Shown: positions 1-64,000 of the stretch, in pieces
How the letters are laid out: each line of letters starts with the position of its first letter
Position numbering within the stretch: the stretch's first letter is position 1
Source: Paraglaciecola arctica BSs20135
GTDB lineage: Bacteria; Pseudomonadota; Gammaproteobacteria; Enterobacterales; Alteromonadaceae
Assembly: GCF_000314995.1 (NCBI RefSeq)
Contig: NZ_BAEO01000052.1
Span: forward strand, 1-64,000
Direction: 5' to 3'
DNA: 64,000 bases
Notes under the pieces: model-generated
Databases searched by the model: none
Seen by the model: only the letters and a program-made list of their open reading frames with translations
Told to the model about the DNA's origin: nothing
Program-made: the position numbers and the translations under genes

Positions 1-12
1 AATAGCGATCAT

Positions 13-119
13 ACATGGTTCGCTCGCCGACTTAGCGGCTATAGCAGATTGCAGACTGTGAGGATTTACAAGCTATTACACGTCATTCCCGCCTTCGCGT
101 AATGACGTGGAGTTCTGTG
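13..119. repeat. Dispersed intergenic repeat, copy 1 (partial element)
   Basis: This block reads, in reverse complement, almost the same as 50120-50208: the same order of motifs (TGACGTGTAATAGC, TGTAAATCCTCA, GCAATCTGCTATA, CTAAGTCG, GCGAGCCAT-like) with scattered substitutions. Its right end (GACGTGGAGTTC) matches, inverted, the GAACTCCACGTC segment at 49961-49980. It contains a CGTCATT...AATGACG inverted repeat around a CCCGCCTTCGCG core. No protein is encoded. I infer a dispersed non-coding repeat of the lineage. Mobility is not shown. Confidence 0.7.
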
Positions 120-432
120 GTGAGTAGCTTTGGTCTTTGATGTTTCGCTAGTGTCTATTTACTTGTCACCGATTTTTACTCGTTTTATATATTCAAACGG
201 CAAAAATAAATAGTAGATTGCTTATGTCATATCTTAATTTCCAAGAGAACTTTGTAAGTCGTTAATTAATTGAATTTTTCCTCTATAATAGTTGTAATTC
301 TGCTATTTCAAGCAAACTACTATCCCCACTCATTTTAGCTATTAGGCTTATATCAGCCATCTTGATGGTTTACCTTGTTTTTTTGATTATAATGGCGCAA
401 TAACCTTTCTATTATTATGGAAATTTGCCTCT
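120..432. other. Intergenic region, no gene seen
   Basis: AT-rich stretch of about 310 bases between the dispersed repeat and the patatin gene. I see no convincing reading frame, RNA gene or terminator. It presumably carries the promoter of the lipase gene, but no clear -35/-10 pair stands out. Confidence 0.5.
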
Positions 433-1902
433 ATGTTGTCCATCACTTCTGGTTTTTCTCTTACCCGTTTGGAGCGTGAAATGCGCCGAGCCGACTGTTA
501 TGCTGATTGGAAAAATGCTGCTCTTGAGCATGATACGAAATCTGGTTTCGAAGCGTGGAAGAGCAAAGAAGAGTCGAAGAGTTACGATTATGTGAATATT
601 CGTACCCGAATAGACGCACTTAAAGAGTTCAGACGTCAGCAAGACGACATTGGACTTTTGTTTGCGCTCAATGAGGGGATCCATGGTAATCAAGGAGGCA
701 TGGGTAAATCTATCCTTTATAACAAGGCAAAATTTGGAACCAAACTGTTAATTGAAGAATACGTTGATGAAATAGTGAGTGCACTGGAACATATATCTAG
801 TATTCCTGATTCGAGTGAAATCACCAAAGAAGATAAGCTTGATTTTTTTGAACGTGCCAGCCACTGTTTTGGGCGTTCGGCTTTGATGTTGAGTGGCGCT
901 GGATCTCTTGGACATTTTCATCGAGGTGTCATCAAAACTTTATTTGAACATAAAGTGTTACCTACTGTTATTTCCGGTTCAAGTGCGGGGGCGGTTTCTG
1001 CTGCCATTCTTGGTACCTATACTGAAGATGAATTACCCTCGGTTTTATATGGCGATAAAGAGCTAGATCCGCAGCAGTCACAAATTGATAACCGTCCTAA
1101 AAGCCTTATTCGCAAACAATCAGACTCAACATCATTAAAAGCAATGTTGGAAGCCATTCTACCTGATATGACTTTTCAGGAGGCTTACGAAAAAACAGGA
1201 CGAATGATTAGTATCACTATTGCACCTTTTGAAGAGCACCAGTCTTCTAGGTTAATGAATGCCATCACTTCGCCTAATGTTTATATACGAACGGCAGTTA
1301 TGGCGTCTTGTGCTGTGCCTGGTGTTTACCCGCCTGTTATGTTGATGGCGAAAAATGTATATGGTGAGGCGCAACCGCATTTACCCGACCGTCGCTGGGT
1401 TGACGGTGCTGTTACCGACGATTTACCCGCTAAAAGACTTGCCAGACTTTATGGGGTTAATCATTATATTGTCAGTCAAGCCAATCCCTTAGCGCTGGCC
1501 ATTATGAAGGGCGAACAGTATATGCCTGTGTCTGAAGGGGCAAAAAAAGTGTTCCGATTATCCACTCATGAAATCTTAAAAAGTGGAGAAAAATTTAGCC
1601 GCCGTTATTTACGTAAAATACCAGAAGTGGGTAAAGCCATGAATATGTTCTATTCGGTTATGGCGCAAGATTACAAAGGTGATGTGAATATTGCACCCAA
1701 TTTCAATTTTGTTGATCCTCAAAAACTGTTGGGACAACTCACCTCTACTGAAATACAGGAATTGGTTATTGAAGGCGAACGGTCCACTTGGCCGCAATTG
1801 GAACAGATTAAAATTTGCTCCAAAATTGGCCTTAAATTAGATGAAATATTGGATCACCATAGTGACCACAATATTAAACGCTTGTATAAGAAACGCCGTT
1901 GA
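433..1902 (+). CDS. Patatin-like phospholipase with DUF3336 N-terminal region
   Basis: Predicted acyl hydrolase (lipase/phospholipase A family). The first ~150 residues resemble the DUF3336 region that precedes patatin domains in TGL3/4-like lipases. The patatin core follows, with an oxyanion loop SGAGSLGHFHRG near residue 153, the nucleophile elbow GSSAG (Ser near 183) and the dyad aspartate in WVDGA near 323, so both catalytic residues are present. There is no signal peptide or clear membrane segment, so a cytosolic or membrane-peripheral enzyme is likely. The 489 aa length fits the bacterial family. No strong Shine-Dalgarno precedes the ATG at 433. It stands alone and converges on the gene at 1954-2649. 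The substrate is unknown. Confidence 0.88.
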   Translation: MLSITSGFSLTRLEREMRRADCYADWKNAALEHDTKSGFEAWKSKEESKSYDYVNIRTRIDALKEFRRQQDDIGLLFALNEGIHGNQGGMGKSILYNKAKFGTKLLIEEYVDEIVSALEHISSIPDSSEITKEDKLDFFERASHCFGRSALMLSGAGSLGHFHRGVIKTLFEHKVLPTVISGSSAGAVSAAILGTYTEDELPSVLYGDKELDPQQSQIDNRPKSLIRKQSDSTSLKAMLEAILPDMTFQEAYEKTGRMISITIAPFEEHQSSRLMNAITSPNVYIRTAVMASCAVPGVYPPVMLMAKNVYGEAQPHLPDRRWVDGAVTDDLPAKRLARLYGVNHYIVSQANPLALAIMKGEQYMPVSEGAKKVFRLSTHEILKSGEKFSRRYLRKIPEVGKAMNMFYSVMAQDYKGDVNIAPNFNFVDPQKLLGQLTSTEIQELVIEGERSTWPQLEQIKICSKIGLKLDEILDHHSDHNIKRLYKKRR

Positions 1903-1953
1903 TTTCGGATTAGAATTTGCCGTCAGATATTAGGCTTTTATATTAGGCAGAGG

Positions 1954-2649
1954 TTAATCGGTAATTAATTTAGCTCGCAAATCCTCAACTAACCGCTTTC
2001 GACTACTAGTTGGATATTCTACGGGTGAGAAGGGCATGGCAGCCTGTTCGTATTGGTCAATGAGATTTAAAATATGATTTTTTTCTTCCATGTTGAAGTC
2101 CGTTTTTACCCCGTTTTGAGTTAGCGTAATCAATGCCTCCTGTAGCACTTCTTTGGTGGCTATTGATTGCACTGATGATGGGTCTGCAACACATAAACTA
2201 AATACACCTTTGAGAAAGTAATCCCAAGCTACGTCGGTTCGCGCTCCTAAGCAATCTGAAATGATACTGCCATTTTCTGTAAAGCTGTCTTGCAAAGGAA
2301 ATATTTTGCAATTGAGGATCTTCAGCTCCGCAGCAAAATTTTGCTTAAATCGTTCTTTAAGATCAGCATGTGCTTGTACCGAACCAACTTTAGTTTTGGT
2401 TTCTACTGCAAGAGTTACCCAGAATTTATTGCCGGGATGGAAGTACTTTTCAATTCTAAGCCCAGTTGAGTTTAATTCACCGAAGGCTTGTGAAATACAC
2501 TTTTTATCGCTTATGACATTGTAAGAAGGCGCAGGTATCAGCTGCTGGCTTAACAGAATATCTAATTCTTCTGGTGAAATAGCGCAGGTGTTAGCAAATA
2601 GTTCTGAGGTCTGATAATGATGATCTAGGTAATTTTGTAGGTCGTTCAT
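1954..2649 (-). CDS. Conserved protein of unknown function (possibly DUF6058-like)
   Basis: A 231-residue soluble protein without signal peptide or transmembrane segment. I do not recognise a catalytic motif. The N-terminus (YLDHHYQTSELFANTCAISP) followed by a short IPAPSY segment recalls DUF6058-type proteins seen in marine Alteromonadales, but this is from memory and weak. It lies downstream of the metY-like gene on the same strand, with a strong hairpin between them, so it is probably transcribed separately. Confidence 0.6.
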   Translation of the reverse strand: MNDLQNYLDHHYQTSELFANTCAISPEELDILLSQQLIPAPSYNVISDKKCISQAFGELNSTGLRIEKYFHPGNKFWVTLAVETKTKVGSVQAHADLKERFKQNFAAELKILNCKIFPLQDSFTENGSIISDCLGARTDVAWDYFLKGVFSLCVADPSSVQSIATKEVLQEALITLTQNGVKTDFNMEEKNHILNLIDQYEQAAMPFSPVEYPTSSRKRLVEDLRAKLITD

Positions 2650-2681
2650 AGAGAAAATTGTTATCTAATTATTTCATTGAT

Positions 2682-2704
2682 AACTGGGGCAATATGCCCC
2701 AGTT
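2682..2704. terminator. Strong hairpin between the metY-like gene and the next gene
   Basis: A 10-bp perfect stem, AACTGGGGCA with TGCCCCAGTT and loop ATA, 22 bases past the stop codon of the minus-strand sulfhydrylase gene. The T-run (GTTTTTATA) is on the plus-strand side. On the minus strand the hairpin lacks a clear T-tract. Probably the 3' end of the metY-like transcript. Confidence 0.55.
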
Positions 2705-2725
2705 TTTATATCAACGTTTTGATTG

Positions 2726-4015
2726 TTATTTTACCGCATCAAGCGCCTGACTGACATCGGCAATGATATCGTCAATATTTTCGATACCCACTGATATTCT
2801 AACTAGGTCTTCGCTGACACCCGCTTTGGCTAGTTCTTCTGGGTTGAGTTGCCTGTGGGTAGTTGATGCAGGATGACAGGCTAGGGATTTAGCGTCGCCT
2901 ATGTTGACCAGTCTTAAGATCATTTGTAAGGCATCGATAAACTGACCGCCAGCCACTTTACTTGACGATTCGGCGCTAGTTTTTATACCAAAACTTAAAA
3001 TACCCGATGCTTTGCCAGCAGTGATCTTTTGGCAAGTGGCTTGGTAGGGGCTGTCTGGTAGGGCTGCATAATTAACCCAACTTACTTTAGGGTGAGCCGT
3101 TAAATACGCCGCTAGTTTTTCAGCATTTTCACAATGGCGTTCCATACGTAAGCCCAATGTCTCAAGGCCCATCAAAATATTGAATGAGTTAGTTGGCGAA
3201 ATAGCTGCGCCAGTGTTACGTAGCGGTGCCACGCGACAACGACCTATATAAGCTGCAGCACCAAGTGCCTCAGTGTAGACCACGCCGTGATACGACGGAT
3301 CAGGTTGGTTTAAAACCGGGAAACGTTCTTTGTTAGCCACCCAATCAAATTTACCTGAGTCTACAATTATGCCGCCAATAGAGGTGCCATGACCGCCAAT
3401 GTATTTGGTTAATGAATGAATAACGATGGCTGCGCCATGTTCGAATGGACGACATAAAAATGGGGTGGCAACTGTGTTATCAACAATCAGAGGTACACCG
3501 TGCTTGGCGCCGATTTCAGCAAGTTTTTGTAAATCCACAACATTGCCAGCAGGGTTACCAATAGACTCACAGAAAATAGCTTTGGTATTTTTATCAATGG
3601 CGGCTTCAAAGGCGGCATAGTCGTCACCGGCAATCATGCGTGCTTCTATACCTTGATTCGGTAGCGCATGAGCGAATAAATTGTAAGTCCCACCATATAG
3701 CTGACTGGTGCTGACAATATTGTCTCCTACGGAACAAATACACTGAATCGCGTAAGTGATCGCCGCCATACCCGATGCAACGGCTAACGCAGCTATCCCA
3801 CCTTCCATAGCGGCAATGCGTTCTTCAAGCACGGCTGTGGTTGGGTTCATGATCCGCGTGTAGATATTCCCGGGTACTTTTAGATCGAATAGATCTGCAC
3901 CATGTTGAGTGTTGTCAAAGGTATAAGACGTAGTTTGGTAAATCGGTACCGCCGCGGCTTTGGTGGTTTCTTCTGAAGTGTAACCATGGTGTAAAGCTAA
4001 GGATTCTAGTTTCAT
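2726..4015 (-). CDS. metY: O-acetylhomoserine aminocarboxypropyltransferase (sulfhydrylase)
   Basis: PLP enzyme of the Cys/Met-metabolism family. It makes homocysteine from O-acetylhomoserine and sulfide (direct sulfhydrylation for methionine). Visible features are the YTRIMNPT motif binding the PLP phosphate, IVDNTVATP (PLP-ring aspartate) and HSLTKYIGGHG with the Schiff-base lysine. Length is typical (429 aa). I place the start at the internal ATG at 4015 because AAGGAA lies about 9 bases upstream and MKLESLALHHGY is the usual N-terminus. An ATG 48 bases further upstream is in frame but less well supported. It is a single gene with no other methionine genes nearby. I see no convincing MetJ box or SAM riboswitch. 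O-acetylserine activity is also possible in this family. Confidence 0.93.
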   Translation of the reverse strand: MKLESLALHHGYTSEETTKAAAVPIYQTTSYTFDNTQHGADLFDLKVPGNIYTRIMNPTTAVLEERIAAMEGGIAALAVASGMAAITYAIQCICSVGDNIVSTSQLYGGTYNLFAHALPNQGIEARMIAGDDYAAFEAAIDKNTKAIFCESIGNPAGNVVDLQKLAEIGAKHGVPLIVDNTVATPFLCRPFEHGAAIVIHSLTKYIGGHGTSIGGIIVDSGKFDWVANKERFPVLNQPDPSYHGVVYTEALGAAAYIGRCRVAPLRNTGAAISPTNSFNILMGLETLGLRMERHCENAEKLAAYLTAHPKVSWVNYAALPDSPYQATCQKITAGKASGILSFGIKTSAESSSKVAGGQFIDALQMILRLVNIGDAKSLACHPASTTHRQLNPEELAKAGVSEDLVRISVGIENIDDIIADVSQALDAVK

Positions 4016-4153
4016 GTCGAGTCTGTTCCTTGTTGATTGGATTTTTTTTAATACATCAACCATAGCCCTTTGTCTCTGGTGAGTTCAAACATAAGTGTTT
4101 AAATTTATTGGTCTTATTTGGAATAAGGTATATGTCTAATAATATAATTAAGC

Positions 4154-4840
4154 TTAAATAAGGGTCAAGTGTGCCTTACCTGCAATATAGGCCTTTTTGA
4201 ATTGATGAAAGTATTCTCCTAGAGCGTCGGCTGCATGTTTATCCTCTGCCATTTTTAACACCTCAATAGCGACTTCTGCGGTACACAGTTGATGGATGTG
4301 TGCTGCTTCACGAAGCTGGTAAGTAGAGGCTTTTTCAGGCTGAATACCCAATACAGGTAAAGTAACAAAGCAGGGACTTTTAAACATTTTGCTGGCTTCA
4401 CGCCATGTGCCATCTAACATCACAAATAGTGGTGTTTTACCTTGTTCGATAGCGACTAAATCTTTAGGAGAGTTGATACATCTGTCTGCCTCGGCATATT
4501 GCTGTGGAAATACTAAAATAGGCGCGTATTTTGGATTTTTTAATAACGCGAGTAATGCCGGATCTGGGGCGACTCTGTCCCATCTAAATGCATAATTGTC
4601 TGCTATAACATCTGCTATAAGTTTGCCGGTATTGGTGGGTTTGTAATATTCATTTTTATACATCACCAAACAAAAAGCGCTGTGGCTGGTAATGGTTGGA
4701 CGCTGAGCACAAATACATTTTTTTTCTGGTATTAAACAATGCTCGCAACGCTTAACTTTATAACCTCTAGCCCTAAATTCTTTTGTCGATAGCGCTAGCT
4801 GCTGCTTGCGCAAAATTTGTACTGAATTGATATGAGGCAA
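4154..4840 (-). CDS. tapT: DTW-domain protein, probable tRNA-uridine aminocarboxypropyltransferase (TapT-like)
   Basis: Predicted to transfer the 3-amino-3-carboxypropyl group of S-adenosylmethionine to uridine 47 of tRNA (acp3U), as E. coli TapT (YfiP) does. Near residue 34 is a cysteine cluster CEHCLIPEKKCIC, which probably binds zinc. The family motif follows as LDGTWREASKMF in the second half. The 228 aa length fits. Start uncertain: the frame opens with TTG at 4840 and I find no nearby upstream ATG. It is divergent from the acetyltransferase at 4911, leaving about 70 bases for both promoters. Confidence 0.82.
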   Translation of the reverse strand: MPHINSVQILRKQQLALSTKEFRARGYKVKRCEHCLIPEKKCICAQRPTITSHSAFCLVMYKNEYYKPTNTGKLIADVIADNYAFRWDRVAPDPALLALLKNPKYAPILVFPQQYAEADRCINSPKDLVAIEQGKTPLFVMLDGTWREASKMFKSPCFVTLPVLGIQPEKASTYQLREAAHIHQLCTAEVAIEVLKMAEDKHAADALGEYFHQFKKAYIAGKAHLTLI

Positions 4841-4910
4841 AATAATCCGTGAGTAAATAGCTATTCTTGTAATATCATCGCTTTTTTTAGAGATTTAAAA
4901 TAGTCAAAGT

Positions 4911-5453
4911 ATGAAAATTCAGGTTGATAACGACATTCACATTGAGCTCCTAGTACCCATATTCGCCGCGCGTTTATTTAATTTAACTAATAACAACAGA
5001 TCCCATTTAAAAAAATGGTTAGCCTGGTTAGATTTAGTGGAAACTTTTGAAGATACACAAACATTTATCGACACGGCGGTTCATCAACACAATAATAATG
5101 AGGCCACCACTTTTGCCATTTTGTATCGCGGCGATTTAGTGGGTATAGCGGGGTTTAATCATTATGATTATCAACATAAATGGGGGGCGATTGGTTATTG
5201 GCTTTGTGCTTCTTGTACTGGTAAAGGTTTGATGACTAAAGTTGTACAAAAATTGCTGGAATATGGCTTTGTTGAAAACCGCCTCAACAAAATCGAAATA
5301 CGCTGCGCTAAAGAAAATCATTTGAGCAGAGCTATACCAGAACGTTTGGGTTTCACCTATGAAGCCACCTTACGTCAATGTGAGTGGTTATATGATCAGT
5401 ATGTTGATCATGCGGTTTACTCAATGTTAGCAAGTGAATATAAAAAAAGGTAA
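4911..5453 (+). CDS. RimJ/RimL-type GNAT N-acetyltransferase
   Basis: Acetyl-CoA-dependent acetyltransferase of the GNAT fold, closest in pattern to the RimL/YdaF group that acetylates N-termini of ribosomal proteins. Seen: YRGDLVGIAGFN (beta-strand region), GAIGYWLCASCTGKGLMTKVV with a CTGKGLM acetyl-CoA loop, a KIEIRCAKENHLSRAIPERLGF motif B region and a C-terminal WLYDQYVDHAVYSM segment. The length (180 aa) is typical. The true substrate cannot be read from sequence. Its stop codon lies inside the terminator hairpin of the convergent peptidase gene. Confidence 0.85.
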   Translation: MKIQVDNDIHIELLVPIFAARLFNLTNNNRSHLKKWLAWLDLVETFEDTQTFIDTAVHQHNNNEATTFAILYRGDLVGIAGFNHYDYQHKWGAIGYWLCASCTGKGLMTKVVQKLLEYGFVENRLNKIEIRCAKENHLSRAIPERLGFTYEATLRQCEWLYDQYVDHAVYSMLASEYKKR

Positions 5454-5472
5454 CCCGAATTCGGGTTACCTT
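5442..5472 (-). terminator. Intrinsic terminator of the M1 peptidase gene, embedded in the end of the GNAT gene
   Basis: A perfect 26-base palindrome at 5447-5472 (half AAGGTAACCCGAA) is followed on the minus strand by a run of seven T (the AAAAAAA at 5442-5448 read in reverse). This gives a textbook terminator for the minus-strand gene at 5512-7215. The hairpin includes the last codons and the TAA stop of the plus-strand acetyltransferase. It could also end that transcript, but the plus side has only TT. Confidence 0.8.
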
Positions 5473-5511
5473 GATGCAGATAGTCTGTAGCCACCTCAGG
5501 TTAAGGCTAAC

Positions 5512-7215
5512 TTATTTACGTTTTTTATCGCGCTTAGCTTGATTTTCTTCACATAAACCTATGATAGGCAAATAACGCAATACCTTCATCTGTGGGTCAA
5601 TAATGACGTGGTCTTGTTGATCCACATCCAAGGTTATTTGGTCATCTATAGTGGTGTAGATGGCTGTTTTGCCATTTATCGAGATAGGTATTGGCATCGG
5701 GAAAACTAGATTGGCAGGTGTTTGCCATTTAAGTACTAACTTGTTGTCTGTTCGTATCTGCTGCAATTCTGGTAAAGCGGCTTGTTTTAAATAGACATCA
5801 AATAGCCAAGTGTAATCTTCGCCTGTAAGTTTATTAACAATATCGATAAAATCTTGAGTATTCCTATATCTGGGAGCAATAGGGTAGGGTAGGTTTTGCG
5901 TATCAACTGTGGCATACAACAGTTCCCGGGTAGCTTGCCAAAAAAGCTCGTCTCCTATTAGCCATCTGAGTGTATGTAAAGTCCAGCCTCCTTTACCGTA
6001 AATATCAGAATTAAAGGCTTGGTCTGAGGTTATAACTCCTTCCATTACCACAGGATGGCAATTAACCAACCCTAAGTAGGACTCATACATAGTGTGGGTA
6101 TAAGCCGCTTCACCAAATTTGTATAGGCTGTAAATTGGCTGCATATAAAGGCCAAAACCTTCGTGTAACCATGCATCGTTAAGTTTTTCGTGGGTAATTA
6201 GATTGCCAAACCATTCGTGAGTAAGTTCATGGTGTAATAACCAATCAAAGCCATTTTTGTCCCTCAGGTACTTTTTACCATAAGCGTTGATAGTTTGATG
6301 TTCCATACCTAGATGAGGCGTTTCGACAAAACCCAACTTTTGACCACCCCAAGGGTAAGGGCCAAGAAACTCTTCAAAAAAACTAATTTGTTGTAATAAA
6401 TCGTCATTTATTAAAGCTTGTGCTTTATCAGTGTTTTTATTAAGTGCCCAGAACTCAATAGGCACCGATGCACCGTTTACGCTGGTATAGGACTGCTGAA
6501 TTCGCGTAAATGGCCCAATATTAAGGGCAATGTTGTAATCACTGGCGGGGACTGATAATTTCCAATTAAATTGGTGTTTATCGTCTCCAATATCGTTTAC
6601 CGATTCTAATATTCCATTGGTCACCGCGCTAACGGTTTTAGGCACAGTTAAGGATATCTGCATGCTGTCTGCTTTATCCGCAAAATGGTCTTTACATGGC
6701 CAAAAAAGATCACATCCCTCACCTTGCACCGCTGTGGCAATCCAAGGTGTGCCATTTTCTGTTTCGCTCCAAACAAAACCGCCAGACCAAGGAGCGTTTA
6801 GGGCAATATGTGGTTTTCCTGAATAATGCACCGCAACCTTGACTGCGGCACCTATTGTTTTAGTTTCACCTAAATCAATAGTGATAATACCGCCAACTCG
6901 TTGATAAGTAGTGGGCTTTTCATCGACCAAAATCTTAGTTACATCAAAACGACTATCTAGTTTTAACTCTACTTGGGATGTGTTCTGGGTGATTAAAAAC
7001 TGACTATATCCGACTCCCGCAATGCTTTTGCTTTTTGGGAATATTTCTAAATCTAGACCATAACTGATGACGTCTGTGCTATTGGCAATTTCTGAAAAAG
7101 GTTTTCCTGTATCACCAATAATAGGGTCCAGCGGAGCAATGCTTGTACAGGCTGTTAATGCTACTAAACCGCCAATGGTTGATATTTTTTTTACTAGCTT
7201 TAGTTTGAATGACAT
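5512..7215 (-). CDS. M1-family metallopeptidase, predicted lipoprotein
   Basis: Zinc aminopeptidase-type protein (peptidase M1, gluzincin). The gluzincin motif is complete: HELTHEW near residues 328-334, with the third ligand Glu 18-19 residues on in LNDAWLHEGFGLY. A GMEN-like exopeptidase segment appears as HLGMEHQ. The N-terminus MSFKLKLVKKISTIGGLVALTAC is a lipoprotein signal with lipobox LTAC, so it is predicted to be membrane-anchored and exported. At 567 aa it has the N-terminal beta domain, catalytic domain and only a short C-terminal part, as in leukotriene-A4-hydrolase-like or short bacterial M1 enzymes. Probably scavenges peptides in the periplasm or at the surface. Monocistronic. 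Confidence 0.9.
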   Translation of the reverse strand: MSFKLKLVKKISTIGGLVALTACTSIAPLDPIIGDTGKPFSEIANSTDVISYGLDLEIFPKSKSIAGVGYSQFLITQNTSQVELKLDSRFDVTKILVDEKPTTYQRVGGIITIDLGETKTIGAAVKVAVHYSGKPHIALNAPWSGGFVWSETENGTPWIATAVQGEGCDLFWPCKDHFADKADSMQISLTVPKTVSAVTNGILESVNDIGDDKHQFNWKLSVPASDYNIALNIGPFTRIQQSYTSVNGASVPIEFWALNKNTDKAQALINDDLLQQISFFEEFLGPYPWGGQKLGFVETPHLGMEHQTINAYGKKYLRDKNGFDWLLHHELTHEWFGNLITHEKLNDAWLHEGFGLYMQPIYSLYKFGEAAYTHTMYESYLGLVNCHPVVMEGVITSDQAFNSDIYGKGGWTLHTLRWLIGDELFWQATRELLYATVDTQNLPYPIAPRYRNTQDFIDIVNKLTGEDYTWLFDVYLKQAALPELQQIRTDNKLVLKWQTPANLVFPMPIPISINGKTAIYTTIDDQITLDVDQQDHVIIDPQMKVLRYLPIIGLCEENQAKRDKKRK

Positions 7216-7545
7216 ATAAATTGTTCTACTTATTTTCTAATTATGGATATTTTTACACGACTTAATCACAAGCACCATAACTAATAAAACTTACCTAATT
7301 AAAGTTTGGTTATATTTCTAGTCAATACCATTATTTATGTGAGTGCTAGCTGATAAATCTACTTTTACCCTTTGGTGCTTGGGCGCGACTTGATGTACCC
7401 TGTGCCGCTATTTTTGGCTAGCCTTGATTTTTTAGGTTTATTTGAATGTAAATAAGCTTGGCAAATGCCGATTAATTAAACTTAGGGCATTAGAATTGCT
7501 TGTAGAATTGTAAAAGTACAGAAAAAAGAAAATTAGGATACTGAT
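7216..7545. other. Divergent intergenic region, no gene seen
   Basis: About 330 AT-rich bases between the divergent peptidase and DUF2750 genes. It should hold both promoters. I see no RNA gene, hairpin with T-run or small frame with a ribosome binding site. Confidence 0.5.
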
Positions 7546-7953
7546 ATGAGTGAAATTTCTTCGAAGGATTTTCTTGAGTTGAGTAAAATGTTACCCGAAC
7601 TTCGCTTCGAATATGCATTAACTCAAATGATAGAAAAACAAAACTTATGGGGATTGTATGGTGAAAATGGTTGGGTGATGCTTAAGGCGGATGAAGATGC
7701 TTGTATCCCCATTTGGCCTCATAAAGAATTTGCCGAGGCTTGGGTAAAGGATGAATTTCCTAATTGCGAACCAAAACAAATTGATTTTGTGGAATGGTTA
7801 GACACATGGCTTCCGGGAATGAAAAACAACAATACTCTAGTATTAGTTTTCCCATTAGGTGATGACGAAGAAGGGATCATGCTTGAGGCCCAAGAAATGA
7901 TCGATTGTATTGAAGATGATTTAAAAAAGCTTGCGGCAAACGATCCTAATTAG
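7546..7953 (+). CDS. DUF2750 domain protein
   Basis: Small acidic cytosolic protein (135 aa) matching the DUF2750 pattern: RFEYALTQMIEKQNLWGLYGENGWVML, then PIWPHKEFAEAWV, then LPLGDDEEG-like FPLGDDEEGIMLEAQEM near the end. The family has no known function and may be related to immunity or SMI1-like folds. AGGA lies 8-9 bases before the ATG. The next gene starts on the base after the stop codon, so the two are translationally linked. Confidence 0.8.
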   Translation: MSEISSKDFLELSKMLPELRFEYALTQMIEKQNLWGLYGENGWVMLKADEDACIPIWPHKEFAEAWVKDEFPNCEPKQIDFVEWLDTWLPGMKNNNTLVLVFPLGDDEEGIMLEAQEMIDCIEDDLKKLAANDPN

Positions 7954-8493
7954 ATGCCGCTCAGTATTAATGAATTTGGATTGGGTGATCCTCTCGCCCA
8001 ATTCAAGGTGTATATCGCCAATAGGCCTGATTTTTCTAACTATTCTAGTCTAGACTCCTCGGTTAACCCTCTGTCATCAGGGGAAATACATGCAATAGGT
8101 CAAGCTTGTGGAAACGGTTGGCGCAAGGTGTTTAACGTCTATGCCAAACTAGTATTTGCTCTAAATGCTGAATCCATAGTGCCTTTGCAAGAAACACTAA
8201 GTTGGCAAAAGTTTCGTGACCATGTTTTATTGCAACATTCTTCCAACACCAGTTTACTATTTTCGCCCCCAGCAATTTCTAAGGTTAAAGATAAAGACCG
8301 CCATGTTGTTCACATTGTCATGGGAAGAACCTATGCTAAATCACTCAATTTAAGTCATTCATTAAAATGGCTAGATCATGAGTTTGCTTTAGATATGGAA
8401 AACAAGATATTGGTCTGCCCTTATTTTGACTATCGCCAGTTATCGAATATTAAAATAATACGCCTTGTAGAATTGATAAAACAAATCCGCTAA
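7954..8493 (+). CDS. Conserved protein of unknown function, coupled to the DUF2750 gene
   Basis: A 179-residue soluble protein with no recognisable catalytic motif, signal peptide or membrane segment. Its ATG follows directly on the TAG of the DUF2750 gene, suggesting one operon and translational coupling. Features seen are GQACGNGWRKVFNVYAKL in the first half and HIVMGRTYAKSL then LVCPYFDYRQLSN near the end, which look conserved and enzyme-like. It may correspond to a DUF (DUF6942-like) family of Alteromonadales, but I am not certain. Confidence 0.62.
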   Translation: MPLSINEFGLGDPLAQFKVYIANRPDFSNYSSLDSSVNPLSSGEIHAIGQACGNGWRKVFNVYAKLVFALNAESIVPLQETLSWQKFRDHVLLQHSSNTSLLFSPPAISKVKDKDRHVVHIVMGRTYAKSLNLSHSLKWLDHEFALDMENKILVCPYFDYRQLSNIKIIRLVELIKQIR

Positions 8494-8514
8494 GAAAATA
8501 TCAATATTAAAAAA

Positions 8515-8548
8515 GCACCAACTTAGTGCGTTTGCACTTGTTTGGCTT
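8515..8548 (+). promoter_or_regulatory. NtrC-like enhancer pair upstream of nasT
   Basis: First dyad GCACCAACTTAGTGC (8515-8529) fits the NtrC pattern GCAC-N7-GTGC. A second, degenerate site GCACTTGTTTGGCTT (8534-8548) has its centre 19 bp further on. The first centre is 102 bp from the -12 G of the sigma-54 element, the same geometry as at the other two nitrate promoters. That NtrC binds is inference. Confidence 0.7.
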
Positions 8549-8610
8549 AGTTAAACACATCCAAATTTTATGAATATATTTAACTAGTTGATATATATGG
8601 GTATTAAATT

Positions 8611-8626
8611 TGGCTTGTGGCTTGCT
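8611..8626 (+). promoter_or_regulatory. Sigma-54 (-24/-12) promoter of nasTS
   Basis: TGGCTTGTGGCTTGCT matches the sigma-54 consensus TGGCACG-N4-TTGCW with the GG and GC elements exactly 12 bases apart. Transcription would start near 8636, giving a very short leader before nasT, with no room for an attenuator. Confidence 0.72.
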
Positions 8627-8653
8627 AAAGCTTTGTCATAACAGTTCTTGATT

Positions 8654-9289
8654 ATGGTTTGGAAAGAAAGTTTGCAACATACCGCTTTATCTACAAAACA
8701 AATAAACGCGACACCAGAATTGCGTATTTTGTTGATTGATGAAAATCGCCAAAGAGCGGAGTCTTTAACCTCAGCTTTAAATAACTCTCGATACAAAATA
8801 AGTCACTTAGCTAATCCTGACATGTCATTGCTAAAGCAAGTTGATCAAATTCAGCCAGATATTATTGTGATTGATATTGAATCTCCGAGTCGAGACATGT
8901 TAGAAAGTTTAGGTACCATTTCTCACTACAATCCTAAACCAGTGGTGATGTTTTCTGGTGAAGGGGATACCGACACTATCAATCAGTATATTGAGTCTGG
9001 GGTCAGTGCCTATGTAGTGGGTGATTTGCAAACCGAGCGAGTTAAACCAATATTGGATGCTGCCGTTGCACGTTTCCGCGAATTTCAAAAACTAAAAGAA
9101 GAGTTAAGTGATACTAAGCAGCAATTAGTTTCCCGTAATCTGATTGATCAAGCTAAACGACTGTTAATGAAAAAAAAGAACCTATCGGAAGACGATGCTT
9201 TTAAGGCTATGCGTAATACCGCCATGAATACAGGGCAAAAGTTAGACGATGTAGCAAAAACACTTATCTCTTTACTCAACACTATTTAA
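8654..9289 (+). CDS. nasT: NasT, ANTAR-domain antitermination response regulator for nitrate assimilation
   Basis: RNA-binding antiterminator that lets RNA polymerase read through leader terminators of nitrate genes. A response-regulator receiver-like domain (LRILLIDENRQRAESL to about residue 140) is followed by a linker helix and an ANTAR domain at about 150-205 (LIDQAKRLLMKKKNLSEDDAFKAMRNTAMNTG). In known systems NasS, a nitrate-binding protein, sequesters NasT until nitrate binds. nasS lies 17 bases downstream. The start is ambiguous: a TTG at 8648 is in frame with the ATG at 8654, and neither has a clear Shine-Dalgarno. I prefer ATG. Two candidate RNA targets occur in this window, before the NNP transporter and before nrtA. 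Confidence 0.9.
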   Translation: MVWKESLQHTALSTKQINATPELRILLIDENRQRAESLTSALNNSRYKISHLANPDMSLLKQVDQIQPDIIVIDIESPSRDMLESLGTISHYNPKPVVMFSGEGDTDTINQYIESGVSAYVVGDLQTERVKPILDAAVARFREFQKLKEELSDTKQQLVSRNLIDQAKRLLMKKKNLSEDDAFKAMRNTAMNTGQKLDDVAKTLISLLNTI

Positions 9290-9306
9290 GGTATTAGGTC
9301 AAAAGT

Positions 9307-10416
9307 ATGATTGAGCCTGAACAAACAGATTTAACCCTAGGGTTTATACCACTAACTGATTCGGCACCATTAATTGTGGCCAAAGAATTAGGTTTTTTTA
9401 GCCAGTGGGGACTAAATGTTAGCTTACAGAAACAGAACTCATGGGCAACCTTAAGGGATAAATTACACGCTGGATTGTTAGACGCTACACAAATGTTAGC
9501 TCCTATGCCGATAGCCAGCACATTAGGTTTAGGCTGTCCCAAAGTTAAAGTTATTACTCCTTTGGTGCTTAGCCTAAATGGTAACGCCATCACTTTGTCA
9601 GAAAAGTTACATCAAGAAATCTTGCAAGAAAATAACATTGCTCATGTGACTTTGCCTCTGGCTGCCTATTTATTGCAAAAAGTTATTAGTGTACGAAAGA
9701 TGCAAAACCGCCCGAAATTGAAATTTGCCACTGTGTTTCCATATAGCTGTCATTATTATCAGGTTAGAGATTGGTTGGCTTCGGCTAATATTTCTGAAGA
9801 AGACTTGGACATTGTGGTTGTGCCTCCTGTAAATATGGTGGCCTTCTTACAAAGTGGTGAAATTGATGGTTGTTGTGTCGGTGGACCTTGGAACGCCAAA
9901 GCGGTCAGAGCGGGTATTGGATTAACCGCATTAACATCATTTGATATATGGCAAGATAGTCCTGAAAAAGTATTGGGACTGCTAGCTAGTTTTCAGCAGG
10001 CTAATCCGAACACTGTATTAGCATTAACGGCTGCATTAAAACAAGCTTGTATCTGGTTGGAAAATATTCCTAATCGATTTGAGGCTGCACGTCTCTTAAG
10101 TTCAGATCAGTATTTGGACGCTTCTGTTGATGTGATTGCACCATCACTAATTGGCAGTTGTTTAACTCATATCTCGTTGCCACCTCGTGCTATTCCTTCA
10201 TATAATCAGTTTTCCAAATCTAATAATGGCTCAATTAATGTGCCTGAGTATATTCGAGGAGAATGGTTAATCAGCCAAATGGCCAAAGCAGGACAGCTAA
10301 AAAATATTGATGTGCCTGCAGATATAGTCAGAGAAGTATTCAGGCCAGATATCTATCAACAAATGCGCCTTAAGCTCGAAGACCAAGCTGTGCAATTCTT
10401 TCGTCGCTCGGGTTGA
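9307..10416 (+). CDS. nasS: NasS, cytoplasmic nitrate/nitrite sensor (NrtA-like)
   Basis: Homologous to the periplasmic nitrate-binding protein NrtA encoded at 14449 (shared patterns LGFIPLTDSAPL / [29 protein letters not shown]-like IDGCCVGGPWN) but with no signal peptide, so it should stay in the cytoplasm. This is the hallmark of NasS, which holds NasT inactive without nitrate. The gene follows nasT after 17 bases and has AGGT before its ATG. 369 aa, normal for NasS. Which anion it binds cannot be read here. Confidence 0.88.
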   Translation: MIEPEQTDLTLGFIPLTDSAPLIVAKELGFFSQWGLNVSLQKQNSWATLRDKLHAGLLDATQMLAPMPIASTLGLGCPKVKVITPLVLSLNGNAITLSEKLHQEILQENNIAHVTLPLAAYLLQKVISVRKMQNRPKLKFATVFPYSCHYYQVRDWLASANISEEDLDIVVVPPVNMVAFLQSGEIDGCCVGGPWNAKAVRAGIGLTALTSFDIWQDSPEKVLGLLASFQQANPNTVLALTAALKQACIWLENIPNRFEAARLLSSDQYLDASVDVIAPSLIGSCLTHISLPPRAIPSYNQFSKSNNGSINVPEYIRGEWLISQMAKAGQLKNIDVPADIVREVFRPDIYQQMRLKLEDQAVQFFRRSG

Positions 10417-10431
10417 TAAAGTTCTGAGGCG

Positions 10432-10466
10432 GCACCAGTCTGGTGCGACACGCACTTTGTTGGTGT
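10432..10466 (+). promoter_or_regulatory. NtrC-like enhancer pair upstream of the NNP nitrate transporter
   Basis: GCACCAGTCTGGTGC (10432-10446) is a perfect NtrC-type dyad. GCACTTTGTTGGTGT (10452-10466) is one base from one. Centres are 20 bp apart, and the first is 103 bp from the -12 G of the sigma-54 element. They begin only 16 bases after the nasS stop. The first site could also form a small hairpin, but no T-run follows. Confidence 0.8.
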
Positions 10467-10528
10467 GTGAGTGAGATGTTTTTAGTATCTTTCTTTTTTA
10501 ACTTGTTGAATTATAGCATTATTATTTT

Positions 10529-10544
10529 TGGCATTGTTTCTGCT
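10529..10544 (+). promoter_or_regulatory. Sigma-54 promoter of the NNP nitrate transporter
   Basis: TGGCATTGTTTCTGCT has GG and GC 12 bases apart as sigma-54 requires. The predicted start is near 10554, producing a leader of about 165 nt that contains the ANTAR-type hairpins and terminator. Confidence 0.72.
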
Positions 10545-10616
10545 TTCTATCAAATAGTGAAACCTAATCCAAACGCATATTTTGGGTTAACCTAAATAAA
10601 AAGTTTAAAAACTATT

Positions 10617-10692
10617 GCTGCGATTAATTATAGCAGCGCGGCAATGTAGCCCATAATGACTGAGTGTCCTCAGTCATTATGGGTTTTTTTTT
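10617..10692 (+). promoter_or_regulatory. NasT (ANTAR) responsive leader with intrinsic terminator
   Basis: Hairpin P1 pairs GCTGC (10617-10621) with GCAGC (10633-10637). P2 is GGC-AATGTA-GCC (10640-10651), whose six-base loop has A at 1 and G at 4 as in ANTAR target RNAs. Immediately overlapping P2 by two bases is a terminator: a 15-bp stem 10650-10664 with 10669-10683, loop TGTC, then nine T. P2 and the full terminator are therefore mutually exclusive. The P1 loop here does not fit the A1/G4 rule. The same arrangement recurs before nrtA. Confidence 0.8.
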
Positions 10693-10721
10693 AACAATTT
10701 TTCCTTTACTGAGTATTACAA

Positions 10722-12188
10722 ATGAGTGTTGATAAATTTAACTTGTTGTCCTTCACCGGCAAAATGAAAACCCTACATTTGTCATGGATGGCATTTTTTA
10801 TCACTTTTATGGTGTGGTTTAACATGGCGCCACTTAAAGGTGCAATAGTCGATGGTGTAGGTCTTACATTAAGCGAATGGAAAACGTTATTGATCATCAA
10901 TGTGGCATTGACTATTCCAGCTAGGGTCATTATTGGTGCGCTGACTGATAAGTTTGGTCCTCGTTTAGTGTATTCAAGTTTGTTAGCTATTTGTTCTATT
11001 CCTTGTTTTGCCTTTGCTTTAGCGGATAGTTTTACTCAGTTAGTGATTGCCCGGTTTGCATTAGGTTGTATCGGTGCGGGTTTTGTTGTCGGTATTCGAA
11101 TGGTTAGCGAATGGTTTCCACCAAAAGAACTCGGCACAGCCGAAGGCGTATATGGTGGTTGGGGTAACTTCGGATCGGCCGCTGCCGCCTTTACTTTGCC
11201 TACGTTAGCCTTGTTATTTGGTGGTGAAGATGGGTGGCGGTATGCTGTGGCGATTACCGGTCTTATGAGTTTGTTGTTTTCGGTTGTATATTATAAAAAC
11301 ACTAATGACACCCCTAAAGGTTCGACTTATTTTCGTCCTAAAAATTTAGGTGGCTTAGAAGTCACCAGTGTTAAAGATTTTTACTTTTTGTTGATAATGA
11401 AAACGCCTATGTATTTGGCTCTCGCTTTACTTAATTGGAAGTTATCGCCACAAGGTGTGTCATTGTTAAGTGAAACTGTGGCTTTAGTGATGTATTTAGG
11501 GTTGGCGTTGTTATATGTCTATGACTGCTATGCGACTTATAAAGTAAATAAAGATATTTTTGTGAACCCTGTACCTGAAGCACACCGTTATGAGTTTAAG
11601 CAAGTGGCAGTATTGAATATATTGTATTTTGCTACTTTTGGCTCTGAATTAGCCGTAGTGTCTATGTTACCCGCATTTTTCGCTGAAACATTTGAACTTA
11701 GTATGGCCACTGCAGGTATGTTGGCTGGCATGTATGCCTTTATGAATTTAATGTCTCGCCCTGGTGGCGGCTGGTTATCAGACAAATTTGGCCGTAAAAA
11801 AACTTTGCTCATTTTGACAGCAGGACTTGCCTTAGGGTATTGGTGTTTGAGTCTAATTGATGCAGCTTGGCCGATTTGGTTAGCCGTTGTGGCAGTGATG
11901 GCTTGTTCGTTCTTTGTGCAGTCTGGTGAAGGCGCAGTATTTGCTGCAGTCCCCTTAATTAAGCGTCGATTAACCGGTCAAATCGCTGGTATGACAGGTG
12001 CTTATGGCAACGTTGGGGCAGTGGTGTATTTGACTGTGTATTCATTGGTTGATACCTCTACTTTCTTTTTAGTCATAGCTTGCACCGCTGTATTAGGCTT
12101 TGTCACTTTGCTCTTTATGCAAGAGCCTAAAGGCACTATGACTGAAGTGCGTGAGGACGGTAGTGTTGAATTAATAGAGGTAACCTAG
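10722..12188 (+). CDS. narK: NNP-family nitrate/nitrite MFS transporter
   Basis: Inner-membrane nitrate (or nitrate/nitrite) transporter of the major facilitator superfamily. Seen: about 12 hydrophobic helices, the NNP signature [13 protein letters not shown] near residue 145, a substrate-region arginine in [17 protein letters not shown] (with the MFS motif A) and the second-half counterpart [12 protein letters not shown]. It is 488 aa, slightly longer than NarK, with an expanded hydrophobic central region (residues ~220-290), as in assimilatory-type members. It is the first gene after the NasT leader and is followed by a terminator. Some would name it nasA by analogy with Pseudomonas. Specificity for nitrate is inferred from the regulation and neighbours. 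Confidence 0.9.
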
Positions 12189-12243
12189 CGGGTTATCTAG
12201 AGTGCGTTACCAACGCCGTATTTGACAATAAATCTACAGGATG

Positions 12244-12276
12244 AAAAGGATAACAATCAACCTGTTATCCTTTTTT
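12244..12276 (+). terminator. Intrinsic terminator after the NNP transporter
   Basis: Stem AAAAGGATAACA with TGTTATCCTTTT followed by TTTTTTA, 55 bases after the transporter stop codon. The kinase/phosphatase gene at 12320 therefore depends on readthrough or its own promoter. Confidence 0.82.
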
Positions 12277-12319
12277 ATTGGATAATCATTTTTAGTTTGC
12301 TGCAACAAAGTGAGTCAAA

Positions 12320-14032
12320 GTGGAAAAGTTAGAACTAACATTTGGTGGTTTTTCTAGTCAGGGTCTTAAGTCTGAGAATCAAGATGCATTTGCCGCTTAT
12401 TTACCTTCTGACAACCGCTCAGTGTCGCAAGGTGGTGCTGCCGCCATTGCCGATGGTGTGAGTGTTTGTACCCGTGCTCGAGAAGCAGCTATCACCTGTG
12501 TTACGAACTTTATTCAGGACTATTATCAAACTCCAGCAACCTGGACAGTCAAACGTGCAACCGGTCAAGTGTTACGTGGTTTAAATCGATGGTGCCACGG
12601 TCAACATGACTATGAACAAGGTGGGCATAGCCAAATGGTGACCACTTTTAGTGGTATGGTGTTTAAGTCAACAACAGGCTTTATTTTACACTGCGGTGAT
12701 AGCCGTATTAGTCGCTTGCAAAATGGCGAGTTCGAACAACTGACGACTGAGCATGTTTCCCGTCAAGGCGGCAGAAATGTGCTAACTCGCGCTATCGGCA
12801 TAGAGTCACATCTAGATGTGGACTTCGGCACTGTTGAGCTACAAGTGGGTGACTTGTATATTTTTACCTCTGACGGTGTACATGAATTTTTATCCACTAA
12901 AGTATTGCAAAAACTACTGAGTATTGAGGTAGGTAGCTTAGAGAGCATTTCTAAGAATATTGTCGATGCAGCACTAAAAGCGGGCAGTGACGATAACTTA
13001 ACCTGTTTGTTAGTCAGAGTGAAAGCATTGGCCGATGCTAGTTTAGACGAACATTATCGACAGATTAACCGATTGGCTATGCCACCGGCTTTAGAAGTGG
13101 GCATGAAATTAGAAGGCTATAGGGTGCTGCAGACAGTGTTTAATGGCACGCGCAGCAGTTTATACAAGGTCATAAACGAGAAAGATAACAAAGTATACGG
13201 TTTGAAAACGCCGTCTCAGTATTTTGCCGATGATCCTGTATATCTAAGTGGTTTTTTACGGGAAGAGTGGGTAGGCCAGCACATTAAACATCACAATGTG
13301 ATGGGCATATTTAAACGTAGTGAAGATGCTAAGTTTATGTACCACATTTGTGAGTATATCGAGGGGCAAACATTGCGCCAATGGATGCTGGATAATCCAC
13401 AGCCGAATCTTGAACAAGTACGTAACATTATTAGCCAACTCATTACTGCTTTACGGGTGTTGCAACGTAAAGATATGGTTCATAGGGATGTTAAACCAGA
13501 AAATGTGATGATCACCCACCAAGGTGAAGTGAAACTCATCGATTTTGGTACGGTATTGGTCAATGCATTGGCCGAAACAAACTCATTACCTGAAGAACAA
13601 ATCGCCGTTGGCTCGGTAGATTACATTGCCCCTGAATATCTGCTCACGCAAAAAAGTGATCACCAAAGTGATATGTTTTCATTGGCTGTAGTTATTTACG
13701 AAATGTTATGTGGCAAGTTGCCTTTTAAAGCTTTTAAATATCAAGACTACATACCTGCATCTTATACCGAGTGGGAATATCAGGCCATCAGTAAATATCG
13801 TACGGACTTACCGCAATGGGTTGATCTGACGTTACGTAAAGCCTTACAACCCAATCCAAAGCAAAGATACCAAGCCTTTTCTGAGTTGTTGGTTGATATG
13901 TCTAAACCTAACAAAAGTATGCTCAAGGCTATAGAAAATCAACCCTTGCTAGAACGTGATCCTTTGTTGTTTTATAAAGGAGTATGTGTGATTCAGATGT
14001 TAGTGATAGTAAGTTTATTGTTTATAGTTTAA
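12320..14032 (+). CDS. Bifunctional PP2C phosphatase / Ser-Thr protein kinase
   Basis: Two signalling domains in one 570 aa chain. Residues ~1-240 form a PPM/PP2C phosphatase with all metal motifs: SENQDAF, AIADGVS, TSDGVHEF and SDDNLTC. Residues ~265-530 form a eukaryotic-type kinase: a glycine-loop region RVLQTVFNGTRSSLYKV, the lysine in VYGLKTP, HRDVKPEN near 388, DFG near 408 and the APE motif in YIAPEY. The end has one hydrophobic helix (GVCVIQMLVIVSLLFIV), so it is probably anchored to the inner membrane. GTG start. A similar kinase gene sits beside nasA and nirB in Pseudomonas aeruginosa, so a link to nitrate assimilation is likely. The targets are unknown. Confidence 0.9.
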   Translation: MEKLELTFGGFSSQGLKSENQDAFAAYLPSDNRSVSQGGAAAIADGVSVCTRAREAAITCVTNFIQDYYQTPATWTVKRATGQVLRGLNRWCHGQHDYEQGGHSQMVTTFSGMVFKSTTGFILHCGDSRISRLQNGEFEQLTTEHVSRQGGRNVLTRAIGIESHLDVDFGTVELQVGDLYIFTSDGVHEFLSTKVLQKLLSIEVGSLESISKNIVDAALKAGSDDNLTCLLVRVKALADASLDEHYRQINRLAMPPALEVGMKLEGYRVLQTVFNGTRSSLYKVINEKDNKVYGLKTPSQYFADDPVYLSGFLREEWVGQHIKHHNVMGIFKRSEDAKFMYHICEYIEGQTLRQWMLDNPQPNLEQVRNIISQLITALRVLQRKDMVHRDVKPENVMITHQGEVKLIDFGTVLVNALAETNSLPEEQIAVGSVDYIAPEYLLTQKSDHQSDMFSLAVVIYEMLCGKLPFKAFKYQDYIPASYTEWEYQAISKYRTDLPQWVDLTLRKALQPNPKQRYQAFSELLVDMSKPNKSMLKAIENQPLLERDPLLFYKGVCVIQMLVIVSLLFIV

Positions 14033-14133
14033 GGCTTGATATATATGAACTGTAATCGAATGGCTTCCGGCATATTATTAATAACACGTGCAGTTAATAG
14101 CCTTGCTCACCATAGTAGTAATAGTACATATCA
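14033..14133. other. Start of the 416-base intergenic region before nrtA
   Basis: The intergenic region 14033-14448 has no gene. Its first 100 bases show nothing specific. The rest holds the NtrC-like sites, a sigma-54 promoter and the NasT leader, listed separately. Confidence 0.6.
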
Positions 14134-14168
14134 GCACAAGCATTGTGCATTATGCACCATTTTGATAA
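14134..14168 (+). promoter_or_regulatory. NtrC-like enhancer pair upstream of nrtA
   Basis: GCACAAGCATTGTGC (14134-14148) fits GCAC-N7-GTGC exactly. GCACCATTTTGATAA (14154-14168) keeps the left half and centre of the classic glnA-type site but has a weak right half. Centres are 20 bp apart. The first lies 104 bp from the -12 G of the sigma-54 element. Confidence 0.76.
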
Positions 14169-14231
14169 ATCCCAATAACCAATCAAAAAACAATTTAAAC
14201 TTAAGTTACTGATATTGTTGAATATAAAAGT

Positions 14232-14247
14232 TGGCACTATAGATGCA
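14232..14247 (+). promoter_or_regulatory. Sigma-54 promoter of nrtABC
   Basis: TGGCACTATAGATGCA is a near-consensus -24/-12 element (TGGCAC at -24, TGCA at -12, GG-GC distance 12). The predicted transcript start is near 14257, giving a leader of about 190 nt. Confidence 0.8.
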
Positions 14248-14345
14248 AAGTAATATTTGAACATGTTTCATACTAATTTAAAGAATGATCGTTGTTTTAT
14301 AACTAGAAAGCGTTAAGCGCTCTAAAATTTATTTCGAACTGGTAT

Positions 14346-14428
14346 TTTCACAGTGTTGTGAGATGGCAGTGAGGCAATGCAGCCCGCAAAGATTTTCCGT
14401 GTCCTGGAATCTTTGCGGGTTTTTTTTT
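14346..14428 (+). promoter_or_regulatory. NasT (ANTAR) responsive leader with intrinsic terminator before nrtA
   Basis: P1 is TTTCAC-AGTGTT-GTGAGA (14346-14363) and P2 is GGC-AATGCA-GCC (14373-14384). Both have six-base loops with A at 1 and G at 4, the ANTAR target rule. The terminator stem (14383-14394 with 14408-14419, extendable in the loop) shares its first two bases with P2 and is followed by nine T. NasT binding would favour P1/P2 and disrupt the terminator. This is inference from the known ANTAR mechanism. Confidence 0.85.
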
Positions 14429-14448
14429 GGAAAAAATCGGAGTAGGAA

Positions 14449-15852
14449 ATGATTAATATAAAGTTACTAAGTTCGTTGAAGCTTGCTGTTAAATCACTCC
14501 GTATGGGCGTGATATCAACAGTGGTGACGGGGGCTGTAATAACTTCAGGCGTATCAGCCAAAGAGTTAGGTTATGCCGAAAAAGAAGAATTGAAATTTGG
14601 TTTTATTAAATTAACTGATATGGCACCACTTGCAGTCGCTTATGAAAAAGGCTATTTCGAAGATGAGGGCCTTTATGTGACCCTTGAAGCACAAGCTAAC
14701 TGGAAAGTATTGCTCGATAGGGTAATTGATGGGCAGCTAGATGGCGCTCATATGTTGGCTGGTCAACCTTTAGGTGCAACCATAGGTTACGGTACTAAAG
14801 CAGATATCATTACAGCCTTTAGCATGGACTTAAACGGCAATGCGATCACTGTTTCCAATGACATTTGGAAAGAAATGAAAAAGCATGTTCCTCACGAAGG
14901 AGGAAAGCCTGTTCACCCAATCTCAGCAGATTCACTTAAGCCCGTAGTAGACGATTTCAAAAGTAAAGGGAAGGCTTTCAAAATGGGTATGGTATTCCCT
15001 GTGTCTACCCACAACTATGAATTACGTTATTGGTTAGCTGCCGGTGGTATTCATCCGGGCTTTTATGCGCCGCATAAAGGTGATACTAGTGGCCAAATTG
15101 ACGCAGATGCCTTGTTATCTGTTACACCTCCACCACAAATGCCATCCACTATGGAAGCAGGCACGATTAACGGTTATTGCGTAGGTGAGCCTTGGAACCA
15201 GCAAGCTGTATTTAAAGGTATTGGTGTGCCAGTCGTAACAGATTACGAAATTTGGAAAGATAACCCTGAAAAAGTGTTTGGTGTAAGCAAGGGGTGGGCT
15301 GAACAAAATCCTAATACACATATTCGTGTGGTGAAAGCGATGATCAGAGCTGCTATGTGGTTAGATGAAAACAATAATGCTAACCGTCCAGAAGCAGTGA
15401 AAATCCTAGCTAAAAGTCAATATGTTGGTGCGGATTACGATGTGATCGCTAACAGTATGACGGGGACCTTTGAGTACGAGAAAGGTGACAAACGTGCTGT
15501 GCCTGACTTCAATGTGTTTTTTCGTTACAACGCGACTTATCCCTTTTATAGCGATGCTATTTGGTACTTGACTCAAATGCGCCGTTGGGGGCAGATCTCG
15601 GAGCCTAAAGCCGATTCTTGGTATAAAGATATAGCTAAACAAGTTTACCGTCCTGATATTTATGCTGAAGCTGCTAGGGCTTTAATCGCAGAGGGCAAAG
15701 CTAAGGCGGTTGATTTCCCTGAGTTTGCAACAGAAACCGGTTTCAAACCTAGTCAGACACACTTTATAGACAATATTGTGTATGACGGTAGCCAACCTAA
15801 TGCCTATTTAGAAAAGTTTGCTATTGGTCTTAAGAATGACAGCAAAATCTAA
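14449..15852 (+). CDS. nrtA: NrtA-type periplasmic nitrate-binding protein
   Basis: Solute-binding component of an ABC nitrate importer (NrtA/NasF/CmpA family). A signal peptide covers about residues 1-37 (hydrophobic [13 protein letters not shown], likely cleavage after VSA). The mature part carries the family patterns [51 protein letters not shown] and [15 protein letters not shown]. 467 aa, typical. It begins the nrtABC-porin run and is controlled by the sigma-54 promoter and NasT leader upstream. A hairpin just after it probably keeps its message more abundant than that of the permease. Nitrate rather than bicarbonate, cyanate or nitrite is inferred from the regulation. Confidence 0.92.
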
Positions 15853-15866
15853 TTACCTATGTGAGC

Positions 15867-15887
15867 AGATGGGGTTATACCCCATCT
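15867..15887 (+). other. Intercistronic hairpin between nrtA and nrtB
   Basis: Perfect 8-bp stem AGATGGGG / CCCCATCT with loop TTATA, 15 bases after the nrtA stop and just before the nrtB ribosome binding site, with no T-run. Such hairpins often protect the 3' end of the binding-protein message in ABC operons. That role is inference. Confidence 0.6.
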
Positions 15888-15904
15888 AGCGTGGAGTGTT
15901 TCAA

Positions 15905-16894
15905 ATGAGCAAACAACAAGCGGTTCCTATGATTTTTAACCAAGTTAGACAGATGAACTGGCCAACTCTTAATCAATTTTTGAGTGCTACAGCCCTACCT
16001 ATTGTAGGAATAGTGGTGTTCCTTGGGTTATGGAGCTTAATGGCAAAGAATATTGATACTTCTTTAGGCAGTTTCCCAGGGCCTGCCGCTGTATGGCAGC
16101 AAGCGAATGTCTTAGTAGGGGAACACAATGCGCAGATGGATAAAGCTGATAAGTTTTATGAACGTCAAGATGAGCGCAATGCTGTTCGGGTTGCCAAAGA
16201 CCCCAGTTACGAGCCTAAAATCAGAAATTTTACTGGTGCGCCGACTTTCTTTGAGCAAATTTGGACCAGTTTATACACCGTGATGGTGGGATTTATTGTG
16301 GCTTCATTGTTAGCCATTCCAATAGGGATTTTATGTGGGTTAAGTAAAAATGCTTATACCGCTATTAATCCTTTGATTCAGCTATTCAAGCCAGTATCAC
16401 CTTTAGCTTGGTTGCCTTTAGTGACTATGGTGGTTAGTGCGGTGTATGTGAGCACCGATCCCATGTTTTCTAAATCATTTATTACCTCAGCCGTAACTGT
16501 TTCATTGTGTTGTTTGTGGCCAACTTTAATTAATACTGCTGTTGGTGTGTCTAGTATCGATAAAGACTTACTTAACGTAAGTAAAGTACTGCGTCTTAAT
16601 GCCTGGTCCCATGTGATGAAGATTGTATTGCCTTCTTCTATACCGGCAATATTTACAGGTCTTCGTTTGTCACTGGGGATTGGCTGGATGGTGCTGATTG
16701 CTGCGGAAATGCTCGCGCAGAATCCTGGTCTAGGCAAATTTGTTTGGGATGAATTTCAAAACGGCAGTTCCGAATCTTTAGCCCGTATCATGGTGGCAGT
16801 CTTAACTATTGGTGTTATTGGCTTTGCGTTAGACAGGTTAATGTTAGCGCTACAGAGAAAGTTTAGTTGGGACAAGAGTGCGGTATTGCGTTAA
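15905..16894 (+). CDS. nrtB: NrtB-type nitrate ABC transporter permease
   Basis: Inner-membrane permease of the NrtB/SsuC/TauC group. About six hydrophobic helices, a first helix near residue 30 followed by a ~70-residue periplasmic stretch, and the EAA-type loop in the second half (VSKVLRLNAWSHVMKIVLPSSIPAIFTGLRLSLG). An in-frame GTG at 15896 would add three residues. I choose the ATG at 15905 because GGAG lies 8 bases before it. It pairs with nrtA and nrtC on the same strand. Length 329 aa is normal for the family. Confidence 0.9.
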   Translation: MSKQQAVPMIFNQVRQMNWPTLNQFLSATALPIVGIVVFLGLWSLMAKNIDTSLGSFPGPAAVWQQANVLVGEHNAQMDKADKFYERQDERNAVRVAKDPSYEPKIRNFTGAPTFFEQIWTSLYTVMVGFIVASLLAIPIGILCGLSKNAYTAINPLIQLFKPVSPLAWLPLVTMVVSAVYVSTDPMFSKSFITSAVTVSLCCLWPTLINTAVGVSSIDKDLLNVSKVLRLNAWSHVMKIVLPSSIPAIFTGLRLSLGIGWMVLIAAEMLAQNPGLGKFVWDEFQNGSSESLARIMVAVLTIGVIGFALDRLMLALQRKFSWDKSAVLR

Positions 16895-16944
16895 GTAACT
16901 TGTTTAAGCAGGTCGTAACCAAAGGTATATTTGAGGATAGGATT

Positions 16945-17802
16945 ATGAGTAACAAACATCATTTAGAGTTGACACAAGTAGGGATGGATTTCCCCACACC
17001 TAAGGGCCCTTTTAACGCTTTGCAAGACGTTAACTTGCGTATCAATAAAGGTGAATTTATTTCATTGATCGGTCACTCTGGTTGCGGAAAATCGACGGTT
17101 TTGAATATTGTCGCTGGTTTATATAAAGCGACTAAAGGTGGGGTGATTTTAGATAACCAAGAAGTCAATGAGCCCGGGCCAGAGCGAGCCGTTGTATTTC
17201 AAAATCACTCGTTATTGCCTTGGTTAAGCGCCTATAAAAACGTTGAGTTGGCGGTTAAACAAACTCAAAACGGTCGCTCAAAAAAAGAGATGAAAGAGTG
17301 GGTAGAGCATAATCTTGAATTGGTGCATATGAGTCACGCTGCTGACAAATTACCCGCAGAAATTTCAGGTGGTATGAAACAACGGGTGGGTATAGCCAGA
17401 GCATTAGCAATGGAACCAAAAGTTTTGCTGATGGATGAACCTTTTGGGGCGCTGGATGCATTAACACGGGCCCATCTGCAGGACTCTGTTATGGAGATCC
17501 ATGCAAAGTTAGGTAATACCGTGATTATGATTACTCATGATGTGGATGAAGCTGTACTACTTTCAGATCGAATTGTGATGATGACCAACGGCCCTGCGGC
17601 GACTATTGGCGAGATTTTGCCAATAGAGTTAGCTAGACCAAGAAATCGTATCGAATTGGCCGATAACCCTCAATACAATCACTATCGTCATGAAGTGCTG
17701 AAGTTCTTATACGAAAAACAACGCAAAGTTGAATCTGTTGAAGAACACCGTAAAAAGCAATCTGAACAAAAGTCGGGAGCGACACAAATAAATGTGGCCT
17801 AG
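16945..17802 (+). CDS. nrtC: Nitrate ABC transporter ATP-binding protein (NrtC/NrtD type)
   Basis: Cytoplasmic ATPase that powers the nrtAB importer. Walker A GHSGCGKST, Q-loop VVFQNHSLLPW, signature SGGMKQR, Walker B VLLMDEPFGALDA and switch histidine in ITHDVDEA are all intact. It is a single-domain protein of 285 aa without the NrtA-like C-terminal domain of cyanobacterial NrtC, so it resembles NrtD/NasD. Start set at the ATG at 16945, with GAGG 8 bases upstream. The frame is open further upstream but has no ribosome binding site there. 50 bases after nrtB. Confidence 0.92.
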   Translation: MSNKHHLELTQVGMDFPTPKGPFNALQDVNLRINKGEFISLIGHSGCGKSTVLNIVAGLYKATKGGVILDNQEVNEPGPERAVVFQNHSLLPWLSAYKNVELAVKQTQNGRSKKEMKEWVEHNLELVHMSHAADKLPAEISGGMKQRVGIARALAMEPKVLLMDEPFGALDALTRAHLQDSVMEIHAKLGNTVIMITHDVDEAVLLSDRIVMMTNGPAATIGEILPIELARPRNRIELADNPQYNHYRHEVLKFLYEKQRKVESVEEHRKKQSEQKSGATQINVA

Positions 17803-17915
17803 CCACAAAATCATTCCCAATAACTGATAAACCAAAATTTAATAAAATTAGATACTTGTTTGCAGAATTTATTCTGTGATAAGGGGGGTCTGTGCTTAAA
17901 ACTAGAGAGAGAACC

Positions 17916-19142
17916 ATGAAAACAATCAAAACCAAAATGAACAAACATGCTATCAGTGTTGCTCTAGCAACGGCACTTATTGGTAGTGCAACTAGTCAGA
18001 TGGCATTCGCAGAAGGATTTAGTGAAGCCCTAACTTCAGGCAAGGCAAGCGTCAATCTAAACTTGCGTTATGAAAGTGTTGAACAAGATAATGCCGTAGA
18101 AGATGCTAGTGCTCTGACATTGCGTACCTTGTTAGCTTATGACACAGCTAGCTACAAAGGGTTTTCAGCCAAAATAGAAATGGAAGACACTCGTATTGTA
18201 TTAGGTCAAGGTGACTATACCGTTGGGCCAAGCGGTTATAATGTTGGTGAGTATTCGGTTATCGCAGATCCTGAACACACTGAATTAGATCAAGGTTATA
18301 TTCAGTATAAAAATGATGTTTTTAGTGCAAAGTTAGGTCGCCAAGTGATCACTATGGATGGGCATAGGTTTGTGGGTCATGTTGGTTGGCGTCAAGATAG
18401 ACAAACCTTTGATGGGTTATCTGCAAAGTATGCTCCTGTAAAGGATTTAACATTGCAATACGCCTATATCACTCAACGTAACCGTATATTTGCACAAGAC
18501 GCTGATTTAGATGCTAAGGATCATCTTATTAATGCTGCCTATAAAACTACTTATGGCACAGTGACAGGTTATGGTTATTTACTTGAAGTGGATAATGATA
18601 CCGATAATGCCTTAGATACCTTTGGTGTTAGTTTTGCTGGTAGTACAAAAGCAGCCGAAACTACAATTTTATATCGTGCCGAGTATGCTAGTCAGAGCAG
18701 TGAGTCAGCCACGACGGATTTTGATGCTGATTATTTAAACCTTGAGGCAGGAGCTGTGTTAAGTGGTATCACGGCCAAGGTGGGCTATGAAGTCTTGGGT
18801 TCTGATCATGGTTTGTTTGGGTTTTCTACACCTTTGGCCACACTCCATAAGTTTAACGGTTGGACAGATCAGTTTTTAGGCACACCTTCACAGGGCTTAG
18901 TTGATACTAGCGTCACACTAGCAGGCAAAGCATTGGGCGGCGGATGGACAGCGGTTTATCATAAATTTGATGCTGATGATGCAAATGACACAGTTGACGA
19001 TTTAGGCAGTGAACTTAACTTATCTTATGTGAAAAAATTCGCAAAGCATTATACCGCTGGTATTAAGTATGCGGCCTATTCTGCGGGTGATATTAATGTA
19101 GATACCGATAAACTTTGGGTTTGGGTAAGTGCTAAGTTTTAA
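17916..19142 (+). CDS. Outer-membrane porin of the alginate-export/OprD-like type, probably for nitrate
   Basis: Beta-barrel protein with signal peptide (MKTIKTKMNKHAISVALATALIG, cleavage after AFA near residue 34), alternating hydrophobic strands (NLNLRYESVEQ, YIQYKNDVFSAKLGRQ, LTLQYAYITQRNR) and a C-terminal strand ending in aromatic KLWVWVSAKF. It resembles alginate-export-domain porins of marine bacteria. It follows nrtC by 113 bases on the same strand and ends at a strong terminator, so it is likely part of the nitrate operon and lets nitrate cross the outer membrane. The start is the ATG at 17916. A GTG at 17892 is in frame but would push the signal peptide inward. Confidence 0.82.
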   Translation: MKTIKTKMNKHAISVALATALIGSATSQMAFAEGFSEALTSGKASVNLNLRYESVEQDNAVEDASALTLRTLLAYDTASYKGFSAKIEMEDTRIVLGQGDYTVGPSGYNVGEYSVIADPEHTELDQGYIQYKNDVFSAKLGRQVITMDGHRFVGHVGWRQDRQTFDGLSAKYAPVKDLTLQYAYITQRNRIFAQDADLDAKDHLINAAYKTTYGTVTGYGYLLEVDNDTDNALDTFGVSFAGSTKAAETTILYRAEYASQSSESATTDFDADYLNLEAGAVLSGITAKVGYEVLGSDHGLFGFSTPLATLHKFNGWTDQFLGTPSQGLVDTSVTLAGKALGGGWTAVYHKFDADDANDTVDDLGSELNLSYVKKFAKHYTAGIKYAAYSAGDINVDTDKLWVWVSAKF

Positions 19143-19159
19143 GTACATTAAATAATGAT

Positions 19160-19198
19160 AAAAAGGGCAACACTATTAAAAATGTTGCCCCCTTTTTG
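19160..19198. terminator. Bidirectional intrinsic terminator after the porin
   Basis: Stem GGGCAACA (19165-19172) with TGTTGCCC (19183-19190), flanked by A-run and T-run (CCTTTTT), so it can act for both the porin and the convergent DoxX gene. Confidence 0.85.
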
Positions 19199-19255
19199 AC
19201 TTAGGCAAATTGACCTTTGTTAAAATATTTCATTAGATTGACAAGAAACAGCGTC

Positions 19256-19672
19256 TTAGGGGGTTTTAGGCTTGCGATTATCTAAACTGAAGCAACCCGT
19301 TCCTAAACTAGAAACAACAAGCAGACCGGCCATAATTCCCATGTTTTTAAAAAAGTTTTGTGTTTCGTGAGTGCGTTGTATACCTTCAACTAAACTCCAA
19401 AAATCATGCATGTAAATACTGATAACTAAAGTCAATCCAGCTAAGATAAAGGCAGCTAACTTACCTTTGAAACCAATAATAATAGCTAGGCCAGCAACAA
19501 TTTGGATAATAATAGTAATTGGCAATAAAAATGCAGTAGCGGGTACACTATGATCTAGCATATAGCCCGTCATTGTTTGATAGTTGGTTATTTTCTGTAA
19601 TCCCGGCAGTATAAAGTAGCTGCCCATCAACAGTCGGCCTAATAACAAACAGGTATTTTCAATTATGCGCAT
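19256..19672 (-). CDS. DoxX-family membrane protein
   Basis: Small inner-membrane protein (138 aa) with four hydrophobic helices typical of DoxX: LLGRLLMGSYFILPGLQKI at the N-terminus, ATAFLLPITIIIQIVAGLAIIIGF, LAAFILAGLTLVISIY and MGIMAGLLVVSSLG. Members are linked to thiosulfate oxidation or oxidative stress, but the role here is unknown. GAGG precedes the ATG. Divergent from the VOC protein gene with about 85 bases between the starts. Confidence 0.85.
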   Translation of the reverse strand: MRIIENTCLLLGRLLMGSYFILPGLQKITNYQTMTGYMLDHSVPATAFLLPITIIIQIVAGLAIIIGFKGKLAAFILAGLTLVISIYMHDFWSLVEGIQRTHETQNFFKNMGIMAGLLVVSSLGTGCFSLDNRKPKTP

Positions 19673-19757
19673 TGGTTATCCTCAAATTTAAGTCATTTTA
19701 GTAAAAAATTACATCTATATATTGTTAACATCATGCTTTAAACAAGAGAAAAATACT

Positions 19758-20111
19758 ATGAGCCAACATCACAAAATTAACTATATTGAGATCCCAGTTA
19801 AAGCCTTGGCTTCGAGCAAAGCTTTTTTTAAAAAAGTATTTGGTTGGGAATTTGTCGACTACGGTGACGATTATGCCGCAATCACTGGGGCTGGAATTGA
19901 CGGTGGGCTGTACGTTTCTCAGAACAGCGTGTCAGTGGATAAAGGCAGTGTACTAGTAGTGTTGTACAGTGATGATTTAGTTAAAAGCCAAGCTGCCATT
20001 GAGTCGGCAGGTGGCACAATAAAAATTCCCACTTTTGAATTCCCCGGTGGCCATAGGTTTCATTTTTGTGACGGAAACGAAAACGAATATGCAATCTGGA
20101 GTGATAAGTAG
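19758..20111 (+). CDS. VOC (glyoxalase/bleomycin-resistance fold) family protein
   Basis: 117-residue single-domain VOC protein: the N-terminal strand INYIEIPVKALASSKAFFKKVFGWEF and the C-terminal segment FPGGHRFHFCDGNENEYAIWS are typical of the YdcJ/PhnB-like subgroup. Substrate unknown. Several residues of the classic metal set are present (Glu in the first strand, His and Glu near the end). The start is taken at the ATG at 19758, with AAGAGAA before it. An earlier in-frame start at 19722 lacks such a site. Confidence 0.85.
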   Translation: MSQHHKINYIEIPVKALASSKAFFKKVFGWEFVDYGDDYAAITGAGIDGGLYVSQNSVSVDKGSVLVVLYSDDLVKSQAAIESAGGTIKIPTFEFPGGHRFHFCDGNENEYAIWSDK

Positions 20112-20160
20112 CCGCAAGGTACTTATCACCTAATTAAAGCAAACACGAGACAGCTAAGTC

Positions 20161-20622
20161 TTAGCCAGAAAAACCACTATCTTCTGGCATGTTTTTACCT
20201 TCAGCAGCTTGTCGAGCAAGCTGATCGCAAGCTTCATTTTCAGGGTGTCCAGAGTGGCCTTTAACCCAGAACCAACTGACCTTATGTTTCGCGACTTGTT
20301 CATCTAAACGTTTCCATAAATCGACATTTTTTACTGGTTTTTTATCTGCAGTACGCCAGCCATTTTTACGCCAATTTTTAATCCATTGATTGATCCCATT
20401 TTTAACGTACTGGCTATCTGTGGTTAAATTTACAGAACATTCTTCATTTAAAGTTGCGAGTGCCTCGATAGTGGCCAACAACTCCATTCTATTGTTAGTG
20501 GTATGTTTAAACCCTTGGCTTAGTTCTTTGCGATGTTTATCAAAAATCATCACAGCACCATAACCACCTGGACCAGGGTTGCCAAGGCAAGAACCATCGG
20601 TATAAATTTCTACTTGTTTCAT
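20161..20622 (-). CDS. rnhA: Ribonuclease HI
   Basis: Degrades RNA in RNA-DNA hybrids. The catalytic carboxylates are visible: Asp in [19 protein letters not shown], Glu in NNRMELLA, Asp in [12 protein letters not shown] and the last Asp in [10 protein letters not shown]. The basic handle [20 protein letters not shown] is present, as in E. coli. 153 aa, standard length. Divergent from dnaQ, a neighbour arrangement conserved in gammaproteobacteria. Confidence 0.96.
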
Positions 20623-20735
20623 ATGAACCTAATTTAGTGGATAAATGTCAGGAATTTTTAATTTAGCGCAGTATAATGACCAAGATTGTTAATGCCACAA
20701 AATTCTAAAAAGTAAGTTATAAAAAATAGCTTATA

Positions 20736-20765
20736 TAAAGAGTGTGAAATGAAGAGTGTGAAATG
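20736..20765 (+). repeat. 14-bp tandem duplication over the dnaQ start
   Basis: AAGAGTGTGAAATG occurs twice in a row, ending at the ATGs at 20749 and 20763. Only the second ATG is in frame with dnaQ. The first would give a six-residue-scale out-of-frame read. No strong Shine-Dalgarno other than the GAGTG within the repeat. Confidence 0.7.
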
Positions 20766-21470
20766 CGCCAAATTATATTAGATACCGAAACCACTGGATT
20801 AGATCCTAAACAGGGACACCGCATCATTGAGATAGGGTGTGTGGAAATGATCAACCGTCGACTTACGGGGAATACCTTCCATGTTTACATTAATCCACAG
20901 CGCCTAGTCGAACAAGAAGCGATAGGAGTTCATGGTATCACCAATGAATATTTGGCAGACAAGCCAGTATTTAGCACTATCGCTAAAGAATTCATTGATT
21001 TTATTTATGGTGCTCAGTTGGTGATCCACAACGCACCATTTGATATCGGTTTTATGGATCATGAGTTTAATAGGTTGTCAGGTTTGGCGGTTAAAGAGTC
21101 TGCCAAGATGTGTACTGTGCTCGACACTTTAGATTTGGCAAGACAGATCCACCCCGGACAAAAGAATAACCTTGATGCTTTGTGCAGGCGTTATGGCATT
21201 GATAACTCCCATCGAGAGAAACACGGCGCGTTGTTAGATGCCGAGATATTGGCCGATGTGTATCTAATGATGACAGGTGGCCAAACTGACCTGAATTTAA
21301 GTGGTAAGGCTAGCAGCGAAGGTGGCGTGCAAATAGAAGCTATCCGCCGACTGTCTACAGACAGAAAACCGTTAAAGGTTGTTATGGCAACGGCCGATGA
21401 GTTAGAACAGCATGAAAGTCGCTTAGATATAGTGGCTGAAAAAGGTGGCGCCTGTATATGGCGTGAATAG
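20763..21470 (+). CDS. dnaQ: DNA polymerase III epsilon subunit (proofreading exonuclease)
   Basis: 3'-5' exonuclease of the replicative polymerase, DEDDh type. Exo I IILDTETTGLDP, Exo II VIHNAPFDIGFMDHEF and Exo III HGALLDAEILADVY with the catalytic histidine are all present. The first ~185 residues are the nuclease and the rest is the tail that binds the alpha subunit. 235 aa, usual length. Upstream, a 14-bp tandem duplication places two ATGs in different frames. Divergent from rnhA. Confidence 0.95.
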   Translation: MRQIILDTETTGLDPKQGHRIIEIGCVEMINRRLTGNTFHVYINPQRLVEQEAIGVHGITNEYLADKPVFSTIAKEFIDFIYGAQLVIHNAPFDIGFMDHEFNRLSGLAVKESAKMCTVLDTLDLARQIHPGQKNNLDALCRRYGIDNSHREKHGALLDAEILADVYLMMTGGQTDLNLSGKASSEGGVQIEAIRRLSTDRKPLKVVMATADELEQHESRLDIVAEKGGACIWRE

Positions 21471-21505
21471 TGACAAATAGTGATAAAATAGTGAGTTGAG
21501 TAAAC

Positions 21506-23005
21506 ATGTCAAAACAGGTCGTATCAGCTCTTATTTTATGGCTGTTTGCATACATAAGCTTGTCAGTACAAGCAATTCCCCAAAGTACGCAAGACAGCGC
21601 ACCGTCTTCAAATGACCAAGATATCAGTGAAGGTGAAGGCTCGCCCCTTACACAATTAGGGACTGAATATCAAAATGGTATCGAGTTACTGCAAAATCGA
21701 TTTAGAATCGATTACGAAGTAGACGAGATAACTATGATTTTTTTCCGTAAATTCGGTTCTGCTCCGATAGTTTTAGTGCGCCCTGATGGTACTAAAATAT
21801 TTCAATCCAGCGCCGATGGTGAAAACGTTTTTTGGTTTGATAGCGCCACATACGACATGATCAGTATTAAAAATCCAAAGCCAGGGCCTTGGCAAGCAGT
21901 AGGGCAGATTACACCTGAAAGCCGAGTTATGGTGATAAGTGATTTAGCATTACATGCTGACCCTTTACCCAAAATTATATTTTCTGGTGAAATCCTTAAA
22001 CAAACTGCCTACCTAACCAATAATGGTATTCCGATTGATTACACTGCATTCAGGGATGTAGTTGAATTGGCCATCTCATTGTCTAGTACCAACAATCCTA
22101 ATTTTAATAACTTTGGTGCTAACACCGAAATTGTGGCGTTTTTTGAAGACAACGGCAAAGGTATGGACGAGAGGCCCTTAGATGGAATATTTACTGGGCA
22201 ATTTAACCTTGCTATAGCCGATGGCGAATGGATCCCTACCTTTACAGTCTCAACGCCTATGTTTACCCGTGAGCAAGTTGACCCAAATATAATGCTTTTG
22301 GCTAATCCCATTAAAGTGGACATCGATCTTGATGGGGGAGGTGATGGTTACCACAAACTCACAATCGATGCGCAGCGTGAATATGTGGATATGTCCACAT
22401 TATTGATTGATGGAAAAGTACGTTTTCCAAATGGCGATATTCAAAATTTCTCTATTACAGAGATGTCAGCAGATGTCCGCGAATACTTAATTGTTAATTA
22501 CGAATATGGTGTATATCGCGTTAAATTAACTGCTTATGGAAACACTATTGAAGGTAGAGAGTTTATTTTGGACGTGCCGGAGTTCAGTTTTCTAACTGAA
22601 GAACCTGAACCTGTTGTTGTGCCTGCAGATATTGGGGGCGATGCAACTCTAATAGATAATACAACTGAAAAAAGTGCAATGCCTGTGCAAACAATACCCA
22701 TGGCAGAAGAAAAAATGTCAACCTCAACCTTAGTTTCATTAATTGTGGGTATTAACCTGTTTATCTTGCTAGTAGGAGGTGCCGCGATTTGGTGGCTAAC
22801 CTTGGACAAAAAGCCTGACTTTAAATTAAAGAAAAAAACTAAAACGCCAATTGCTGCAAAAGGTACTGAAAAAGATATCGAAAAAGTTGGATTTTTTGCA
22901 AAAATCTTTAAACGTAAATCTAAAGAACTGGCCACGGATAAGAAACCTAAGAAAGAATCTGACTCTGACTCTGAATTTATGGACTTGACCATCCCTAAGG
23001 AATGA
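21506..23005 (+). CDS. TIGR03503-like membrane-anchored protein of unknown function
   Basis: 499-residue exported protein: N-terminal signal (MSKQVVSALILWLFAYISLSVQA), a long extracytoplasmic part with Ig-like or von-Willebrand-like strands (FGSAPIVLVRPDGTKIFQSS, FDSATYDMISIKNPKPGPW), one transmembrane helix near residues 410-432 (TLVSLIVGINLFILLVGGAAIWWL) and a short lysine-rich cytoplasmic tail ending with acidic SDSDSEF. This organisation matches the uncharacterised TIGR03503 family of Alteromonadales and Vibrionales as I recall it. It follows dnaQ by 35 bases on the same strand. Role unknown. Confidence 0.72.
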   Translation: MSKQVVSALILWLFAYISLSVQAIPQSTQDSAPSSNDQDISEGEGSPLTQLGTEYQNGIELLQNRFRIDYEVDEITMIFFRKFGSAPIVLVRPDGTKIFQSSADGENVFWFDSATYDMISIKNPKPGPWQAVGQITPESRVMVISDLALHADPLPKIIFSGEILKQTAYLTNNGIPIDYTAFRDVVELAISLSSTNNPNFNNFGANTEIVAFFEDNGKGMDERPLDGIFTGQFNLAIADGEWIPTFTVSTPMFTREQVDPNIMLLANPIKVDIDLDGGGDGYHKLTIDAQREYVDMSTLLIDGKVRFPNGDIQNFSITEMSADVREYLIVNYEYGVYRVKLTAYGNTIEGREFILDVPEFSFLTEEPEPVVVPADIGGDATLIDNTTEKSAMPVQTIPMAEEKMSTSTLVSLIVGINLFILLVGGAAIWWLTLDKKPDFKLKKKTKTPIAAKGTEKDIEKVGFFAKIFKRKSKELATDKKPKKESDSDSEFMDLTIPKE

Positions 23006-23084
23006 ATTTTTGCTTGCATATTCAACAAATTGTTCAATACTGCAGCAATCGATACTTTTAACTGAATTTCGTGTTAAAAAGCTA

Positions 23085-23113
23085 TTGACTAGTATGTGGT
23101 GAACCCGTATTAT
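23085..23113 (+). promoter_or_regulatory. Strong sigma-70 promoter of the tRNA-Asp cluster
   Basis: TTGACT (23085-23090) and TATTAT (23108-23113) with a 17-bp spacer, followed by a GC-rich discriminator CTGCGCCGCGG. This is the usual form of growth-rate/ppGpp-controlled stable-RNA promoters. Confidence 0.82.
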
Positions 23114-23180
23114 CTGCGCCGCGGTTGAGGAGGGATATCCTTTATTCCTTATCTAACTGCTTGATAATATTAAAGATTGT

Positions 23181-23257
23181 GGAGTGGTAGTTCAGTTGGT
23201 TAGAATACCGGCCTGTCACGCCGGGGGTCGCGAGTTCGAGTCTCGTCCACTCCGCCA
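23181..23257 (+). tRNA. tRNA-Asp (GTC), copy 1
   Basis: 77-nt cloverleaf close to E. coli tRNA-Asp: acceptor GGAGTGG pairs with CCACTCC, D arm with GTTCAGTTGGTTAGAA, anticodon GTC at 23215-23217 in CCTGTCACG, T loop GTTCGAGTC and encoded CCA end. First of three identical genes. Confidence 0.97.
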
Positions 23258-23353
23258 ACTTTGATTTTGTCTAATTTACTGAATGTTTAGTGTGTCGTAA
23301 ATCCTTCAAGATTTATTTCACTTAAATTGAAAGTAAATGTTTTGATTACGGCT

Positions 23354-23430
23354 GGAGTGGTAGTTCAGTTGGTTAGAATACCGGCCTGTCACGCCGGGGG
23401 TCGCGAGTTCGAGTCTCGTCCACTCCGCCA
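23354..23430 (+). tRNA. tRNA-Asp (GTC), copy 2
   Basis: Identical in all 77 bases to the copy at 23181, including the CCA end. Separated from copy 1 by a 96-bp spacer without a promoter of comparable quality, so it is probably processed from one precursor. Confidence 0.97.
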
Positions 23431-23458
23431 ACATCAAAACAAAATACAATTTATATGC

Positions 23459-23535
23459 GGAGTGGTAGTTCAGTTGGTTAGAATACCGGCCTGTCACGCC
23501 GGGGGTCGCGAGTTCGAGTCTCGTCCACTCCGCCA
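23459..23535 (+). tRNA. tRNA-Asp (GTC), copy 3
   Basis: Identical to copies 1 and 2, following copy 2 after a 28-bp spacer. I see no clear terminator after it. Confidence 0.97.
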
Positions 23536-23691
23536 TTAAATTGTTAGTTAGTCTCTTCTTAGGTAAATTCTCTTTTAAATTCTATTAACACTACGTTATC
23601 TGCTTATGGTTTGATAAGCTTGTGTTATAGCTATGTTCCTTATTTATATGATGCCTATACCCATGTCGCCATCCTCTGAGATTTAATTCCT

Positions 23692-24753
23692 ATGTTTTTG
23701 TTGTTCCTTTATATTTTTATTGCCTTAGGTTTTTCGTTTATTTGTTCTATAGCAGAAGCGGTAATCCTCAGCATTTCCTCGGCGTATATTTCTGTGTTGG
23801 TGAAAAGTGGTCATCCTTCTGGGGCGTTATTGAAAAAACAAGTCAGTGATATTAACCGCCCCCTTGCCGCTATTTTAAGCTTAAATACCATTGCCCATAC
23901 TATGGGAGCTGCCGGTGCTGGGGCTCAGGCCGCTGTGGTCTTTGGTGATGCCTATCTAGGTATTGCTTCAGCTGTGTTAACTTTATTGATTTTGGTTTTC
24001 TCAGAAATTATTCCTAAAACCCTTGGGGCAACCTATTGGCGTAAGCTCGCTCCAGCGACAGCCTATTTTTTAAAATATTTAATCATTATATTGTGGCCCT
24101 TAGTTCAAATGGCGCAAAAGATGACATCTAGAATGCATGACGAATCGCCCCTTATTGGTTTAAATAGAGATGAACTATCCGCGATGACTGCATTGTCTTT
24201 TGAGGAAGGCCAAATTGCCGCTCGCGAGGCAACTGTGATGCAGAACTTACTCAGTTTAAAACATCTTAAAGTACGTCAAGCTATGACCCACAGAACAGTG
24301 GTGTTTTCGTTACCTGATACCATGACAGTTGCGGAATTTCTCGATAAACACGCTGAAGTGTCATTTTCACGGATCCCTATCTATGAAGATGGCGATCCAG
24401 AAAAAATTAGCGGCTATGTATTAAAGTCAGATTTATTGTTGGCCTATGCTCGTGGCAATACTGCCAGAGCGCTGAAGACTTACCAAAAGGATATGGTGAC
24501 CATTTTAAGTAGTATGTCGTTAGCCAAGGCATTTGCCCCTTTGCATTCACAACGAGGAAACATGTTACTAATTGTAGATGAATATGGTGGATTAGAGGGA
24601 GTGTTAACCGTTGAGGATCTAGTTGAGAGTTTATTTGGTATTGATATCATTGATGAAAGTGACCAAGTAGTCAGCATGCGAAAACTAGCACGAATAATGG
24701 CTAAAAGACGGGAAAAGAAACGTTTACGCAAGTATGAAAAACCAAACCGTTAA
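23692..24753 (+). CDS. CNNM-domain and CBS-pair membrane protein (CorC/YtfL family, short form)
   Basis: Predicted membrane transport or ion-homeostasis protein. Residues ~1-165 hold the CNNM (DUF21) domain with four hydrophobic segments, including LGFSFICSIAEAVILSIS and VFSEIIPKTLGA, its hallmark. Residues ~190-325 hold two CBS motifs (VRQAMTHRTVVFSLPDTMTV, then MLLIVDEYGGLEGVLTVEDLVE), which usually bind adenine nucleotides. The CorC/HlyC C-terminal domain is missing, so at 353 aa it is the short form. It lies 27 bases before lolD and may share a transcript, though a functional link is not evident. Confidence 0.85.
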   Translation: MFLLFLYIFIALGFSFICSIAEAVILSISSAYISVLVKSGHPSGALLKKQVSDINRPLAAILSLNTIAHTMGAAGAGAQAAVVFGDAYLGIASAVLTLLILVFSEIIPKTLGATYWRKLAPATAYFLKYLIIILWPLVQMAQKMTSRMHDESPLIGLNRDELSAMTALSFEEGQIAAREATVMQNLLSLKHLKVRQAMTHRTVVFSLPDTMTVAEFLDKHAEVSFSRIPIYEDGDPEKISGYVLKSDLLLAYARGNTARALKTYQKDMVTILSSMSLAKAFAPLHSQRGNMLLIVDEYGGLEGVLTVEDLVESLFGIDIIDESDQVVSMRKLARIMAKRREKKRLRKYEKPNR

Positions 24754-24780
24754 CATGCATATTAGGGAAATGAGCGGATT

Positions 24781-25485
24781 ATGAGTGAGTTACTTAGATG
24801 TACCAATCTAACTAAAGAATACAGTGATGGAGAAAATACAGTTAAGGTGCTCAAAAGCGTCAATTTTTCTATTAATAAGGCTGAACAAGTTGCTATTGTG
24901 GGGAGTTCAGGCTCTGGGAAAAGTACCTTATTACATTTATTAGGGGCTTTAGATAAACCTACATCAGGGCAAGTATCCTTTGAACAACAAGATATATTTG
25001 CATTTAACAGTAACCAACAAGCAAAATTTCGCAATCAATCCCTTGGGTTTGTTTATCAATTTCATCATTTATTGCCAGAATTTAGTGCTTTAGAAAATGT
25101 AGCTATGCCGTTATTGATTGCAAAAAAGCCAGTCAAACAAGCTAATGAGATGGCCATGGCCATGTTAGATAAGGTTGGTTTGTCCCATAGATCCCATCAT
25201 AAACCTGCTGAATTATCTGGTGGTGAGCGACAACGTGTAGCTATTGCCAGAGCCTTGGTAACTCAACCCAAATTAATATTAGCAGACGAACCTACAGGCA
25301 ACTTAGATCAAAAAACTGGTGAAAGTATTTATCAGTTACTCAGTGATCTACGTGAACAAATGCATACCAGTTTTGTGGTTGTAACCCATGATACTCAATT
25401 GGCAAAAAGATTAGATCGCTCTTTGAATTTAGTCGACGGCTGTTTAACTGATGCAACACCTCAATCTTTGGCGAGTACAATATAG
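24781..25485 (+). CDS. lolD: LolD, lipoprotein-releasing ABC transporter ATPase
   Basis: ATPase of the Lol system that extracts lipoproteins from the inner membrane and passes them to LolA. Walker [11 protein letters not shown]-loop [12 protein letters not shown], signature LSGGERQR, Walker [13 protein letters not shown] and VVTHDTQLA are intact. The [21 protein letters not shown] segment is characteristic of LolD. 234 aa, normal. The last base of its stop codon is the first base of the GTG start of lolE. Confidence 0.92.
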
Positions 25486-26720
25486 TGCATTTAGCTTGGA
25501 TATTGGCGTGGCGTTTTCGCACCAACAAACGCCAAAATGGCTTTATATCGTTTATTTCCGCTTCATCGACATTTGGTATTGGCTTAGGTTGTTTTGTGCT
25601 GATTTTGTTGTTATCAGTAATGAATGGTTTTGAGAAAGAGTTAAAAGACCGTTTATTGTCTGTTATTCCACATGCTGAGTTTAAATCAGTGTATGCAAGC
25701 GGCATTGAAAACTGGCCCGCAGAAGTTGAGGCATTAAAACTCCACCCCGAAGTCACTTTCGTCGAACCCTACGTAAACGCGACCGGTATGTTGCAAAAAG
25801 GCAATAAAATGAAGGCGGTTGAAATGACCGCTTTAGAACCTCTTTACGCCGCTGATGGAGTCATCCCCAGTTTAGTAACTAGCCAACAGTGGCTACAATT
25901 TCAAACTGACGAAAACGCTACAATGTTAGGCATAGGACTTATGCAAAAATTGGACTTGGTAGTGGGTGATAAAGTGCAGATTTTATTGCCGCAGTTATCA
26001 GAAGATTTGAGTTTAAGTGCGCCAAAAACATTACGTCTCAATATTATTGCTAGTTTAGATATGGGCGGAGAATTGAGTAATCATATTGGCTTTATGCATA
26101 TGTCATTAGCCGCGCAGACACAAAATATCCACCATGGTGCACAGGGAATACGTTTAAGGTATCGGGATGCTTTTGCCGCCCCTAAATTAACCCGTGAAAT
26201 TGGATATAAATTGACACCTGAAGTGTATATGTCGGATTGGACTATTAAGGATGGTAATTTATATCAAGATATTCAGCTGGTAAGGGCAGTGGTTTATATT
26301 GCATTAAGTTTGGTGATCGCCGTGGCATGTTTCAATATCGTGTCTACATTGGTGATGGCAGTAAACGAAAAACAAAGCGAAATTGCCATGCTTAAAAGTA
26401 TGGGCGCAAAGAATAGCCTGATTATTTTAGTTTTTATGTTGCAAGGTAGCTTTAATGGTCTGATTGGTACAATAGTCGGGGTGACATTAGGTATTTTGAT
26501 GGCAACTAACTTAGCTGCTGTAGCGCGTTTTATTGAAGATTTATTGGGTGTGCAATTTTTATCAGGCGATGTTTATTTTATTGATTTTTTACCCTCAGAA
26601 TTAAACTGGAATGAAGTCTACATCACTGCACTGATCGCTATAATACTGAGTGTTTTGGCCACGCTTTATCCAGCAATAAAAGCAGCAAAAATTAATCCTG
26701 CTAAAGTGCTGGGACACTGA
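25485..26720 (+). CDS. lolE: LolE-like lipoprotein-releasing permease
   Basis: Membrane subunit with the FtsX fold: first helix near residues 27-47, a large periplasmic domain, then three helices between about 270 and 400. The segment SVMNGFEKELKDRLLSVIPHAEF after helix 1 is closer to E. coli LolE (VVPHGE) than LolC. GTG start overlapping the lolD stop by one base. 411 aa, usual. No lolC lies beside it, unlike the E. coli lolCDE order, so it either forms a homodimer-like complex or pairs with a LolC encoded elsewhere. Confidence 0.87.
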   Translation: MHLAWILAWRFRTNKRQNGFISFISASSTFGIGLGCFVLILLLSVMNGFEKELKDRLLSVIPHAEFKSVYASGIENWPAEVEALKLHPEVTFVEPYVNATGMLQKGNKMKAVEMTALEPLYAADGVIPSLVTSQQWLQFQTDENATMLGIGLMQKLDLVVGDKVQILLPQLSEDLSLSAPKTLRLNIIASLDMGGELSNHIGFMHMSLAAQTQNIHHGAQGIRLRYRDAFAAPKLTREIGYKLTPEVYMSDWTIKDGNLYQDIQLVRAVVYIALSLVIAVACFNIVSTLVMAVNEKQSEIAMLKSMGAKNSLIILVFMLQGSFNGLIGTIVGVTLGILMATNLAAVARFIEDLLGVQFLSGDVYFIDFLPSELNWNEVYITALIAIILSVLATLYPAIKAAKINPAKVLGH

Positions 26721-26737
26721 ACATAGGGGAGGCTGAT

Positions 26738-29029
26738 ATGAAGAAAAATACAATTAACGTAACAAACTTGCAGGTGACAGATCAAAAAGACTGGGCTGCA
26801 GGTGTGCCTGCTGTCATCTCGGCATATAAAAATATAAGCACTAAAGTAGGGCCATTTAAAGGGACTAAATTACTTACGCAACTTAACCAAATTGAAGGTT
26901 TTGATTGCCCCGGTTGCGCATGGCCTGATCCATTATTAAAACGTTCAACCTTTGAATTTTGTGAAAACGGCGCAAAAGCTGTCGCCGATGAAGCCACATT
27001 AAAGCGGGCAACCTTTAAATTTTTTGCTAAATATAGTATCGATGATTTAAAACAAAAGTCTGACCGTTGGTTAAATGATCAAGGACGTTTAGTCGAGCCT
27101 TTGTTTTTGGCTGAAGGAAGTGATCATTACCAACCCATTAGCTGGTCGGACGCTTTGAGCATGATCGCCAAAGGGCTAAATAAACTGGATTCGCCAAACC
27201 AAGCGGCATTTTATACTTCCGGCCGCACCAGCAACGAGGCCGCTTTTTTATACCAATTATTGGTTCGTCAATTTGGTACTAATAATCTACCCGATTGTTC
27301 AAATATGTGTCATGAATCTAGTGGCGTGGGGTTAACCGAAACCATAGGTATAGGCAAAGGTAGCGTTTCTCTAGATGATTTAGAAAATAGCGAAGCCATT
27401 TTTATCTTTGGGCAAAATCCAGGTTCAAACCACCCACGAATGCTAAGTTCGTTGCAAGCAGCCAAACGTCAAGGTGCTAAGATTGTTGCAATTAATCCGT
27501 TGGATGAAACAGGTTTAAAACGTTTCAAAAATCCACAAGAAATTGAAGGTGTCATTGGCGCTGGTACAGCATTGCGGGACTTGTATTTACCGGTGAAAAT
27601 TAACGGTGATGTGCCTTTATTAAAAGGTTTATGCAAAGCCTTAATTGAAAGAGATGACGCAGGGCAAGCCGTTTTGGATAAAGAGTTTATTGCAAAATAT
27701 TGCTACGGTTTTGAGGCCTTTAAACAGAACATCTTAGCCACTTCTTGGGTTGATATTGAGCAGCATAGTGGATTAACTCAAATTCAAATTAATCAAGCTG
27801 CTGATATTGCTTGTGCCTCGAAAAAAACTATCTGTTGCTGGGCTATGGGAATGACCCAACACAAAAATGCTGTGGCTAATATCCAGCTGATGACCAACTT
27901 TTTAATGTTACAAGGTAACTTGGGCAAACCTAGAGCGGGTGTTTGTCCGGTGCGTGGTCACAGTAATGTGCAAGGTGATCGCACTATGGGAATTTGGGAG
28001 AAACCCTCTGACTCTTTCTTAGATGCTTTGCAGCAGACTTATAATTTTGCTGTGCCTAGAGAACATGGTTATGACGCAGTAGAAAGTGTCGAGGCGATGG
28101 CACAAGGGAAAGTAAAATTGTTGTTTGCTTTAGGCGGTAACTTTTATCGTGCTATGCCTGATCATGGGGCAACAAAACAAGCCTTAGCCAAGTGTGAATT
28201 AACGGTTCAAGTTTCAACTAAGTTAAATCAATCACATCTGTACACGGGCAAAAGCGCATTGATCCTCCCAGCCTTAGGGCGTACTGAAATTGATCGGCAA
28301 TTATCGGGAATTCAAATTGTTACCGTCGAAAATTCTATGGGAGTGGTACAAACTTCTCACGGTAAAATACCCCCAGCCTCTGACCTCTTAAAGAGTGAGG
28401 TAGCCATTGTAGCCGATTTAGCCACTATGGCTCTACCCGAAAGCCATATCAATTGGCAACAAATGAAAAATGATTATCGTTTAATTCGAGATGGTATCGC
28501 CCAAGTTATCCCTGGTTTTGAGAATTTTAATCAACGTATTGAGGAACTTGGCGAATTTGAATTGCCTAATGATGTAAGAGACCAACGTAAGTTTGTCACT
28601 GCCACTGGCAAAGCCAATTTTGTTGTCCATGATATCGAGTCTATTCATGTACCAGAAGGCTGTTTAATAATGATGACTATTCGCAGTCATGATCAGTTTA
28701 ATACCACAGTGTATTCCAACAATGACAGATATCGTGGTATTCATGGCAGCCGCCGAATTGTTTTTGTGAATATTGATGATCTAGAGGATTTAGGCTTACA
28801 AACAGGTCAACAAGTGGATATTCACAGTCATTGGCCGAATGAAAAGATAAAAACCAGAACCGTAGAAGATTTTACTCTAGTTCAATTTGATATTCCGCGA
28901 GGATGCGCTGCCGCTTATTACCCAGAAACCAATGATTTGATCCCCCTTAGCAGTGTCGCCGATAAAAGTAATACACCCGCGTATAAATCTGTGGTGATCA
29001 GTTTGCATGTTTCAGATAGTAAAATTTAA
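26738..29029 (+). CDS. FdhF/YdeP-family molybdopterin oxidoreductase
   Basis: Molybdenum enzyme alpha-subunit homologue (763 aa) without the N-terminal Cys4 iron-sulfur domain of NasA/FdnG. It begins with the YdeP-type segment FDCPGCAWPDP (two cysteines) near residue 56, followed by the molybdopterin domain (YTSGRTSNEAAFLYQLLVR, FGQNPGSNHPRML, MTQHKNAVANIQLMTNFLMLQGNLGKPRAGVCPVRGHSNVQGDRTMG). The C-terminal MGD-binding domain is present (MTIRSHDQFNTTVYSNNDRYRG). The family role is uncertain; E. coli YdeP has been tied to acid resistance. GGGGAGG sits just before the ATG. It is not the assimilatory nitrate reductase expected for the nas cluster. Confidence 0.87.
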   Translation: MKKNTINVTNLQVTDQKDWAAGVPAVISAYKNISTKVGPFKGTKLLTQLNQIEGFDCPGCAWPDPLLKRSTFEFCENGAKAVADEATLKRATFKFFAKYSIDDLKQKSDRWLNDQGRLVEPLFLAEGSDHYQPISWSDALSMIAKGLNKLDSPNQAAFYTSGRTSNEAAFLYQLLVRQFGTNNLPDCSNMCHESSGVGLTETIGIGKGSVSLDDLENSEAIFIFGQNPGSNHPRMLSSLQAAKRQGAKIVAINPLDETGLKRFKNPQEIEGVIGAGTALRDLYLPVKINGDVPLLKGLCKALIERDDAGQAVLDKEFIAKYCYGFEAFKQNILATSWVDIEQHSGLTQIQINQAADIACASKKTICCWAMGMTQHKNAVANIQLMTNFLMLQGNLGKPRAGVCPVRGHSNVQGDRTMGIWEKPSDSFLDALQQTYNFAVPREHGYDAVESVEAMAQGKVKLLFALGGNFYRAMPDHGATKQALAKCELTVQVSTKLNQSHLYTGKSALILPALGRTEIDRQLSGIQIVTVENSMGVVQTSHGKIPPASDLLKSEVAIVADLATMALPESHINWQQMKNDYRLIRDGIAQVIPGFENFNQRIEELGEFELPNDVRDQRKFVTATGKANFVVHDIESIHVPEGCLIMMTIRSHDQFNTTVYSNNDRYRGIHGSRRIVFVNIDDLEDLGLQTGQQVDIHSHWPNEKIKTRTVEDFTLVQFDIPRGCAAAYYPETNDLIPLSSVADKSNTPAYKSVVISLHVSDSKI

Positions 29030-29045
29030 AAGCTAAACAATTTTG

Positions 29046-29131
29046 AACCACAGAGATCACAGAGCGCTTCGCTACACAGAGAAACAGATAATTAAGGTCA
29101 TGATTTCTTTTCCTCTGTGCTCTCTGTGGTT
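29046..29131. repeat. Long imperfect inverted repeat after the molybdoenzyme gene
   Basis: Arms of 19 bases (29046-29064 AACCACAGAGATCACAGAG and 29113-29131, one mismatch) separated by 48 bases. It lies in the gap between convergent genes. It could form a cruciform or act as a transcription end, but it has no T-run. CACAGAG occurs several times within it, a pattern I associate with dispersed intergenic repeats. Confidence 0.7.
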
Positions 29132-29153
29132 AATCGCTTTTAGTTTTTCAGCT

Positions 29154-29726
29154 TTAAGAATCTGCGCGACCCATAAATTTGCTTTCTGCTGTATTAACTT
29201 TGATCTTTTCGCCTGTGGCAATGTACTCAGGTACTTGCACTACTAGCCCCGTAGATAATGTAGCGGGTTTAGTGCGAGCACTGGCCGACGCACCTTTAAT
29301 AGAAGGGTCGGTTTCTGTTATCAACAACTCTACAGAAGCGGGCAGTTCCACGCCTACTGGTTTTCCTTCGACTAATAAAATTTGCAGGCCTTTAGTATCT
29401 TCGGTGATAAATGGTAGTTCATCACTTATGGTTTCTGTGTTTAAAGGGTAAGAAGAATAGTCTTCATCATCCATAAAGACATATTCGTCGCCATCAACAT
29501 AGGAAAAAGTGACTTTATTACGGTTGAAATCAACTAAATTGAGCACTTCATCGGCTTTAAAACTTTCATCAGCTTTAGCGCCTGTGCCCACTTCATACAA
29601 ACGCATTCTATATAAACTAGCACCAGCACGACCGCTGGGTGTCATTTTATTAATGTCTTTAACAATATAAGTTTTGCCATTATGTTCAACGGCTGCATTT
29701 TTTTTAATTTCACTGGCTTTTGGCAT
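29154..29726 (-). CDS. efpL: EfpL (YeiP), elongation factor P-like protein
   Basis: Translation factor paralogue of EF-P that helps ribosomes through difficult motifs. The KOW-like N-terminal domain ([22 protein letters not shown]), middle OB domain and C-terminal OB domain ([28 protein letters not shown]) are all seen. The loop that in EF-P bears a modified lysine reads [15 protein letters not shown], placing Arg33 at the tip, as described for EfpL. 190 aa, normal. AAAGGA lies 8 bases before the ATG. Divergent from yoaA. Confidence 0.93.
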
Positions 29727-29885
29727 AGTAGAGATCCTTTATAATTTTGTCGCAAAAAATACCATGAAAACAAAAATAGGCAAAGGAAGTTGTGCCTTAC
29801 GTCAAACTTTTCACTCGTTAGTTGTGAAGCTTTTTGGCATAATCTCGCCCTACGGTTTTACATCCTCATTATTCATTAAGGCGCT

Positions 29886-31829
29886 ATGTCTAAAACATCC
29901 TATTTGTTTGCTGCCGATGGCAAGTTATCTGAGGCTATCGACGGGTTTGTGCCGCGCCAAGCACAAACTGATATGGCGGTAGCTGTTGAAAATACCATCA
30001 AAAACAAGACGTCGCTTATTGTCGAAGCGGGAACAGGCACAGGTAAAACCTTTGCATACTTAGCTCCTGCATTATTATCAGAGAGAAAAACTATTGTCTC
30101 GACGGGCACTAAAAACCTGCAGGAACAACTTTTTCATCGTGACTTACCACTGATTAAAAAAGCGTTAGGCTCCAATAGCAAAACTGCATTGTTAAAAGGT
30201 CGGGCTAACTATTTGTGTCTGCATCGGTTAAGGCAACACGGTGGCAATAGCACATTAATTGATAGACAAACCTTGACTGAACTCACGCAAGTAAGGGAGT
30301 GGGCGTCTAGTACTAAAACAGGTGATATGGGCGATATGAGGTCGTTGGCAGAAGACGCTAAAGTGTTGCCTTTTGTCACTTCTACTGCGGATAATTGTTT
30401 GGGTAAAGATTGCCCTGATTACGAAGATTGCTACATGGTCAAAGCCCGCCGTAAAGCATTGGATGCCGATGTGGTGGTGGTTAACCACCATTTGTTTTTT
30501 GCGGATATGGCGCTTAAGGATACCGGCTTTGGTGAACTGATACCCGACGCGGATTTAGTGGTATTTGACGAAGCTCATCAAATACCTGATATAGCCAGTG
30601 AGTATTTTGGTGAGACGTTTTCAAGTAGGCAAATGCAGGATATAAGCCGCGACGTTGAAGTGGTGTATCGCACTGTGCTCAAAGACGCTAAACAATTACA
30701 AACTGCCGGTGAGAAATGCAAAATGATTGCCGCGGATTTACGGATTTTATTCCCCGAAAACCCCTCCAAAGGGAATTGGCGTCAAATGTTGACTCGAGAC
30801 GACGTAAAAACTCAAATCAGTAAGTTAACTGACAGTCTGAACGTGTTGTATGAGGTACTCAAATTACATGTTGGTCGTGACAAAGATCTCGATAGTATTC
30901 TTGAACGAGTGTCAGAGGCAAGAGGCAAGTTAGCGCGCTTAACTGATACTACACAATTAGGCGTGAGTCTTTGGTACGAAACCACTATGCGACATATAGT
31001 GCTGCATTTGACTCCGCTAAGTATTGCCCAAAAATTTGCAGATTTTATAGCTGAGCCTAAACGTAGTTGGGTATTTACCTCTGCTACCTTAATGGTAGAC
31101 GGTGCTTTTAATCATTTTCAAAAGCAAATGGGTTTAGACAATGCCACCACTTTGTCCCTAGACAGTCCATTTGATTACCCTAATCAAGCGATGTTATGTG
31201 TGCCACGTTTTTTGCCAGAGCCAAACGCCCGTGAAATGCGCGCCACCTTGTTAGATATATCGATCAAATTGGTTAAAGCCAGTCGAGGCCGCTGCTTTTT
31301 GTTATTTACTAGTCATGCCACACTGAATGCCATTGCCGGTTTGTTAGAAGATAAAATCGATAATCCTATTTTGGTTCAGGGATCTACCACTAAGCGCGCC
31401 TTATTAGAACGATATATAGAGAATAAAGATGCAGTGCTGTTGGGCACAGGTGCATTTTGGGAAGGTGTAGATGTCCGAGGCGATGATTTGACTTGTGTGT
31501 TAATAGATAAGTTACCTTTTGCCTCACCAGACGATCCGTTATTGCAAGCCAGAATTGAAGATTGCCGAAAAGGTGGTGGTAACCCTTTTGCTCAGTTGCA
31601 AATTCCTCAAGCTGCTATTGCATTAAAACAAGGGGCAGGGCGCTTGATCCGTGACGAAACAGATAAAGGCGTGTTGGTTATCTGTGATAACCGATTGGTT
31701 ACTAAAGATTATGGCAAAATTTTTATGGGTAGTTTACCTGATATGCATCGCACCCGAGACCTACAAAAAGCATTGGATTTTTTACACGACATTCACAGCG
31801 ACAAAGAAGAAATAGAGACTCAATCATGA
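29886..31829 (+). CDS. yoaA: DinG-family ATP-dependent DNA helicase (YoaA)
   Basis: 5'-3' Fe-S helicase. Walker A EAGTGTGKT near residue 45, four spaced cysteines for the iron-sulfur cluster (NYLCLHRL, then NCLGKDCPDYEDC), DEAH box FDEAHQIPD, and C-terminal motifs TSATL and the QGAGRLIRDETD region are present. 647 aa fits YoaA rather than DinG. In E. coli YoaA works with the HolC subunit on stalled replication. The next gene, tsaB, starts 4 bases before this one ends (ATGA overlap), matching the E. coli order yoaA-yoaB-tsaB without yoaB. Confidence 0.93.
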   Translation: MSKTSYLFAADGKLSEAIDGFVPRQAQTDMAVAVENTIKNKTSLIVEAGTGTGKTFAYLAPALLSERKTIVSTGTKNLQEQLFHRDLPLIKKALGSNSKTALLKGRANYLCLHRLRQHGGNSTLIDRQTLTELTQVREWASSTKTGDMGDMRSLAEDAKVLPFVTSTADNCLGKDCPDYEDCYMVKARRKALDADVVVVNHHLFFADMALKDTGFGELIPDADLVVFDEAHQIPDIASEYFGETFSSRQMQDISRDVEVVYRTVLKDAKQLQTAGEKCKMIAADLRILFPENPSKGNWRQMLTRDDVKTQISKLTDSLNVLYEVLKLHVGRDKDLDSILERVSEARGKLARLTDTTQLGVSLWYETTMRHIVLHLTPLSIAQKFADFIAEPKRSWVFTSATLMVDGAFNHFQKQMGLDNATTLSLDSPFDYPNQAMLCVPRFLPEPNAREMRATLLDISIKLVKASRGRCFLLFTSHATLNAIAGLLEDKIDNPILVQGSTTKRALLERYIENKDAVLLGTGAFWEGVDVRGDDLTCVLIDKLPFASPDDPLLQARIEDCRKGGGNPFAQLQIPQAAIALKQGAGRLIRDETDKGVLVICDNRLVTKDYGKIFMGSLPDMHRTRDLQKALDFLHDIHSDKEEIETQS

Positions 31830-32512
31830 ATATTTTAGTAATCGATACTGCCACTGAGGCTTGTTCAGTGGCCCTTGAAGTCAACGAACAAGTGTTTCAC
31901 CGCTTTGAAGTTTGTCCACAACAACACAGTCAACGTATCTTACCAATGATTGATGAAGTATTGAAAGAGGCCAAAGTGACACTGCAAGATTTGGATTATC
32001 TCGCTTTTGGTCGTGGTCCAGGCAGTTTTACTGGGGTGCGTATTGCCACTGGCGTATTGCAGGGGTTAGCCTTGGGTACTGGCCATAAAGTGGTAGGTAT
32101 CTCAACTTTAGCCGCTATGGCACAGCAAGCTTATGAGCAAAATCGAAGTGAGCAAGTGACTGCTGCAATTGATGCACGTATGTCTGAAGTGTATTTTGGC
32201 CAGTATAAACTTGAACAAAATGTTATGACACTGATAGGTGTGGAACAAGTGGTGCCTCCAGAGGAAGGGGCAGAGTTACTCACTAATTGTCCTAAAATGA
32301 CAGGAGTTGGCACTGGTTGGCAAGCATACCCAGATTTAAATGCTGCAGCCAAAATTGAGGTGTTAGCTGACATTTTATATCCCAATGCATTGTATATGTT
32401 ACCTCTTGCCAAGTCTTTAATTGCTAATGGTCAGGCTGTTGACGTGGAAGAAATTCAGCCCGTATATTTACGCGACAAAGTAACCTGGAAAAAACTTCCT
32501 GGACGAGAGTAA
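31826..32512 (+). CDS. tsaB: TsaB, tRNA threonylcarbamoyladenosine synthesis protein
   Basis: Scaffold and dimerisation partner of TsaD in making t6A37 in tRNA. ASKHA-type fold with ILVIDTATEACSVAL at the N-terminus, ILPMIDEVLKEA, and FGRGPGSFTGVRIATGVLQGLA, the TsaB signature. 228 aa, normal. Overlaps yoaA by 4 bases with ATGA, so translation is coupled. Confidence 0.95.
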   Translation: MNILVIDTATEACSVALEVNEQVFHRFEVCPQQHSQRILPMIDEVLKEAKVTLQDLDYLAFGRGPGSFTGVRIATGVLQGLALGTGHKVVGISTLAAMAQQAYEQNRSEQVTAAIDARMSEVYFGQYKLEQNVMTLIGVEQVVPPEEGAELLTNCPKMTGVGTGWQAYPDLNAAAKIEVLADILYPNALYMLPLAKSLIANGQAVDVEEIQPVYLRDKVTWKKLPGRE

Positions 32513-32590
32513 CAATCTGGAACAATTCTTGTATCTTAATAAAGGTTTAAAGGTTTGTTAATCGTGGTTTCTGCTGATTAGGATAAATAC

Positions 32591-32893
32591 TTGAGTATTG
32601 AGTCACTAACTTTATTAAAAGCATCTGATATTGCCCGTTCTTCTCGGGACAAACCTCGTGGGATTAAGACTGAAAAGAGTCAAGACGATAATCCGCAGAA
32701 TGCACAAGTTTCAATTATTCGTAGTGGTGACAGTGAAACCTTTGAAAAAGCCGCTTCTTTTAATCAACAAACTGACAGTCTTTCAAGCAAAAGTTTAAAT
32801 GAAAAATCTGCTATCGCCGCTTACCAAAGTGTGGCTAAAGAGCAGCAACGCCAAGGTATTCAAATGTTGTTGGGGGTGGATACCTTCGTTTGA
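32591..32893 (+). CDS. Small conserved-looking protein of unknown function
   Basis: A 100-residue hydrophilic protein rich in Ser, Gln and Lys with no signal peptide. The C-terminus AYQSVAKEQQRQGIQMLLGVDTFV looks like an amphipathic helix ending in a conserved-seeming GVD motif, suggestive of short gammaproteobacterial proteins I have seen but cannot name. The start is TTG at 32591 with AGGA about 8 bases upstream. It lies 78 bases after tsaB on the same strand. Confidence 0.6.
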   Translation: MSIESLTLLKASDIARSSRDKPRGIKTEKSQDDNPQNAQVSIIRSGDSETFEKAASFNQQTDSLSSKSLNEKSAIAAYQSVAKEQQRQGIQMLLGVDTFV

Positions 32894-33006
32894 TCTATTG
32901 GTTATATAAATAGATATCAAAATAACGTTAAAATTCAGTGGCTGTTCAGTTACTATAAATACAATTGCAGTTAAACATTCCCTGTTTGATCTATCTGAGG
33001 ATAATT

Positions 33007-33633
33007 ATGAAAATTCATATAAGCGCGTTGTTGGTTGCCATCTTTTTGGCTGGTTGCTCTACATTTCCAGAGAAGCTTAGGCTTGAAGATACCTCGCAGT
33101 TAGTCAATTATGAGGATGCCGCTGCAAAGGCTGAGCAAGTTAAAGGCAAGATGTTGCGCTGGGGTGGCATTATCGCAAAAGTTGAAAACAAAGCTGATTC
33201 TACGGTTTTTGAAATAGTTTCTTATCCATTGACAAGTTATGGCCGTCCAAGATCAAATGAGGAAAGTTTGGGGCGTTTTCGCATTAGTGTTAACGGCTTT
33301 ATGGATCCTATGGTCTATCAAGTTGGGCGTTTGATGACTTTCACCGGACAACTAAATGGATTGGAAAAGGGATTGGTTGGTGAACATGAATATGTGTATC
33401 CGTCAGCAACAGTCAAGGGCTATTATTTGTGGAAAAACGTACAACGTATTAATGTTAGAGGTGTACATGTATGGCCTGACCAAAACTGGTATGGACATTA
33501 TCCGCACTCCTACCGTAGAAATTCATTTATTCGCAGCTCAGGTGAAAACCGCAGTCATGGGGTAAAGTCAACCCGGCCAAGTGGTGTAACCACTTATCCA
33601 AAAGCTTTAAAAACTCAAAGAGTAGAAAAGTAG
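33007..33633 (+). CDS. Slp-family outer-membrane lipoprotein
   Basis: 208-residue lipoprotein: signal MKIHISALLVAIFLAGCSTFP with lipobox LAGC, then the Slp/YeaY patterns KMLRWGGIIAKVENKADSTVFEIVSYPLTSYGRP and SLGRFRI. Slp-type proteins are induced by starvation or stationary phase. The C-terminal 50 residues (GHYPHSYRRNSF and a Ser/Lys-rich tail) are an extension. Start at the ATG at 33007, with GAGG 8 bases before it. Near tsaB, as yeaY is near tsaB in E. coli. Confidence 0.85.
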   Translation: MKIHISALLVAIFLAGCSTFPEKLRLEDTSQLVNYEDAAAKAEQVKGKMLRWGGIIAKVENKADSTVFEIVSYPLTSYGRPRSNEESLGRFRISVNGFMDPMVYQVGRLMTFTGQLNGLEKGLVGEHEYVYPSATVKGYYLWKNVQRINVRGVHVWPDQNWYGHYPHSYRRNSFIRSSGENRSHGVKSTRPSGVTTYPKALKTQRVEK

Positions 33634-33737
33634 CGCAACTACGGGCCCCTTATGTTGTTCTCTAAACGACTCAATTGACTATAGTACAAACAGATGATTT
33701 TTATGTTTGGTATGGCCTTTCTAAAGCGAGGAACGTG

Positions 33738-33851
33738 ATGAGGCCAGGTCAAAAAGCACAAGATATAGAAAGGGAGCGTCAAGTTCAAAAAACGAGAGAA
33801 ATAGTCCCAAACTTTTTTATCGCTAATAAATGGATTATAATTAATGGGTAA
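33738..33851 (+). CDS. Candidate small protein (37 aa) with its own terminator
   Basis: An ATG frame of 37 codons following a good Shine-Dalgarno (GCGAGGAA, 5-6 bases before the ATG). The predicted product is charged in the first two thirds (RPGQKAQDIERERQVQKTRE) and hydrophobic at the end (VPNFFIANKWIIING). It ends just as the first of two terminators begins. It sits in the 298-base gap between the Slp-type lipoprotein and the hydrolase. A TTGACT at 33675 could be its -35, with only weak -10 candidates. No family recognised. Confidence 0.5.
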   Translation: MRPGQKAQDIERERQVQKTREIVPNFFIANKWIIING

Positions 33852-33854
33852 CTT

Positions 33855-33878
33855 CCTGCCGTAAGCGGCAGGGTTTTT
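33855..33878 (+). terminator. Intrinsic terminator, first of a tandem pair
   Basis: Stem CCTGCCG (33855-33861) with CGGCAGG (33866-33872), loop TAAG, followed by GTTTTTA. It begins three bases after the stop of the 37-aa frame. Confidence 0.82.
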
Positions 33879-33886
33879 ACTAAATG

Positions 33887-33910
33887 GCGGCAAGAAATTG
33901 CCGCTTTTTT
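33887..33910 (+). terminator. Intrinsic terminator, second of a tandem pair
   Basis: Stem GCGGCAA (33887-33893) with TTGCCGC (33898-33904), loop GAAA, followed by TTTTTT. It lies only 22 bases before the GTG of the next gene, so the hydrolase would need a promoter inside this short space or readthrough. Confidence 0.85.
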
Positions 33911-33931
33911 GTGTTTGAAAAAGGAAAATAA

Positions 33932-34771
33932 GTGCAACAATCCCTTGAATTCCCTCTTGCCAATATCACCCTTCGTGGCATCGGTTACGGTGATCCTTCT
34001 AAGCCAATGATTTTGGCGTTGCATGGTTGGTTAGACAACGCCGCAAGCTTTCAACCTATTGCTGAATATCTTAGTGACTATTATATTGTGGCTTTGGATA
34101 TTACTGGTCATGGATTGTCTTCCCATAGAAGTAATGGTGCTCATTACCATCTAATTGACTTTCCTTATGATTTACATGAATTGGTTGAGTCACAAGGTTG
34201 GCAGTCATTTATATTAATGGGGCATTCTATGGGGGGCATCATTGCCACTATTTATGCGAGTTGTTTTCCTGAACATGTCAGTAAACTCATTTCAATTGAG
34301 TCTTTCGGTCCCATGACCAAAGATACACAAAGTAGTCCGTCTCAGCTTAGGGATTCTATTCTAAGTAGATTAAAAGCTCAGCGAAGTGAAGCCAAACACC
34401 CCAGAAGTATTGAACGAACTGTCGAAGCCAGAACCATGGTAGGTGATATAAAATCAGAATCAGCTAGGTTGTTGATCACTCGTAATATCCGTGAAGAAAA
34501 TGAACAATTATTTTTTACCACAGATAGACGTTTACGCACTTTTTCATCCCTTAGAATGACGGAACCACAAGCTGAAGCGTTTATACGTAATATTAAATGT
34601 CCTACGTTAGTCATAATGGGAACGCAGGGATACGACTCAATGCGAACCATTTTAAAGAATAGATTGGACTGGGTTGAAGATCTCATTATGGTTGAATGTG
34701 AGGGGTTTCATCATTTACATATGGACAATCCTCAACCAGTTGCCAAAGAAATCGTAGGTTTTTTAAGCTAA
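33932..34771 (+). CDS. Alpha/beta hydrolase
   Basis: Serine hydrolase of the alpha/beta fold, 279 aa. LALHGWLDNAASF (oxyanion region), nucleophile elbow GHSMGG near residue 106 and the catalytic His in GFHHLHMDNP near the end are seen. No signal peptide. It precedes fadD by 155 bases on the same strand, which suggests a role with fatty-acyl compounds (a thioesterase or lipase), but the substrate is unknown. GTG start with AAGGAAAA upstream. Two terminators lie immediately before it. Confidence 0.85.
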   Translation: MQQSLEFPLANITLRGIGYGDPSKPMILALHGWLDNAASFQPIAEYLSDYYIVALDITGHGLSSHRSNGAHYHLIDFPYDLHELVESQGWQSFILMGHSMGGIIATIYASCFPEHVSKLISIESFGPMTKDTQSSPSQLRDSILSRLKAQRSEAKHPRSIERTVEARTMVGDIKSESARLLITRNIREENEQLFFTTDRRLRTFSSLRMTEPQAEAFIRNIKCPTLVIMGTQGYDSMRTILKNRLDWVEDLIMVECEGFHHLHMDNPQPVAKEIVGFLS

Positions 34772-34776
34772 GTTCA

Positions 34777-34793
34777 AACTGGTCTTAGTTGTT
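34777..34793. promoter_or_regulatory. Weak FadR-like operator upstream of fadD
   Basis: AACTGGTCTTAGTTGTT keeps the left half of the FadR pattern (AACTGGTC) and the final GTT of the right half but not the GAC centre. It lies 134-150 bases before the fadD start and directly after the hydrolase stop codon. Context supports it but the match is partial. Confidence 0.35.
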
Positions 34794-34926
34794 AATCATT
34801 TGTTGATTTATCTTTGCGAAAGGTTTAGGTAGAATCCGCCCCCTGTTTAACATTCTATTAGTATAATAAGTTAGCTTTTGCTCCTTTAATAGAGTGAAAG
34901 CTTGAAGTCTAAAGCCTGGAGGCACA

Positions 34927-36582
34927 GTGGAAAGAATTTGGTTAAAAAATTATGACTCTAAGGTTCCTGCTGATATCGATCCTGATCGTTATTCATCTAT
35001 TGTGGACATTTTTGAACAATCTGTAGAAAAATATTCATCTAATGTCAGTTATATCAATATGGGTAAAAGTATTACTTTTGCAGAGTTAGACGGGCTTTCT
35101 CGTGATTTCGCAGCCTATTTACAAAACTCAGGGTTAAAGAAAGGTGATGCGGTGGCCATTATGATGCCTAACCTAATCCAATACCCTGTGGCATTGTTTG
35201 GAATACTTCGCGCTGGTATGACAGTGGTGAATGTTAATCCTTTATATACCGCCAGAGAGTTACAGCATCAATTATCTGACTCAAATACCAAAGCTATTGT
35301 GATTGTTGAAAACTTTGCCTGTACTTTGGCTGATGTGATTAAGGATACCGCAGTAGAGACTGTGTTATTAACTTCACTTGGGGACATGTTATCGCCCGTT
35401 AAAAAAATTCTGACAAATTTTGTAGTGAAACACATTAAGAAAATGGTCCCAGCTTTCGATTTACCTAATGCGGGAATGTTTTTAACGGCTCTTAAAGAAG
35501 GTCATAGTCAGTCTTACCAGCGTCCAGAAGTGACGGGAGAAGATTTAGCGTTTTTACAATATACAGGCGGGACCACAGGTGTTTCTAAAGGGGCGATGTT
35601 GACCCACCGAAATATTGTGGCGAATTTGGAACAAACGTCAACTATTCTAGAAACCGTAGTTGATCCGGGTAAAGAGTTAGTGGTCACCGCTTTACCGCTT
35701 TACCATATTTTTGCTTTGCAAGCTAATTGCCTGACGTTTATCAAATTTGGTTGTCCAAACTTATTGATCACAAACCCTCGTGATATGCCAAGTTTTGTTG
35801 CTGAGTTGGCTAAGTATCCAGTCACTGTCATTACTGGTGTAAATACCTTATTTAATGGGTTACTTAACACTCCAGGTTTTTCTGACGTAGATTTCCGTAA
35901 AATTAAATTTTCGTTAGGGGGCGGTGCAGCGGTGCAGCGCCCCGTCGCTGAGCGTTGGAAAAAAACAACTGGGCACGTGTTACTAGAGGGTTATGGATTA
36001 ACTGAATGTTGTCCTGTTGTGACAGTTAATCCGCCAGAGCTTAAAGCATATAAAGGCTCTATTGGCATGCCTGTACCTTCGACTGATATAAAATTAGTAG
36101 ACGAAGAAGGTAATGAAGTCGCCATGGGTGAAGCGGGGGAAATGTTGGTTAAAGGCCCTCAGGTGATGAAAGGGTATCTTAATCGTCCTGAAGCAACCGA
36201 AGAAATGATTGTTGACGGTTGGTTAGCCACAGGTGATATAGCAACATACGATCAAGATGGTTACTTTTATATTGTTGACCGCAAAAAAGATATGATTTTA
36301 GTTTCGGGCTTTAATGTATTTCCAAATGAAATTGAGGAAGTAGCCGCCATGCATGAAGATGTCGTAGAGGCCGCTGCTGTAGGTGTGCCCCACGAGGTCT
36401 CCGGTGAAATTGTTAAGTTAGTGGCAGTGCGTAAAAATCCAGAGTTATCGGAGCAAGATTTGATAGATCATTGTCGTATTCACTTAACTGGTTATAAAGT
36501 ACCTAAAAAAGTTGAGTTTACAGACGAGCTTCCTAAAAGTAATGTTGGTAAGATACTGCGTAGAGAATTAAGAGACAAATAG
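34927..36582 (+). CDS. fadD: Long-chain fatty acid-CoA ligase
   Basis: Activates fatty acids to acyl-CoA for beta-oxidation, membrane-associated. AMP-binding motif [30 protein letters not shown], the TGDI hinge and [20 protein letters not shown] (FACS signature) and the C-terminal catalytic lysine in [14 protein letters not shown] are complete. 551 aa, as in E. coli. GTG start with GGAGG close upstream. The next gene is rnd, as in E. coli, with a terminator between. Confidence 0.95.
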
Positions 36583-36607
36583 CCTAACTGTTTTACACTT
36601 ATGTAAA

Positions 36608-36630
36608 AGCCGGCGCTAGCCGGTTTTTTT
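36608..36630 (+). terminator. Intrinsic terminator after fadD
   Basis: Stem CCGGC (36610-36614) with GCCGG (36619-36623), loop GCTA, followed by TTTTTTT. 26 bases after the fadD stop. Confidence 0.85.
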
Positions 36631-36661
36631 ATGGGTCTTGTGACCACTAATTTGGAAATCC

Positions 36662-37828
36662 ATGCAATACAATTTTATTACCAGTAATCAAGCACTCGCA
36701 GATTTTTGTCAGCAAGCCAGCCAGGCAGAAGCCATAGCAGTGGATACCGAATTTGTTCGTACACGCACTTTATATCCTCAGTTGGGGCTAATACAGATCT
36801 ATGATGGAAAACAACTAGTGTTGGTTGACCCCTTGGTGATTGATGACTTCTCAAGTTTGAAGGAATTGTTAACCAACCCCAATGTGGTCAAGGTATTACA
36901 CTCTTGCTCTGAGGATTTAGAAACTTTTTGGCATGCCTTTAAAATTATGCCTAGTCCGATTTTTGATAGTCAGTTTGCTGCCAGCGTAGTGGGTATGGGG
37001 ACTGCTTTAGGTTATGCCAAGTTAGTAGAAATCATGCTAGAAATAACTGTTGATAAAGGCGAGTCGCGTACTGATTGGTTAGCTAGACCTTTACGTGATG
37101 AACAGTGTGACTATGCAGCTAAAGATGTGTTGTATTTGTTTCAACTTTATCCAGAGCTTAAAGCCCGTGTAGAAGAACAAAATAAATTACCCTGGGTGTA
37201 TGCCGAAATAGCCCATCTGGCAACCAAAAAACAGACACCAATACCTCTAGATTCAATGTATTTAACGATTAAAAATAACTGGAAACTATCAAGCAAAGCC
37301 TTGTTGATCTTAAAAAAGTTGGCGGCTTGGCGCACGTCTACGGCAAGGCAGCGTGATATGGCCTTAAACTTTGTGGTGCGAGAAGAAAATTTGGTCTCTA
37401 TTGCTATGATGCAACCATTGAATAAAAATGAATTACGGGGAATTCAAGGAGTGAACCCTCACGAAGTTCGGATCCACGGTGATGCATTATTGGCTATAGT
37501 TGCTGATTGTCAGAATGTATCTGACGGTGCCTACCCACCTAGGGTGAAACGTTTAAATGATATCGAAGATTACAAAAATACCGCCGCAAACGTTAAAAAA
37601 TTGTGCTTAAGTATTGCTGAAAAACATGAAATCCCCCCCGAATTAGTAGGATCTAAAAAACAAATTAATCAATTACTGAAATGGTGCTGGTTTAAGCAGG
37701 ATGAAACTCGGGAAATGGGATTGCTACCGGATTTGCTGAGTAGTTGGCGTCGTGCACTTTTTGTTAATGAGCTCATTAAGATTGATGCACTTAATTTGTC
37801 CCATGATCTGCTTGAGGAAAACTCATAA
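36662..37828 (+). CDS. rnd: Ribonuclease D
   Basis: 3'-5' exoribonuclease that trims tRNA and stable RNA 3' ends. DEDDy motifs: AVDTEFVRTRTLYPQLGLIQI, VLHSCSEDLETF and the last Asp in DYAAKDVLYLFQLYP with Tyr. One HRDC domain follows (residues ~210-290). 388 aa, usual. Its TAA shares one base with the ATG of ycgL. Confidence 0.94.
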   Translation: MQYNFITSNQALADFCQQASQAEAIAVDTEFVRTRTLYPQLGLIQIYDGKQLVLVDPLVIDDFSSLKELLTNPNVVKVLHSCSEDLETFWHAFKIMPSPIFDSQFAASVVGMGTALGYAKLVEIMLEITVDKGESRTDWLARPLRDEQCDYAAKDVLYLFQLYPELKARVEEQNKLPWVYAEIAHLATKKQTPIPLDSMYLTIKNNWKLSSKALLILKKLAAWRTSTARQRDMALNFVVREENLVSIAMMQPLNKNELRGIQGVNPHEVRIHGDALLAIVADCQNVSDGAYPPRVKRLNDIEDYKNTAANVKKLCLSIAEKHEIPPELVGSKKQINQLLKWCWFKQDETREMGLLPDLLSSWRRALFVNELIKIDALNLSHDLLEENS

Positions 37829-38103
37829 TGTTGTGTGCGGTTTACAAAAGCAGCAAAAAACAAGAAACCTATTTGTATGTGCCGGGTAGGGATGACTTTT
37901 CTAAAGTCCCAGACGCTTTATTAAAAACCTTTGGTGCGCCAATATTTTTAATGATTATGCCACTTAAAAAAGACCGTGAATTGGCAAGAGTGGATATTAA
38001 TAAGTTGCGTACTGAACTCAAAACAAATGGTTTTTATTTGCAGCTGCCACCACCTACCGAAAATTTACTTAAAACTCACCTGCAACAACAGAGCTCAGAC
38101 TAA
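37828..38103 (+). CDS. ycgL: YcgL-domain protein
   Basis: Small 91-residue protein of the YcgL family (unknown function, often near cell-division or murein genes): MLCAVYKSSKKQETYLYVPGRDDFSKVP and GFYLQLPPP match the family. Its first base is the last base of the rnd stop, so translation is probably coupled. It is followed 5 bases later by a lytic transglycosylase. Confidence 0.92.
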   Translation: MLCAVYKSSKKQETYLYVPGRDDFSKVPDALLKTFGAPIFLMIMPLKKDRELARVDINKLRTELKTNGFYLQLPPPTENLLKTHLQQQSSD

Positions 38104-38108
38104 GCACT

Positions 38109-39083
38109 ATGAAATTTATCCATTTTACTTTGTTGTTTTTGTTGATCTCGGTCAGCCAAGCTTTGAGTGCCAAACCTAGTTTTGAGCAGTATTTAGCTGA
38201 TTTAAAATTACAGGCAATTGAACAAGGTTACAGCACTGAATTTGTTGACCAAGTGTTTGCAGGGGTCAGTTATCGTAAAAAAACAGTCACTGCTGATAAA
38301 AACCAGCCAGAAACAAAATTAACATTAGACAAATACTTGGCTACCCGCGTACCCGATTGGAAAGTTAAAAAGGCCGTTGATTTAATGGCGCAGCACAAAG
38401 TGTTATTAGACCAAGTAGAGCAGAAGTTTGGTGTACAGAAGCGTTTTATCGTCGCGCTATGGGGTAATGAGAGTAATTTTGGCAATATTATGGGCAAACA
38501 CTCGGTAATTAACTCACTTGTGACCTTGGCATACGATGGGCGCCGAGAAACCTTGTTTAAAAAACAGTTATTTGCTGCCTTAAAAATCCTGCAACAGAGA
38601 CATATTGAATTGCAACACTTAGTTGGTTCTTGGGCAGGTGCCATGGGGCAAAGCCAATTTATGCCTACTTCATTTTTAGACTATGCTATCGATTTTGATA
38701 ACGATGGTCGAAAAGATATCTGGAATAATCAAGCCGATGTATTTGCCTCTATTGCCAATTTTCTAAAATCTGAAGGTTGGAGCAACCAAATAACATGGGG
38801 ACGACAAGTTAAAGTGCCTGACAATTTTGATTTTAGTTTGGCCGGGCTTAAGTCTAACTCAAAGCGTTTGTTAGCAGATTGGCAGGCAATGGAGGTTAGA
38901 CGTTATGATGGCGGTGATCTGCCTGATTTAGCTATCAAAGCATCGCTTATCGCTCCAGATGGTGAAAATGGGCGAATTTATTTGGTATACGAAAATTTTC
39001 ATACATTAATGAAATGGAATCGTTCCAGTTATTTTGGGATATCAGTGAGTTATTTGGCTGATCGTATTAAAAAAGGGTCATGA
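38109..39083 (+). CDS. MltB-family lytic murein transglycosylase
   Basis: Cuts peptidoglycan glycan strands, exported. The N-terminal signal MKFIHFTLLFLLISVSQALSA has no lipobox cysteine, so a soluble periplasmic form rather than the MltB lipoprotein. Catalytic Glu in ALWGNESNFG near residue 117, then NSLVTLAYDGRRE and GSWAGAMGQSQFMPTSFLDYAIDFDNDGRKDIW, which are MltB-like. 324 aa, normal. It follows ycgL in the same run. Confidence 0.9.
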   Translation: MKFIHFTLLFLLISVSQALSAKPSFEQYLADLKLQAIEQGYSTEFVDQVFAGVSYRKKTVTADKNQPETKLTLDKYLATRVPDWKVKKAVDLMAQHKVLLDQVEQKFGVQKRFIVALWGNESNFGNIMGKHSVINSLVTLAYDGRRETLFKKQLFAALKILQQRHIELQHLVGSWAGAMGQSQFMPTSFLDYAIDFDNDGRKDIWNNQADVFASIANFLKSEGWSNQITWGRQVKVPDNFDFSLAGLKSNSKRLLADWQAMEVRRYDGGDLPDLAIKASLIAPDGENGRIYLVYENFHTLMKWNRSSYFGISVSYLADRIKKGS

Positions 39084-39087
39084 AACC

Positions 39088-39753
39088 TTGTTAGAATATA
39101 AACATATTGATAGTGATGGTAAGAGTATTGATCTGCCTGTAGGGAAAGTCGTCTGCGTAGGGCGAAATTATCTACAACATATAAAAGAGTTAGAAAACGA
39201 AGTACCTAGTGAACCTCTGTTGTTTATTAAACCTTCTACAGCTTTGTCTAGTCTAATTCAACCTGTCGTAATACCTAAAAATTTGGGTCCTTGCCACAAC
39301 GAATTGGAATTGGCAGTTCTGATTAAAACAACACTCTGCCAAGCCTCGATACCAGACGCAGAAGCAGCAATATGGGGAATAGGTTTAGGTTTAGATCTAA
39401 CTTTAAGGGATGTGCAAACAGCATTAAAAAAGCAAGGCCATCCATGGGAGCGTGCCAAATCTTTTGATCGTAGCTGCCCTATGTCGCAATTTGTCGCCAA
39501 AGAGCAGTTTGATACATTATCCGATATAGACTTTAGCTTGCGTGTGAATAATGAAATAAGGCAGCAAGGTAATAGCCAAGAAATGTTATTCCCTATATTA
39601 AACTTGCTAACCAATATGTCTAATGCCTTTACTCTTTTACCTGGTGATATTGTAATGACAGGCACACCAAAAGGCGTGGCAGCTCTATCGGTGGACGATC
39701 AGCTAAATATCGAATTAAATAAGCACTTTTCAGTTAATACTTGTGTTGTATAA
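39088..39753 (+). CDS. Fumarylacetoacetate hydrolase-family enzyme (YcgM-like)
   Basis: FAH-family acylpyruvase-type hydrolase, cytosolic. Seen: GKVVCVGRNYLQHIKELENEVPSEPLLFIKPSTALSS, the metal ligands in HNELELAVLI, GLGLDLTLRDVQ and the VMTGTPKGVAAL signature near the end. 221 aa, as E. coli YcgM. The start is TTG at 39088, with AGGG 11-14 bases upstream, 4 bases after the previous stop. It lies between ycgL and ycgN, as in E. coli, supporting a YcgM orthologue. Confidence 0.88.
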   Translation: MLEYKHIDSDGKSIDLPVGKVVCVGRNYLQHIKELENEVPSEPLLFIKPSTALSSLIQPVVIPKNLGPCHNELELAVLIKTTLCQASIPDAEAAIWGIGLGLDLTLRDVQTALKKQGHPWERAKSFDRSCPMSQFVAKEQFDTLSDIDFSLRVNNEIRQQGNSQEMLFPILNLLTNMSNAFTLLPGDIVMTGTPKGVAALSVDDQLNIELNKHFSVNTCVV

Positions 39754-39755
39754 AA

Positions 39756-40151
39756 ATGAAATTTTCTTTTGAGTTTGAAGTAGACCAAGCAAATAAATTA
39801 TTGATTTGTGAGGCTTATGGCGAAGTAAGTGAAGTAGTTGATCTTGAACATATGTTAAAAACCATCGTCAAGATAGCCGGCAAAAATCAAGTCAAAAATA
39901 TAGTGCTGGATGTCACAGCATTTAAAATTCTCTTCACTAATGTAGAAATTGCAAATCTGATGATAACCTTTCAAGAAAATGATTGGCTTGGCGATTTGAA
40001 AATCGCTAAGATCATTAATCCAGAATTCAATATTCATAATGTGATCCAAGGCTTGGCAGAAAGTTTGTCGTTGCCTATTAAAAATTTCGAAAACCGCAGT
40101 GAAGCTATGCTTTGGTTGTTGTTTGATAAGGTACAAGCAGAGCATAAATGA
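39756..40151 (+). CDS. STAS-like small protein of unknown function
   Basis: 131-residue cytosolic protein. The alternating pattern (FEFEVDQANKLLICEAYGEVSEVVDLEHML; VKNIVLDVTAFKILFTN; LKIAKIINPEF) is like SpoIIAA/STAS single-domain proteins, but sequence similarity is weak and no phosphorylatable serine stands out. The ATG at 39756 follows the previous stop by 2 bases. Same operon as the FAH enzyme and ycgN. Confidence 0.65.
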   Translation: MKFSFEFEVDQANKLLICEAYGEVSEVVDLEHMLKTIVKIAGKNQVKNIVLDVTAFKILFTNVEIANLMITFQENDWLGDLKIAKIINPEFNIHNVIQGLAESLSLPIKNFENRSEAMLWLLFDKVQAEHK

Positions 40152-40172
40152 CTAATAAATATAGGGACTGCC

Positions 40173-40664
40173 ATGGATAAATTTTGGGAAACGACCCCAC
40201 TTGAAAAAATGAATGATAAAGAGTGGGAAGCTATTTGTGATGGTTGTGCCAAATGTTGTTTACACAAGTTTATTGATGATGAAGAAGTCACAAAAGCAGC
40301 ACCTACAGATCATATTCAACAAGGTGAAAAAATTCATTACACCAATATTGCATGTGGTTTATTGAATACCAAAACTTGCGCATGTACCCAATATGCCGAG
40401 CGAACCAGCTTGGTTCCAGAATGTGTCAAACTCACCAAAGATAATCTGCAAGACATCTTTTTTATGCCACACAGTTGCAGTTATCGTAGACTTTACGAGG
40501 ATAGGGGATTACCAAGTTGGCATCCGCTACTAAATAATGGCAAAAAATCAATTATGCATAAAGCAGGCATGTCCGTAAGAGGCAAGACAGTTGCTGATCA
40601 TGATGTCGATTTAGAGCAATTTGAAGATTATATAGCGCTGTGGCCGATGGAAGATTTGGATTAG
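40173..40664 (+). CDS. ycgN: YcgN-family cysteine cluster protein (UPF0260)
   Basis: 163-residue protein with the CxxCxxCC metal or Fe-S cluster motif in ICDGCAKCCLHKFIDDE near residue 27 and further cysteines in CGLLNTKTCACTQYAERTSLVPECVKL and PHSCSYRRLYEDRGLPSWHPLL. Function unknown. Last gene of the rnd-ycgN run and close to where min genes are found in relatives. Confidence 0.93.
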   Translation: MDKFWETTPLEKMNDKEWEAICDGCAKCCLHKFIDDEEVTKAAPTDHIQQGEKIHYTNIACGLLNTKTCACTQYAERTSLVPECVKLTKDNLQDIFFMPHSCSYRRLYEDRGLPSWHPLLNNGKKSIMHKAGMSVRGKTVADHDVDLEQFEDYIALWPMEDLD

Positions 40665-40671
40665 AATTTTT

Positions 40672-40701
40672 AGCTGCGAGCTGCGAGCTACGAGCTACGA
40701 G
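40672..40701. repeat. Heptamer tandem repeat
   Basis: Four tandem 7-base units: AGCTGCG twice, then AGCTACG twice, followed by AG. It lies 8 bases after the ycgN stop. Similar GAGCTACGAGCT-type runs are common intergenic repeats in some Alteromonadales, as I recall. Confidence 0.75.
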
Positions 40702-40905
40702 GATTAAAGTTTGCGCCGTAAATTGTGGTCATCTATTGGCAGATACATACATCTAAAAATGACGCATTGATATACCGGCAATATCTTGTCATTGGCGCAC
40801 TAAATAAACCATTTATACAAATGGATGTAACCAAAAAAATCAGTAGGTTACATCCATTAAAACGTTCAATTTATTAGAATGTCAATCAGTCCATAATCAA
40901 TGGTA

Positions 40906-42279
40906 TTAACTGTTTCTATCAAAATGTTCAAAATCGACTTCTTCGTCTTTTTTCCCTGCGTCTGGATCGTTATATATATCTAGATCTAATTCGTTTTCAC
41001 TTTTAGCTACTATACAAGCTACCATACAGTCACCTGTAACATTAACTGCTGTGCGGGTCATATCTAACAATCTATCTACGCCAATAATAAGGGCAATACC
41101 TTCTACTGGTAAATTTACCTGTTGTAACACCATAGCCAGCATGATCAGGCCCACACCTGGGACTCCAGCGGTACCAATTGAAGCAAGAGTTGCAGTGAGT
41201 ATGACCATCATGTAATCACTCAAACTCAAATCTACCGAGTACACTTGCGCAATAAACACTGTGGCGACACCTTGCATAATTGCGGTGCCATCCATGTTAA
41301 TAGTTGAACCAAGTGGCACAGTAAAGGAAGCCACGGTGCGTTTAACGCCTAGTTTTTTGATTGCTGTTTCCAAGGTGATAGGTAAAGTCGCACTACTACT
41401 AGAGGTGCTAAATGCAAATAGGGCCGCATCGCGCATTTTTCTGATTAGGATGAGCGGGCTTAATCCACTTAATACTTTTAGAATAATCGGGTAGGAAACA
41501 AATGCATGAACAAACAACACAAAGACAACCAATAAAAAGTATTTCAGGAGGCTAGCAATAGTGTCAAAACCTATAGTGGCAAATAGTTTTGCCATTAACA
41601 CAAATACGCCGTAAGGCGCGAGGTTCATTAGGATAGTGACTAATTTCATAACAACAGTACTTAGATCTTCGAATACCGCCGTTAATCTTTTTCCTGCATC
41701 TCCAGTCATTGACATAGCAATCCCAAAAAAGACAGAAAACACTATGATTTGTAACATGTTGCCTTCGGCCATGGCATTAATGGGATTGGTTGGCATCATG
41801 TTGATAATAACCTGACCTAAAGAAGGGGCTTCTTTGGCGACATAAGTTGATTCAGACGTTAGGTTTAATCCGTCACCTGGTGCCACCAATAAAGCAAATG
41901 ATACAGCTAAACTGATAGCAATGGCTGTAGTAGCTACGTATAACAATATTGATTTACCGCCCAAACGACCAAGTTTAGAAGGGTCAGACAAACTGGATGT
42001 ACCACATACCAAAGAAACAAAAACCAAAGGTACAACCAACATTTTTAAACTGGCAATAAAGATACTTCCCACTACATTAAATATACCTTCGACTAAAAGT
42101 GCATACGTTGAAACATGCAAGCCGAATACACTAAAGGAAAAATCTCCGCTATCATCAAACAACCATTGTAATAAAGCTCCGATAATTATTCCGGCGATCA
42201 TGCCGATAAAGATCCTAGCGGTAAGCCCAAGTTTCTTTGGGATGGGTTTTGGTGATGATGAGTGTGTTGATGTTGTCAT
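40906..42279 (-). CDS. Dicarboxylate/amino acid:cation symporter (DAACS)
   Basis: Inner-membrane glutamate/C4-dicarboxylate:Na+ or H+ symporter. Eight hydrophobic segments, the serine-rich hairpin SSSSATLPITLETA near residue 295, the cation-binding NMDGTAIMQGVATVFIAQ and helix-8 segment DRLLDMTRTAVNVTGD are all present. 457 aa with a charged, acidic C-terminus. AGGA precedes the ATG at 42279. Which of glutamate, aspartate or succinate it carries cannot be read. Divergent from the Ig-like lipoprotein gene. Confidence 0.9.
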   Translation of the reverse strand: MTTSTHSSSPKPIPKKLGLTARIFIGMIAGIIIGALLQWLFDDSGDFSFSVFGLHVSTYALLVEGIFNVVGSIFIASLKMLVVPLVFVSLVCGTSSLSDPSKLGRLGGKSILLYVATTAIAISLAVSFALLVAPGDGLNLTSESTYVAKEAPSLGQVIINMMPTNPINAMAEGNMLQIIVFSVFFGIAMSMTGDAGKRLTAVFEDLSTVVMKLVTILMNLAPYGVFVLMAKLFATIGFDTIASLLKYFLLVVFVLFVHAFVSYPIILKVLSGLSPLILIRKMRDAALFAFSTSSSSATLPITLETAIKKLGVKRTVASFTVPLGSTINMDGTAIMQGVATVFIAQVYSVDLSLSDYMMVILTATLASIGTAGVPGVGLIMLAMVLQQVNLPVEGIALIIGVDRLLDMTRTAVNVTGDCMVACIVAKSENELDLDIYNDPDAGKKDEEVDFEHFDRNS

Positions 42280-42439
42280 GGAAATCCTAAGCTTTATTTT
42301 TGTTAAAAGTCGCGTATTAGTGCTATTGAATTTGGTTATCTTGTATAACCTTAACCAAGGTTAGCAAGATTGTTGTTCAAGCTGAACTGTTAAAGTGAAT
42401 TTGCCATCACAATATGGCTCATGTGTATAGGAAAGGTTT

Positions 42440-44755
42440 ATGATTTTACGTTTTAGAACGATGTTTGGATTTTTGGCTCTACTTAGCCTTTTCTCATGTG
42501 GAGGCGGCGGCGGGAGCCTTTCTCGTGATGATACTACAGGAGGAAGCACGGGGGGCGGTACGGTTAATGTCACTAGAAGCATGAAGTTGGTGTTTACAGA
42601 TGCAAGCGGACAACCATCAATATCACTCAGTGAATCGTCTCCTTTAACACTTACTGCTACTGCGAATGATTCAAATGGTGATCCTGTTGCTGATACCTTA
42701 ATAACTTATACTTTTGTACCTGAAGGGTTAGCTGTTTTCGGTAATGATTCAGGTACTGCTGCTACTGATATAAATGGCGTTGCAATCATTACTATACTGG
42801 TTGGTGAAGGATCCGGTTATGGTGAAATAATTGCCACACTTAGTTCTGGTGAAACTGATAAGACTACTTTTAAATCAGCAGGCACAACGCAGTTAAATAC
42901 ATTGCCAGCTTCTTTAGATTTGTTCGCTAATTCGACACAATTAGCCTCAAGTGGCTCAGATGAAATTGAATTGATTGCTTTAGTGAAAGATATAAATAAT
43001 GTGCTTTTAAAAGATGTTGATGTCACGTTCTCGGTTAACTCTGGGGCAAGTATTCAATTTGAAAATGGCGGTAATGTTGCTGTAACTGGTGTCGATGGTA
43101 TAGCTAAGGCTTTGTTAAACACACAAAATAAACCAGAAAATAGAACAGTTACAGTGACTGCCACAGCATCTGGCCTAGCTGAATCAAAAACACTAAATAT
43201 TGAAATTGTTGGCACTAGCATAGTCGTAAATGGCCCTCCTACCGTTATTTTAGGCACAACCGCAGAGTTTACTCTTTTCCTTTCAGATTTTGACGGTAAT
43301 GGAATTGCTAATCAAAAGATTCAAGTTAGTTCACAAAAAGGCAATGAATTCGACGCAATAGAATTTGTTTCAGATGGCGAAGGTCAAGTCACTGTCAAAT
43401 ATACAGCCGTTAACTCAGGTTTAGATGTAATTACAGCATCAGCTTTAAACGCAAGTGGTGTTATAAATATCACTGTACAGCAAGATGCGTTTAGCTTTAC
43501 AGATGTGTCGGCAGAGGATATCCCTTTAGGTACACAAAGTGACGTAGAATTGACTTGGCTAAAAGAGGGGGTGCCTTATGTTAATGGTGCCGTTACTCTC
43601 ACAACTACCAGAGGTACTTTGTCGACTAATAATGTAACTACTAATAGTAGTGGTAAGGCGAGCTTTAAAATACAGTCAAATAACGCTGGAGTAGCGGTTA
43701 TTTCTGCTCAAGGTAGTGATATTGATGGAAATATAGTCAACGCAACGGCTGAGGTTGAATTTATCGCGACGCAAGTTAATAACATCATAATGTCGGCAAG
43801 TCCTAATTCCATCGGTCCAGCGCAACAAAAAAGTACAATAACTGCTGTATTACGTGACGCTGCCGGAAACTTAGTTAAGGGAAAGACCGTTAATTTTAAT
43901 GCGGATGATGTGAGTGGTGGTAGGATTTCACCCGCATCAGCAGTCACAGATAGTAATGGCGTTGCTTCAACTGTATATACATCGTTAAATGTATCAAAAG
44001 AAAATGGAATAGTTATATCTGCAACAGAACCTAGTTCAGGAATTGCTGCTAGCGTTAATCTCACTGTTTCCAATAGAGCACAATTTATTTCAATCGGTAC
44101 AGGCAATGTGATTGAATCACCTGATGAAACCAGTTATTTGAAGAAATTTACTGTTTTTGTTACTGATGCTAATTCTAATCCAGTAACTGGTGTGCAACTT
44201 ACAGTAACAGGGACTCCAGTTAAGTATACAGAGCTTCTTGAACCCAATGCGGCTCCTGGAGATACGAATCATAATGTCATTCGTCCAGCATTTTATAAAG
44301 GCTACTGGGCTGCATATCCTAATCGTGAAAATTTTGAATTTTGGACCGCTGTACGTACCTATGGTTGTGCAAACGAAGATATAGATGATGACGGTATTGA
44401 AGACCCAAATGAAGATATCAATGGTGATAATGAGTTAACACCAGGTAATATACTGTCGATTGATGGAGATATTGTGACTGATGATAATGGACAAGCTATC
44501 ATTGAATTAAGGTATGCTAAAACATTCGCAGCTTGGGGCGAAGTGAAAATTACCGCCAGCACTCCAGTATCGGGAAGTGAATCACAGGCTAGCCAGTTTT
44601 TCATACTTTCGGCATCTTCTACAGATCTGCGAGAGGAAGCTACTCCACCTAACACTAACCCATTTGGAAATGGTTTAAATTCTGTTGAAGACCCGAACAA
44701 TCCTGGTACATTTATAGACGATGGTGCTAATCTTACATGTGAAAATACTTTGTAG
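42440..44755 (+). CDS. Surface lipoprotein with tandem bacterial Ig-like (Big-1) domains
   Basis: 771-residue predicted lipoprotein: signal MILRFRTMFGFLALLSLFSC with lipobox LFSC, then a Gly-rich linker. At least five repeats of the Big-1/invasin type follow, each with a DxNGxAxxxL-like motif (TDINGVAIITILVG, TGVDGIAKALLN, SDGEGQVTVKY, TNSSGKASFKIQ, TDSNGVASTVYT). Near residue 650 lies an acidic DIDDDGIEDPNEDINGDNE segment that resembles a calcium-binding loop. The end is not a membrane anchor. Probably an adhesion or cell-surface protein. Target unknown. It ends at a palindromic hairpin. Confidence 0.85.
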   Translation: MILRFRTMFGFLALLSLFSCGGGGGSLSRDDTTGGSTGGGTVNVTRSMKLVFTDASGQPSISLSESSPLTLTATANDSNGDPVADTLITYTFVPEGLAVFGNDSGTAATDINGVAIITILVGEGSGYGEIIATLSSGETDKTTFKSAGTTQLNTLPASLDLFANSTQLASSGSDEIELIALVKDINNVLLKDVDVTFSVNSGASIQFENGGNVAVTGVDGIAKALLNTQNKPENRTVTVTATASGLAESKTLNIEIVGTSIVVNGPPTVILGTTAEFTLFLSDFDGNGIANQKIQVSSQKGNEFDAIEFVSDGEGQVTVKYTAVNSGLDVITASALNASGVINITVQQDAFSFTDVSAEDIPLGTQSDVELTWLKEGVPYVNGAVTLTTTRGTLSTNNVTTNSSGKASFKIQSNNAGVAVISAQGSDIDGNIVNATAEVEFIATQVNNIIMSASPNSIGPAQQKSTITAVLRDAAGNLVKGKTVNFNADDVSGGRISPASAVTDSNGVASTVYTSLNVSKENGIVISATEPSSGIAASVNLTVSNRAQFISIGTGNVIESPDETSYLKKFTVFVTDANSNPVTGVQLTVTGTPVKYTELLEPNAAPGDTNHNVIRPAFYKGYWAAYPNRENFEFWTAVRTYGCANEDIDDDGIEDPNEDINGDNELTPGNILSIDGDIVTDDNGQAIIELRYAKTFAAWGEVKITASTPVSGSESQASQFFILSASSTDLREEATPPNTNPFGNGLNSVEDPNNPGTFIDDGANLTCENTL

Positions 44756-44764
44756 ATCATAAGG

Positions 44765-44792
44765 TTGCCAGCCCAAATATTTGGGCTGGCAA
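44765..44792. terminator. Palindromic hairpin between convergent genes
   Basis: A perfect 28-base palindrome (half TTGCCAGCCCAAAT), 9 bases after the lipoprotein stop and 20 before the astB end. The stem is strong but neither side has a long T-run. Probably a shared transcription end. Confidence 0.65.
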
Positions 44793-44811
44793 ATACTCAC
44801 TCAGTGGCTAA

Positions 44812-46152
44812 TTAAATTTGCTGAAACGGATAAACCGAACCCAAACTCAACAACTGAGTCAACTCATCCAAAGCCGTTCTTGATTCAATCAATAACTGCG
44901 GATCGCACAAATCATTCACATGCAAAGTATCGCGGTAATGTTTATCAACCCAAGTATTTAAACGTTCAAACTGTATGTCGTTGATTAGTGTGCTTTGATT
45001 TACAGCTGCATATTCTTTTTCGGTCATTGCTACTCTTAAGCGTAGGCAAGCCGGGCCTCCACCGTTACGCATACTCTCTTTAACATCATGGTAGTACACA
45101 TGTTTTATCGGTGTGTTTTGTTTTATTAAACTTGTTAAATAGGCGGATACTGCAGGATTTTCTTTACAGTCGGTTGGGGCGATAATTGCCATTTCACCGT
45201 TCGTTAAAGTAATAATTTGAGTATTAAACAAATAACTTTTAATGGCATCTTGCACACTGACTTCTGCTGTTTTGACACAAATAAAGTGTAATTCCTCACC
45301 CACAAACTTTTGTTTAATTTCGGCAATTGCCTGTGCTGATTGATAGAAAGCTTGTTCGTGATAGAACAACACGTTTTGGTTGCCAACAGCTATAACATCA
45401 TTATGAAATACACCTTGATCAATAAGATCGGGGTTTTGTTGTACATACACCACATTGGCATCGCTAAGACCGTGCAATCTAGCAACCGCTTGACTCGCCT
45501 CTAGCGTTTGACGGGCAGGGAATTTTTTAGGAGCAGGTTTGCTGGTATCAAAAGCATAACGCCCAAAAACAAACATTTCTAATCCTGTTTTGCCGTATTC
45601 GCTGCAAAGTCGAGTGTGGTTGGCAGCTCCTTCATCACCAAAGTGTTCGTTATCTGGCAGGTGAGTATGATGAGCAAAGTGATCTTTGTTGGCAAAGGTA
45701 GCTTGCAGTATTCTACCTGTGACTTGGGGTTCTAAAGAACGATGATACTTATTTGTTAAGTTTGCTGGGGTGAAATGGATCTTGCCATCACTTGTATCGG
45801 CGCTAGGTGAGACTGTTGCCGCATTGGCTGTCCACATACTAGAGGCTGAACAACATGCTTGAAAAATAGCCGGAGCCTGTTTAGCTGCCATGGCTAAAAC
45901 GTTGGCATCGGTTCCACCAAAGCCTAATCTTCGTAGAGAAGCAATGTCAGGGCGCTCCTGTGGCGCCAGAACACCTTGAACCATACCAAGCTCAGCTAAG
46001 GCCTTCATTTTTTTTAATCCCTGCTTAGCGGCTTGTTTAGGACTGCTTGAAGCACTGGCATTATTTAACGATGCTACGTTGCCGTATGATAATCCAGCAT
46101 AATTATGGGTTGGACCTACTAGTCCATCAAAATTGGCTTCAAACTGTTTCAT
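44812..46152 (-). CDS. astB: N-succinylarginine dihydrolase
   Basis: Second enzyme of the arginine succinyltransferase (AST) pathway. It hydrolyses N2-succinylarginine to N2-succinylornithine, ammonia and CO2. N-terminus [24 protein letters not shown] and the segments [15 protein letters not shown] (near the catalytic Cys) and HVNDLCDP at the end are diagnostic. 446 aa, normal. AGTGAGG precedes the ATG. No other AST gene lies nearby, so the pathway is probably split across the genome. Confidence 0.94.
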
Positions 46153-46463
46153 TTAAACCTCACTTACTGTTGTTAATCGATGGCAATTGGGTCATCTAAA
46201 CCCAGTATTTATTGTCTGAAATAACGTTCAAAAAACGTATTGCTGAGCATTATACTGTTTTTGTTTGTTGTGCCAATCGTACTGTACGAAATGTAAACAG
46301 TGAAAGACGGTGTAAAAAAAAGAATATTAGATAAGTATGAAGAAGAACTTGTTTTCTATTCACTTTGTCGATATATGTTAAAAAGCATTTTTGAGAGGTA
46401 ATCGCTATGTTGCGGTGGCCTATTCAGTAAAAACCTATAAAAATCAAAGGTTAAAACTAATTT
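46153..46463. other. Divergent astB/topA intergenic region
   Basis: 311 bases holding both promoters. At 46407-46430 there is a 7-codon frame (MLRWPIQ) with GAGAGG 8 bases upstream, ending 33 bases before topA. It could be a leader peptide or chance. I see no other RNA or repeat. Confidence 0.45.
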
Positions 46464-49106
46464 ATGGCAAAACATCTAGTCATTGTTGAATCACCAGCAA
46501 AGGCAAAAACTATTAATAAATATCTCGGCAAAGATTTTATTGTTAAATCTAGTGTCGGTCACGTTCGAGATCTTCCTCACAAGTCTGTGGGTAAAGTTGC
46601 GCCTAAAAAACCAGCAAAAGAACTCAAACTTCTATCTGATAAAAAGCGTGAAAAGTATTTGCGCGACTATGAATATAAAAAGTTAGTTGACCGCATGGGG
46701 ATAGACCCTAAAAATGATTGGCAGGCGCATTACGATGTTCTTGAAGGTAAGGAAAAAGTTGTCAATGAGCTTAAAAAGTTGGCAAAAAATGCCGACACTG
46801 TCTATCTCGCAACGGATTTGGATAGGGAAGGGGAAGCCATTGCTTGGCATTTGCGTGAATTAATTGACGAACCAGGCAAAAATTTTCAACGAGTGGTATT
46901 TAACGAAATTACGAAAAACGCCATTCAAGAAGCCTTTGCTAATCCTGGTGAATTGAATATTGAGATGGCGAATGCCCAGCAAGCTAGACGGTTTCTAGAC
47001 AGGGTCGTGGGTTTTATGGTATCGCCACTATTGTGGAAAAAAGTTGCAAGAGGCTTATCCGCTGGGCGCGTTCAATCAGTTGCTGCGCGATTGGTAGTCG
47101 AGCGTGAAAGAGAAATTAAAGCCTTTGTTCCTGAAGAGTTTTGGGACTTACATGCAGATTTAAATACCGAAAAACAAACCAACTTGCGCATGCAAGTGGT
47201 CAAAGAAAGTGGCTCGGCATTTAAGCCGGTGAATAAAGCCCAAACTGATAAAGCCGTCAGTTTTCTGCAAAGCGCAAGTTATCAAGTCGTTAGCCGTGAA
47301 TCTAGGCCCACCCAAAGTAAACCTTCAGCGCCATTTATCACCTCTACTTTACAACAATCGGCCAGTACACGTTTAGGCTTTGGTGTGAAGAAAACCATGA
47401 TGATGGCTCAACGTTTGTATGAAGCCGGGCATATTACCTATATGCGTACCGATTCTACTCATTTGGGCAAGGAAGCGGTGGATAGCTGTCGTGATTACAT
47501 TACCGATAATTTTGGTAATGATTATTTGCCAGAAAATCCAATTAAGTATGGAAGTAAAGAAGGTGCTCAAGAGGCTCATGAAGCCATTCGTCCCTCTAAT
47601 GTATTGCTTAAATCTGAGGCCATTAGTGATGTTGAACGTGATGCACAACGTCTATATGAATTGATTTGGCGTCAGTTTGTTGCATGTCAGATGACGCCAG
47701 CTAAATACGATGCTAGTACCATCAGAGTTAAAGCCGGTGATTTTGAACTGACTGCAAAAGGCCGTGTATTGAAGTTTGATGGTTGGACTAAAGTGCAAAA
47801 CCCACAACGTAAAAAGGGTGAAGAAGATTTATTGTTGCCTGATGTGAAAGAAGGCGAAAATTTAGATCTTAAAGCGCTTGATCCTAAGCAACACTTTACC
47901 AAACCTGTGGCCCGTTTTAACGAAGCCTCGTTAGTTAAGGAATTGGAAAAACGTGGGATTGGTCGCCCGTCTACTTACGCCAGTATTATCTCTACCATTC
48001 AGGATAGAGGATACGCAAGAATCGAAAGTAAACGATTCTACGCTGAAAAAATGGGTGAGATTGTCAACGACCGATTGATGGAAAATTTTGACGATTTAAT
48101 TGGTTACGATTTTACTGCGAATATGGAACAACAGCTGGATGCAATTGCTGAAGGCAAAGCCTCATGGAAAGGGGTGTTAGACGATTTTTATGTGGATTTC
48201 GAGAAGAAATTACAGGTTGCTGAAAAATCGCCGGAAGAAGGCGGTATGCGTTTGAATCAGGCTATTCCTACTGATATAGCTTGTCCTAAATGTGGACGTC
48301 CAATGAATGTCCGTACCGCCAGTACTGGGGTGTTTTTAGGTTGTTCAGGATACAGTTTACCTCCTAAAGAACGCTGCACAGGCACCATGAATTTGACCTC
48401 TGGTGATGAAGTCATAAAAGTTGAAGATGAAGAAGAATTAGAAACCGAAGTATTACGTTCAAAACGCCGTTGTGATAAATGTGGTACGGCTATGGATAGT
48501 TATTTAGTCGACGAGTCTCGCAAGTTACACGTGTGCGGAAACTCACCTGCGTGTGAAGGCATTTATGTCGAGGAAGGTACCTTTAAGATTAAGGGATATG
48601 AAGGGCCAATTATAGAGTGCGATAAATGCCAATCGAATATGGAATTAAAGAGCGGTCGTTTTGGTAAATATTTTGGTTGTACTAACGAAGAGTGTAAAAA
48701 TACTCGTAAGTTACTCAGGAGTGGCGAAGCTGCGCCTCCTAAAGAAGATCCTACTGACTTACCCGAGTTAGAATGTGTTAAATCTGATGCACATTTTGTG
48801 CTCAGAGATGGCGCGTCTGGTATTTTCCTAGCAGCCCATAACTTCCCTAAATCAAGAGAAACTCGTGCTCCGCAAGTGGCCGAGTTAGCTAGATTTAGAG
48901 ATAGGATTTCACCTAAATTTTACTATTTAGCTGATGCGCCGGTTAAGGATCCCGATGGAAATCCGAGTATTGTTCGTTACAGTCGAAAAACTAAACAACA
49001 ATACGTGATGTCAGAAAACGAAGAAGGTAAAGCCACAGGTTGGTCTGCTTGGTATACTGACGAAAAATGGAAAGTAGAAGATAAACGTAAGAAACCTAAA
49101 AAGTAA
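46464..49106 (+). CDS. topA: DNA topoisomerase I (type IA)
   Basis: Relaxes negatively supercoiled DNA. TOPRIM domain at the N-terminus ([35 protein letters not shown]), active tyrosine in [13 protein letters not shown] near residue 327 and strand-passage domain, followed by three C-terminal zinc-ribbon elements ([42 protein letters not shown]). 880 aa, as in E. coli. Intact. Ends at a strong terminator. Confidence 0.96.
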
Positions 49107-49130
49107 CTTAGTTAGTTTATCCTATTATTT

Positions 49131-49160
49131 TACGGCAGCTTCTGGCTGCCGTATTGTTTT
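49131..49160 (+). terminator. Intrinsic terminator after topA
   Basis: Stem TACGGCAGC (49131-49139) with GCTGCCGTA (49145-49153), loop TTCTG, followed by TTGTTTT. 24 bases after the stop. Confidence 0.8.
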
Positions 49161-49186
49161 AAACTTTAAAAAAATGGCATTCAATT

Positions 49187-49756
49187 ATGGCCCTCTCATT
49201 ACAAGAACAATTACTTCAAGCTGGCTTAACCAATAAAAAAAAGGCGAATCAAGTTCGCCAACAAAAGAATAAGCAAGCAAAAGCGCAAAAAAATCACAAT
49301 GTAGTCCAAACCAATGAAGCAAAGTTAGCTGCTGAGGAATTGGTTGAGGCTAAAAAAGCAAAAGACAGAGAGCTTAACCAAAAAAATAAACAACAAGCCG
49401 AAAAAAAGGCTCTTGTGGCGCAAATCAAACAATTAATTGAAGCCAATAAACAGCCTAAATTTGCAGGTTCTAGACGTGAAGATGAAGTAGTTTGTAATTT
49501 TACTGATGGCACAGTGATCAAACGCATGTATGTCAGTCCCGCTACTCAAAAACAAATTAGCCAGGGCAAACTCGCAATAGTTAAGTTAAACGACGGTTAT
49601 GAGTTAGTGCCAATGCCAGTCGCTAATAAAATTGCAGAGCGAGATGACGCTAGTGTGGTTTATCGCGCCGACAATATCAGTGATGCGGATCAGAAAAGTA
49701 GTGAAGATGACGACTGGTATGCAGACTATGATATTCCAGATGATTTGAACTGGTAG
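49187..49756 (+). CDS. DUF2058 (YaiL-like) protein
   Basis: 189-residue soluble protein with a long charged Lys/Gln-rich helical N-terminal half (LTNKKKANQVRQQKNKQAKAQ) that is probably coiled-coil, and the conserved C-terminal half RREDEVVCNFTDGTVIKRMYVSPATQKQI...LAIVKLNDGYELVP typical of DUF2058. The basic N-terminus suggests nucleic-acid binding. Function unknown. Stands alone after the topA terminator. Confidence 0.88.
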   Translation: MALSLQEQLLQAGLTNKKKANQVRQQKNKQAKAQKNHNVVQTNEAKLAAEELVEAKKAKDRELNQKNKQQAEKKALVAQIKQLIEANKQPKFAGSRREDEVVCNFTDGTVIKRMYVSPATQKQISQGKLAIVKLNDGYELVPMPVANKIAERDDASVVYRADNISDADQKSSEDDDWYADYDIPDDLNW

Positions 49757-49774
49757 GGGAGCTTTCGTTTAATG

Positions 49775-49800
49775 CCAAAGGTTTATTTATAAACCTTTGG
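49775..49800 (+). terminator. Hairpin after the DUF2058 gene
   Basis: Stem CCAAAGGTTT (49775-49784) with AAACCTTTGG (49791-49800), 19 bases after the stop, without a T-run. Confidence 0.6.
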
Positions 49801-49960
49801 CGGAGTTGGTGCTCTTTATTTATGTGGTTTGAGTGACAAGTATGAGCAAAAATTGGTCATACTCCTAGGTTATATCGTATGACAAGTTCAATGTGTTAGC
49901 AGTCGTTTAATTTTTTGATTTAAAAGCAAAAGCAAAGAAAGCTTCGCACCATCTCCCCTT

Positions 49961-50350
49961 GAACTCCACGTCATTCCCGCGAAGGCGGGAACCCCCAACA
50001 ACATCTGAGAAATCGATAGAAACCTTGTTTTCATCATCTTAAAAAATTAGTGAGAATATAACTTTGTTGTGGTTTTTTTATAACATCTCAATTTAGGTTA
50101 CGGTAGCTATTAGTAGGATCCCGCCTTCGCGGGATTGACGTGTAATAGCTTGTAAATCCTCACCGCCTGCAATCTGCTATAACCTCTAAGTCGTCCAGCG
50201 AGCCATGTCTGTCGGTTTTGGCACTTCTGAATCGAATAGATACAAGTTAGTGCTTCGCACCATCATCCTTGATGTACTTCTCACAGCGACTTCCTTTTTG
50301 CCAACAGCAGCAAAAAGTAATCAGACGGACAGTCTTCGAATGCTAGTGGG
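49961..50350. repeat. Dispersed intergenic repeat block, copy 2 (inverted relative to copy 1)
   Basis: Gene-free 604-base interval (49757-50360). It holds GAACTCCACGTCATTCCCGCGAAGGCGGGAA at its left (49961-49990, a self-complementary core), ~130 bases of AT-rich spacer, then a second CCCGCCTTCGCGGG core (50120-50133) followed by the segment matching copy 1 in inverse (50134-50208). Beyond, GCTTCGCACCATC occurs at 49942 and again at 50253, and TGTCTGTCGG at 50206 has an inverted partner in CAGACGGACAG at 50322. No coding frame. Confidence 0.65.
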
Positions 50351-50360
50351 TTAAATTCAC

Positions 50361-51134
50361 TCATATTGTTACCGCAGGATGACATGTACGTAAAGACAAG
50401 CTAATTGGGAAGTGATCCGAAGAATGAATGTCGGTGTGCACTTGCGCATCGACCACCGTTAATCCACGACAATAAACATGGTCAAGATGTTGAAATAAAT
50501 GATTTAGTCTCGGCTTTCGGGTAATTTCTACTTCCGTTAATGAAAACGACTTTGCTAAAAGATTAAAATATTTTAATCTTTTGCCATTCCAGGTATTAAA
50601 ATCACCCGCTAATAAAATGGGCCCATCATGATGTTCCAAAGTTTGGAAAACTTGATCCAGATGCGCTCTGAATTTTTCGAAAGAAACAAAGTTGATAAGA
50701 TGCGAGTTTACAACGAGCAATGACTCCCTAAGTGTTTGCAGAGGATATAAAGTTGCTAAGGACATTTTTTTTGTCTTTGAAAAGGGTTCGAAATGTTTTG
50801 ACGTAGAAAAAAAATGTTTTTTTGCTGCAACAGTTGATCCCGTTTTAACGCCTGTTTCAATGTTAGTTTTTACTAGTCTGAAACTGCGTGCCATCATCCA
50901 CTGATACTTTAACGACTTTTTAAAATGAAAGTCAAAAGGAGAGTTTACAATAGCTTCCTGCAACAAAATTAAATCTTTGTCGTCTCCCAGTTTTATAAAA
51001 TCGTCTCGCCATCCCTTTTTCTTACATTTAAATACATTCCACAACAATACTTCGATGTTTGGCCCCATTAACTGTTTTGAAGCGTGGCCCATAATTTTTA
51101 AGGATTCAACTGGGCTATAGCGATTTTTAAACAT
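50361..51134 (-). CDS. Endonuclease/exonuclease/phosphatase-family protein
   Basis: 257-residue metal-dependent hydrolase of the EEP (DNase I-like) fold: VLLWNVFKCKK at the start, LLQEAIV (catalytic Glu), SHLINF, the core LLAGDFNTW and the C-terminal SDHFPISLSLR (Asp-His pair). All motifs of the active site are present. No signal peptide. It could act on DNA, RNA, phosphoinositides or sphingolipids. Same strand as the cardiolipin synthase gene just upstream (49 bases), so possibly co-transcribed with a phospholipid function. Confidence 0.85.
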   Translation of the reverse strand: MFKNRYSPVESLKIMGHASKQLMGPNIEVLLWNVFKCKKKGWRDDFIKLGDDKDLILLQEAIVNSPFDFHFKKSLKYQWMMARSFRLVKTNIETGVKTGSTVAAKKHFFSTSKHFEPFSKTKKMSLATLYPLQTLRESLLVVNSHLINFVSFEKFRAHLDQVFQTLEHHDGPILLAGDFNTWNGKRLKYFNLLAKSFSLTEVEITRKPRLNHLFQHLDHVYCRGLTVVDAQVHTDIHSSDHFPISLSLRTCHPAVTI

Positions 51135-51182
51135 GAAAATAGTGGCCTTTATTAATACTATAAAGTTAATGTCTGGTTAGCA

Positions 51183-52637
51183 TTATAGATAGGGAGAAAA
51201 TAACCGAAATAAGTTATTACGAATTTTTTTGTAGGCGGACAAGTTATTAATTTCACTATCAATAACAGCTACTGCGTTTTGTTTTTTTAAGGTAAACATT
51301 GCTGTTAGTTTTGCATTGAGCTCAGTATCAAAACATTCTAGGTTAATTTCAAAATTAAATTCTAGACTTCTGGCATCCCAGTTGGTGGAGCCTATAAATG
51401 ACCAGATGTCATCAATAATCACAATTTTACTATGGTCAAAGGGCCTTTTGTTTTTATATATCTGTATACCATGCTCAATTATTCTCGAAAAATTGGCTTC
51501 CATCACCCAGTCTACAAAAGGGATGTCACTGTACTGGGGGACAATGATTTCGATTGACACTCCACGCAATGCTGCAGCATGAAGAGATGTCATTAATGTT
51601 TGGTCCGGGATAAAATACGGAGTCATGATTTTCACACTTGTTTGGGCACACACTAATGCGTTAATTAATGTCCAGCGTATTTTGTTATGGTCTTCATCTG
51701 GACCATCTTGTATGACGCGGGCAACGACAGTTTTATCCCTTATTTGCTGCTGCGTCTTTGGGCTATAACTGGGAAATTGTATTGACTCACCAGTAGCAAA
51801 AAACCAATCTTCTATAAATACCTGACTAATCTGGTCAATCACCGGGCCTGTCACTTTAAAATGTACATCATCAATTGGGTGTACTGCCGATTTAACTATA
51901 TTTCTCTTGCTTAGATTCATACCGCCCATGTATGCCACTTCACCATCTACGCATAGTATTTTTCGGTGATTTCTTAGATTGATAAAACGAATATTAGTAA
52001 GAGAAATTGCTGGCAAAAAACGCGCAGTTTTTACTCCTTGTTTTTTTAACGCGTTATCTGATTGGTGCCAGTTATAACCTATACCTATACCATCCAGTAA
52101 AACGTTGACTATGACACCTCTTTGATGGGCTGCAGCTAATGCATCAACAAATTGTCGTCCAAGATAATCGTCGTCAAATATATAACTCGATAAAACGATA
52201 TAGCTCTTAGCTATGCTGATGGAATGAATCATAGCTGGGTAGGCTGTATCACCATTAATGAGTGGTTCAACACTGTTATCTGCAACGTAATTAACTGGGT
52301 GAATTGTATGTCCAGAAATGATTGCTGAATGCCAGTTTTTGGGCAGGTGGTGAAACTCAATGAGTTTTTCTTGCTGGATAAAGTCTTTTTTTTGCGCTTT
52401 AGGATGTTTTTTTTGTGCTGAGCGCTTAATACGGTTTATACCAAACAACCAATAAAAAAGGGTGCCCATGACGGGGGAAAAAATAACAAGACCAATCCAT
52501 GCCAAAGATGTTCGTTCATTTTCTTTGAACAGAAGTACATGTACCGATGTCATAACAGATAAGCTAATATGCAAAATGATGATGATAGTTACCCAATGGA
52601 TAGCAATCCATTCAATAAATTCTTCAAATATTTGCAT
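51183..52637 (-). CDS. cls: Cardiolipin synthase (phospholipase D superfamily)
   Basis: Makes cardiolipin at the inner membrane. Two N-terminal transmembrane helices (residues ~10-30 and ~38-58), then two HxKxxxxD motifs: NHRKILCVDGE and FDHSKIVIIDD. Both halves are intact. About 484 aa, as ClsA. I take the ATG near 52637, 7-8 bases after AAGGTGAG, rather than the in-frame GTG further upstream. Divergent from the PGPGW protein gene with only ~40 bases between the starts. Confidence 0.92.
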   Translation of the reverse strand: MQIFEEFIEWIAIHWVTIIIILHISLSVMTSVHVLLFKENERTSLAWIGLVIFSPVMGTLFYWLFGINRIKRSAQKKHPKAQKKDFIQQEKLIEFHHLPKNWHSAIISGHTIHPVNYVADNSVEPLINGDTAYPAMIHSISIAKSYIVLSSYIFDDDYLGRQFVDALAAAHQRGVIVNVLLDGIGIGYNWHQSDNALKKQGVKTARFLPAISLTNIRFINLRNHRKILCVDGEVAYMGGMNLSKRNIVKSAVHPIDDVHFKVTGPVIDQISQVFIEDWFFATGESIQFPSYSPKTQQQIRDKTVVARVIQDGPDEDHNKIRWTLINALVCAQTSVKIMTPYFIPDQTLMTSLHAAALRGVSIEIIVPQYSDIPFVDWVMEANFSRIIEHGIQIYKNKRPFDHSKIVIIDDIWSFIGSTNWDARSLEFNFEINLECFDTELNAKLTAMFTLKKQNAVAVIDSEINNLSAYKKIRNNLFRLFSPYL

Positions 52638-52680
52638 ATAACTCACCTTAAATAATGCGCAGTTAAAACGGAACACAAAA

Positions 52681-53139
52681 GTGCTTACAGAGTATTACAA
52701 CAACATTTCAAACTATCTAACGCAGACTTTTGGCGCCAATTTTATATTTTTTACCATTTTGATAACTACGGTCGTTTCTATCGGTTATTTTATAGGGATA
52801 AGTTACATCATTACACACATGGACAAAGGATACTTTGTCCGAAATCAAATCTCTGATGATGATACTCTTCCTATTCCTCTACTAACATCTATGGGGCACA
52901 GCGGGATCTACCTGGTTAAAATTGCAAAAATAATGCTTGGGCTATGTTTGTTGGTATGTGGGGTAGTAATGTTGGTTTTACCTGGTCAGGGTTTAATCAC
53001 AATGTTAATTGGTCTGAGTTTGATCCCGTTTCCAGGTAAACACCGGATTGAACGTGATCTTCTTTCGCGAAATTCTGTAAGGTCAACCCTGAACTGGATC
53101 CGAATTAAAGCCAATAAGGAACCTTTTATTTTTGATTAA
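52681..53139 (+). CDS. Small membrane protein with PGPGW-type motif
   Basis: 152-residue protein with two hydrophobic regions: one near residues 22-45 (FIFFTILITTVVSIGYFIGISYIIT) and one near 78-118 containing GVVMLVLPGQGLITMLIGLSLIPFPGKHRIER, which matches the PGPGW transmembrane family. Function unknown. The start is GTG at 52681. It is divergent from cls, and the two may be co-regulated in membrane lipid metabolism. That link is inference. Confidence 0.75.
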   Translation: MLTEYYNNISNYLTQTFGANFIFFTILITTVVSIGYFIGISYIITHMDKGYFVRNQISDDDTLPIPLLTSMGHSGIYLVKIAKIMLGLCLLVCGVVMLVLPGQGLITMLIGLSLIPFPGKHRIERDLLSRNSVRSTLNWIRIKANKEPFIFD

Positions 53140-53242
53140 TTCTATAGGTAATTGAATAAATTATTACAAATTAATCCCCGCTGTTTTTAGCTATTTGCGT
53201 TATCATTTACAAAATTTCCCTTAACTTTCCCTCTTGTTTTTT

Positions 53243-54319
53243 ATGCAAAACTTTTTTCTCATTTTGACAGGTATGGCTCTCGGCGCAATTTCGTTAGTTG
53301 TGTGTAAGCTCATGTTTGAGTATCGACAAGTGTTAACCGCCAAAATTTTAAGTTTGATGTTGTTAAGTGCTGCTTGTTACATAGTGCAACCATTTGTGCA
53401 TGATTTGTTTTACCTGCAACTGTTTCTTGGTGTAGGTGCGATGGCCAACCCCGCGTTATTTTGGATGTTTGCCGCAACGTTATTTCAAATGGGAGAAAGT
53501 AACCATAAATTACATATTGGGCACTATATTGGTCTGGCCATTTGTATTGTTTTAGGTATTTATCAATGCATACAATCTCCGGCAGATATCGAAGGCTCCT
53601 TTATACATGGGATTTCACTTGTTTCGACCTCAACTCTCACGGTTTTGGGGTTGTTTGATATATTCCGTAATTGGCAATCTGATTTAGTTGAGTGTCGCCG
53701 CTTTTTGCGGTTGGGATTGTCAGTAACCTCTGGTGCTTTTTTGTTATTTATTGTGGTAAATGAATTTATATATGGCCATGGTGAGTTCCCAGCATTTTTG
53801 AATTATATTAATATTACTGTTATTAGCATTTTTGCCATGACATTTGGTTATAATATTTTGGTATCAGACTCAAACATATTAATCGAATCAATAGATGAGC
53901 TAACGCCCGAATTAGTCAAAGATAAAATTTCTAAGCCTTCATTGGCTGATAGCCAGTGGTTAGATAAGTTGACCTACGCTATGGAAGAAGAGTTTTATTA
54001 TCGACAGGTTGATTTAACTATTAAAAGCCTCTCAGATTATCTCATTGTTCCAGAGCATCAACTTAGACGATTGATTAATCAGCATCTTGGTTATCGTAAC
54101 TTTAATGATTATTTAAATCGCTATAGGGTTAGAGATGCAGCACAACGTTTATCGGATCCAAAATTGATTAGAATTCCTATCCTAACTATTGCTATAGAAT
54201 CTGGATACGCATCTTTGACTACCTTTAACAAAGCATTTAAAACGTTAAAAACCATGACCCCAAGCGAGTTTCGTAAAATAAGTGGTCTAGGGGGCTCTAA
54301 CGAGCTGACCGATTTCTAG
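53243..54319 (+). CDS. Membrane-anchored AraC-family transcriptional regulator
   Basis: About 359 aa. The N-terminal ~205 residues hold six to seven hydrophobic helices (FLILTGMALGAISLVVCKLMF; GHYIGLAICIVLGIY; GAFLLFIVVNEFIYG). The C-terminal ~100 residues form a double helix-turn-helix AraC domain (LTIKSLSDYLIVPEHQLRRLINQHLGYRNFNDYLNRYRV; ILTIAIESGYASLTTFNKAFKTLKTMTPSEFRK). The start is the ATG at 53243. A TTG at 53234 is in frame. It could sense a small hydrophobic signal or membrane state. It probably regulates itself or the small secreted gene next to it. Confidence 0.88.
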   Translation: MQNFFLILTGMALGAISLVVCKLMFEYRQVLTAKILSLMLLSAACYIVQPFVHDLFYLQLFLGVGAMANPALFWMFAATLFQMGESNHKLHIGHYIGLAICIVLGIYQCIQSPADIEGSFIHGISLVSTSTLTVLGLFDIFRNWQSDLVECRRFLRLGLSVTSGAFLLFIVVNEFIYGHGEFPAFLNYINITVISIFAMTFGYNILVSDSNILIESIDELTPELVKDKISKPSLADSQWLDKLTYAMEEEFYYRQVDLTIKSLSDYLIVPEHQLRRLINQHLGYRNFNDYLNRYRVRDAAQRLSDPKLIRIPILTIAIESGYASLTTFNKAFKTLKTMTPSEFRKISGLGGSNELTDF

Positions 54320-54328
54320 TTTTCTATT

Positions 54329-54376
54329 ACCGATTTCGAAAATCTATACAGGATTTCGCAATCGGTGAGATTTTTT
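54329..54376 (+). terminator. Probable intrinsic terminator of the AraC-type gene
   Basis: An imperfect 14-bp stem: ACCGATT (54329-54335) with AATCGGT (54360-54366), continued inward by CGAAA with TTTCG and TC with GA around one mismatch and one bulge, followed by GAGATTTTTT. It starts 9 bases after the stop codon. Confidence 0.65.
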
Positions 54377-54431
54377 GTCGTTTTTCCGTTTGAATGAACT
54401 TATAGACTCAATCAATCAATTAGGAAAATCT

Positions 54432-54737
54432 ATGACTAAACTTCTAAAGCCATTATTAATAGCCTGTGTATTAAATGTAATAGGCTCTTCAGCCGCTTTA
54501 GCGCAAGCTGAATTAACTAAGGATGAAGTGAAAGAACAGGTTATAGAAGCTTGTCAAACCGAGGCAAAAAAACGTTACGGCGAAGACTCTGTTCAATATA
54601 TTAGTAGTAAGACTAAATGGATGAAAGCCATGGGTGGGGCCTTAGTTAAAATGAAAGTCAAACCTGAAGGTAAACGTGTCACTAAATACAAATGTGTCCT
54701 ACAGCAAGACCAGTTAGTAAAATTTTATAAAGTGTAA
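54432..54737 (+). CDS. Small secreted protein of unknown function
   Basis: 101-residue protein with a signal peptide (MTKLLKPLLIACVLNVIGSSAALA, cleavage after ALA) and a mature part of about 75 residues with a basic middle region (KTKWMKAMGGALVKMKVKPEGKRVTKYKC) and two cysteines (CQTEAKK, KYKC), which could form a disulfide. Predicted periplasmic. AGGA lies 6 bases before the ATG at 54432. An in-frame start at 54375 would be upstream of the signal. It is adjacent to and downstream of the AraC gene. Confidence 0.72.
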   Translation: MTKLLKPLLIACVLNVIGSSAALAQAELTKDEVKEQVIEACQTEAKKRYGEDSVQYISSKTKWMKAMGGALVKMKVKPEGKRVTKYKCVLQQDQLVKFYKV

Positions 54738-54761
54738 AAATGCAGCTGAAATTTTAATTGG

Positions 54762-54797
54762 TGATCTCATGCCCATGTAAAGATGGGCATGAGATCA
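54762..54797. terminator. Long hairpin between convergent genes
   Basis: Perfect 15-bp stem (TGATCTCATGCCCAT at 54762-54776 with its complement at 54783-54797), loop GTAAAG, 25 bases after the secreted-protein gene. No T-run, but it separates convergent transcription units. Confidence 0.65.
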
Positions 54798-54918
54798 TCA
54801 TAGCTAGGGGAGCGAAATTGCTGCTCTAATCTTTTGCTATCGACAAGGGCATAACATCGTTACCTGCAAATCTGTCAATGTTAGCCGAAATACAACACCA
54901 ATATTGGGGGGGCTACAT

Positions 54919-56754
54919 CTAAGAAGGTAAATTGTTTTTATCAAAGGTAGGCTGGCTAACCTCTGCTATTTTATCTTCTGTAATTAGGCTAACAATACGC
55001 CAATCTGATTTAGGTTGAATGTTTTTTAGGCTAGTAAACATTCTCACTTTGCCATTGGGTTCAATCGCACAAAGACGAATTGAGCGTTTTTGATACTCCT
55101 TTTCATAATCTTCATAGCTGAATTCATCTGACAACCTAGTGGTTTTTATTGTGCCTCCCTTAGTCGCATACCCAGCTAGTTTTGCATAAGTCACATCTTC
55201 ATTAAAAAGGCATAACTTTGCTGCATATGATTCTGAAACTTGATGACTTGCGCGCTTCTGAGGTTCGTTGACAGTTAAACCCAGCACAGCTCCTTTACCG
55301 AGGGCGTGTTCGAAATGATAGGTAACTAAAGGATTGAGTTGTTTATAAGGCGATATCACCAACACGGTGCCATATAGCGATAAATCTAAGCTGCGCTCAG
55401 CATGTTCAGACATGGGGTTGCCGTAATAGGTAGGGATATTGTCCATGCGCGCCAATCTTATGGATTCCCAGTTGGTATCTGCAACGCGGACCGTAACATC
55501 TTGGGCAATTAATTCTTTGGCAAACAATCTTGAAAACAGACCGCCACCAAAAATCAGAAATCCGTAAGGAGCAGGGGCTCGTTGACCAAGTATTTTTGCC
55601 ACGTGAACCGAAGTCAGGCTTTGGATAACCACAGTGGTGATGATCACCAAAAACACTAAAGGTACCAATAATTCAACTTGCGCGTAGTTTAACGCTTCTA
55701 ACTTCAAAGCAAACAGCGCAGATACGGCGGCTGCAACAATACCTCGAGGGGCAATCCAGCTCAAAAGAGCCAATTCTCGCCAACTTAAATTGGTACCCAA
55801 GGAAGAGATAAAAACAGATATTGGTCTAGCTACAAACATAATGACCAATAATATTATAACCGAGCCCCAGCCTAAATTGAGCATGGCACTGAGTTCTATT
55901 CTAGATGCCAGAAGGATAAATAAACCAGAAATTAACAACACGCTTAAGGTTTCTTTAAACTCCAAAATGTCATCGACTTCAACCCGTTTCATATTCGCCA
56001 ACCACATCCCCATGATTGTCACAGTTAATAAACCAGATTCATGGGCAATCATATTAGAGCCCTCAAATGCACCTAGCATTAGGGTTAATACTGCAGTGTT
56101 AACCAAATAATGAGGGATCCAGTTATTACGCAGCACTATACCCATAAGGTAGCCCGAAAGCGCACCAAATATAACACCTACAGAAATTGTCTTAGCAAAT
56201 GCAAATAGGGTGTGGCTTAGGGCATCTTGAGTGGAAACTATATATTCGAATACTAATACAGCTAACAATGCACCAATTGGATCGATGACTATGCCTTCCC
56301 AACGTAAAATATTGGCTATTTTAGTGCTAGGTCTTACTGTACGTAACATAGGCACAATCACTGTAGGTCCTGTTACAGTAACAATCGCGCCAAATAAAAA
56401 TGCCATCTGCCATGACATATCCAGAGCATAGTGGGCAACAGGCGCCGCAATCACCCAAGTAATTAATGCGCCAACAGTGCATAAATTTCGCACCATAGAG
56501 CCGTGACCACTTAAATCTTTGAATTTAAGGGTGAGAGAGCCTTCAAACAGAATGATGGCAACAGACAGTGATACTATTGGAAAAAGCAAGTCGCCAAATA
56601 ATAAGTCTGCATTAATGATCCCTGTTACCGGACCGACAATAATACCCGCTATTAACAGAGGTAAAATGGCTGGAAGTTTAATTTTATATGCTAAAAATTG
56701 GCAGGCAATAGAAATAAGCCCCACACTTACTAGGGCAATAATAGGTTCGCTCAA
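54919..56754 (-). CDS. Cation:proton antiporter with RCK (TrkA-N) domain
   Basis: CPA1/NhaP-type Na+(K+)/H+ antiporter, inner membrane. About 12 hydrophobic helices in residues 1-390 (PILALVSVGL start; LRWEGIVIDPIGALLAVLVFEY, a CPA1 signature; LLSWIAPRGIVAAAVSALFALKLEA), then an RCK NAD-binding-type domain from ~395 (YGFLIFGGGLFSRLFAKELI, VRVADTNWESIRLARMDNIPTYYGN). The remaining ~150 residues are a cytoplasmic extension. 611 aa. Probably pH and cation homeostasis. Monocistronic. Confidence 0.9.
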   Translation of the reverse strand: MSEPIIALVSVGLISIACQFLAYKIKLPAILPLLIAGIIVGPVTGIINADLLFGDLLFPIVSLSVAIILFEGSLTLKFKDLSGHGSMVRNLCTVGALITWVIAAPVAHYALDMSWQMAFLFGAIVTVTGPTVIVPMLRTVRPSTKIANILRWEGIVIDPIGALLAVLVFEYIVSTQDALSHTLFAFAKTISVGVIFGALSGYLMGIVLRNNWIPHYLVNTAVLTLMLGAFEGSNMIAHESGLLTVTIMGMWLANMKRVEVDDILEFKETLSVLLISGLFILLASRIELSAMLNLGWGSVIILLVIMFVARPISVFISSLGTNLSWRELALLSWIAPRGIVAAAVSALFALKLEALNYAQVELLVPLVFLVIITTVVIQSLTSVHVAKILGQRAPAPYGFLIFGGGLFSRLFAKELIAQDVTVRVADTNWESIRLARMDNIPTYYGNPMSEHAERSLDLSLYGTVLVISPYKQLNPLVTYHFEHALGKGAVLGLTVNEPQKRASHQVSESYAAKLCLFNEDVTYAKLAGYATKGGTIKTTRLSDEFSYEDYEKEYQKRSIRLCAIEPNGKVRMFTSLKNIQPKSDWRIVSLITEDKIAEVSQPTFDKNNLPS

Positions 56755-56917
56755 TTTATATCCAATTTAATTAATGATGTCAGACAGTAGCCTATGACAG
56801 CACATATTAGCGAATAAAATCAATTATTAAACTCATGTCAGCCGAAAAACTGTGACTCCTCAGGTCAATTTAGGGGGATATGTTGGCCTGAGAAGTGTTT
56901 TGTGTGTCTTGCTGGAA

Positions 56918-57169
56918 CTAGTCTACTGCTTTTAGTTTAGATATTTCTTGATTAAGTTGATACTTTTTATCTGTGACAATCGCTTCTAACACCTCTAATC
57001 TACTTTTTACCGCGGCTAACTCATTTTGCATGTTTTGTTTTTCAGAGTTATTGAGATTGGTATTGGCTTTTGCCATTTCTTTTTTATGAGATGTCCAAGT
57101 CCCAACCATGACAATAGGTAATACAAACGCAAATAAAATGATCAATACAAACACCATACCTTCGTCCAT
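56918..57169 (-). CDS. PspB-like small membrane protein
   Basis: 83-residue protein with one transmembrane helix (MVFVLIILFAFVLPIVMVGTW, residues 5-25) and a charged coiled-coil tail (EKQNMQNELAAVKSRLEVLEAIVTD). This layout and the RLEVLEAI motif resemble phage-shock protein B, but the rest does not clearly match. AAGGAG precedes the ATG. Stands 240 bases from the permease gene on the same strand. Role unknown. Confidence 0.65.
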   Translation of the reverse strand: MDEGMVFVLIILFAFVLPIVMVGTWTSHKKEMAKANTNLNNSEKQNMQNELAAVKSRLEVLEAIVTDKKYQLNQEISKLKAVD

Positions 57170-57411
57170 TTTTTTCTCCTTGATTGTTTAAAGTGAATTT
57201 ATCTGAGTGTTGAAAGCATAGTTTAGACCAGTTTTATTAATCCATAATAAACAATAGGTTATAAATTTGTACAATAATGCTGCGATAATATATTAGCGGT
57301 TTTACTCAGTTTTTAGCCAAAATGACAAACATAAACTCATGTTAATATTTTTTAAGTGATACTGAACGCTGGCTAGCAGCATTCAGTATGCTTTGAGATT
57401 AAGAGATAACC

Positions 57412-58659
57412 TTAAACTGTTCTGGTCGCCAACGCAGGAGGGATATTTGCGGCTTTTCTGGCAGGGCCAAATACTGCACCTTGACCCACTAACCATAAAA
57501 CCAACATGCCAATAGGGATGTAGAACCAGTCTATTCTGTCGAGGCCAAAGGTATTCACTAAAATTATATTTAGACCTACTGTTAATACCGCACCCAAAAT
57601 CACACCTATGCTACTGATCAAAAAGTTTTCTAGCATAAAATAACGCACAATAGCCGACTGACTAGCGCCTAACGCGCGTCTTGTACCGATTTGTTTTTTA
57701 CGTTGATTGACACTAAAGCTAGCCAGTCCAACTATGCCTAATGCGGTCACTATGGTTAAAATGATCATCACTGTAGTCAAAATTTTAATCATGGCAGTAT
57801 GTCCTCGATAACTGCGTTCTCGTGCTTCTTCGACGCTGCGCATTCCTTTGATTAAACGGCCTTTGTTACTGTTGGCCAATAATTCTTCCACTTGTTTCAT
57901 TACCCTGTCTCTTTGTCCAGGCTCAGTACGGATAAAATATCGGCTACCTTTAAAGTCCATTCTTTCTGGCGACAACATGGCATTTTCTAAATTGTTCCAA
58001 CCCACCCAAGGCGCTTGTAATTTATCAATAATGCCAACCACTATCATAGGGTCTATATCATTGATATAGACCGTTTTACCCACTACCGATTGATAAGGAA
58101 TATCAGGAAATAAGTTTTCAGCCATGGCTTTGGTTAATATGGTTTTATTGGGCCAATCTACTTGTCCCACAACACGTAAACCAATGTCTGTGGGCGCAAA
58201 GTTTTCACCGGCAATAATTTCAAGATCTAAGGCATTGATACCGTGTTCATCAACCATATACACTGCCGTGCCTACCGCATCATATTCAGCACCAGATTGA
58301 GTTTTTAACCCCATAGACCAACCACTTCCACTATTAGGCACAGCATTGATTTGTATGGCGTCTACTATGCCGGGTAGGGCACGTAAGGTATTCATATCTT
58401 CTGCAACTGTAACAGGCACATTAAAGTTCTCAGCAAAACCTATGCTGGTTAGGAAAAAACTGTTTTCATTATCGATTCCACTATTTCGTTGCATTTCTTT
58501 ATTACGTTCAACAATGATGTACACAGAGTTAACAATAATGGTCATAGTTACGGCTATTTGCAGCGCAATTAAAATAGCACCGACTTTGTTACGTAACATA
58601 GCGCGGAATATAGGACCAATTTCCCAATTGATTGCAGGACTAGTTTGAGTATTTGACAT
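57412..58659 (-). CDS. MacB/FtsX-type ABC permease (second of pair 1)
   Basis: 415-residue permease of the FtsX/MacB type: one N-terminal helix (KVGAILIALQIAVTMTIIVNSVYIIV), a large periplasmic domain (~60-280), then three C-terminal helices with the family motif QIGTRRALGASQSAIVRYFMLENFLISSIG. It has no ATPase domain. Shares VVGKTVYINDIDPMIVVGI and LQAPW with the permease at 62203, so the two are paralogues. AAAGGAG before the ATG. It follows the other permease by 29 bases and ends the operon. Confidence 0.88.
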   Translation of the reverse strand: MSNTQTSPAINWEIGPIFRAMLRNKVGAILIALQIAVTMTIIVNSVYIIVERNKEMQRNSGIDNENSFFLTSIGFAENFNVPVTVAEDMNTLRALPGIVDAIQINAVPNSGSGWSMGLKTQSGAEYDAVGTAVYMVDEHGINALDLEIIAGENFAPTDIGLRVVGQVDWPNKTILTKAMAENLFPDIPYQSVVGKTVYINDIDPMIVVGIIDKLQAPWVGWNNLENAMLSPERMDFKGSRYFIRTEPGQRDRVMKQVEELLANSNKGRLIKGMRSVEEARERSYRGHTAMIKILTTVMIILTIVTALGIVGLASFSVNQRKKQIGTRRALGASQSAIVRYFMLENFLISSIGVILGAVLTVGLNIILVNTFGLDRIDWFYIPIGMLVLWLVGQGAVFGPARKAANIPPALATRTV

Positions 58660-58688
58660 GTTCAGGCTCCTTTATAGGCCGATTGGCG

Positions 58689-60005
58689 CTATTGGCTTTT
58701 TAATTGGCTGGCAGGCGCGATATTACAAGCTCGCCAAGTAGGATATAAACCAGCTGCGATGCTCGATAACAAAGCAATGCTCAGTGCGACTAAAATCATG
58801 CTGATATCCAAGGTTGCTAAGTCATCAACAAAGTCGCCGTACAGGCTTTTAATACCTTGCAACCCCAGAACCGCTAATCCCAACCCTGCGATACCACCTA
58901 ACAAACCAATCATGGCTGATTCAACCAAATGTTGTTTAAATAAGTCAGCTTTTGATGCGCCTACCGCTAAGCGCAAACCTATTTCAGCCGACTTACCAGT
59001 GAACTTAGCGAGCAACAACCCAATGGTATTGAGCAAACACACCAACAAAAACATAAATGAAAGCCACATCATCATCTTGGCGTCTTCTTCGACCACTTCT
59101 TGACTTTCCATCCACTGCATTACGTTAGATAAGCGATTTTTAAGTGGACGTGGAAAACGGCCCAATTCTTTTTGTTCCATCACATAGTTATTTAAAAAGC
59201 CCATATACTCTGCTTTTGCTGTTTCGTCAGGCAGTTCGACCCACATTTGAGTATTAATACACTCAGAACGTAAAAAAGCGCTGTAGCCTTCTCCTTCAGG
59301 GCTTTTCCAGCAGCTGTTGTTGCCCCAATTTGGAAGCTCTAATTCTTCTTTTAAAGAAAATGGCATAAACACCTCTTCAGTTTCGTTAAAAGCACCGTTG
59401 TTGACATCATAAAACTTCGGCATAGGCTGCCAATCGTCAATGACTCCAACTACTTGAAAACTTCTGCCATCAACTATTATGGTTTTTCCTACTGAGTTTT
59501 CACCACCAAATACACTCTCATTTATGCGTTTACTGAGTACAATTACTTGCTCTCTATTGTTATCAGAGGCGCTTTCCCAAGGGGTTCCATAAATAAATGG
59601 CACCTCAAACATGGCAAAGAAGTCGGTATAGGCCAGTCTGATAGAAGCCTCAAAGGGTTTAGCGTCGTCACCTGCAGGTTCAATAATGGCGCCAGACATG
59701 CCCATGGCAGATTGTCTTAGTGCTTTTTTTGCATGAATGAAATTGGTCGCATCTGTCCAAGTTAATTGGTTGGGTAGGGCATCTTCATCGTCATTAAAGG
59801 CATTGTTGGGATCCCAACTGTCTACCTGTATATGAAATAATTGATGGCTTTTATTGGGAATAGGATCCGCAGACATCAGATAATTGACTGTGATCGTTGT
59901 CATACTGGCACCAATACCCAAGGCAATGGCGGTAATCATTAGCAAACTCAGAATGGGATTACGCTTTACGCTTTTTAGTGCAAGTTTAATATAATAACCA
60001 AACAT
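58689..60005 (-). CDS. MacB/FtsX-type ABC permease (first of pair 1)
   Basis: 438-residue FtsX-type permease. N-terminal helix (NPILSLLMITAIALGIGASMTTITVNYL), a large periplasmic domain, and three C-terminal helices including EIGLRLAVGASKADLFKQHLVESAMIGLLGGIAGLGLAVLGL. It is paralogous to the truncated gene at the right edge (shared GRFPR and WLSFMFLLVCLLNT-like segments). TAGGAG precedes the ATG. 18 bases after the ATPase gene. Confidence 0.88.
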   Translation of the reverse strand: MFGYYIKLALKSVKRNPILSLLMITAIALGIGASMTTITVNYLMSADPIPNKSHQLFHIQVDSWDPNNAFNDDEDALPNQLTWTDATNFIHAKKALRQSAMGMSGAIIEPAGDDAKPFEASIRLAYTDFFAMFEVPFIYGTPWESASDNNREQVIVLSKRINESVFGGENSVGKTIIVDGRSFQVVGVIDDWQPMPKFYDVNNGAFNETEEVFMPFSLKEELELPNWGNNSCWKSPEGEGYSAFLRSECINTQMWVELPDETAKAEYMGFLNNYVMEQKELGRFPRPLKNRLSNVMQWMESQEVVEEDAKMMMWLSFMFLLVCLLNTIGLLLAKFTGKSAEIGLRLAVGASKADLFKQHLVESAMIGLLGGIAGLGLAVLGLQGIKSLYGDFVDDLATLDISMILVALSIALLSSIAAGLYPTWRACNIAPASQLKSQ

Positions 60006-60023
60006 AATGGTGACTCCTAAGCG

Positions 60024-60731
60024 TTAGACTGCAGCAAGATGAGGTGCAGTAGCCGCATCGGTATCATTAACTTCACTGACTTTGCCGTCTCGCACATAAA
60101 TATTGCGCCTAGCCTGACTCGCTAATTGCCCGTCATGGGTCACCATGATAATAGTGGTGCCAGCGGCATTAATGCTTTTTAGCAAGTCCATTACACTGTT
60201 TGCCATTTGAGTATCGAGGTTTCCGGTTGGCTCATCAGCTAATAGAAAACGAGGCTCGCCTGCAAGTGCTCTAGCTATGGCAACACGTTGTTGTTGCCCT
60301 CCAGAAAGTTGTGAAGGCAGGTGTTTCATACGCTGGGCTAGCCCCACCATTTCTAAGCTGCTTTCGATACGCTTTTTGCGTTCAGCACTGTTAAAACCGC
60401 GATAGCGTAATGGCACATCGACGTTATCGAATAAATTTAAGTCGGGTATTAAATTAAAACTTTGAAAAATAAATCCTATTTTTTCGTTTCTAAGTTGACT
60501 ACGTTTTTTGTCATTTAAGTTACTGACATCTTGACCGTCTAACTCATAAGTGCCGCCATTAAAAGTTTCCAGCAGCCCTGCGATATTTAAGAATGTGGTT
60601 TTACCTGAGCCTGATGGGCCTGTTACAGCAACAAAGTCACCTTCACCCACATGTAGATTAAAATCCCGTAATGCATGAGTTTCAACAAGATCTGTACGAA
60701 ATACCTTTTTTACATCTGTCATTTTTAACAT
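60024..60731 (-). CDS. ABC transporter ATPase of the MacB/LolD type
   Basis: 235-residue cytoplasmic ATPase. Walker [11 protein letters not shown]-loop [15 protein letters not shown], signature LSGGQQQR, Walker [14 protein letters not shown] and switch His in VTHDGQLA are all complete. It closely resembles the ATPases of MacB-like exporters and LolD. The only ATPase seen for two permease pairs. AGGAA 9-10 bases before the ATG. Follows the adaptor gene by 73 bases. Confidence 0.92.
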
Positions 60732-60804
60732 AAGAAGTGTTCCTAACTGTTATTTTAATTATTCGTATTTAAACTATTCGTTTTATAATTCATTCGGTTA
60801 TCAA

Positions 60805-62097
60805 TCACTGAGTGATCAACACACTTTGTGCGCCGTTAAATTGATCTGTGCCTGAAACAATAATAGTGTCGCCTACTGATAGGCCGTTAAGCACTTCCAC
60901 ACTAGACAAACTGCGTGCTCCAGTGGCGATAGATGTGCGCTCAGCCATATCATTTTTAACTATGTAAGCGACTCGCCCATTACCGGTCTCCAGAAATTGT
61001 CCCCTTTGAACCATCAGTACATCTTGCTTGTTTTCCATGAGAATTCGGGTAGTTAGACGTTGATTTTGACGTAAACCTTGAGGTTGGATAACACTCCCTT
61101 GATCAAGGGAGGCGAAACGCACTCTGCCCGTAACTTGATTGTTCTCAATTTCAGGTGAGATGGTCACGAGTTTTGCTGAATACGTTTCACCATTAAGGTT
61201 GATTTCAGCTGCCATACCTATGGCTAAGTCATCGGCGTAACTTTCAGGAATATCCACTTCTATTTCAAATTCGGATAAATCTACTACGCTTAAAATTGCT
61301 TGATTTTTGGCAACCTGATTCTTTTGTTCAACAGACAAATTACCTACTAAGCCGTTGACAGGAGAAAGTAAGGTTAATTCCTCAACTTGGCGGCTAAGCT
61401 CGGTGACTAGAAGTTTTTGGCGTTCGACCAATAGCCGTTTAGTTTTAACTTCAAAATCTAGGCTTTCTAAATTTAACTCAGCGTCTTTAACAGAATGTTT
61501 AAAGACTAAACGGGCGTTTTCTAAATCGTCTTGGGCTTTCTCGTAATCAATCTGACTGATGGATTGGCTTGCAAACGCTTTGTCTGCCCGACGTTTTTCT
61601 CTATCCGCTGCGGTTAGCGACACTTTAGCCAAATCGACAGCTTTTTGATTAACTAAAGCTTGTTTGCTGGATTGGATTTTTTGCCTGTCTAGTTCCATTT
61701 GTAAACGTTGAATGGCCGATTGTTCTTGTTTGAGTTGATTGGTGAGCTCTGGACTATCAATGGTGGCCAGAACTTGACCCTTGAGTACGGTGTCACCAGC
61801 ATCTACCTCAAATGAAATGGTGCCCTGTGCTGGACTGTATAACTTAGGACTGACAGCAGCGACTACTCGGCCTTGAACGGATAAGTCGCGAACAAAATCG
61901 CCTTGGGTAACTGTGCCTAAACGAACTCTTTGTGCAGAAATGCTAACGTCTGAGTTGGACCAGTTGTTGATGCTTGGTGCAAGCGTGATGTATGCCAATA
62001 AAACAATGCCAACTAAAGCTAAGATTAGCCATTTTGTTTTGTTATTGGATTTTTTTAAGACAACGGTATCTTGGCCGCTGGTGTCTGCAATTTTCAT
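60805..62097 (-). CDS. MacA/HlyD-type periplasmic adaptor
   Basis: 430-residue membrane-fusion protein that links an inner-membrane exporter to an outer-membrane channel. One N-terminal transmembrane helix (TKWLILALVGIVLLAYITLAP), lipoyl/biotinyl-like half (LYSPAQGTISFEVDAGDTVLKGQVLATIDSPELTNQL), a long coiled-coil hairpin (~120-220, rich in Lys, Gln and Ala), second lipoyl half (LLSPVNGLVGNLSVEQKNQVAKNQ) and beta-barrel domains. Cargo unknown: peptides, lipoproteins or drugs are possible. GGGAA precedes the ATG. It lies between permease pair 2 and the ATPase. Confidence 0.9.
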   Translation of the reverse strand: MKIADTSGQDTVVLKKSNNKTKWLILALVGIVLLAYITLAPSINNWSNSDVSISAQRVRLGTVTQGDFVRDLSVQGRVVAAVSPKLYSPAQGTISFEVDAGDTVLKGQVLATIDSPELTNQLKQEQSAIQRLQMELDRQKIQSSKQALVNQKAVDLAKVSLTAADREKRRADKAFASQSISQIDYEKAQDDLENARLVFKHSVKDAELNLESLDFEVKTKRLLVERQKLLVTELSRQVEELTLLSPVNGLVGNLSVEQKNQVAKNQAILSVVDLSEFEIEVDIPESYADDLAIGMAAEINLNGETYSAKLVTISPEIENNQVTGRVRFASLDQGSVIQPQGLRQNQRLTTRILMENKQDVLMVQRGQFLETGNGRVAYIVKNDMAERTSIATGARSLSSVEVLNGLSVGDTIIVSGTDQFNGAQSVLITQ

Positions 62098-62202
62098 CTG
62101 GTTCCCTGAAATTTTTGAACAATCACCAACTAAGTCGATGCAATAGTCAAAAAGGTTTAAAAAAGATAAAAATATTTATTGTCGCTGTTTTTGCAATCCC
62201 AC

Positions 62203-63438
62203 TTACTGGCTTCTTGTGGCTTCTGCTGGAGAAATATTCATAGCTTTTAATGCGGGTTTTAAGGTTGCCAATATGCCTAATAGATACAAACAAAATATAC
62301 CTATAAAAATATAAGTTAACGGCAGTTTAGGTAGAGCATATTGAGCGACCAAAAAAACATTAAGTCCTAGTGCAAATATACAGCCGATAAAAATACCACC
62401 AGTGGTCTGTATGATATTTTCAACAAAAAAATGACTGAGAATATCTACTTTGTTTGCGCCTAATGCACGCCTGATACCTATCTGTTTATGTCGCTTTATT
62501 ACATTAAAACTGGCCATGCCAGCAATGCCCATAGCCGAAATAATGCTGAGAGCCGTGATCACCACTAATAAAATGGTAATAGCTGCTATATCAGGACCAT
62601 AAACTTGTTTTCTAATGGTTTTAATACTTTCTACTTTACGGATCATGCGTTGTTGATTGCTCATTCCAAGATACTGCTCTACATCTGCAGTAGTTTCCTG
62701 AAGCATGCTAAGTTTAGCGCGGATTAGGTAACGTGCTGAGTTACGCGTTACCACTCTAGGGTAAATTATACTGTTTTCAATTTGCCCAACTGGATCCCAA
62801 GGCGCTTGAAGTTGCAGCACAATACCTTTAACAACAACACTATGTATATCATTGATATAAATTGTTTTACCAACCACAGATGCCCAGTCTGTGGTGTTGA
62901 ATAAGTCTGTTGCCACACTAGTTGTGATAATGGCGACACTGGGAAATGTTTTATTATCTTCTGTTTGCCAAAGTACCTCACTAGCAGTGAAGTTTTCTCC
63001 AGCAAGCAGCGATAATCCCAAGGCGTCTATGCCATTCTCGTCTAACTTGTAACTAGCCGCAGGCACAGTATTTTGGTCGCTACCAGCAAGCGTTTGTAAC
63101 TCGTCCCAGTCGCCACTGCCACTAAAGGGAAAAGAGTAAGTTGCAACAGCGTTGATAATATTTGGCATCTGTCTAAGTTCAGCTAGATCAGCTTGCATGC
63201 TAGTTTGTGGATTAAAATTTTCGGTAAAACCAGAGCTAGTTAAAACAAAAATATTCGGCTCGTCGATACCACTTGGACGTTGTAAAATATCTAGTCTTTG
63301 ACTGATGATAAATAGGCCGTTACTGATAACGGCTAAGGTAAGCGCAATCTGTAAGAGCAACATAGTCATGGCATATTTTTGCCTGAGTAATGTGCTTATT
63401 ATAGGTCGAAATGCTATGCGGGAAAAAGGTAAGTTCAT
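62203..63438 (-). CDS. MacB/FtsX-type ABC permease (second of pair 2)
   Basis: 411-residue FtsX-type permease with one N-terminal helix (MTMLLLQIALTLAVISNGLFIIS), large periplasmic domain and three C-terminal helices with IGIRRALGANKVDILSHFFVENIIQTTGG. Clear paralogue of the one at 57412. Its ATG overlaps the stop of the upstream permease gene by four bases (ATGA). No own ATPase. It presumably shares the ATPase at 60024. Confidence 0.87.
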   Translation of the reverse strand: MNLPFSRIAFRPIISTLLRQKYAMTMLLLQIALTLAVISNGLFIISQRLDILQRPSGIDEPNIFVLTSSGFTENFNPQTSMQADLAELRQMPNIINAVATYSFPFSGSGDWDELQTLAGSDQNTVPAASYKLDENGIDALGLSLLAGENFTASEVLWQTEDNKTFPSVAIITTSVATDLFNTTDWASVVGKTIYINDIHSVVVKGIVLQLQAPWDPVGQIENSIIYPRVVTRNSARYLIRAKLSMLQETTADVEQYLGMSNQQRMIRKVESIKTIRKQVYGPDIAAITILLVVITALSIISAMGIAGMASFNVIKRHKQIGIRRALGANKVDILSHFFVENIIQTTGGIFIGCIFALGLNVFLVAQYALPKLPLTYIFIGIFCLYLLGILATLKPALKAMNISPAEATRSQ

Positions 63439-64000
63439 TTTAGATAACCTGCCGGCGCTAACATAGACACCTTAATACTGGGTATTAAACCTGCTAAAAC
63501 GCTCGACAAAATACTTATACCCACAGTGATCAACATCAGCGGCATATCGAGAGTGACAAATGCACTAAAGTTTGGGTAAAGATACTTAATACCTTCAAGT
63601 CCCATTAAACAAAAAATTATACCTATCAGTGCCCCCAAACAACCTAAGATAAGGGTTTCTGTGAGGCATTGACTTAAAATCGCTAACTGGTTTGCACCTA
63701 GGGCTCTTCTGAGGGCGATTTCACTATTTTTTGCAGTAAACTTGGTGCTTATTAAGCTGGCTGCATTAAATAAACACACCAATAAAAATAATAAGGCTAA
63801 GTAAAAGAATAGGTACATGTCTGAACTGATAACTTTCTTGTATACCAACCACTGATTGATATTGAGCACTATATTATTGCTGACTCTAGGAAATCGGCCG
63901 AGTCCCTTTTGTTGTTCAACGTATGTCTGCAGATAGTTATCAAACTGTGGTTTATTTTGCTGGCTTGCTAATTCAATCCAAAGGTTGAAGTTGACACATT
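63435..64000 (-). CDS. MacB/FtsX-type ABC permease (first of pair 2), truncated by the window edge
   Basis: 3' part of a permease gene. The visible part encodes the end of the periplasmic domain (CVNFNLWIEL, GLGRFPR) and the C-terminal helices with EIALRRALGANQLAILSQCLTETLILG. The frame is open to base 64000 and reads like the paralogue at 58689 around its residue 245, so roughly the first 245 codons lie beyond the window. A GTG at 63869 opens a 144-residue frame but is internal, not the real start. Confidence 0.85.
   Translation of the reverse strand, partial: CVNFNLWIELASQQNKPQFDNYLQTYVEQQKGLGRFPRVSNNIVLNINQWLVYKKVISSDMYLFFYLALLFLLVCLFNAASLISTKFTAKNSEIALRRALGANQLAILSQCLTETLILGCLGALIGIIFCLMGLEGIKYLYPNFSAFVTLDMPLMLITVGISILSSVLAGLIPSIKVSMLAPAGYLK

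Follow-up and report, generated by a model that had tools for sequence, protein, structure and literature searches.

A Paraglaciecola arctica nitrate-assimilation cluster with predicted NtrC-IHF-sigma-54 promoters of near-constant spacing and NasT-type leaders

In Azotobacter and Pseudomonas, NasT of the NasS-NasT system is the antiterminator of an operon for nitrate or nitrite reductase. In Escherichia coli, glnHp2 is an NtrC promoter with an IHF bend, in which IHF lies between the activator sites and the sigma-54 promoter, and the IHF consensus reads WATCAANNNNTTR. For Paracoccus, the parts of the published work available report that nitrate dissociates NasS from NasT and that NasT binds leader RNA (PMC3795266), and that mutating the NtrC site upstream of nasT abolishes induction (PMC5424462). 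IHF is described as commonly binding RpoN promoters (PMC7962754, from the part available).

We analysed a window of 64,000 nt, the first of contig NZ_BAEO01000052.1 in the 5.96-Mb genome of Paraglaciecola arctica BSs20135, and propose that its nitrate cluster is very probably an AND gate of known part types, in which nitrogen limitation, acting via NtrC, IHF and sigma-54, would start transcription and nitrate would let the leader-bearing transcripts finish, with the spacing set by helical face. The cluster, all on the forward strand, begins with nasT (8672..9289), encoding an antiterminator with response-receiver and ANTAR domains (PF00072, 43.3 bits; PF03861, 63.9 bits); its start was set by aligning relatives, the ORF itself beginning at a TTG at 8648. 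It is followed by nasS (9307..10416; PF13379, 253 bits), encoding the substrate-binding-protein-like nitrate/nitrite sensor that partners NasT, so that regulator and sensor are adjacent as the NasS-NasT system requires; nasS comes after nasT in most of 80 loci compared. Next are nrtP (10722..12188), encoding a NarK/NNP-type nitrate/nitrite MFS transporter (TIGR00886, 329.7 bits, above the cut-off of 311.7), and a PP2C-phosphatase/Ser-Thr-kinase fusion gene (12320..14032; PF00069 and PF13672) which often follows nrtP, being downstream of it in 6 of 9 relatives having an nrtP match. The nitrate ABC transporter comprises the substrate-binding protein NrtA (14449..15852; PF13379, 327.8 bits), homologous to NasS, and the permease and ATPase encoded by nrtB and nrtC (15896..17802, nrtB occupying 15896-16894), of which NrtC is above its cut-off (TIGR01184, 349 bits) and NrtB below it (TIGR01183, 162 bits against 209).

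Sigma-54 elements with GG and GC 12 bp apart are present on the forward strand, exactly where the initial annotation had placed them, upstream of nasT (8611..8626, TGGCTTGTGGCTTGCT), nrtP (10529..10544, TGGCATTGTTTCTGCT) and nrtA (14232..14247, TGGCACTATAGATGCA). That annotation had also described a pair of GCAC-N7-GTGC-type sites upstream of each, and their coordinates and centre-to-centre spacings (19, 20 and 20 bp for nasT, nrtP and nrtA) held, as did the nature of the first members. These predicted NtrC sites, on the forward strand at 8515..8529 (GCACCAACTTAGTGC), 10432..10446 (GCACCAGTCTGGTGC) and 14134..14148 (GCACAAGCATTGTGC), are all perfect GCAC-N7-GTGC dyads, and remeasuring the distance from their centres to the -12 G returned the values already given, 102, 103 and 104 bp. 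The second members (8534..8548; 10452..10466, GCACTTTGTTGGTGT; 14154..14168; same strand), centred 83, 83 and 84 bp from the -12 G, did not hold as full dyads: the left half GCAC is perfect and the right half degenerate (GCTT, GTGT and ATAA), and they are therefore half sites.

On re-checking the promoters, after they had been compared by eye, we noticed a predicted IHF site on the reverse strand of each. The site at nasT (8581..8593, TAACTAGTTGATA) matches the consensus at 9 of 9 positions, and those at nrtP (10499..10511, TAACTTGTTGAAT) and nrtA (14202..14214, TAAGTTACTGATA) at 8 of 9, all three being centred 37 bp from the -12 G. Given this constant position, the layout reads as an NtrC-NtrC-IHF-sigma54 module. 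The glnA promoter of the same genome has no IHF match of at least 8/9.

NasT-responsive leaders are described, in the part of the source available, as having P1 and P2 hairpins, with hexaloops carrying A1 and G4, and a P2 that overlaps an intrinsic terminator (PMC3369931). Predicted leaders of this type lie on the forward strand before nrtP (10598..10689) and nrtA (14331..14425), scoring 56.8 and 77 bits with RNA model R1, both leaders being in its training set; no attenuator leader was found on the nasT transcript. The nrtA leader has all of these elements (P1 at 14348-14361 with loop AGTGTT; P2, GGC-AATGCA-GCC, at 14373-14384; terminator at 14382-14420). The nrtP leader has P2 (10640-10651, GGC-AATGTA-GCC) overlapping a terminator (10649-10684), with an atypical P1 at about 10617-10637 that has an 11-nt loop, and folding of its P1/P2 region gives a competing hairpin. 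Searching 8400-14600 against Rfam returned no match at E up to 1. NasT leaders have, to our knowledge, no family in Rfam, and so this is not counted as a defining feature.

For the leader alignment, 41 leaders were collected by a P2 regular expression fixing GGCA..G..GCC, which imposes the invariance of those columns; alignment A3 holds 37 of them, with some 3' ends extended by hand and L060, L079, L080 and L096 omitted as incomplete. At the leader pairs 90% of cells are paired against 74% in shuffles (0/500 as high), a figure biased in favour of P1, which was placed manually from the alignment before pairs were counted. The covariation score is 0.45 against 0.17 in shuffles, again with 0/500 as high; pairs changed on both sides show no excess (7 against 6.9), and RNAalifold on the leader alignment did not find P1. 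No nrtP leader was found at L052, L054, L075 or L115.

Across the genome R1 finds three leaders, those of nrtP and nrtA and one outside its training set, before nirB on a separate contig; of its 1959 first-look candidates only 150 received a score, and further leaders may exist. The nirB promoter was reached solely via this leader, a route different from the promoter pattern scan, and shows NtrC-type sites at 103 and 84 bp and an IHF-type site at 37 bp, so that the nasT, nrtP, nrtA and nirB promoters all have an IHF match of 8-9 of 9 centred exactly 37 bp from the -12. It lacks a perfect dyad and carries GT at -12 in place of GC, and a molybdopterin (nitrate) reductase gene lies downstream of nirB.

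The layout recurs in relatives. Upstream regions scoring at least 34 were found at 26 of 79 nasT, 8 of 10 nrtP and 35 of 53 nrtA loci, compared with none of 65 nasS and none of 50 nrtB control regions and 0-0.25% of shuffles; among the porin and kinase controls 3/37 and 1/7 scored. Many loci outside Alteromonadaceae have no convincing site, and the second NtrC site at 83-84 bp is present in several Paraglaciecola loci. In a dereplicated set of 81 promoters, for which the sigma-54 score was the sole selection criterion, 46 carry an NtrC site that falls at 81-88 or 102-108 bp (shuffle mean 0.66) and 14 a perfect IHF match (0.85 expected), and 36 of the 42 IHF matches in the orientation seen at the cluster promoters fall at 37-39 bp. 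These data bear on the possibility that one upstream promoter mainly transcribes nasTS-nrtP-kinase-nrtABC, the attenuators being the true control and the inner sigma-54 sites minor. The single direction of all the genes would suit such a unit, and read-through would meet the leaders too; we nevertheless consider it improbable, as the inner promoters recur in relatives with their own geometry, the nrtA promoter is retained at many loci whose neighbourhood yielded no nrtP, and nrtP lying behind a porin (L075, L115) has its own promoter.

The common geometry could also have been inherited by duplication of one promoter instead of being maintained by selection. All three promoters belong to a single cluster of 6 kb whose products are related (nasS and nrtA), and the nasT and nrtA loop sequences resemble each other slightly more than shuffled ones do (0.48, 19/1000 as high); the remaining two loop pairs are at the shuffled level, however, and in relatives the NtrC distances move by approximately whole helical turns, for example to 95 or 115-116 instead of 105 bp. 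Furthermore, NtrC-to-promoter distances in Gammaproteobacteria, unrelated genera included, fit a 10.5-bp comb, which persists after removal of look-alikes and possibly coding matches, and duplication is accordingly an unlikely explanation. The class-wide pattern demands a T flank which the sites of the window lack, and for this reason the window adds nothing to the comb. All 25 matches of a smaller draw recur in the larger scan and were counted once, and 8 of 67 rows of a second scan, already present in the earlier one, were removed. Matches from other classes (n=13) show no phase (R 0.13) and were left out of the combined comb test; the scan that gave them had 3 control matches, one in a gammaproteobacterium.

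Natural NtrC enhancers of Gammaproteobacteria thus probably lie on one helix face, on a comb of centre-to--12 distances of about 74, 85, 95, 106 and 116 bp, of which the layouts in the window would be one tooth pair, which IHF, bending the DNA at 37-39 bp, would lock in the nas promoters. If so, NtrC would activate natural promoters with short loops in a manner dependent on the face of the helix, as opposed to the position-tolerant view derived from glnALG. IHF was rejected as the general cause of the comb, because a reverse-orientation match at 35-40 bp occurs in only 8 of 99 class-wide promoters (shuffles 0.4, maximum 4) and the comb remains without them. A comparable enhancer spacing of about 11 bp has been published for LuxO-qrr (PMC4740811, from the part available); for NtrC enhancers we did not find the comb in print.

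A strict joint NtrC/sigma-54 pattern has four matches in the genome, the nasT, nrtP and nrtA promoters and one within an ORF (C42:99363-99484), with about 0.06 expected per genome from base composition and none for the pattern read backwards, which upholds the claim that three matching layouts would not arise by chance. A looser pattern returned the same three promoters, glnA and one match within an ORF, so that outside ORFs the matches are limited to the three cluster promoters and glnA. Single NtrC sites were rejected as a genome-wide predictor (TGCAC-N7-GTGCA with at most 2 mismatches is matched 1494 times per strand, and the reversed pattern 958 times), and the perfect sites found singly at C8 and C49 are not accompanied by a sigma-54 element at the thresholds applied. 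The regulators that the initial annotation called for are both encoded, ntrC with 743.8 bits and rpoN with 510.6 bits, above their cut-offs (curated for ntrC), as is ihfA (IHF alpha, 164 bits, above cut-off), and glnA-ntrBC has its own NtrC/sigma-54 promoter with NtrC-type sites at 95, 116 and 135 bp. That another enhancer-binding protein occupies the dyads of real sigma-54 promoters is very unlikely: many NtrC-like activators are encoded (18 matches to the ntrC model above 240 bits), yet ntrC alone is above the cut-off, the dyads match the motif before this genome's own glnA, adjoining ntrBC, and the joint-pattern matches outside ORFs are all at nitrogen genes.

In the AND gate proposed here, motifs, geometry, the presence of ntrC, rpoN and ihfA, and the glnA yardstick suggest that under nitrogen limitation phosphorylated NtrC would bind the strong dyad and the weaker site two helical turns off, IHF would bend the DNA at a constant place between these sites and the promoter, and NtrC would open the sigma-54 promoters of nasTS, nrtP-kinase, nrtABC and, on the other contig, nirB. 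As no leader was found for nasTS, sensor and antiterminator would be made whenever nitrogen is short. Leader structure and the Paracoccus biochemistry suggest that the nrtP, nrtA and nirB transcripts would end at the leader terminator unless nitrate or nitrite frees NasT from NasS; freed NasT would then hold the P1/P2 hairpins and polymerase would read through. Because these three promoters feed NasT-type attenuators, full expression should require more than nitrogen limitation. The constant distances of 102-106, 83-86 and 37-39 bp probably stem from selection for the helical face that a short bent enhancer loop needs. At the level of sequence, the predicted joint NtrC/sigma-54 control is thus favoured by ntrC and rpoN, the scan, the relatives and nirB, but the prediction had overlooked the IHF site and the attenuators.

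This would provide a complete and testable wiring diagram of how a common marine bacterial group assimilates nitrate, with nitrogen status acting on every promoter, nitrate acting on the transcripts of the uptake and reductase genes, and an ungated sensor. Two NtrC sites, IHF and sigma-54 at near-fixed spacing would allow enhancer geometry to be tested cleanly in a natural setting, and the comb would make the old question of helical face at natural NtrC promoters simply testable and supply prior information on spacing to searches for NtrC targets.

Compared with E. coli glnHp2, which likewise has IHF between activator sites and promoter, IHF is here predicted at one exact position in four promoters that serve a single pathway, and this position is kept in relatives. 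NasT antitermination is shared with Azotobacter and Pseudomonas, the predicted targets here adding the NNP and nrtABC transporters. The closest likeness in the available parts of the literature includes Paracoccus denitrificans nasTS-nasABGHC, with its NasS-NasT nitrate switch, leader antitermination and NtrC site before nasT (PMC3795266, PMC5424462); there the NtrC site of nasA is described as still unidentified, whereas here each unit has a predicted NtrC/sigma-54 promoter and each of two transporters a leader. Klebsiella oxytoca nasF/NasR similarly combines Ntr control with nitrate-dependent ANTAR leader antitermination, as far as those sources describe it (PMC3369931, PMC5424462), but NasR is a one-protein NIT-ANTAR sensor, while here the two-protein NasS-NasT would serve three transcripts. 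In Vibrio LuxO-qrr, sigma-54 enhancer loop lengths for an NtrC-like activator are reported to cluster about 11 bp apart (PMC4740811, from the part available); activator and genes differ, and here the sites are NtrC-type and spread across many Gammaproteobacteria. The parts are of types already known, but their strict spacing appears to keep step with the helical turn of the DNA.

Re-reading of the sequence placed three sigma-54 elements, upstream of nasT (8611-8626), the transporter gene nrtP (10529-10544) and nrtA (14232-14247), and the NtrC dyad pairs preceding them (8515-8548, 10432-10466 and 14134-14168) exactly where the initial annotation had put them, with first dyad centres, as it had stated, 102, 103 and 104 bp from the -12 G. 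The second centres lie at 83, 83 and 84 bp. The GCAC-N7-GTGC type assigned to both dyads holds perfectly for the first; in the second sites only the left half is perfect, the right being weak. The cluster comprises nasT (receiver plus ANTAR), nasS, the NarK/NNP transporter gene nrtP, a PP2C/kinase fusion, nrtABC and a gene for a porin-like protein. The genome encodes the regulators that the predicted control demands, ntrC (743.8 bits, adjoined by ntrB and glnA) and rpoN (510.6 bits), as well as IHF alpha (164.2 bits), all over cut-off.

That chance would not yield three such layouts, as originally claimed, was borne out by scanning the window's own genome (5,964,456 bases, 72 contigs). A strict joint pattern (GCAC-N7-GTGC, 70-100 bases, TGGC-N8-TGC) matched four times, at the three window promoters and within an ORF on contig C42, with about 0.06 matches expected from base composition alone and 0 found with the reversed pattern. 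With a looser sigma-54 part at 60-90 bases there were five matches (control, 1 per strand): the three window promoters, glnA on contig C66 and a site within an ORF on contig C46, so that a classical NtrC target was recovered together with the nas promoters. NtrC-type sites in this glnA promoter lie at 135, 116 and 95 bp. We judge the finding true as an observation; its reading as joint control by nitrogen limitation appears right, but incomplete.

Gene order was mapped in 80 named loci fetched with NasT, the best 80 of 154, among which the closest belong to Paraglaciecola (P. arctica A3R16 and strain MB-3u-78 share 90-91% NasT identity with the window). A joint sigma-54 and NtrC score of at least 34 was reached, within at most 480 bp of upstream sequence and with our window included, before nasT in 26/79 loci, nrtP in 8/10 and nrtA in 35/53, versus 0.25%, 0% and 0.09% of shuffles. 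Control regions reached it upstream of nasS in 0/65, nrtB in 0/50, porin in 3/37 and kinase genes in 1/7. The nasT promoter carries a site at 102-103 or 83-84 bp in 11 of the 12 loci named Paraglaciecola, the exception being L050. When 90 promoters were picked by sigma-54 score alone and near-copies removed, 46 of the remaining 81 had an NtrC site (score at least 14) at 81-88 or 102-108 bp (50 shuffles: mean 0.66, maximum 3). Both sites are visible in 25 of the 81, 18-22 bp apart, the first being the stronger in 18.

Comparison of the promoter loops with one another brought out a shared word. Scored against what we take to be the IHF consensus, a site whose centre lies exactly 37 bp upstream of the -12 G, in one orientation, matches 9/9 positions in nasT and 8/9 in both nrtP and nrtA. 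Perfect matches occur anywhere within the loops of 14 of the 81 promoters (0.85 expected), and matches of at least 8/9 in 44 (14.6 expected); matches in the window's orientation lie at 37-39 bp in 36 of 42 cases, and the 12 in the opposite orientation are scattered. An IHF bend at a fixed position would explain why spacing is so rigid in this promoter family, and IHF action is described as common at RpoN promoters (PMC7962754).

Between predicted start and start codon, the nrtP and nrtA transcripts carry a leader whose P2 hairpin (GGC-AATGNA-GCC) contributes its 3' half to the beginning of an intrinsic terminator, an ANTAR arrangement reported for eut, amiE and nasF (PMC3369931). For nasT, with some 36 bases between these points, no such element was found. 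Across 37 leaders, paired cells reached 90.0% (74.2% shuffled, 26-50% slid), the covariation score 0.452 (0.169 shuffled) and cells changed on both sides 75 (23.7 shuffled), values attained by 0/500 shuffles in each case; pairs showing both-sided change (7/12) did not exceed shuffles (6.9), and P2 is invariant because leaders were selected on it. In the window's nrtP leader (10598-10655) a further hairpin, TTGCTGCG/CGCGGCAA, competes with P1, the other leader hairpin, and with P2, and could leave this leader less easily opened than its nrtA counterpart. Directly 5' of nrtA in loci L105 (about 3900-4027) and L107 (about 930-1023), the P2 stems read GGACAANGGCGTCC, with loop A1 and G4 kept and stem letters altered, hinting at a second leader type.

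Searching the window's genome with the RNA model (E up to 1) returned three leaders among 150 scored of 1959 candidates: those of nrtA (77 bits) and nrtP (56.8 bits), both in the training set, and one outside it (36.8 bits), on contig C6 about 40 bases before nirB. Co-oriented genes downstream of nirB encode a molybdopterin oxidoreductase and a tetrapyrrole methylase. In the nirB promoter, located solely via its leader, a sigma-54-like element (TGGCATAATTTCTGTA) with GT at -12 lies 181 bases ahead of the start codon, preceded by NtrC-type sites at distances of 103 and 84 bp and by an IHF-type site (8/9) at 37 bp. Since NtrC scores of at least 13 occur by chance at 0.16% of positions, sites at both expected places are unlikely to be accidental, although neither is a perfect dyad, and nirB would be an independent fourth promoter sharing the layout.

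The most likely mechanism, every step of which is read from sequence, is that under nitrogen limitation phosphorylated NtrC, IHF and sigma-54 would start all four transcripts; nasTS would then be produced freely, while the nrtP, nrtA and nirB transcripts would end in the leader as long as neither nitrate nor nitrite made NasS release NasT. In Paracoccus, NasS-NasT dissociation and NasT leader binding are reported as demonstrated (PMC3795266), and an NtrC site before nasT as needed (PMC5424462); a 2025 survey predicts sigma-54 promoters for a NasT-containing protein group, chiefly in beta- and gammaproteobacteria (PMC12316311).

In the mapped loci the nrtA promoter is kept whether or not nrtP is nearby. 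Locus L053 lacks an nrtP match and holds only PP2C-kinase gene fragments between nasS and nrtA (9722-10451), suggesting loss of the nrtP-kinase cassette by deletion. In L052 (10184-10399) and L054 (9881-10096) the nrtP sigma-54 element is kept and a NasT leader was undetected even with filters off, which suggests that nitrate gating of nrtP is a variable trait, seemingly lost or replaced here. In L075 (14955-15169) and L115 (14745-14959) nrtP follows the porin gene; a strong NtrC/sigma-54 promoter lies roughly 60 bp from the nrtP start, and no leader was detected. The PP2C/kinase fusion (12320-14032) follows nrtP here and in 6/9 relatives with an nrtP match, a count in which the fetched L075 and L115 loci stop just past nrtP. 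The intervening gap (12189-12319) is 131 bp with a terminator-like hairpin, AAGGATAACA...TGTTATCCTTTTTT; four Paraglaciecola relatives have a gap of 34-42 bp, L070 one of 50 bp and L098 one of 76 bp.

NtrC site distances in nas promoters peak at 83-86, 93-98, 102-107, 113-118 and 127-129 bp (Rayleigh R 0.56 at 10.75 bp, 0.55 at 10.5 bp). Because these promoters are mutually related, the comb was tested on an unselected set: TGCAC-N7-GTGC, 41-101 bases, TGGC-N7-TTGCW gave 71 matches in 58/369 gammaproteobacterial genomes (controls 0), with R 0.38 at 10.5 bp (p ~3e-5; 2/5000 jittered sets reached it), or 0.34 with one match per genome (n=58, p ~1e-3), and a phase no more than 0.6 bp from that of the nas set. 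Another 46 gammaproteobacterial matches, all new, came from a second draw (R 0.52; 1/5000), and the combined set gave R 0.43 (n=117, p ~4e-10; 0/5000); 13 matches from other classes showed no phase. Fetching the gammaproteobacterial sites and removing look-alikes left 110 promoters; with 11 possibly coding ones (reading frame open over the full stretch) set aside, 99 promoters (101 sites) gave R 0.42 at 10.5 bp (p ~2e-8). Only eight of the 99 have an IHF match where the nas promoters do (shuffles, 0.4); with these eight left out the comb persists (92 sites, R 0.40).

In the open-licence literature we found no such comb for NtrC itself, and a rigid NtrC-NtrC-IHF-sigma54 module together with a wider spacing rule could surprise specialists. 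A review describes helical facing as perhaps less relevant at glnALG and a two-site system as face-dependent (PMC7408454), and for 61 LuxO-driven qrr enhancers of Vibrio loop lengths about 11 bp apart are reported (PMC4740811).
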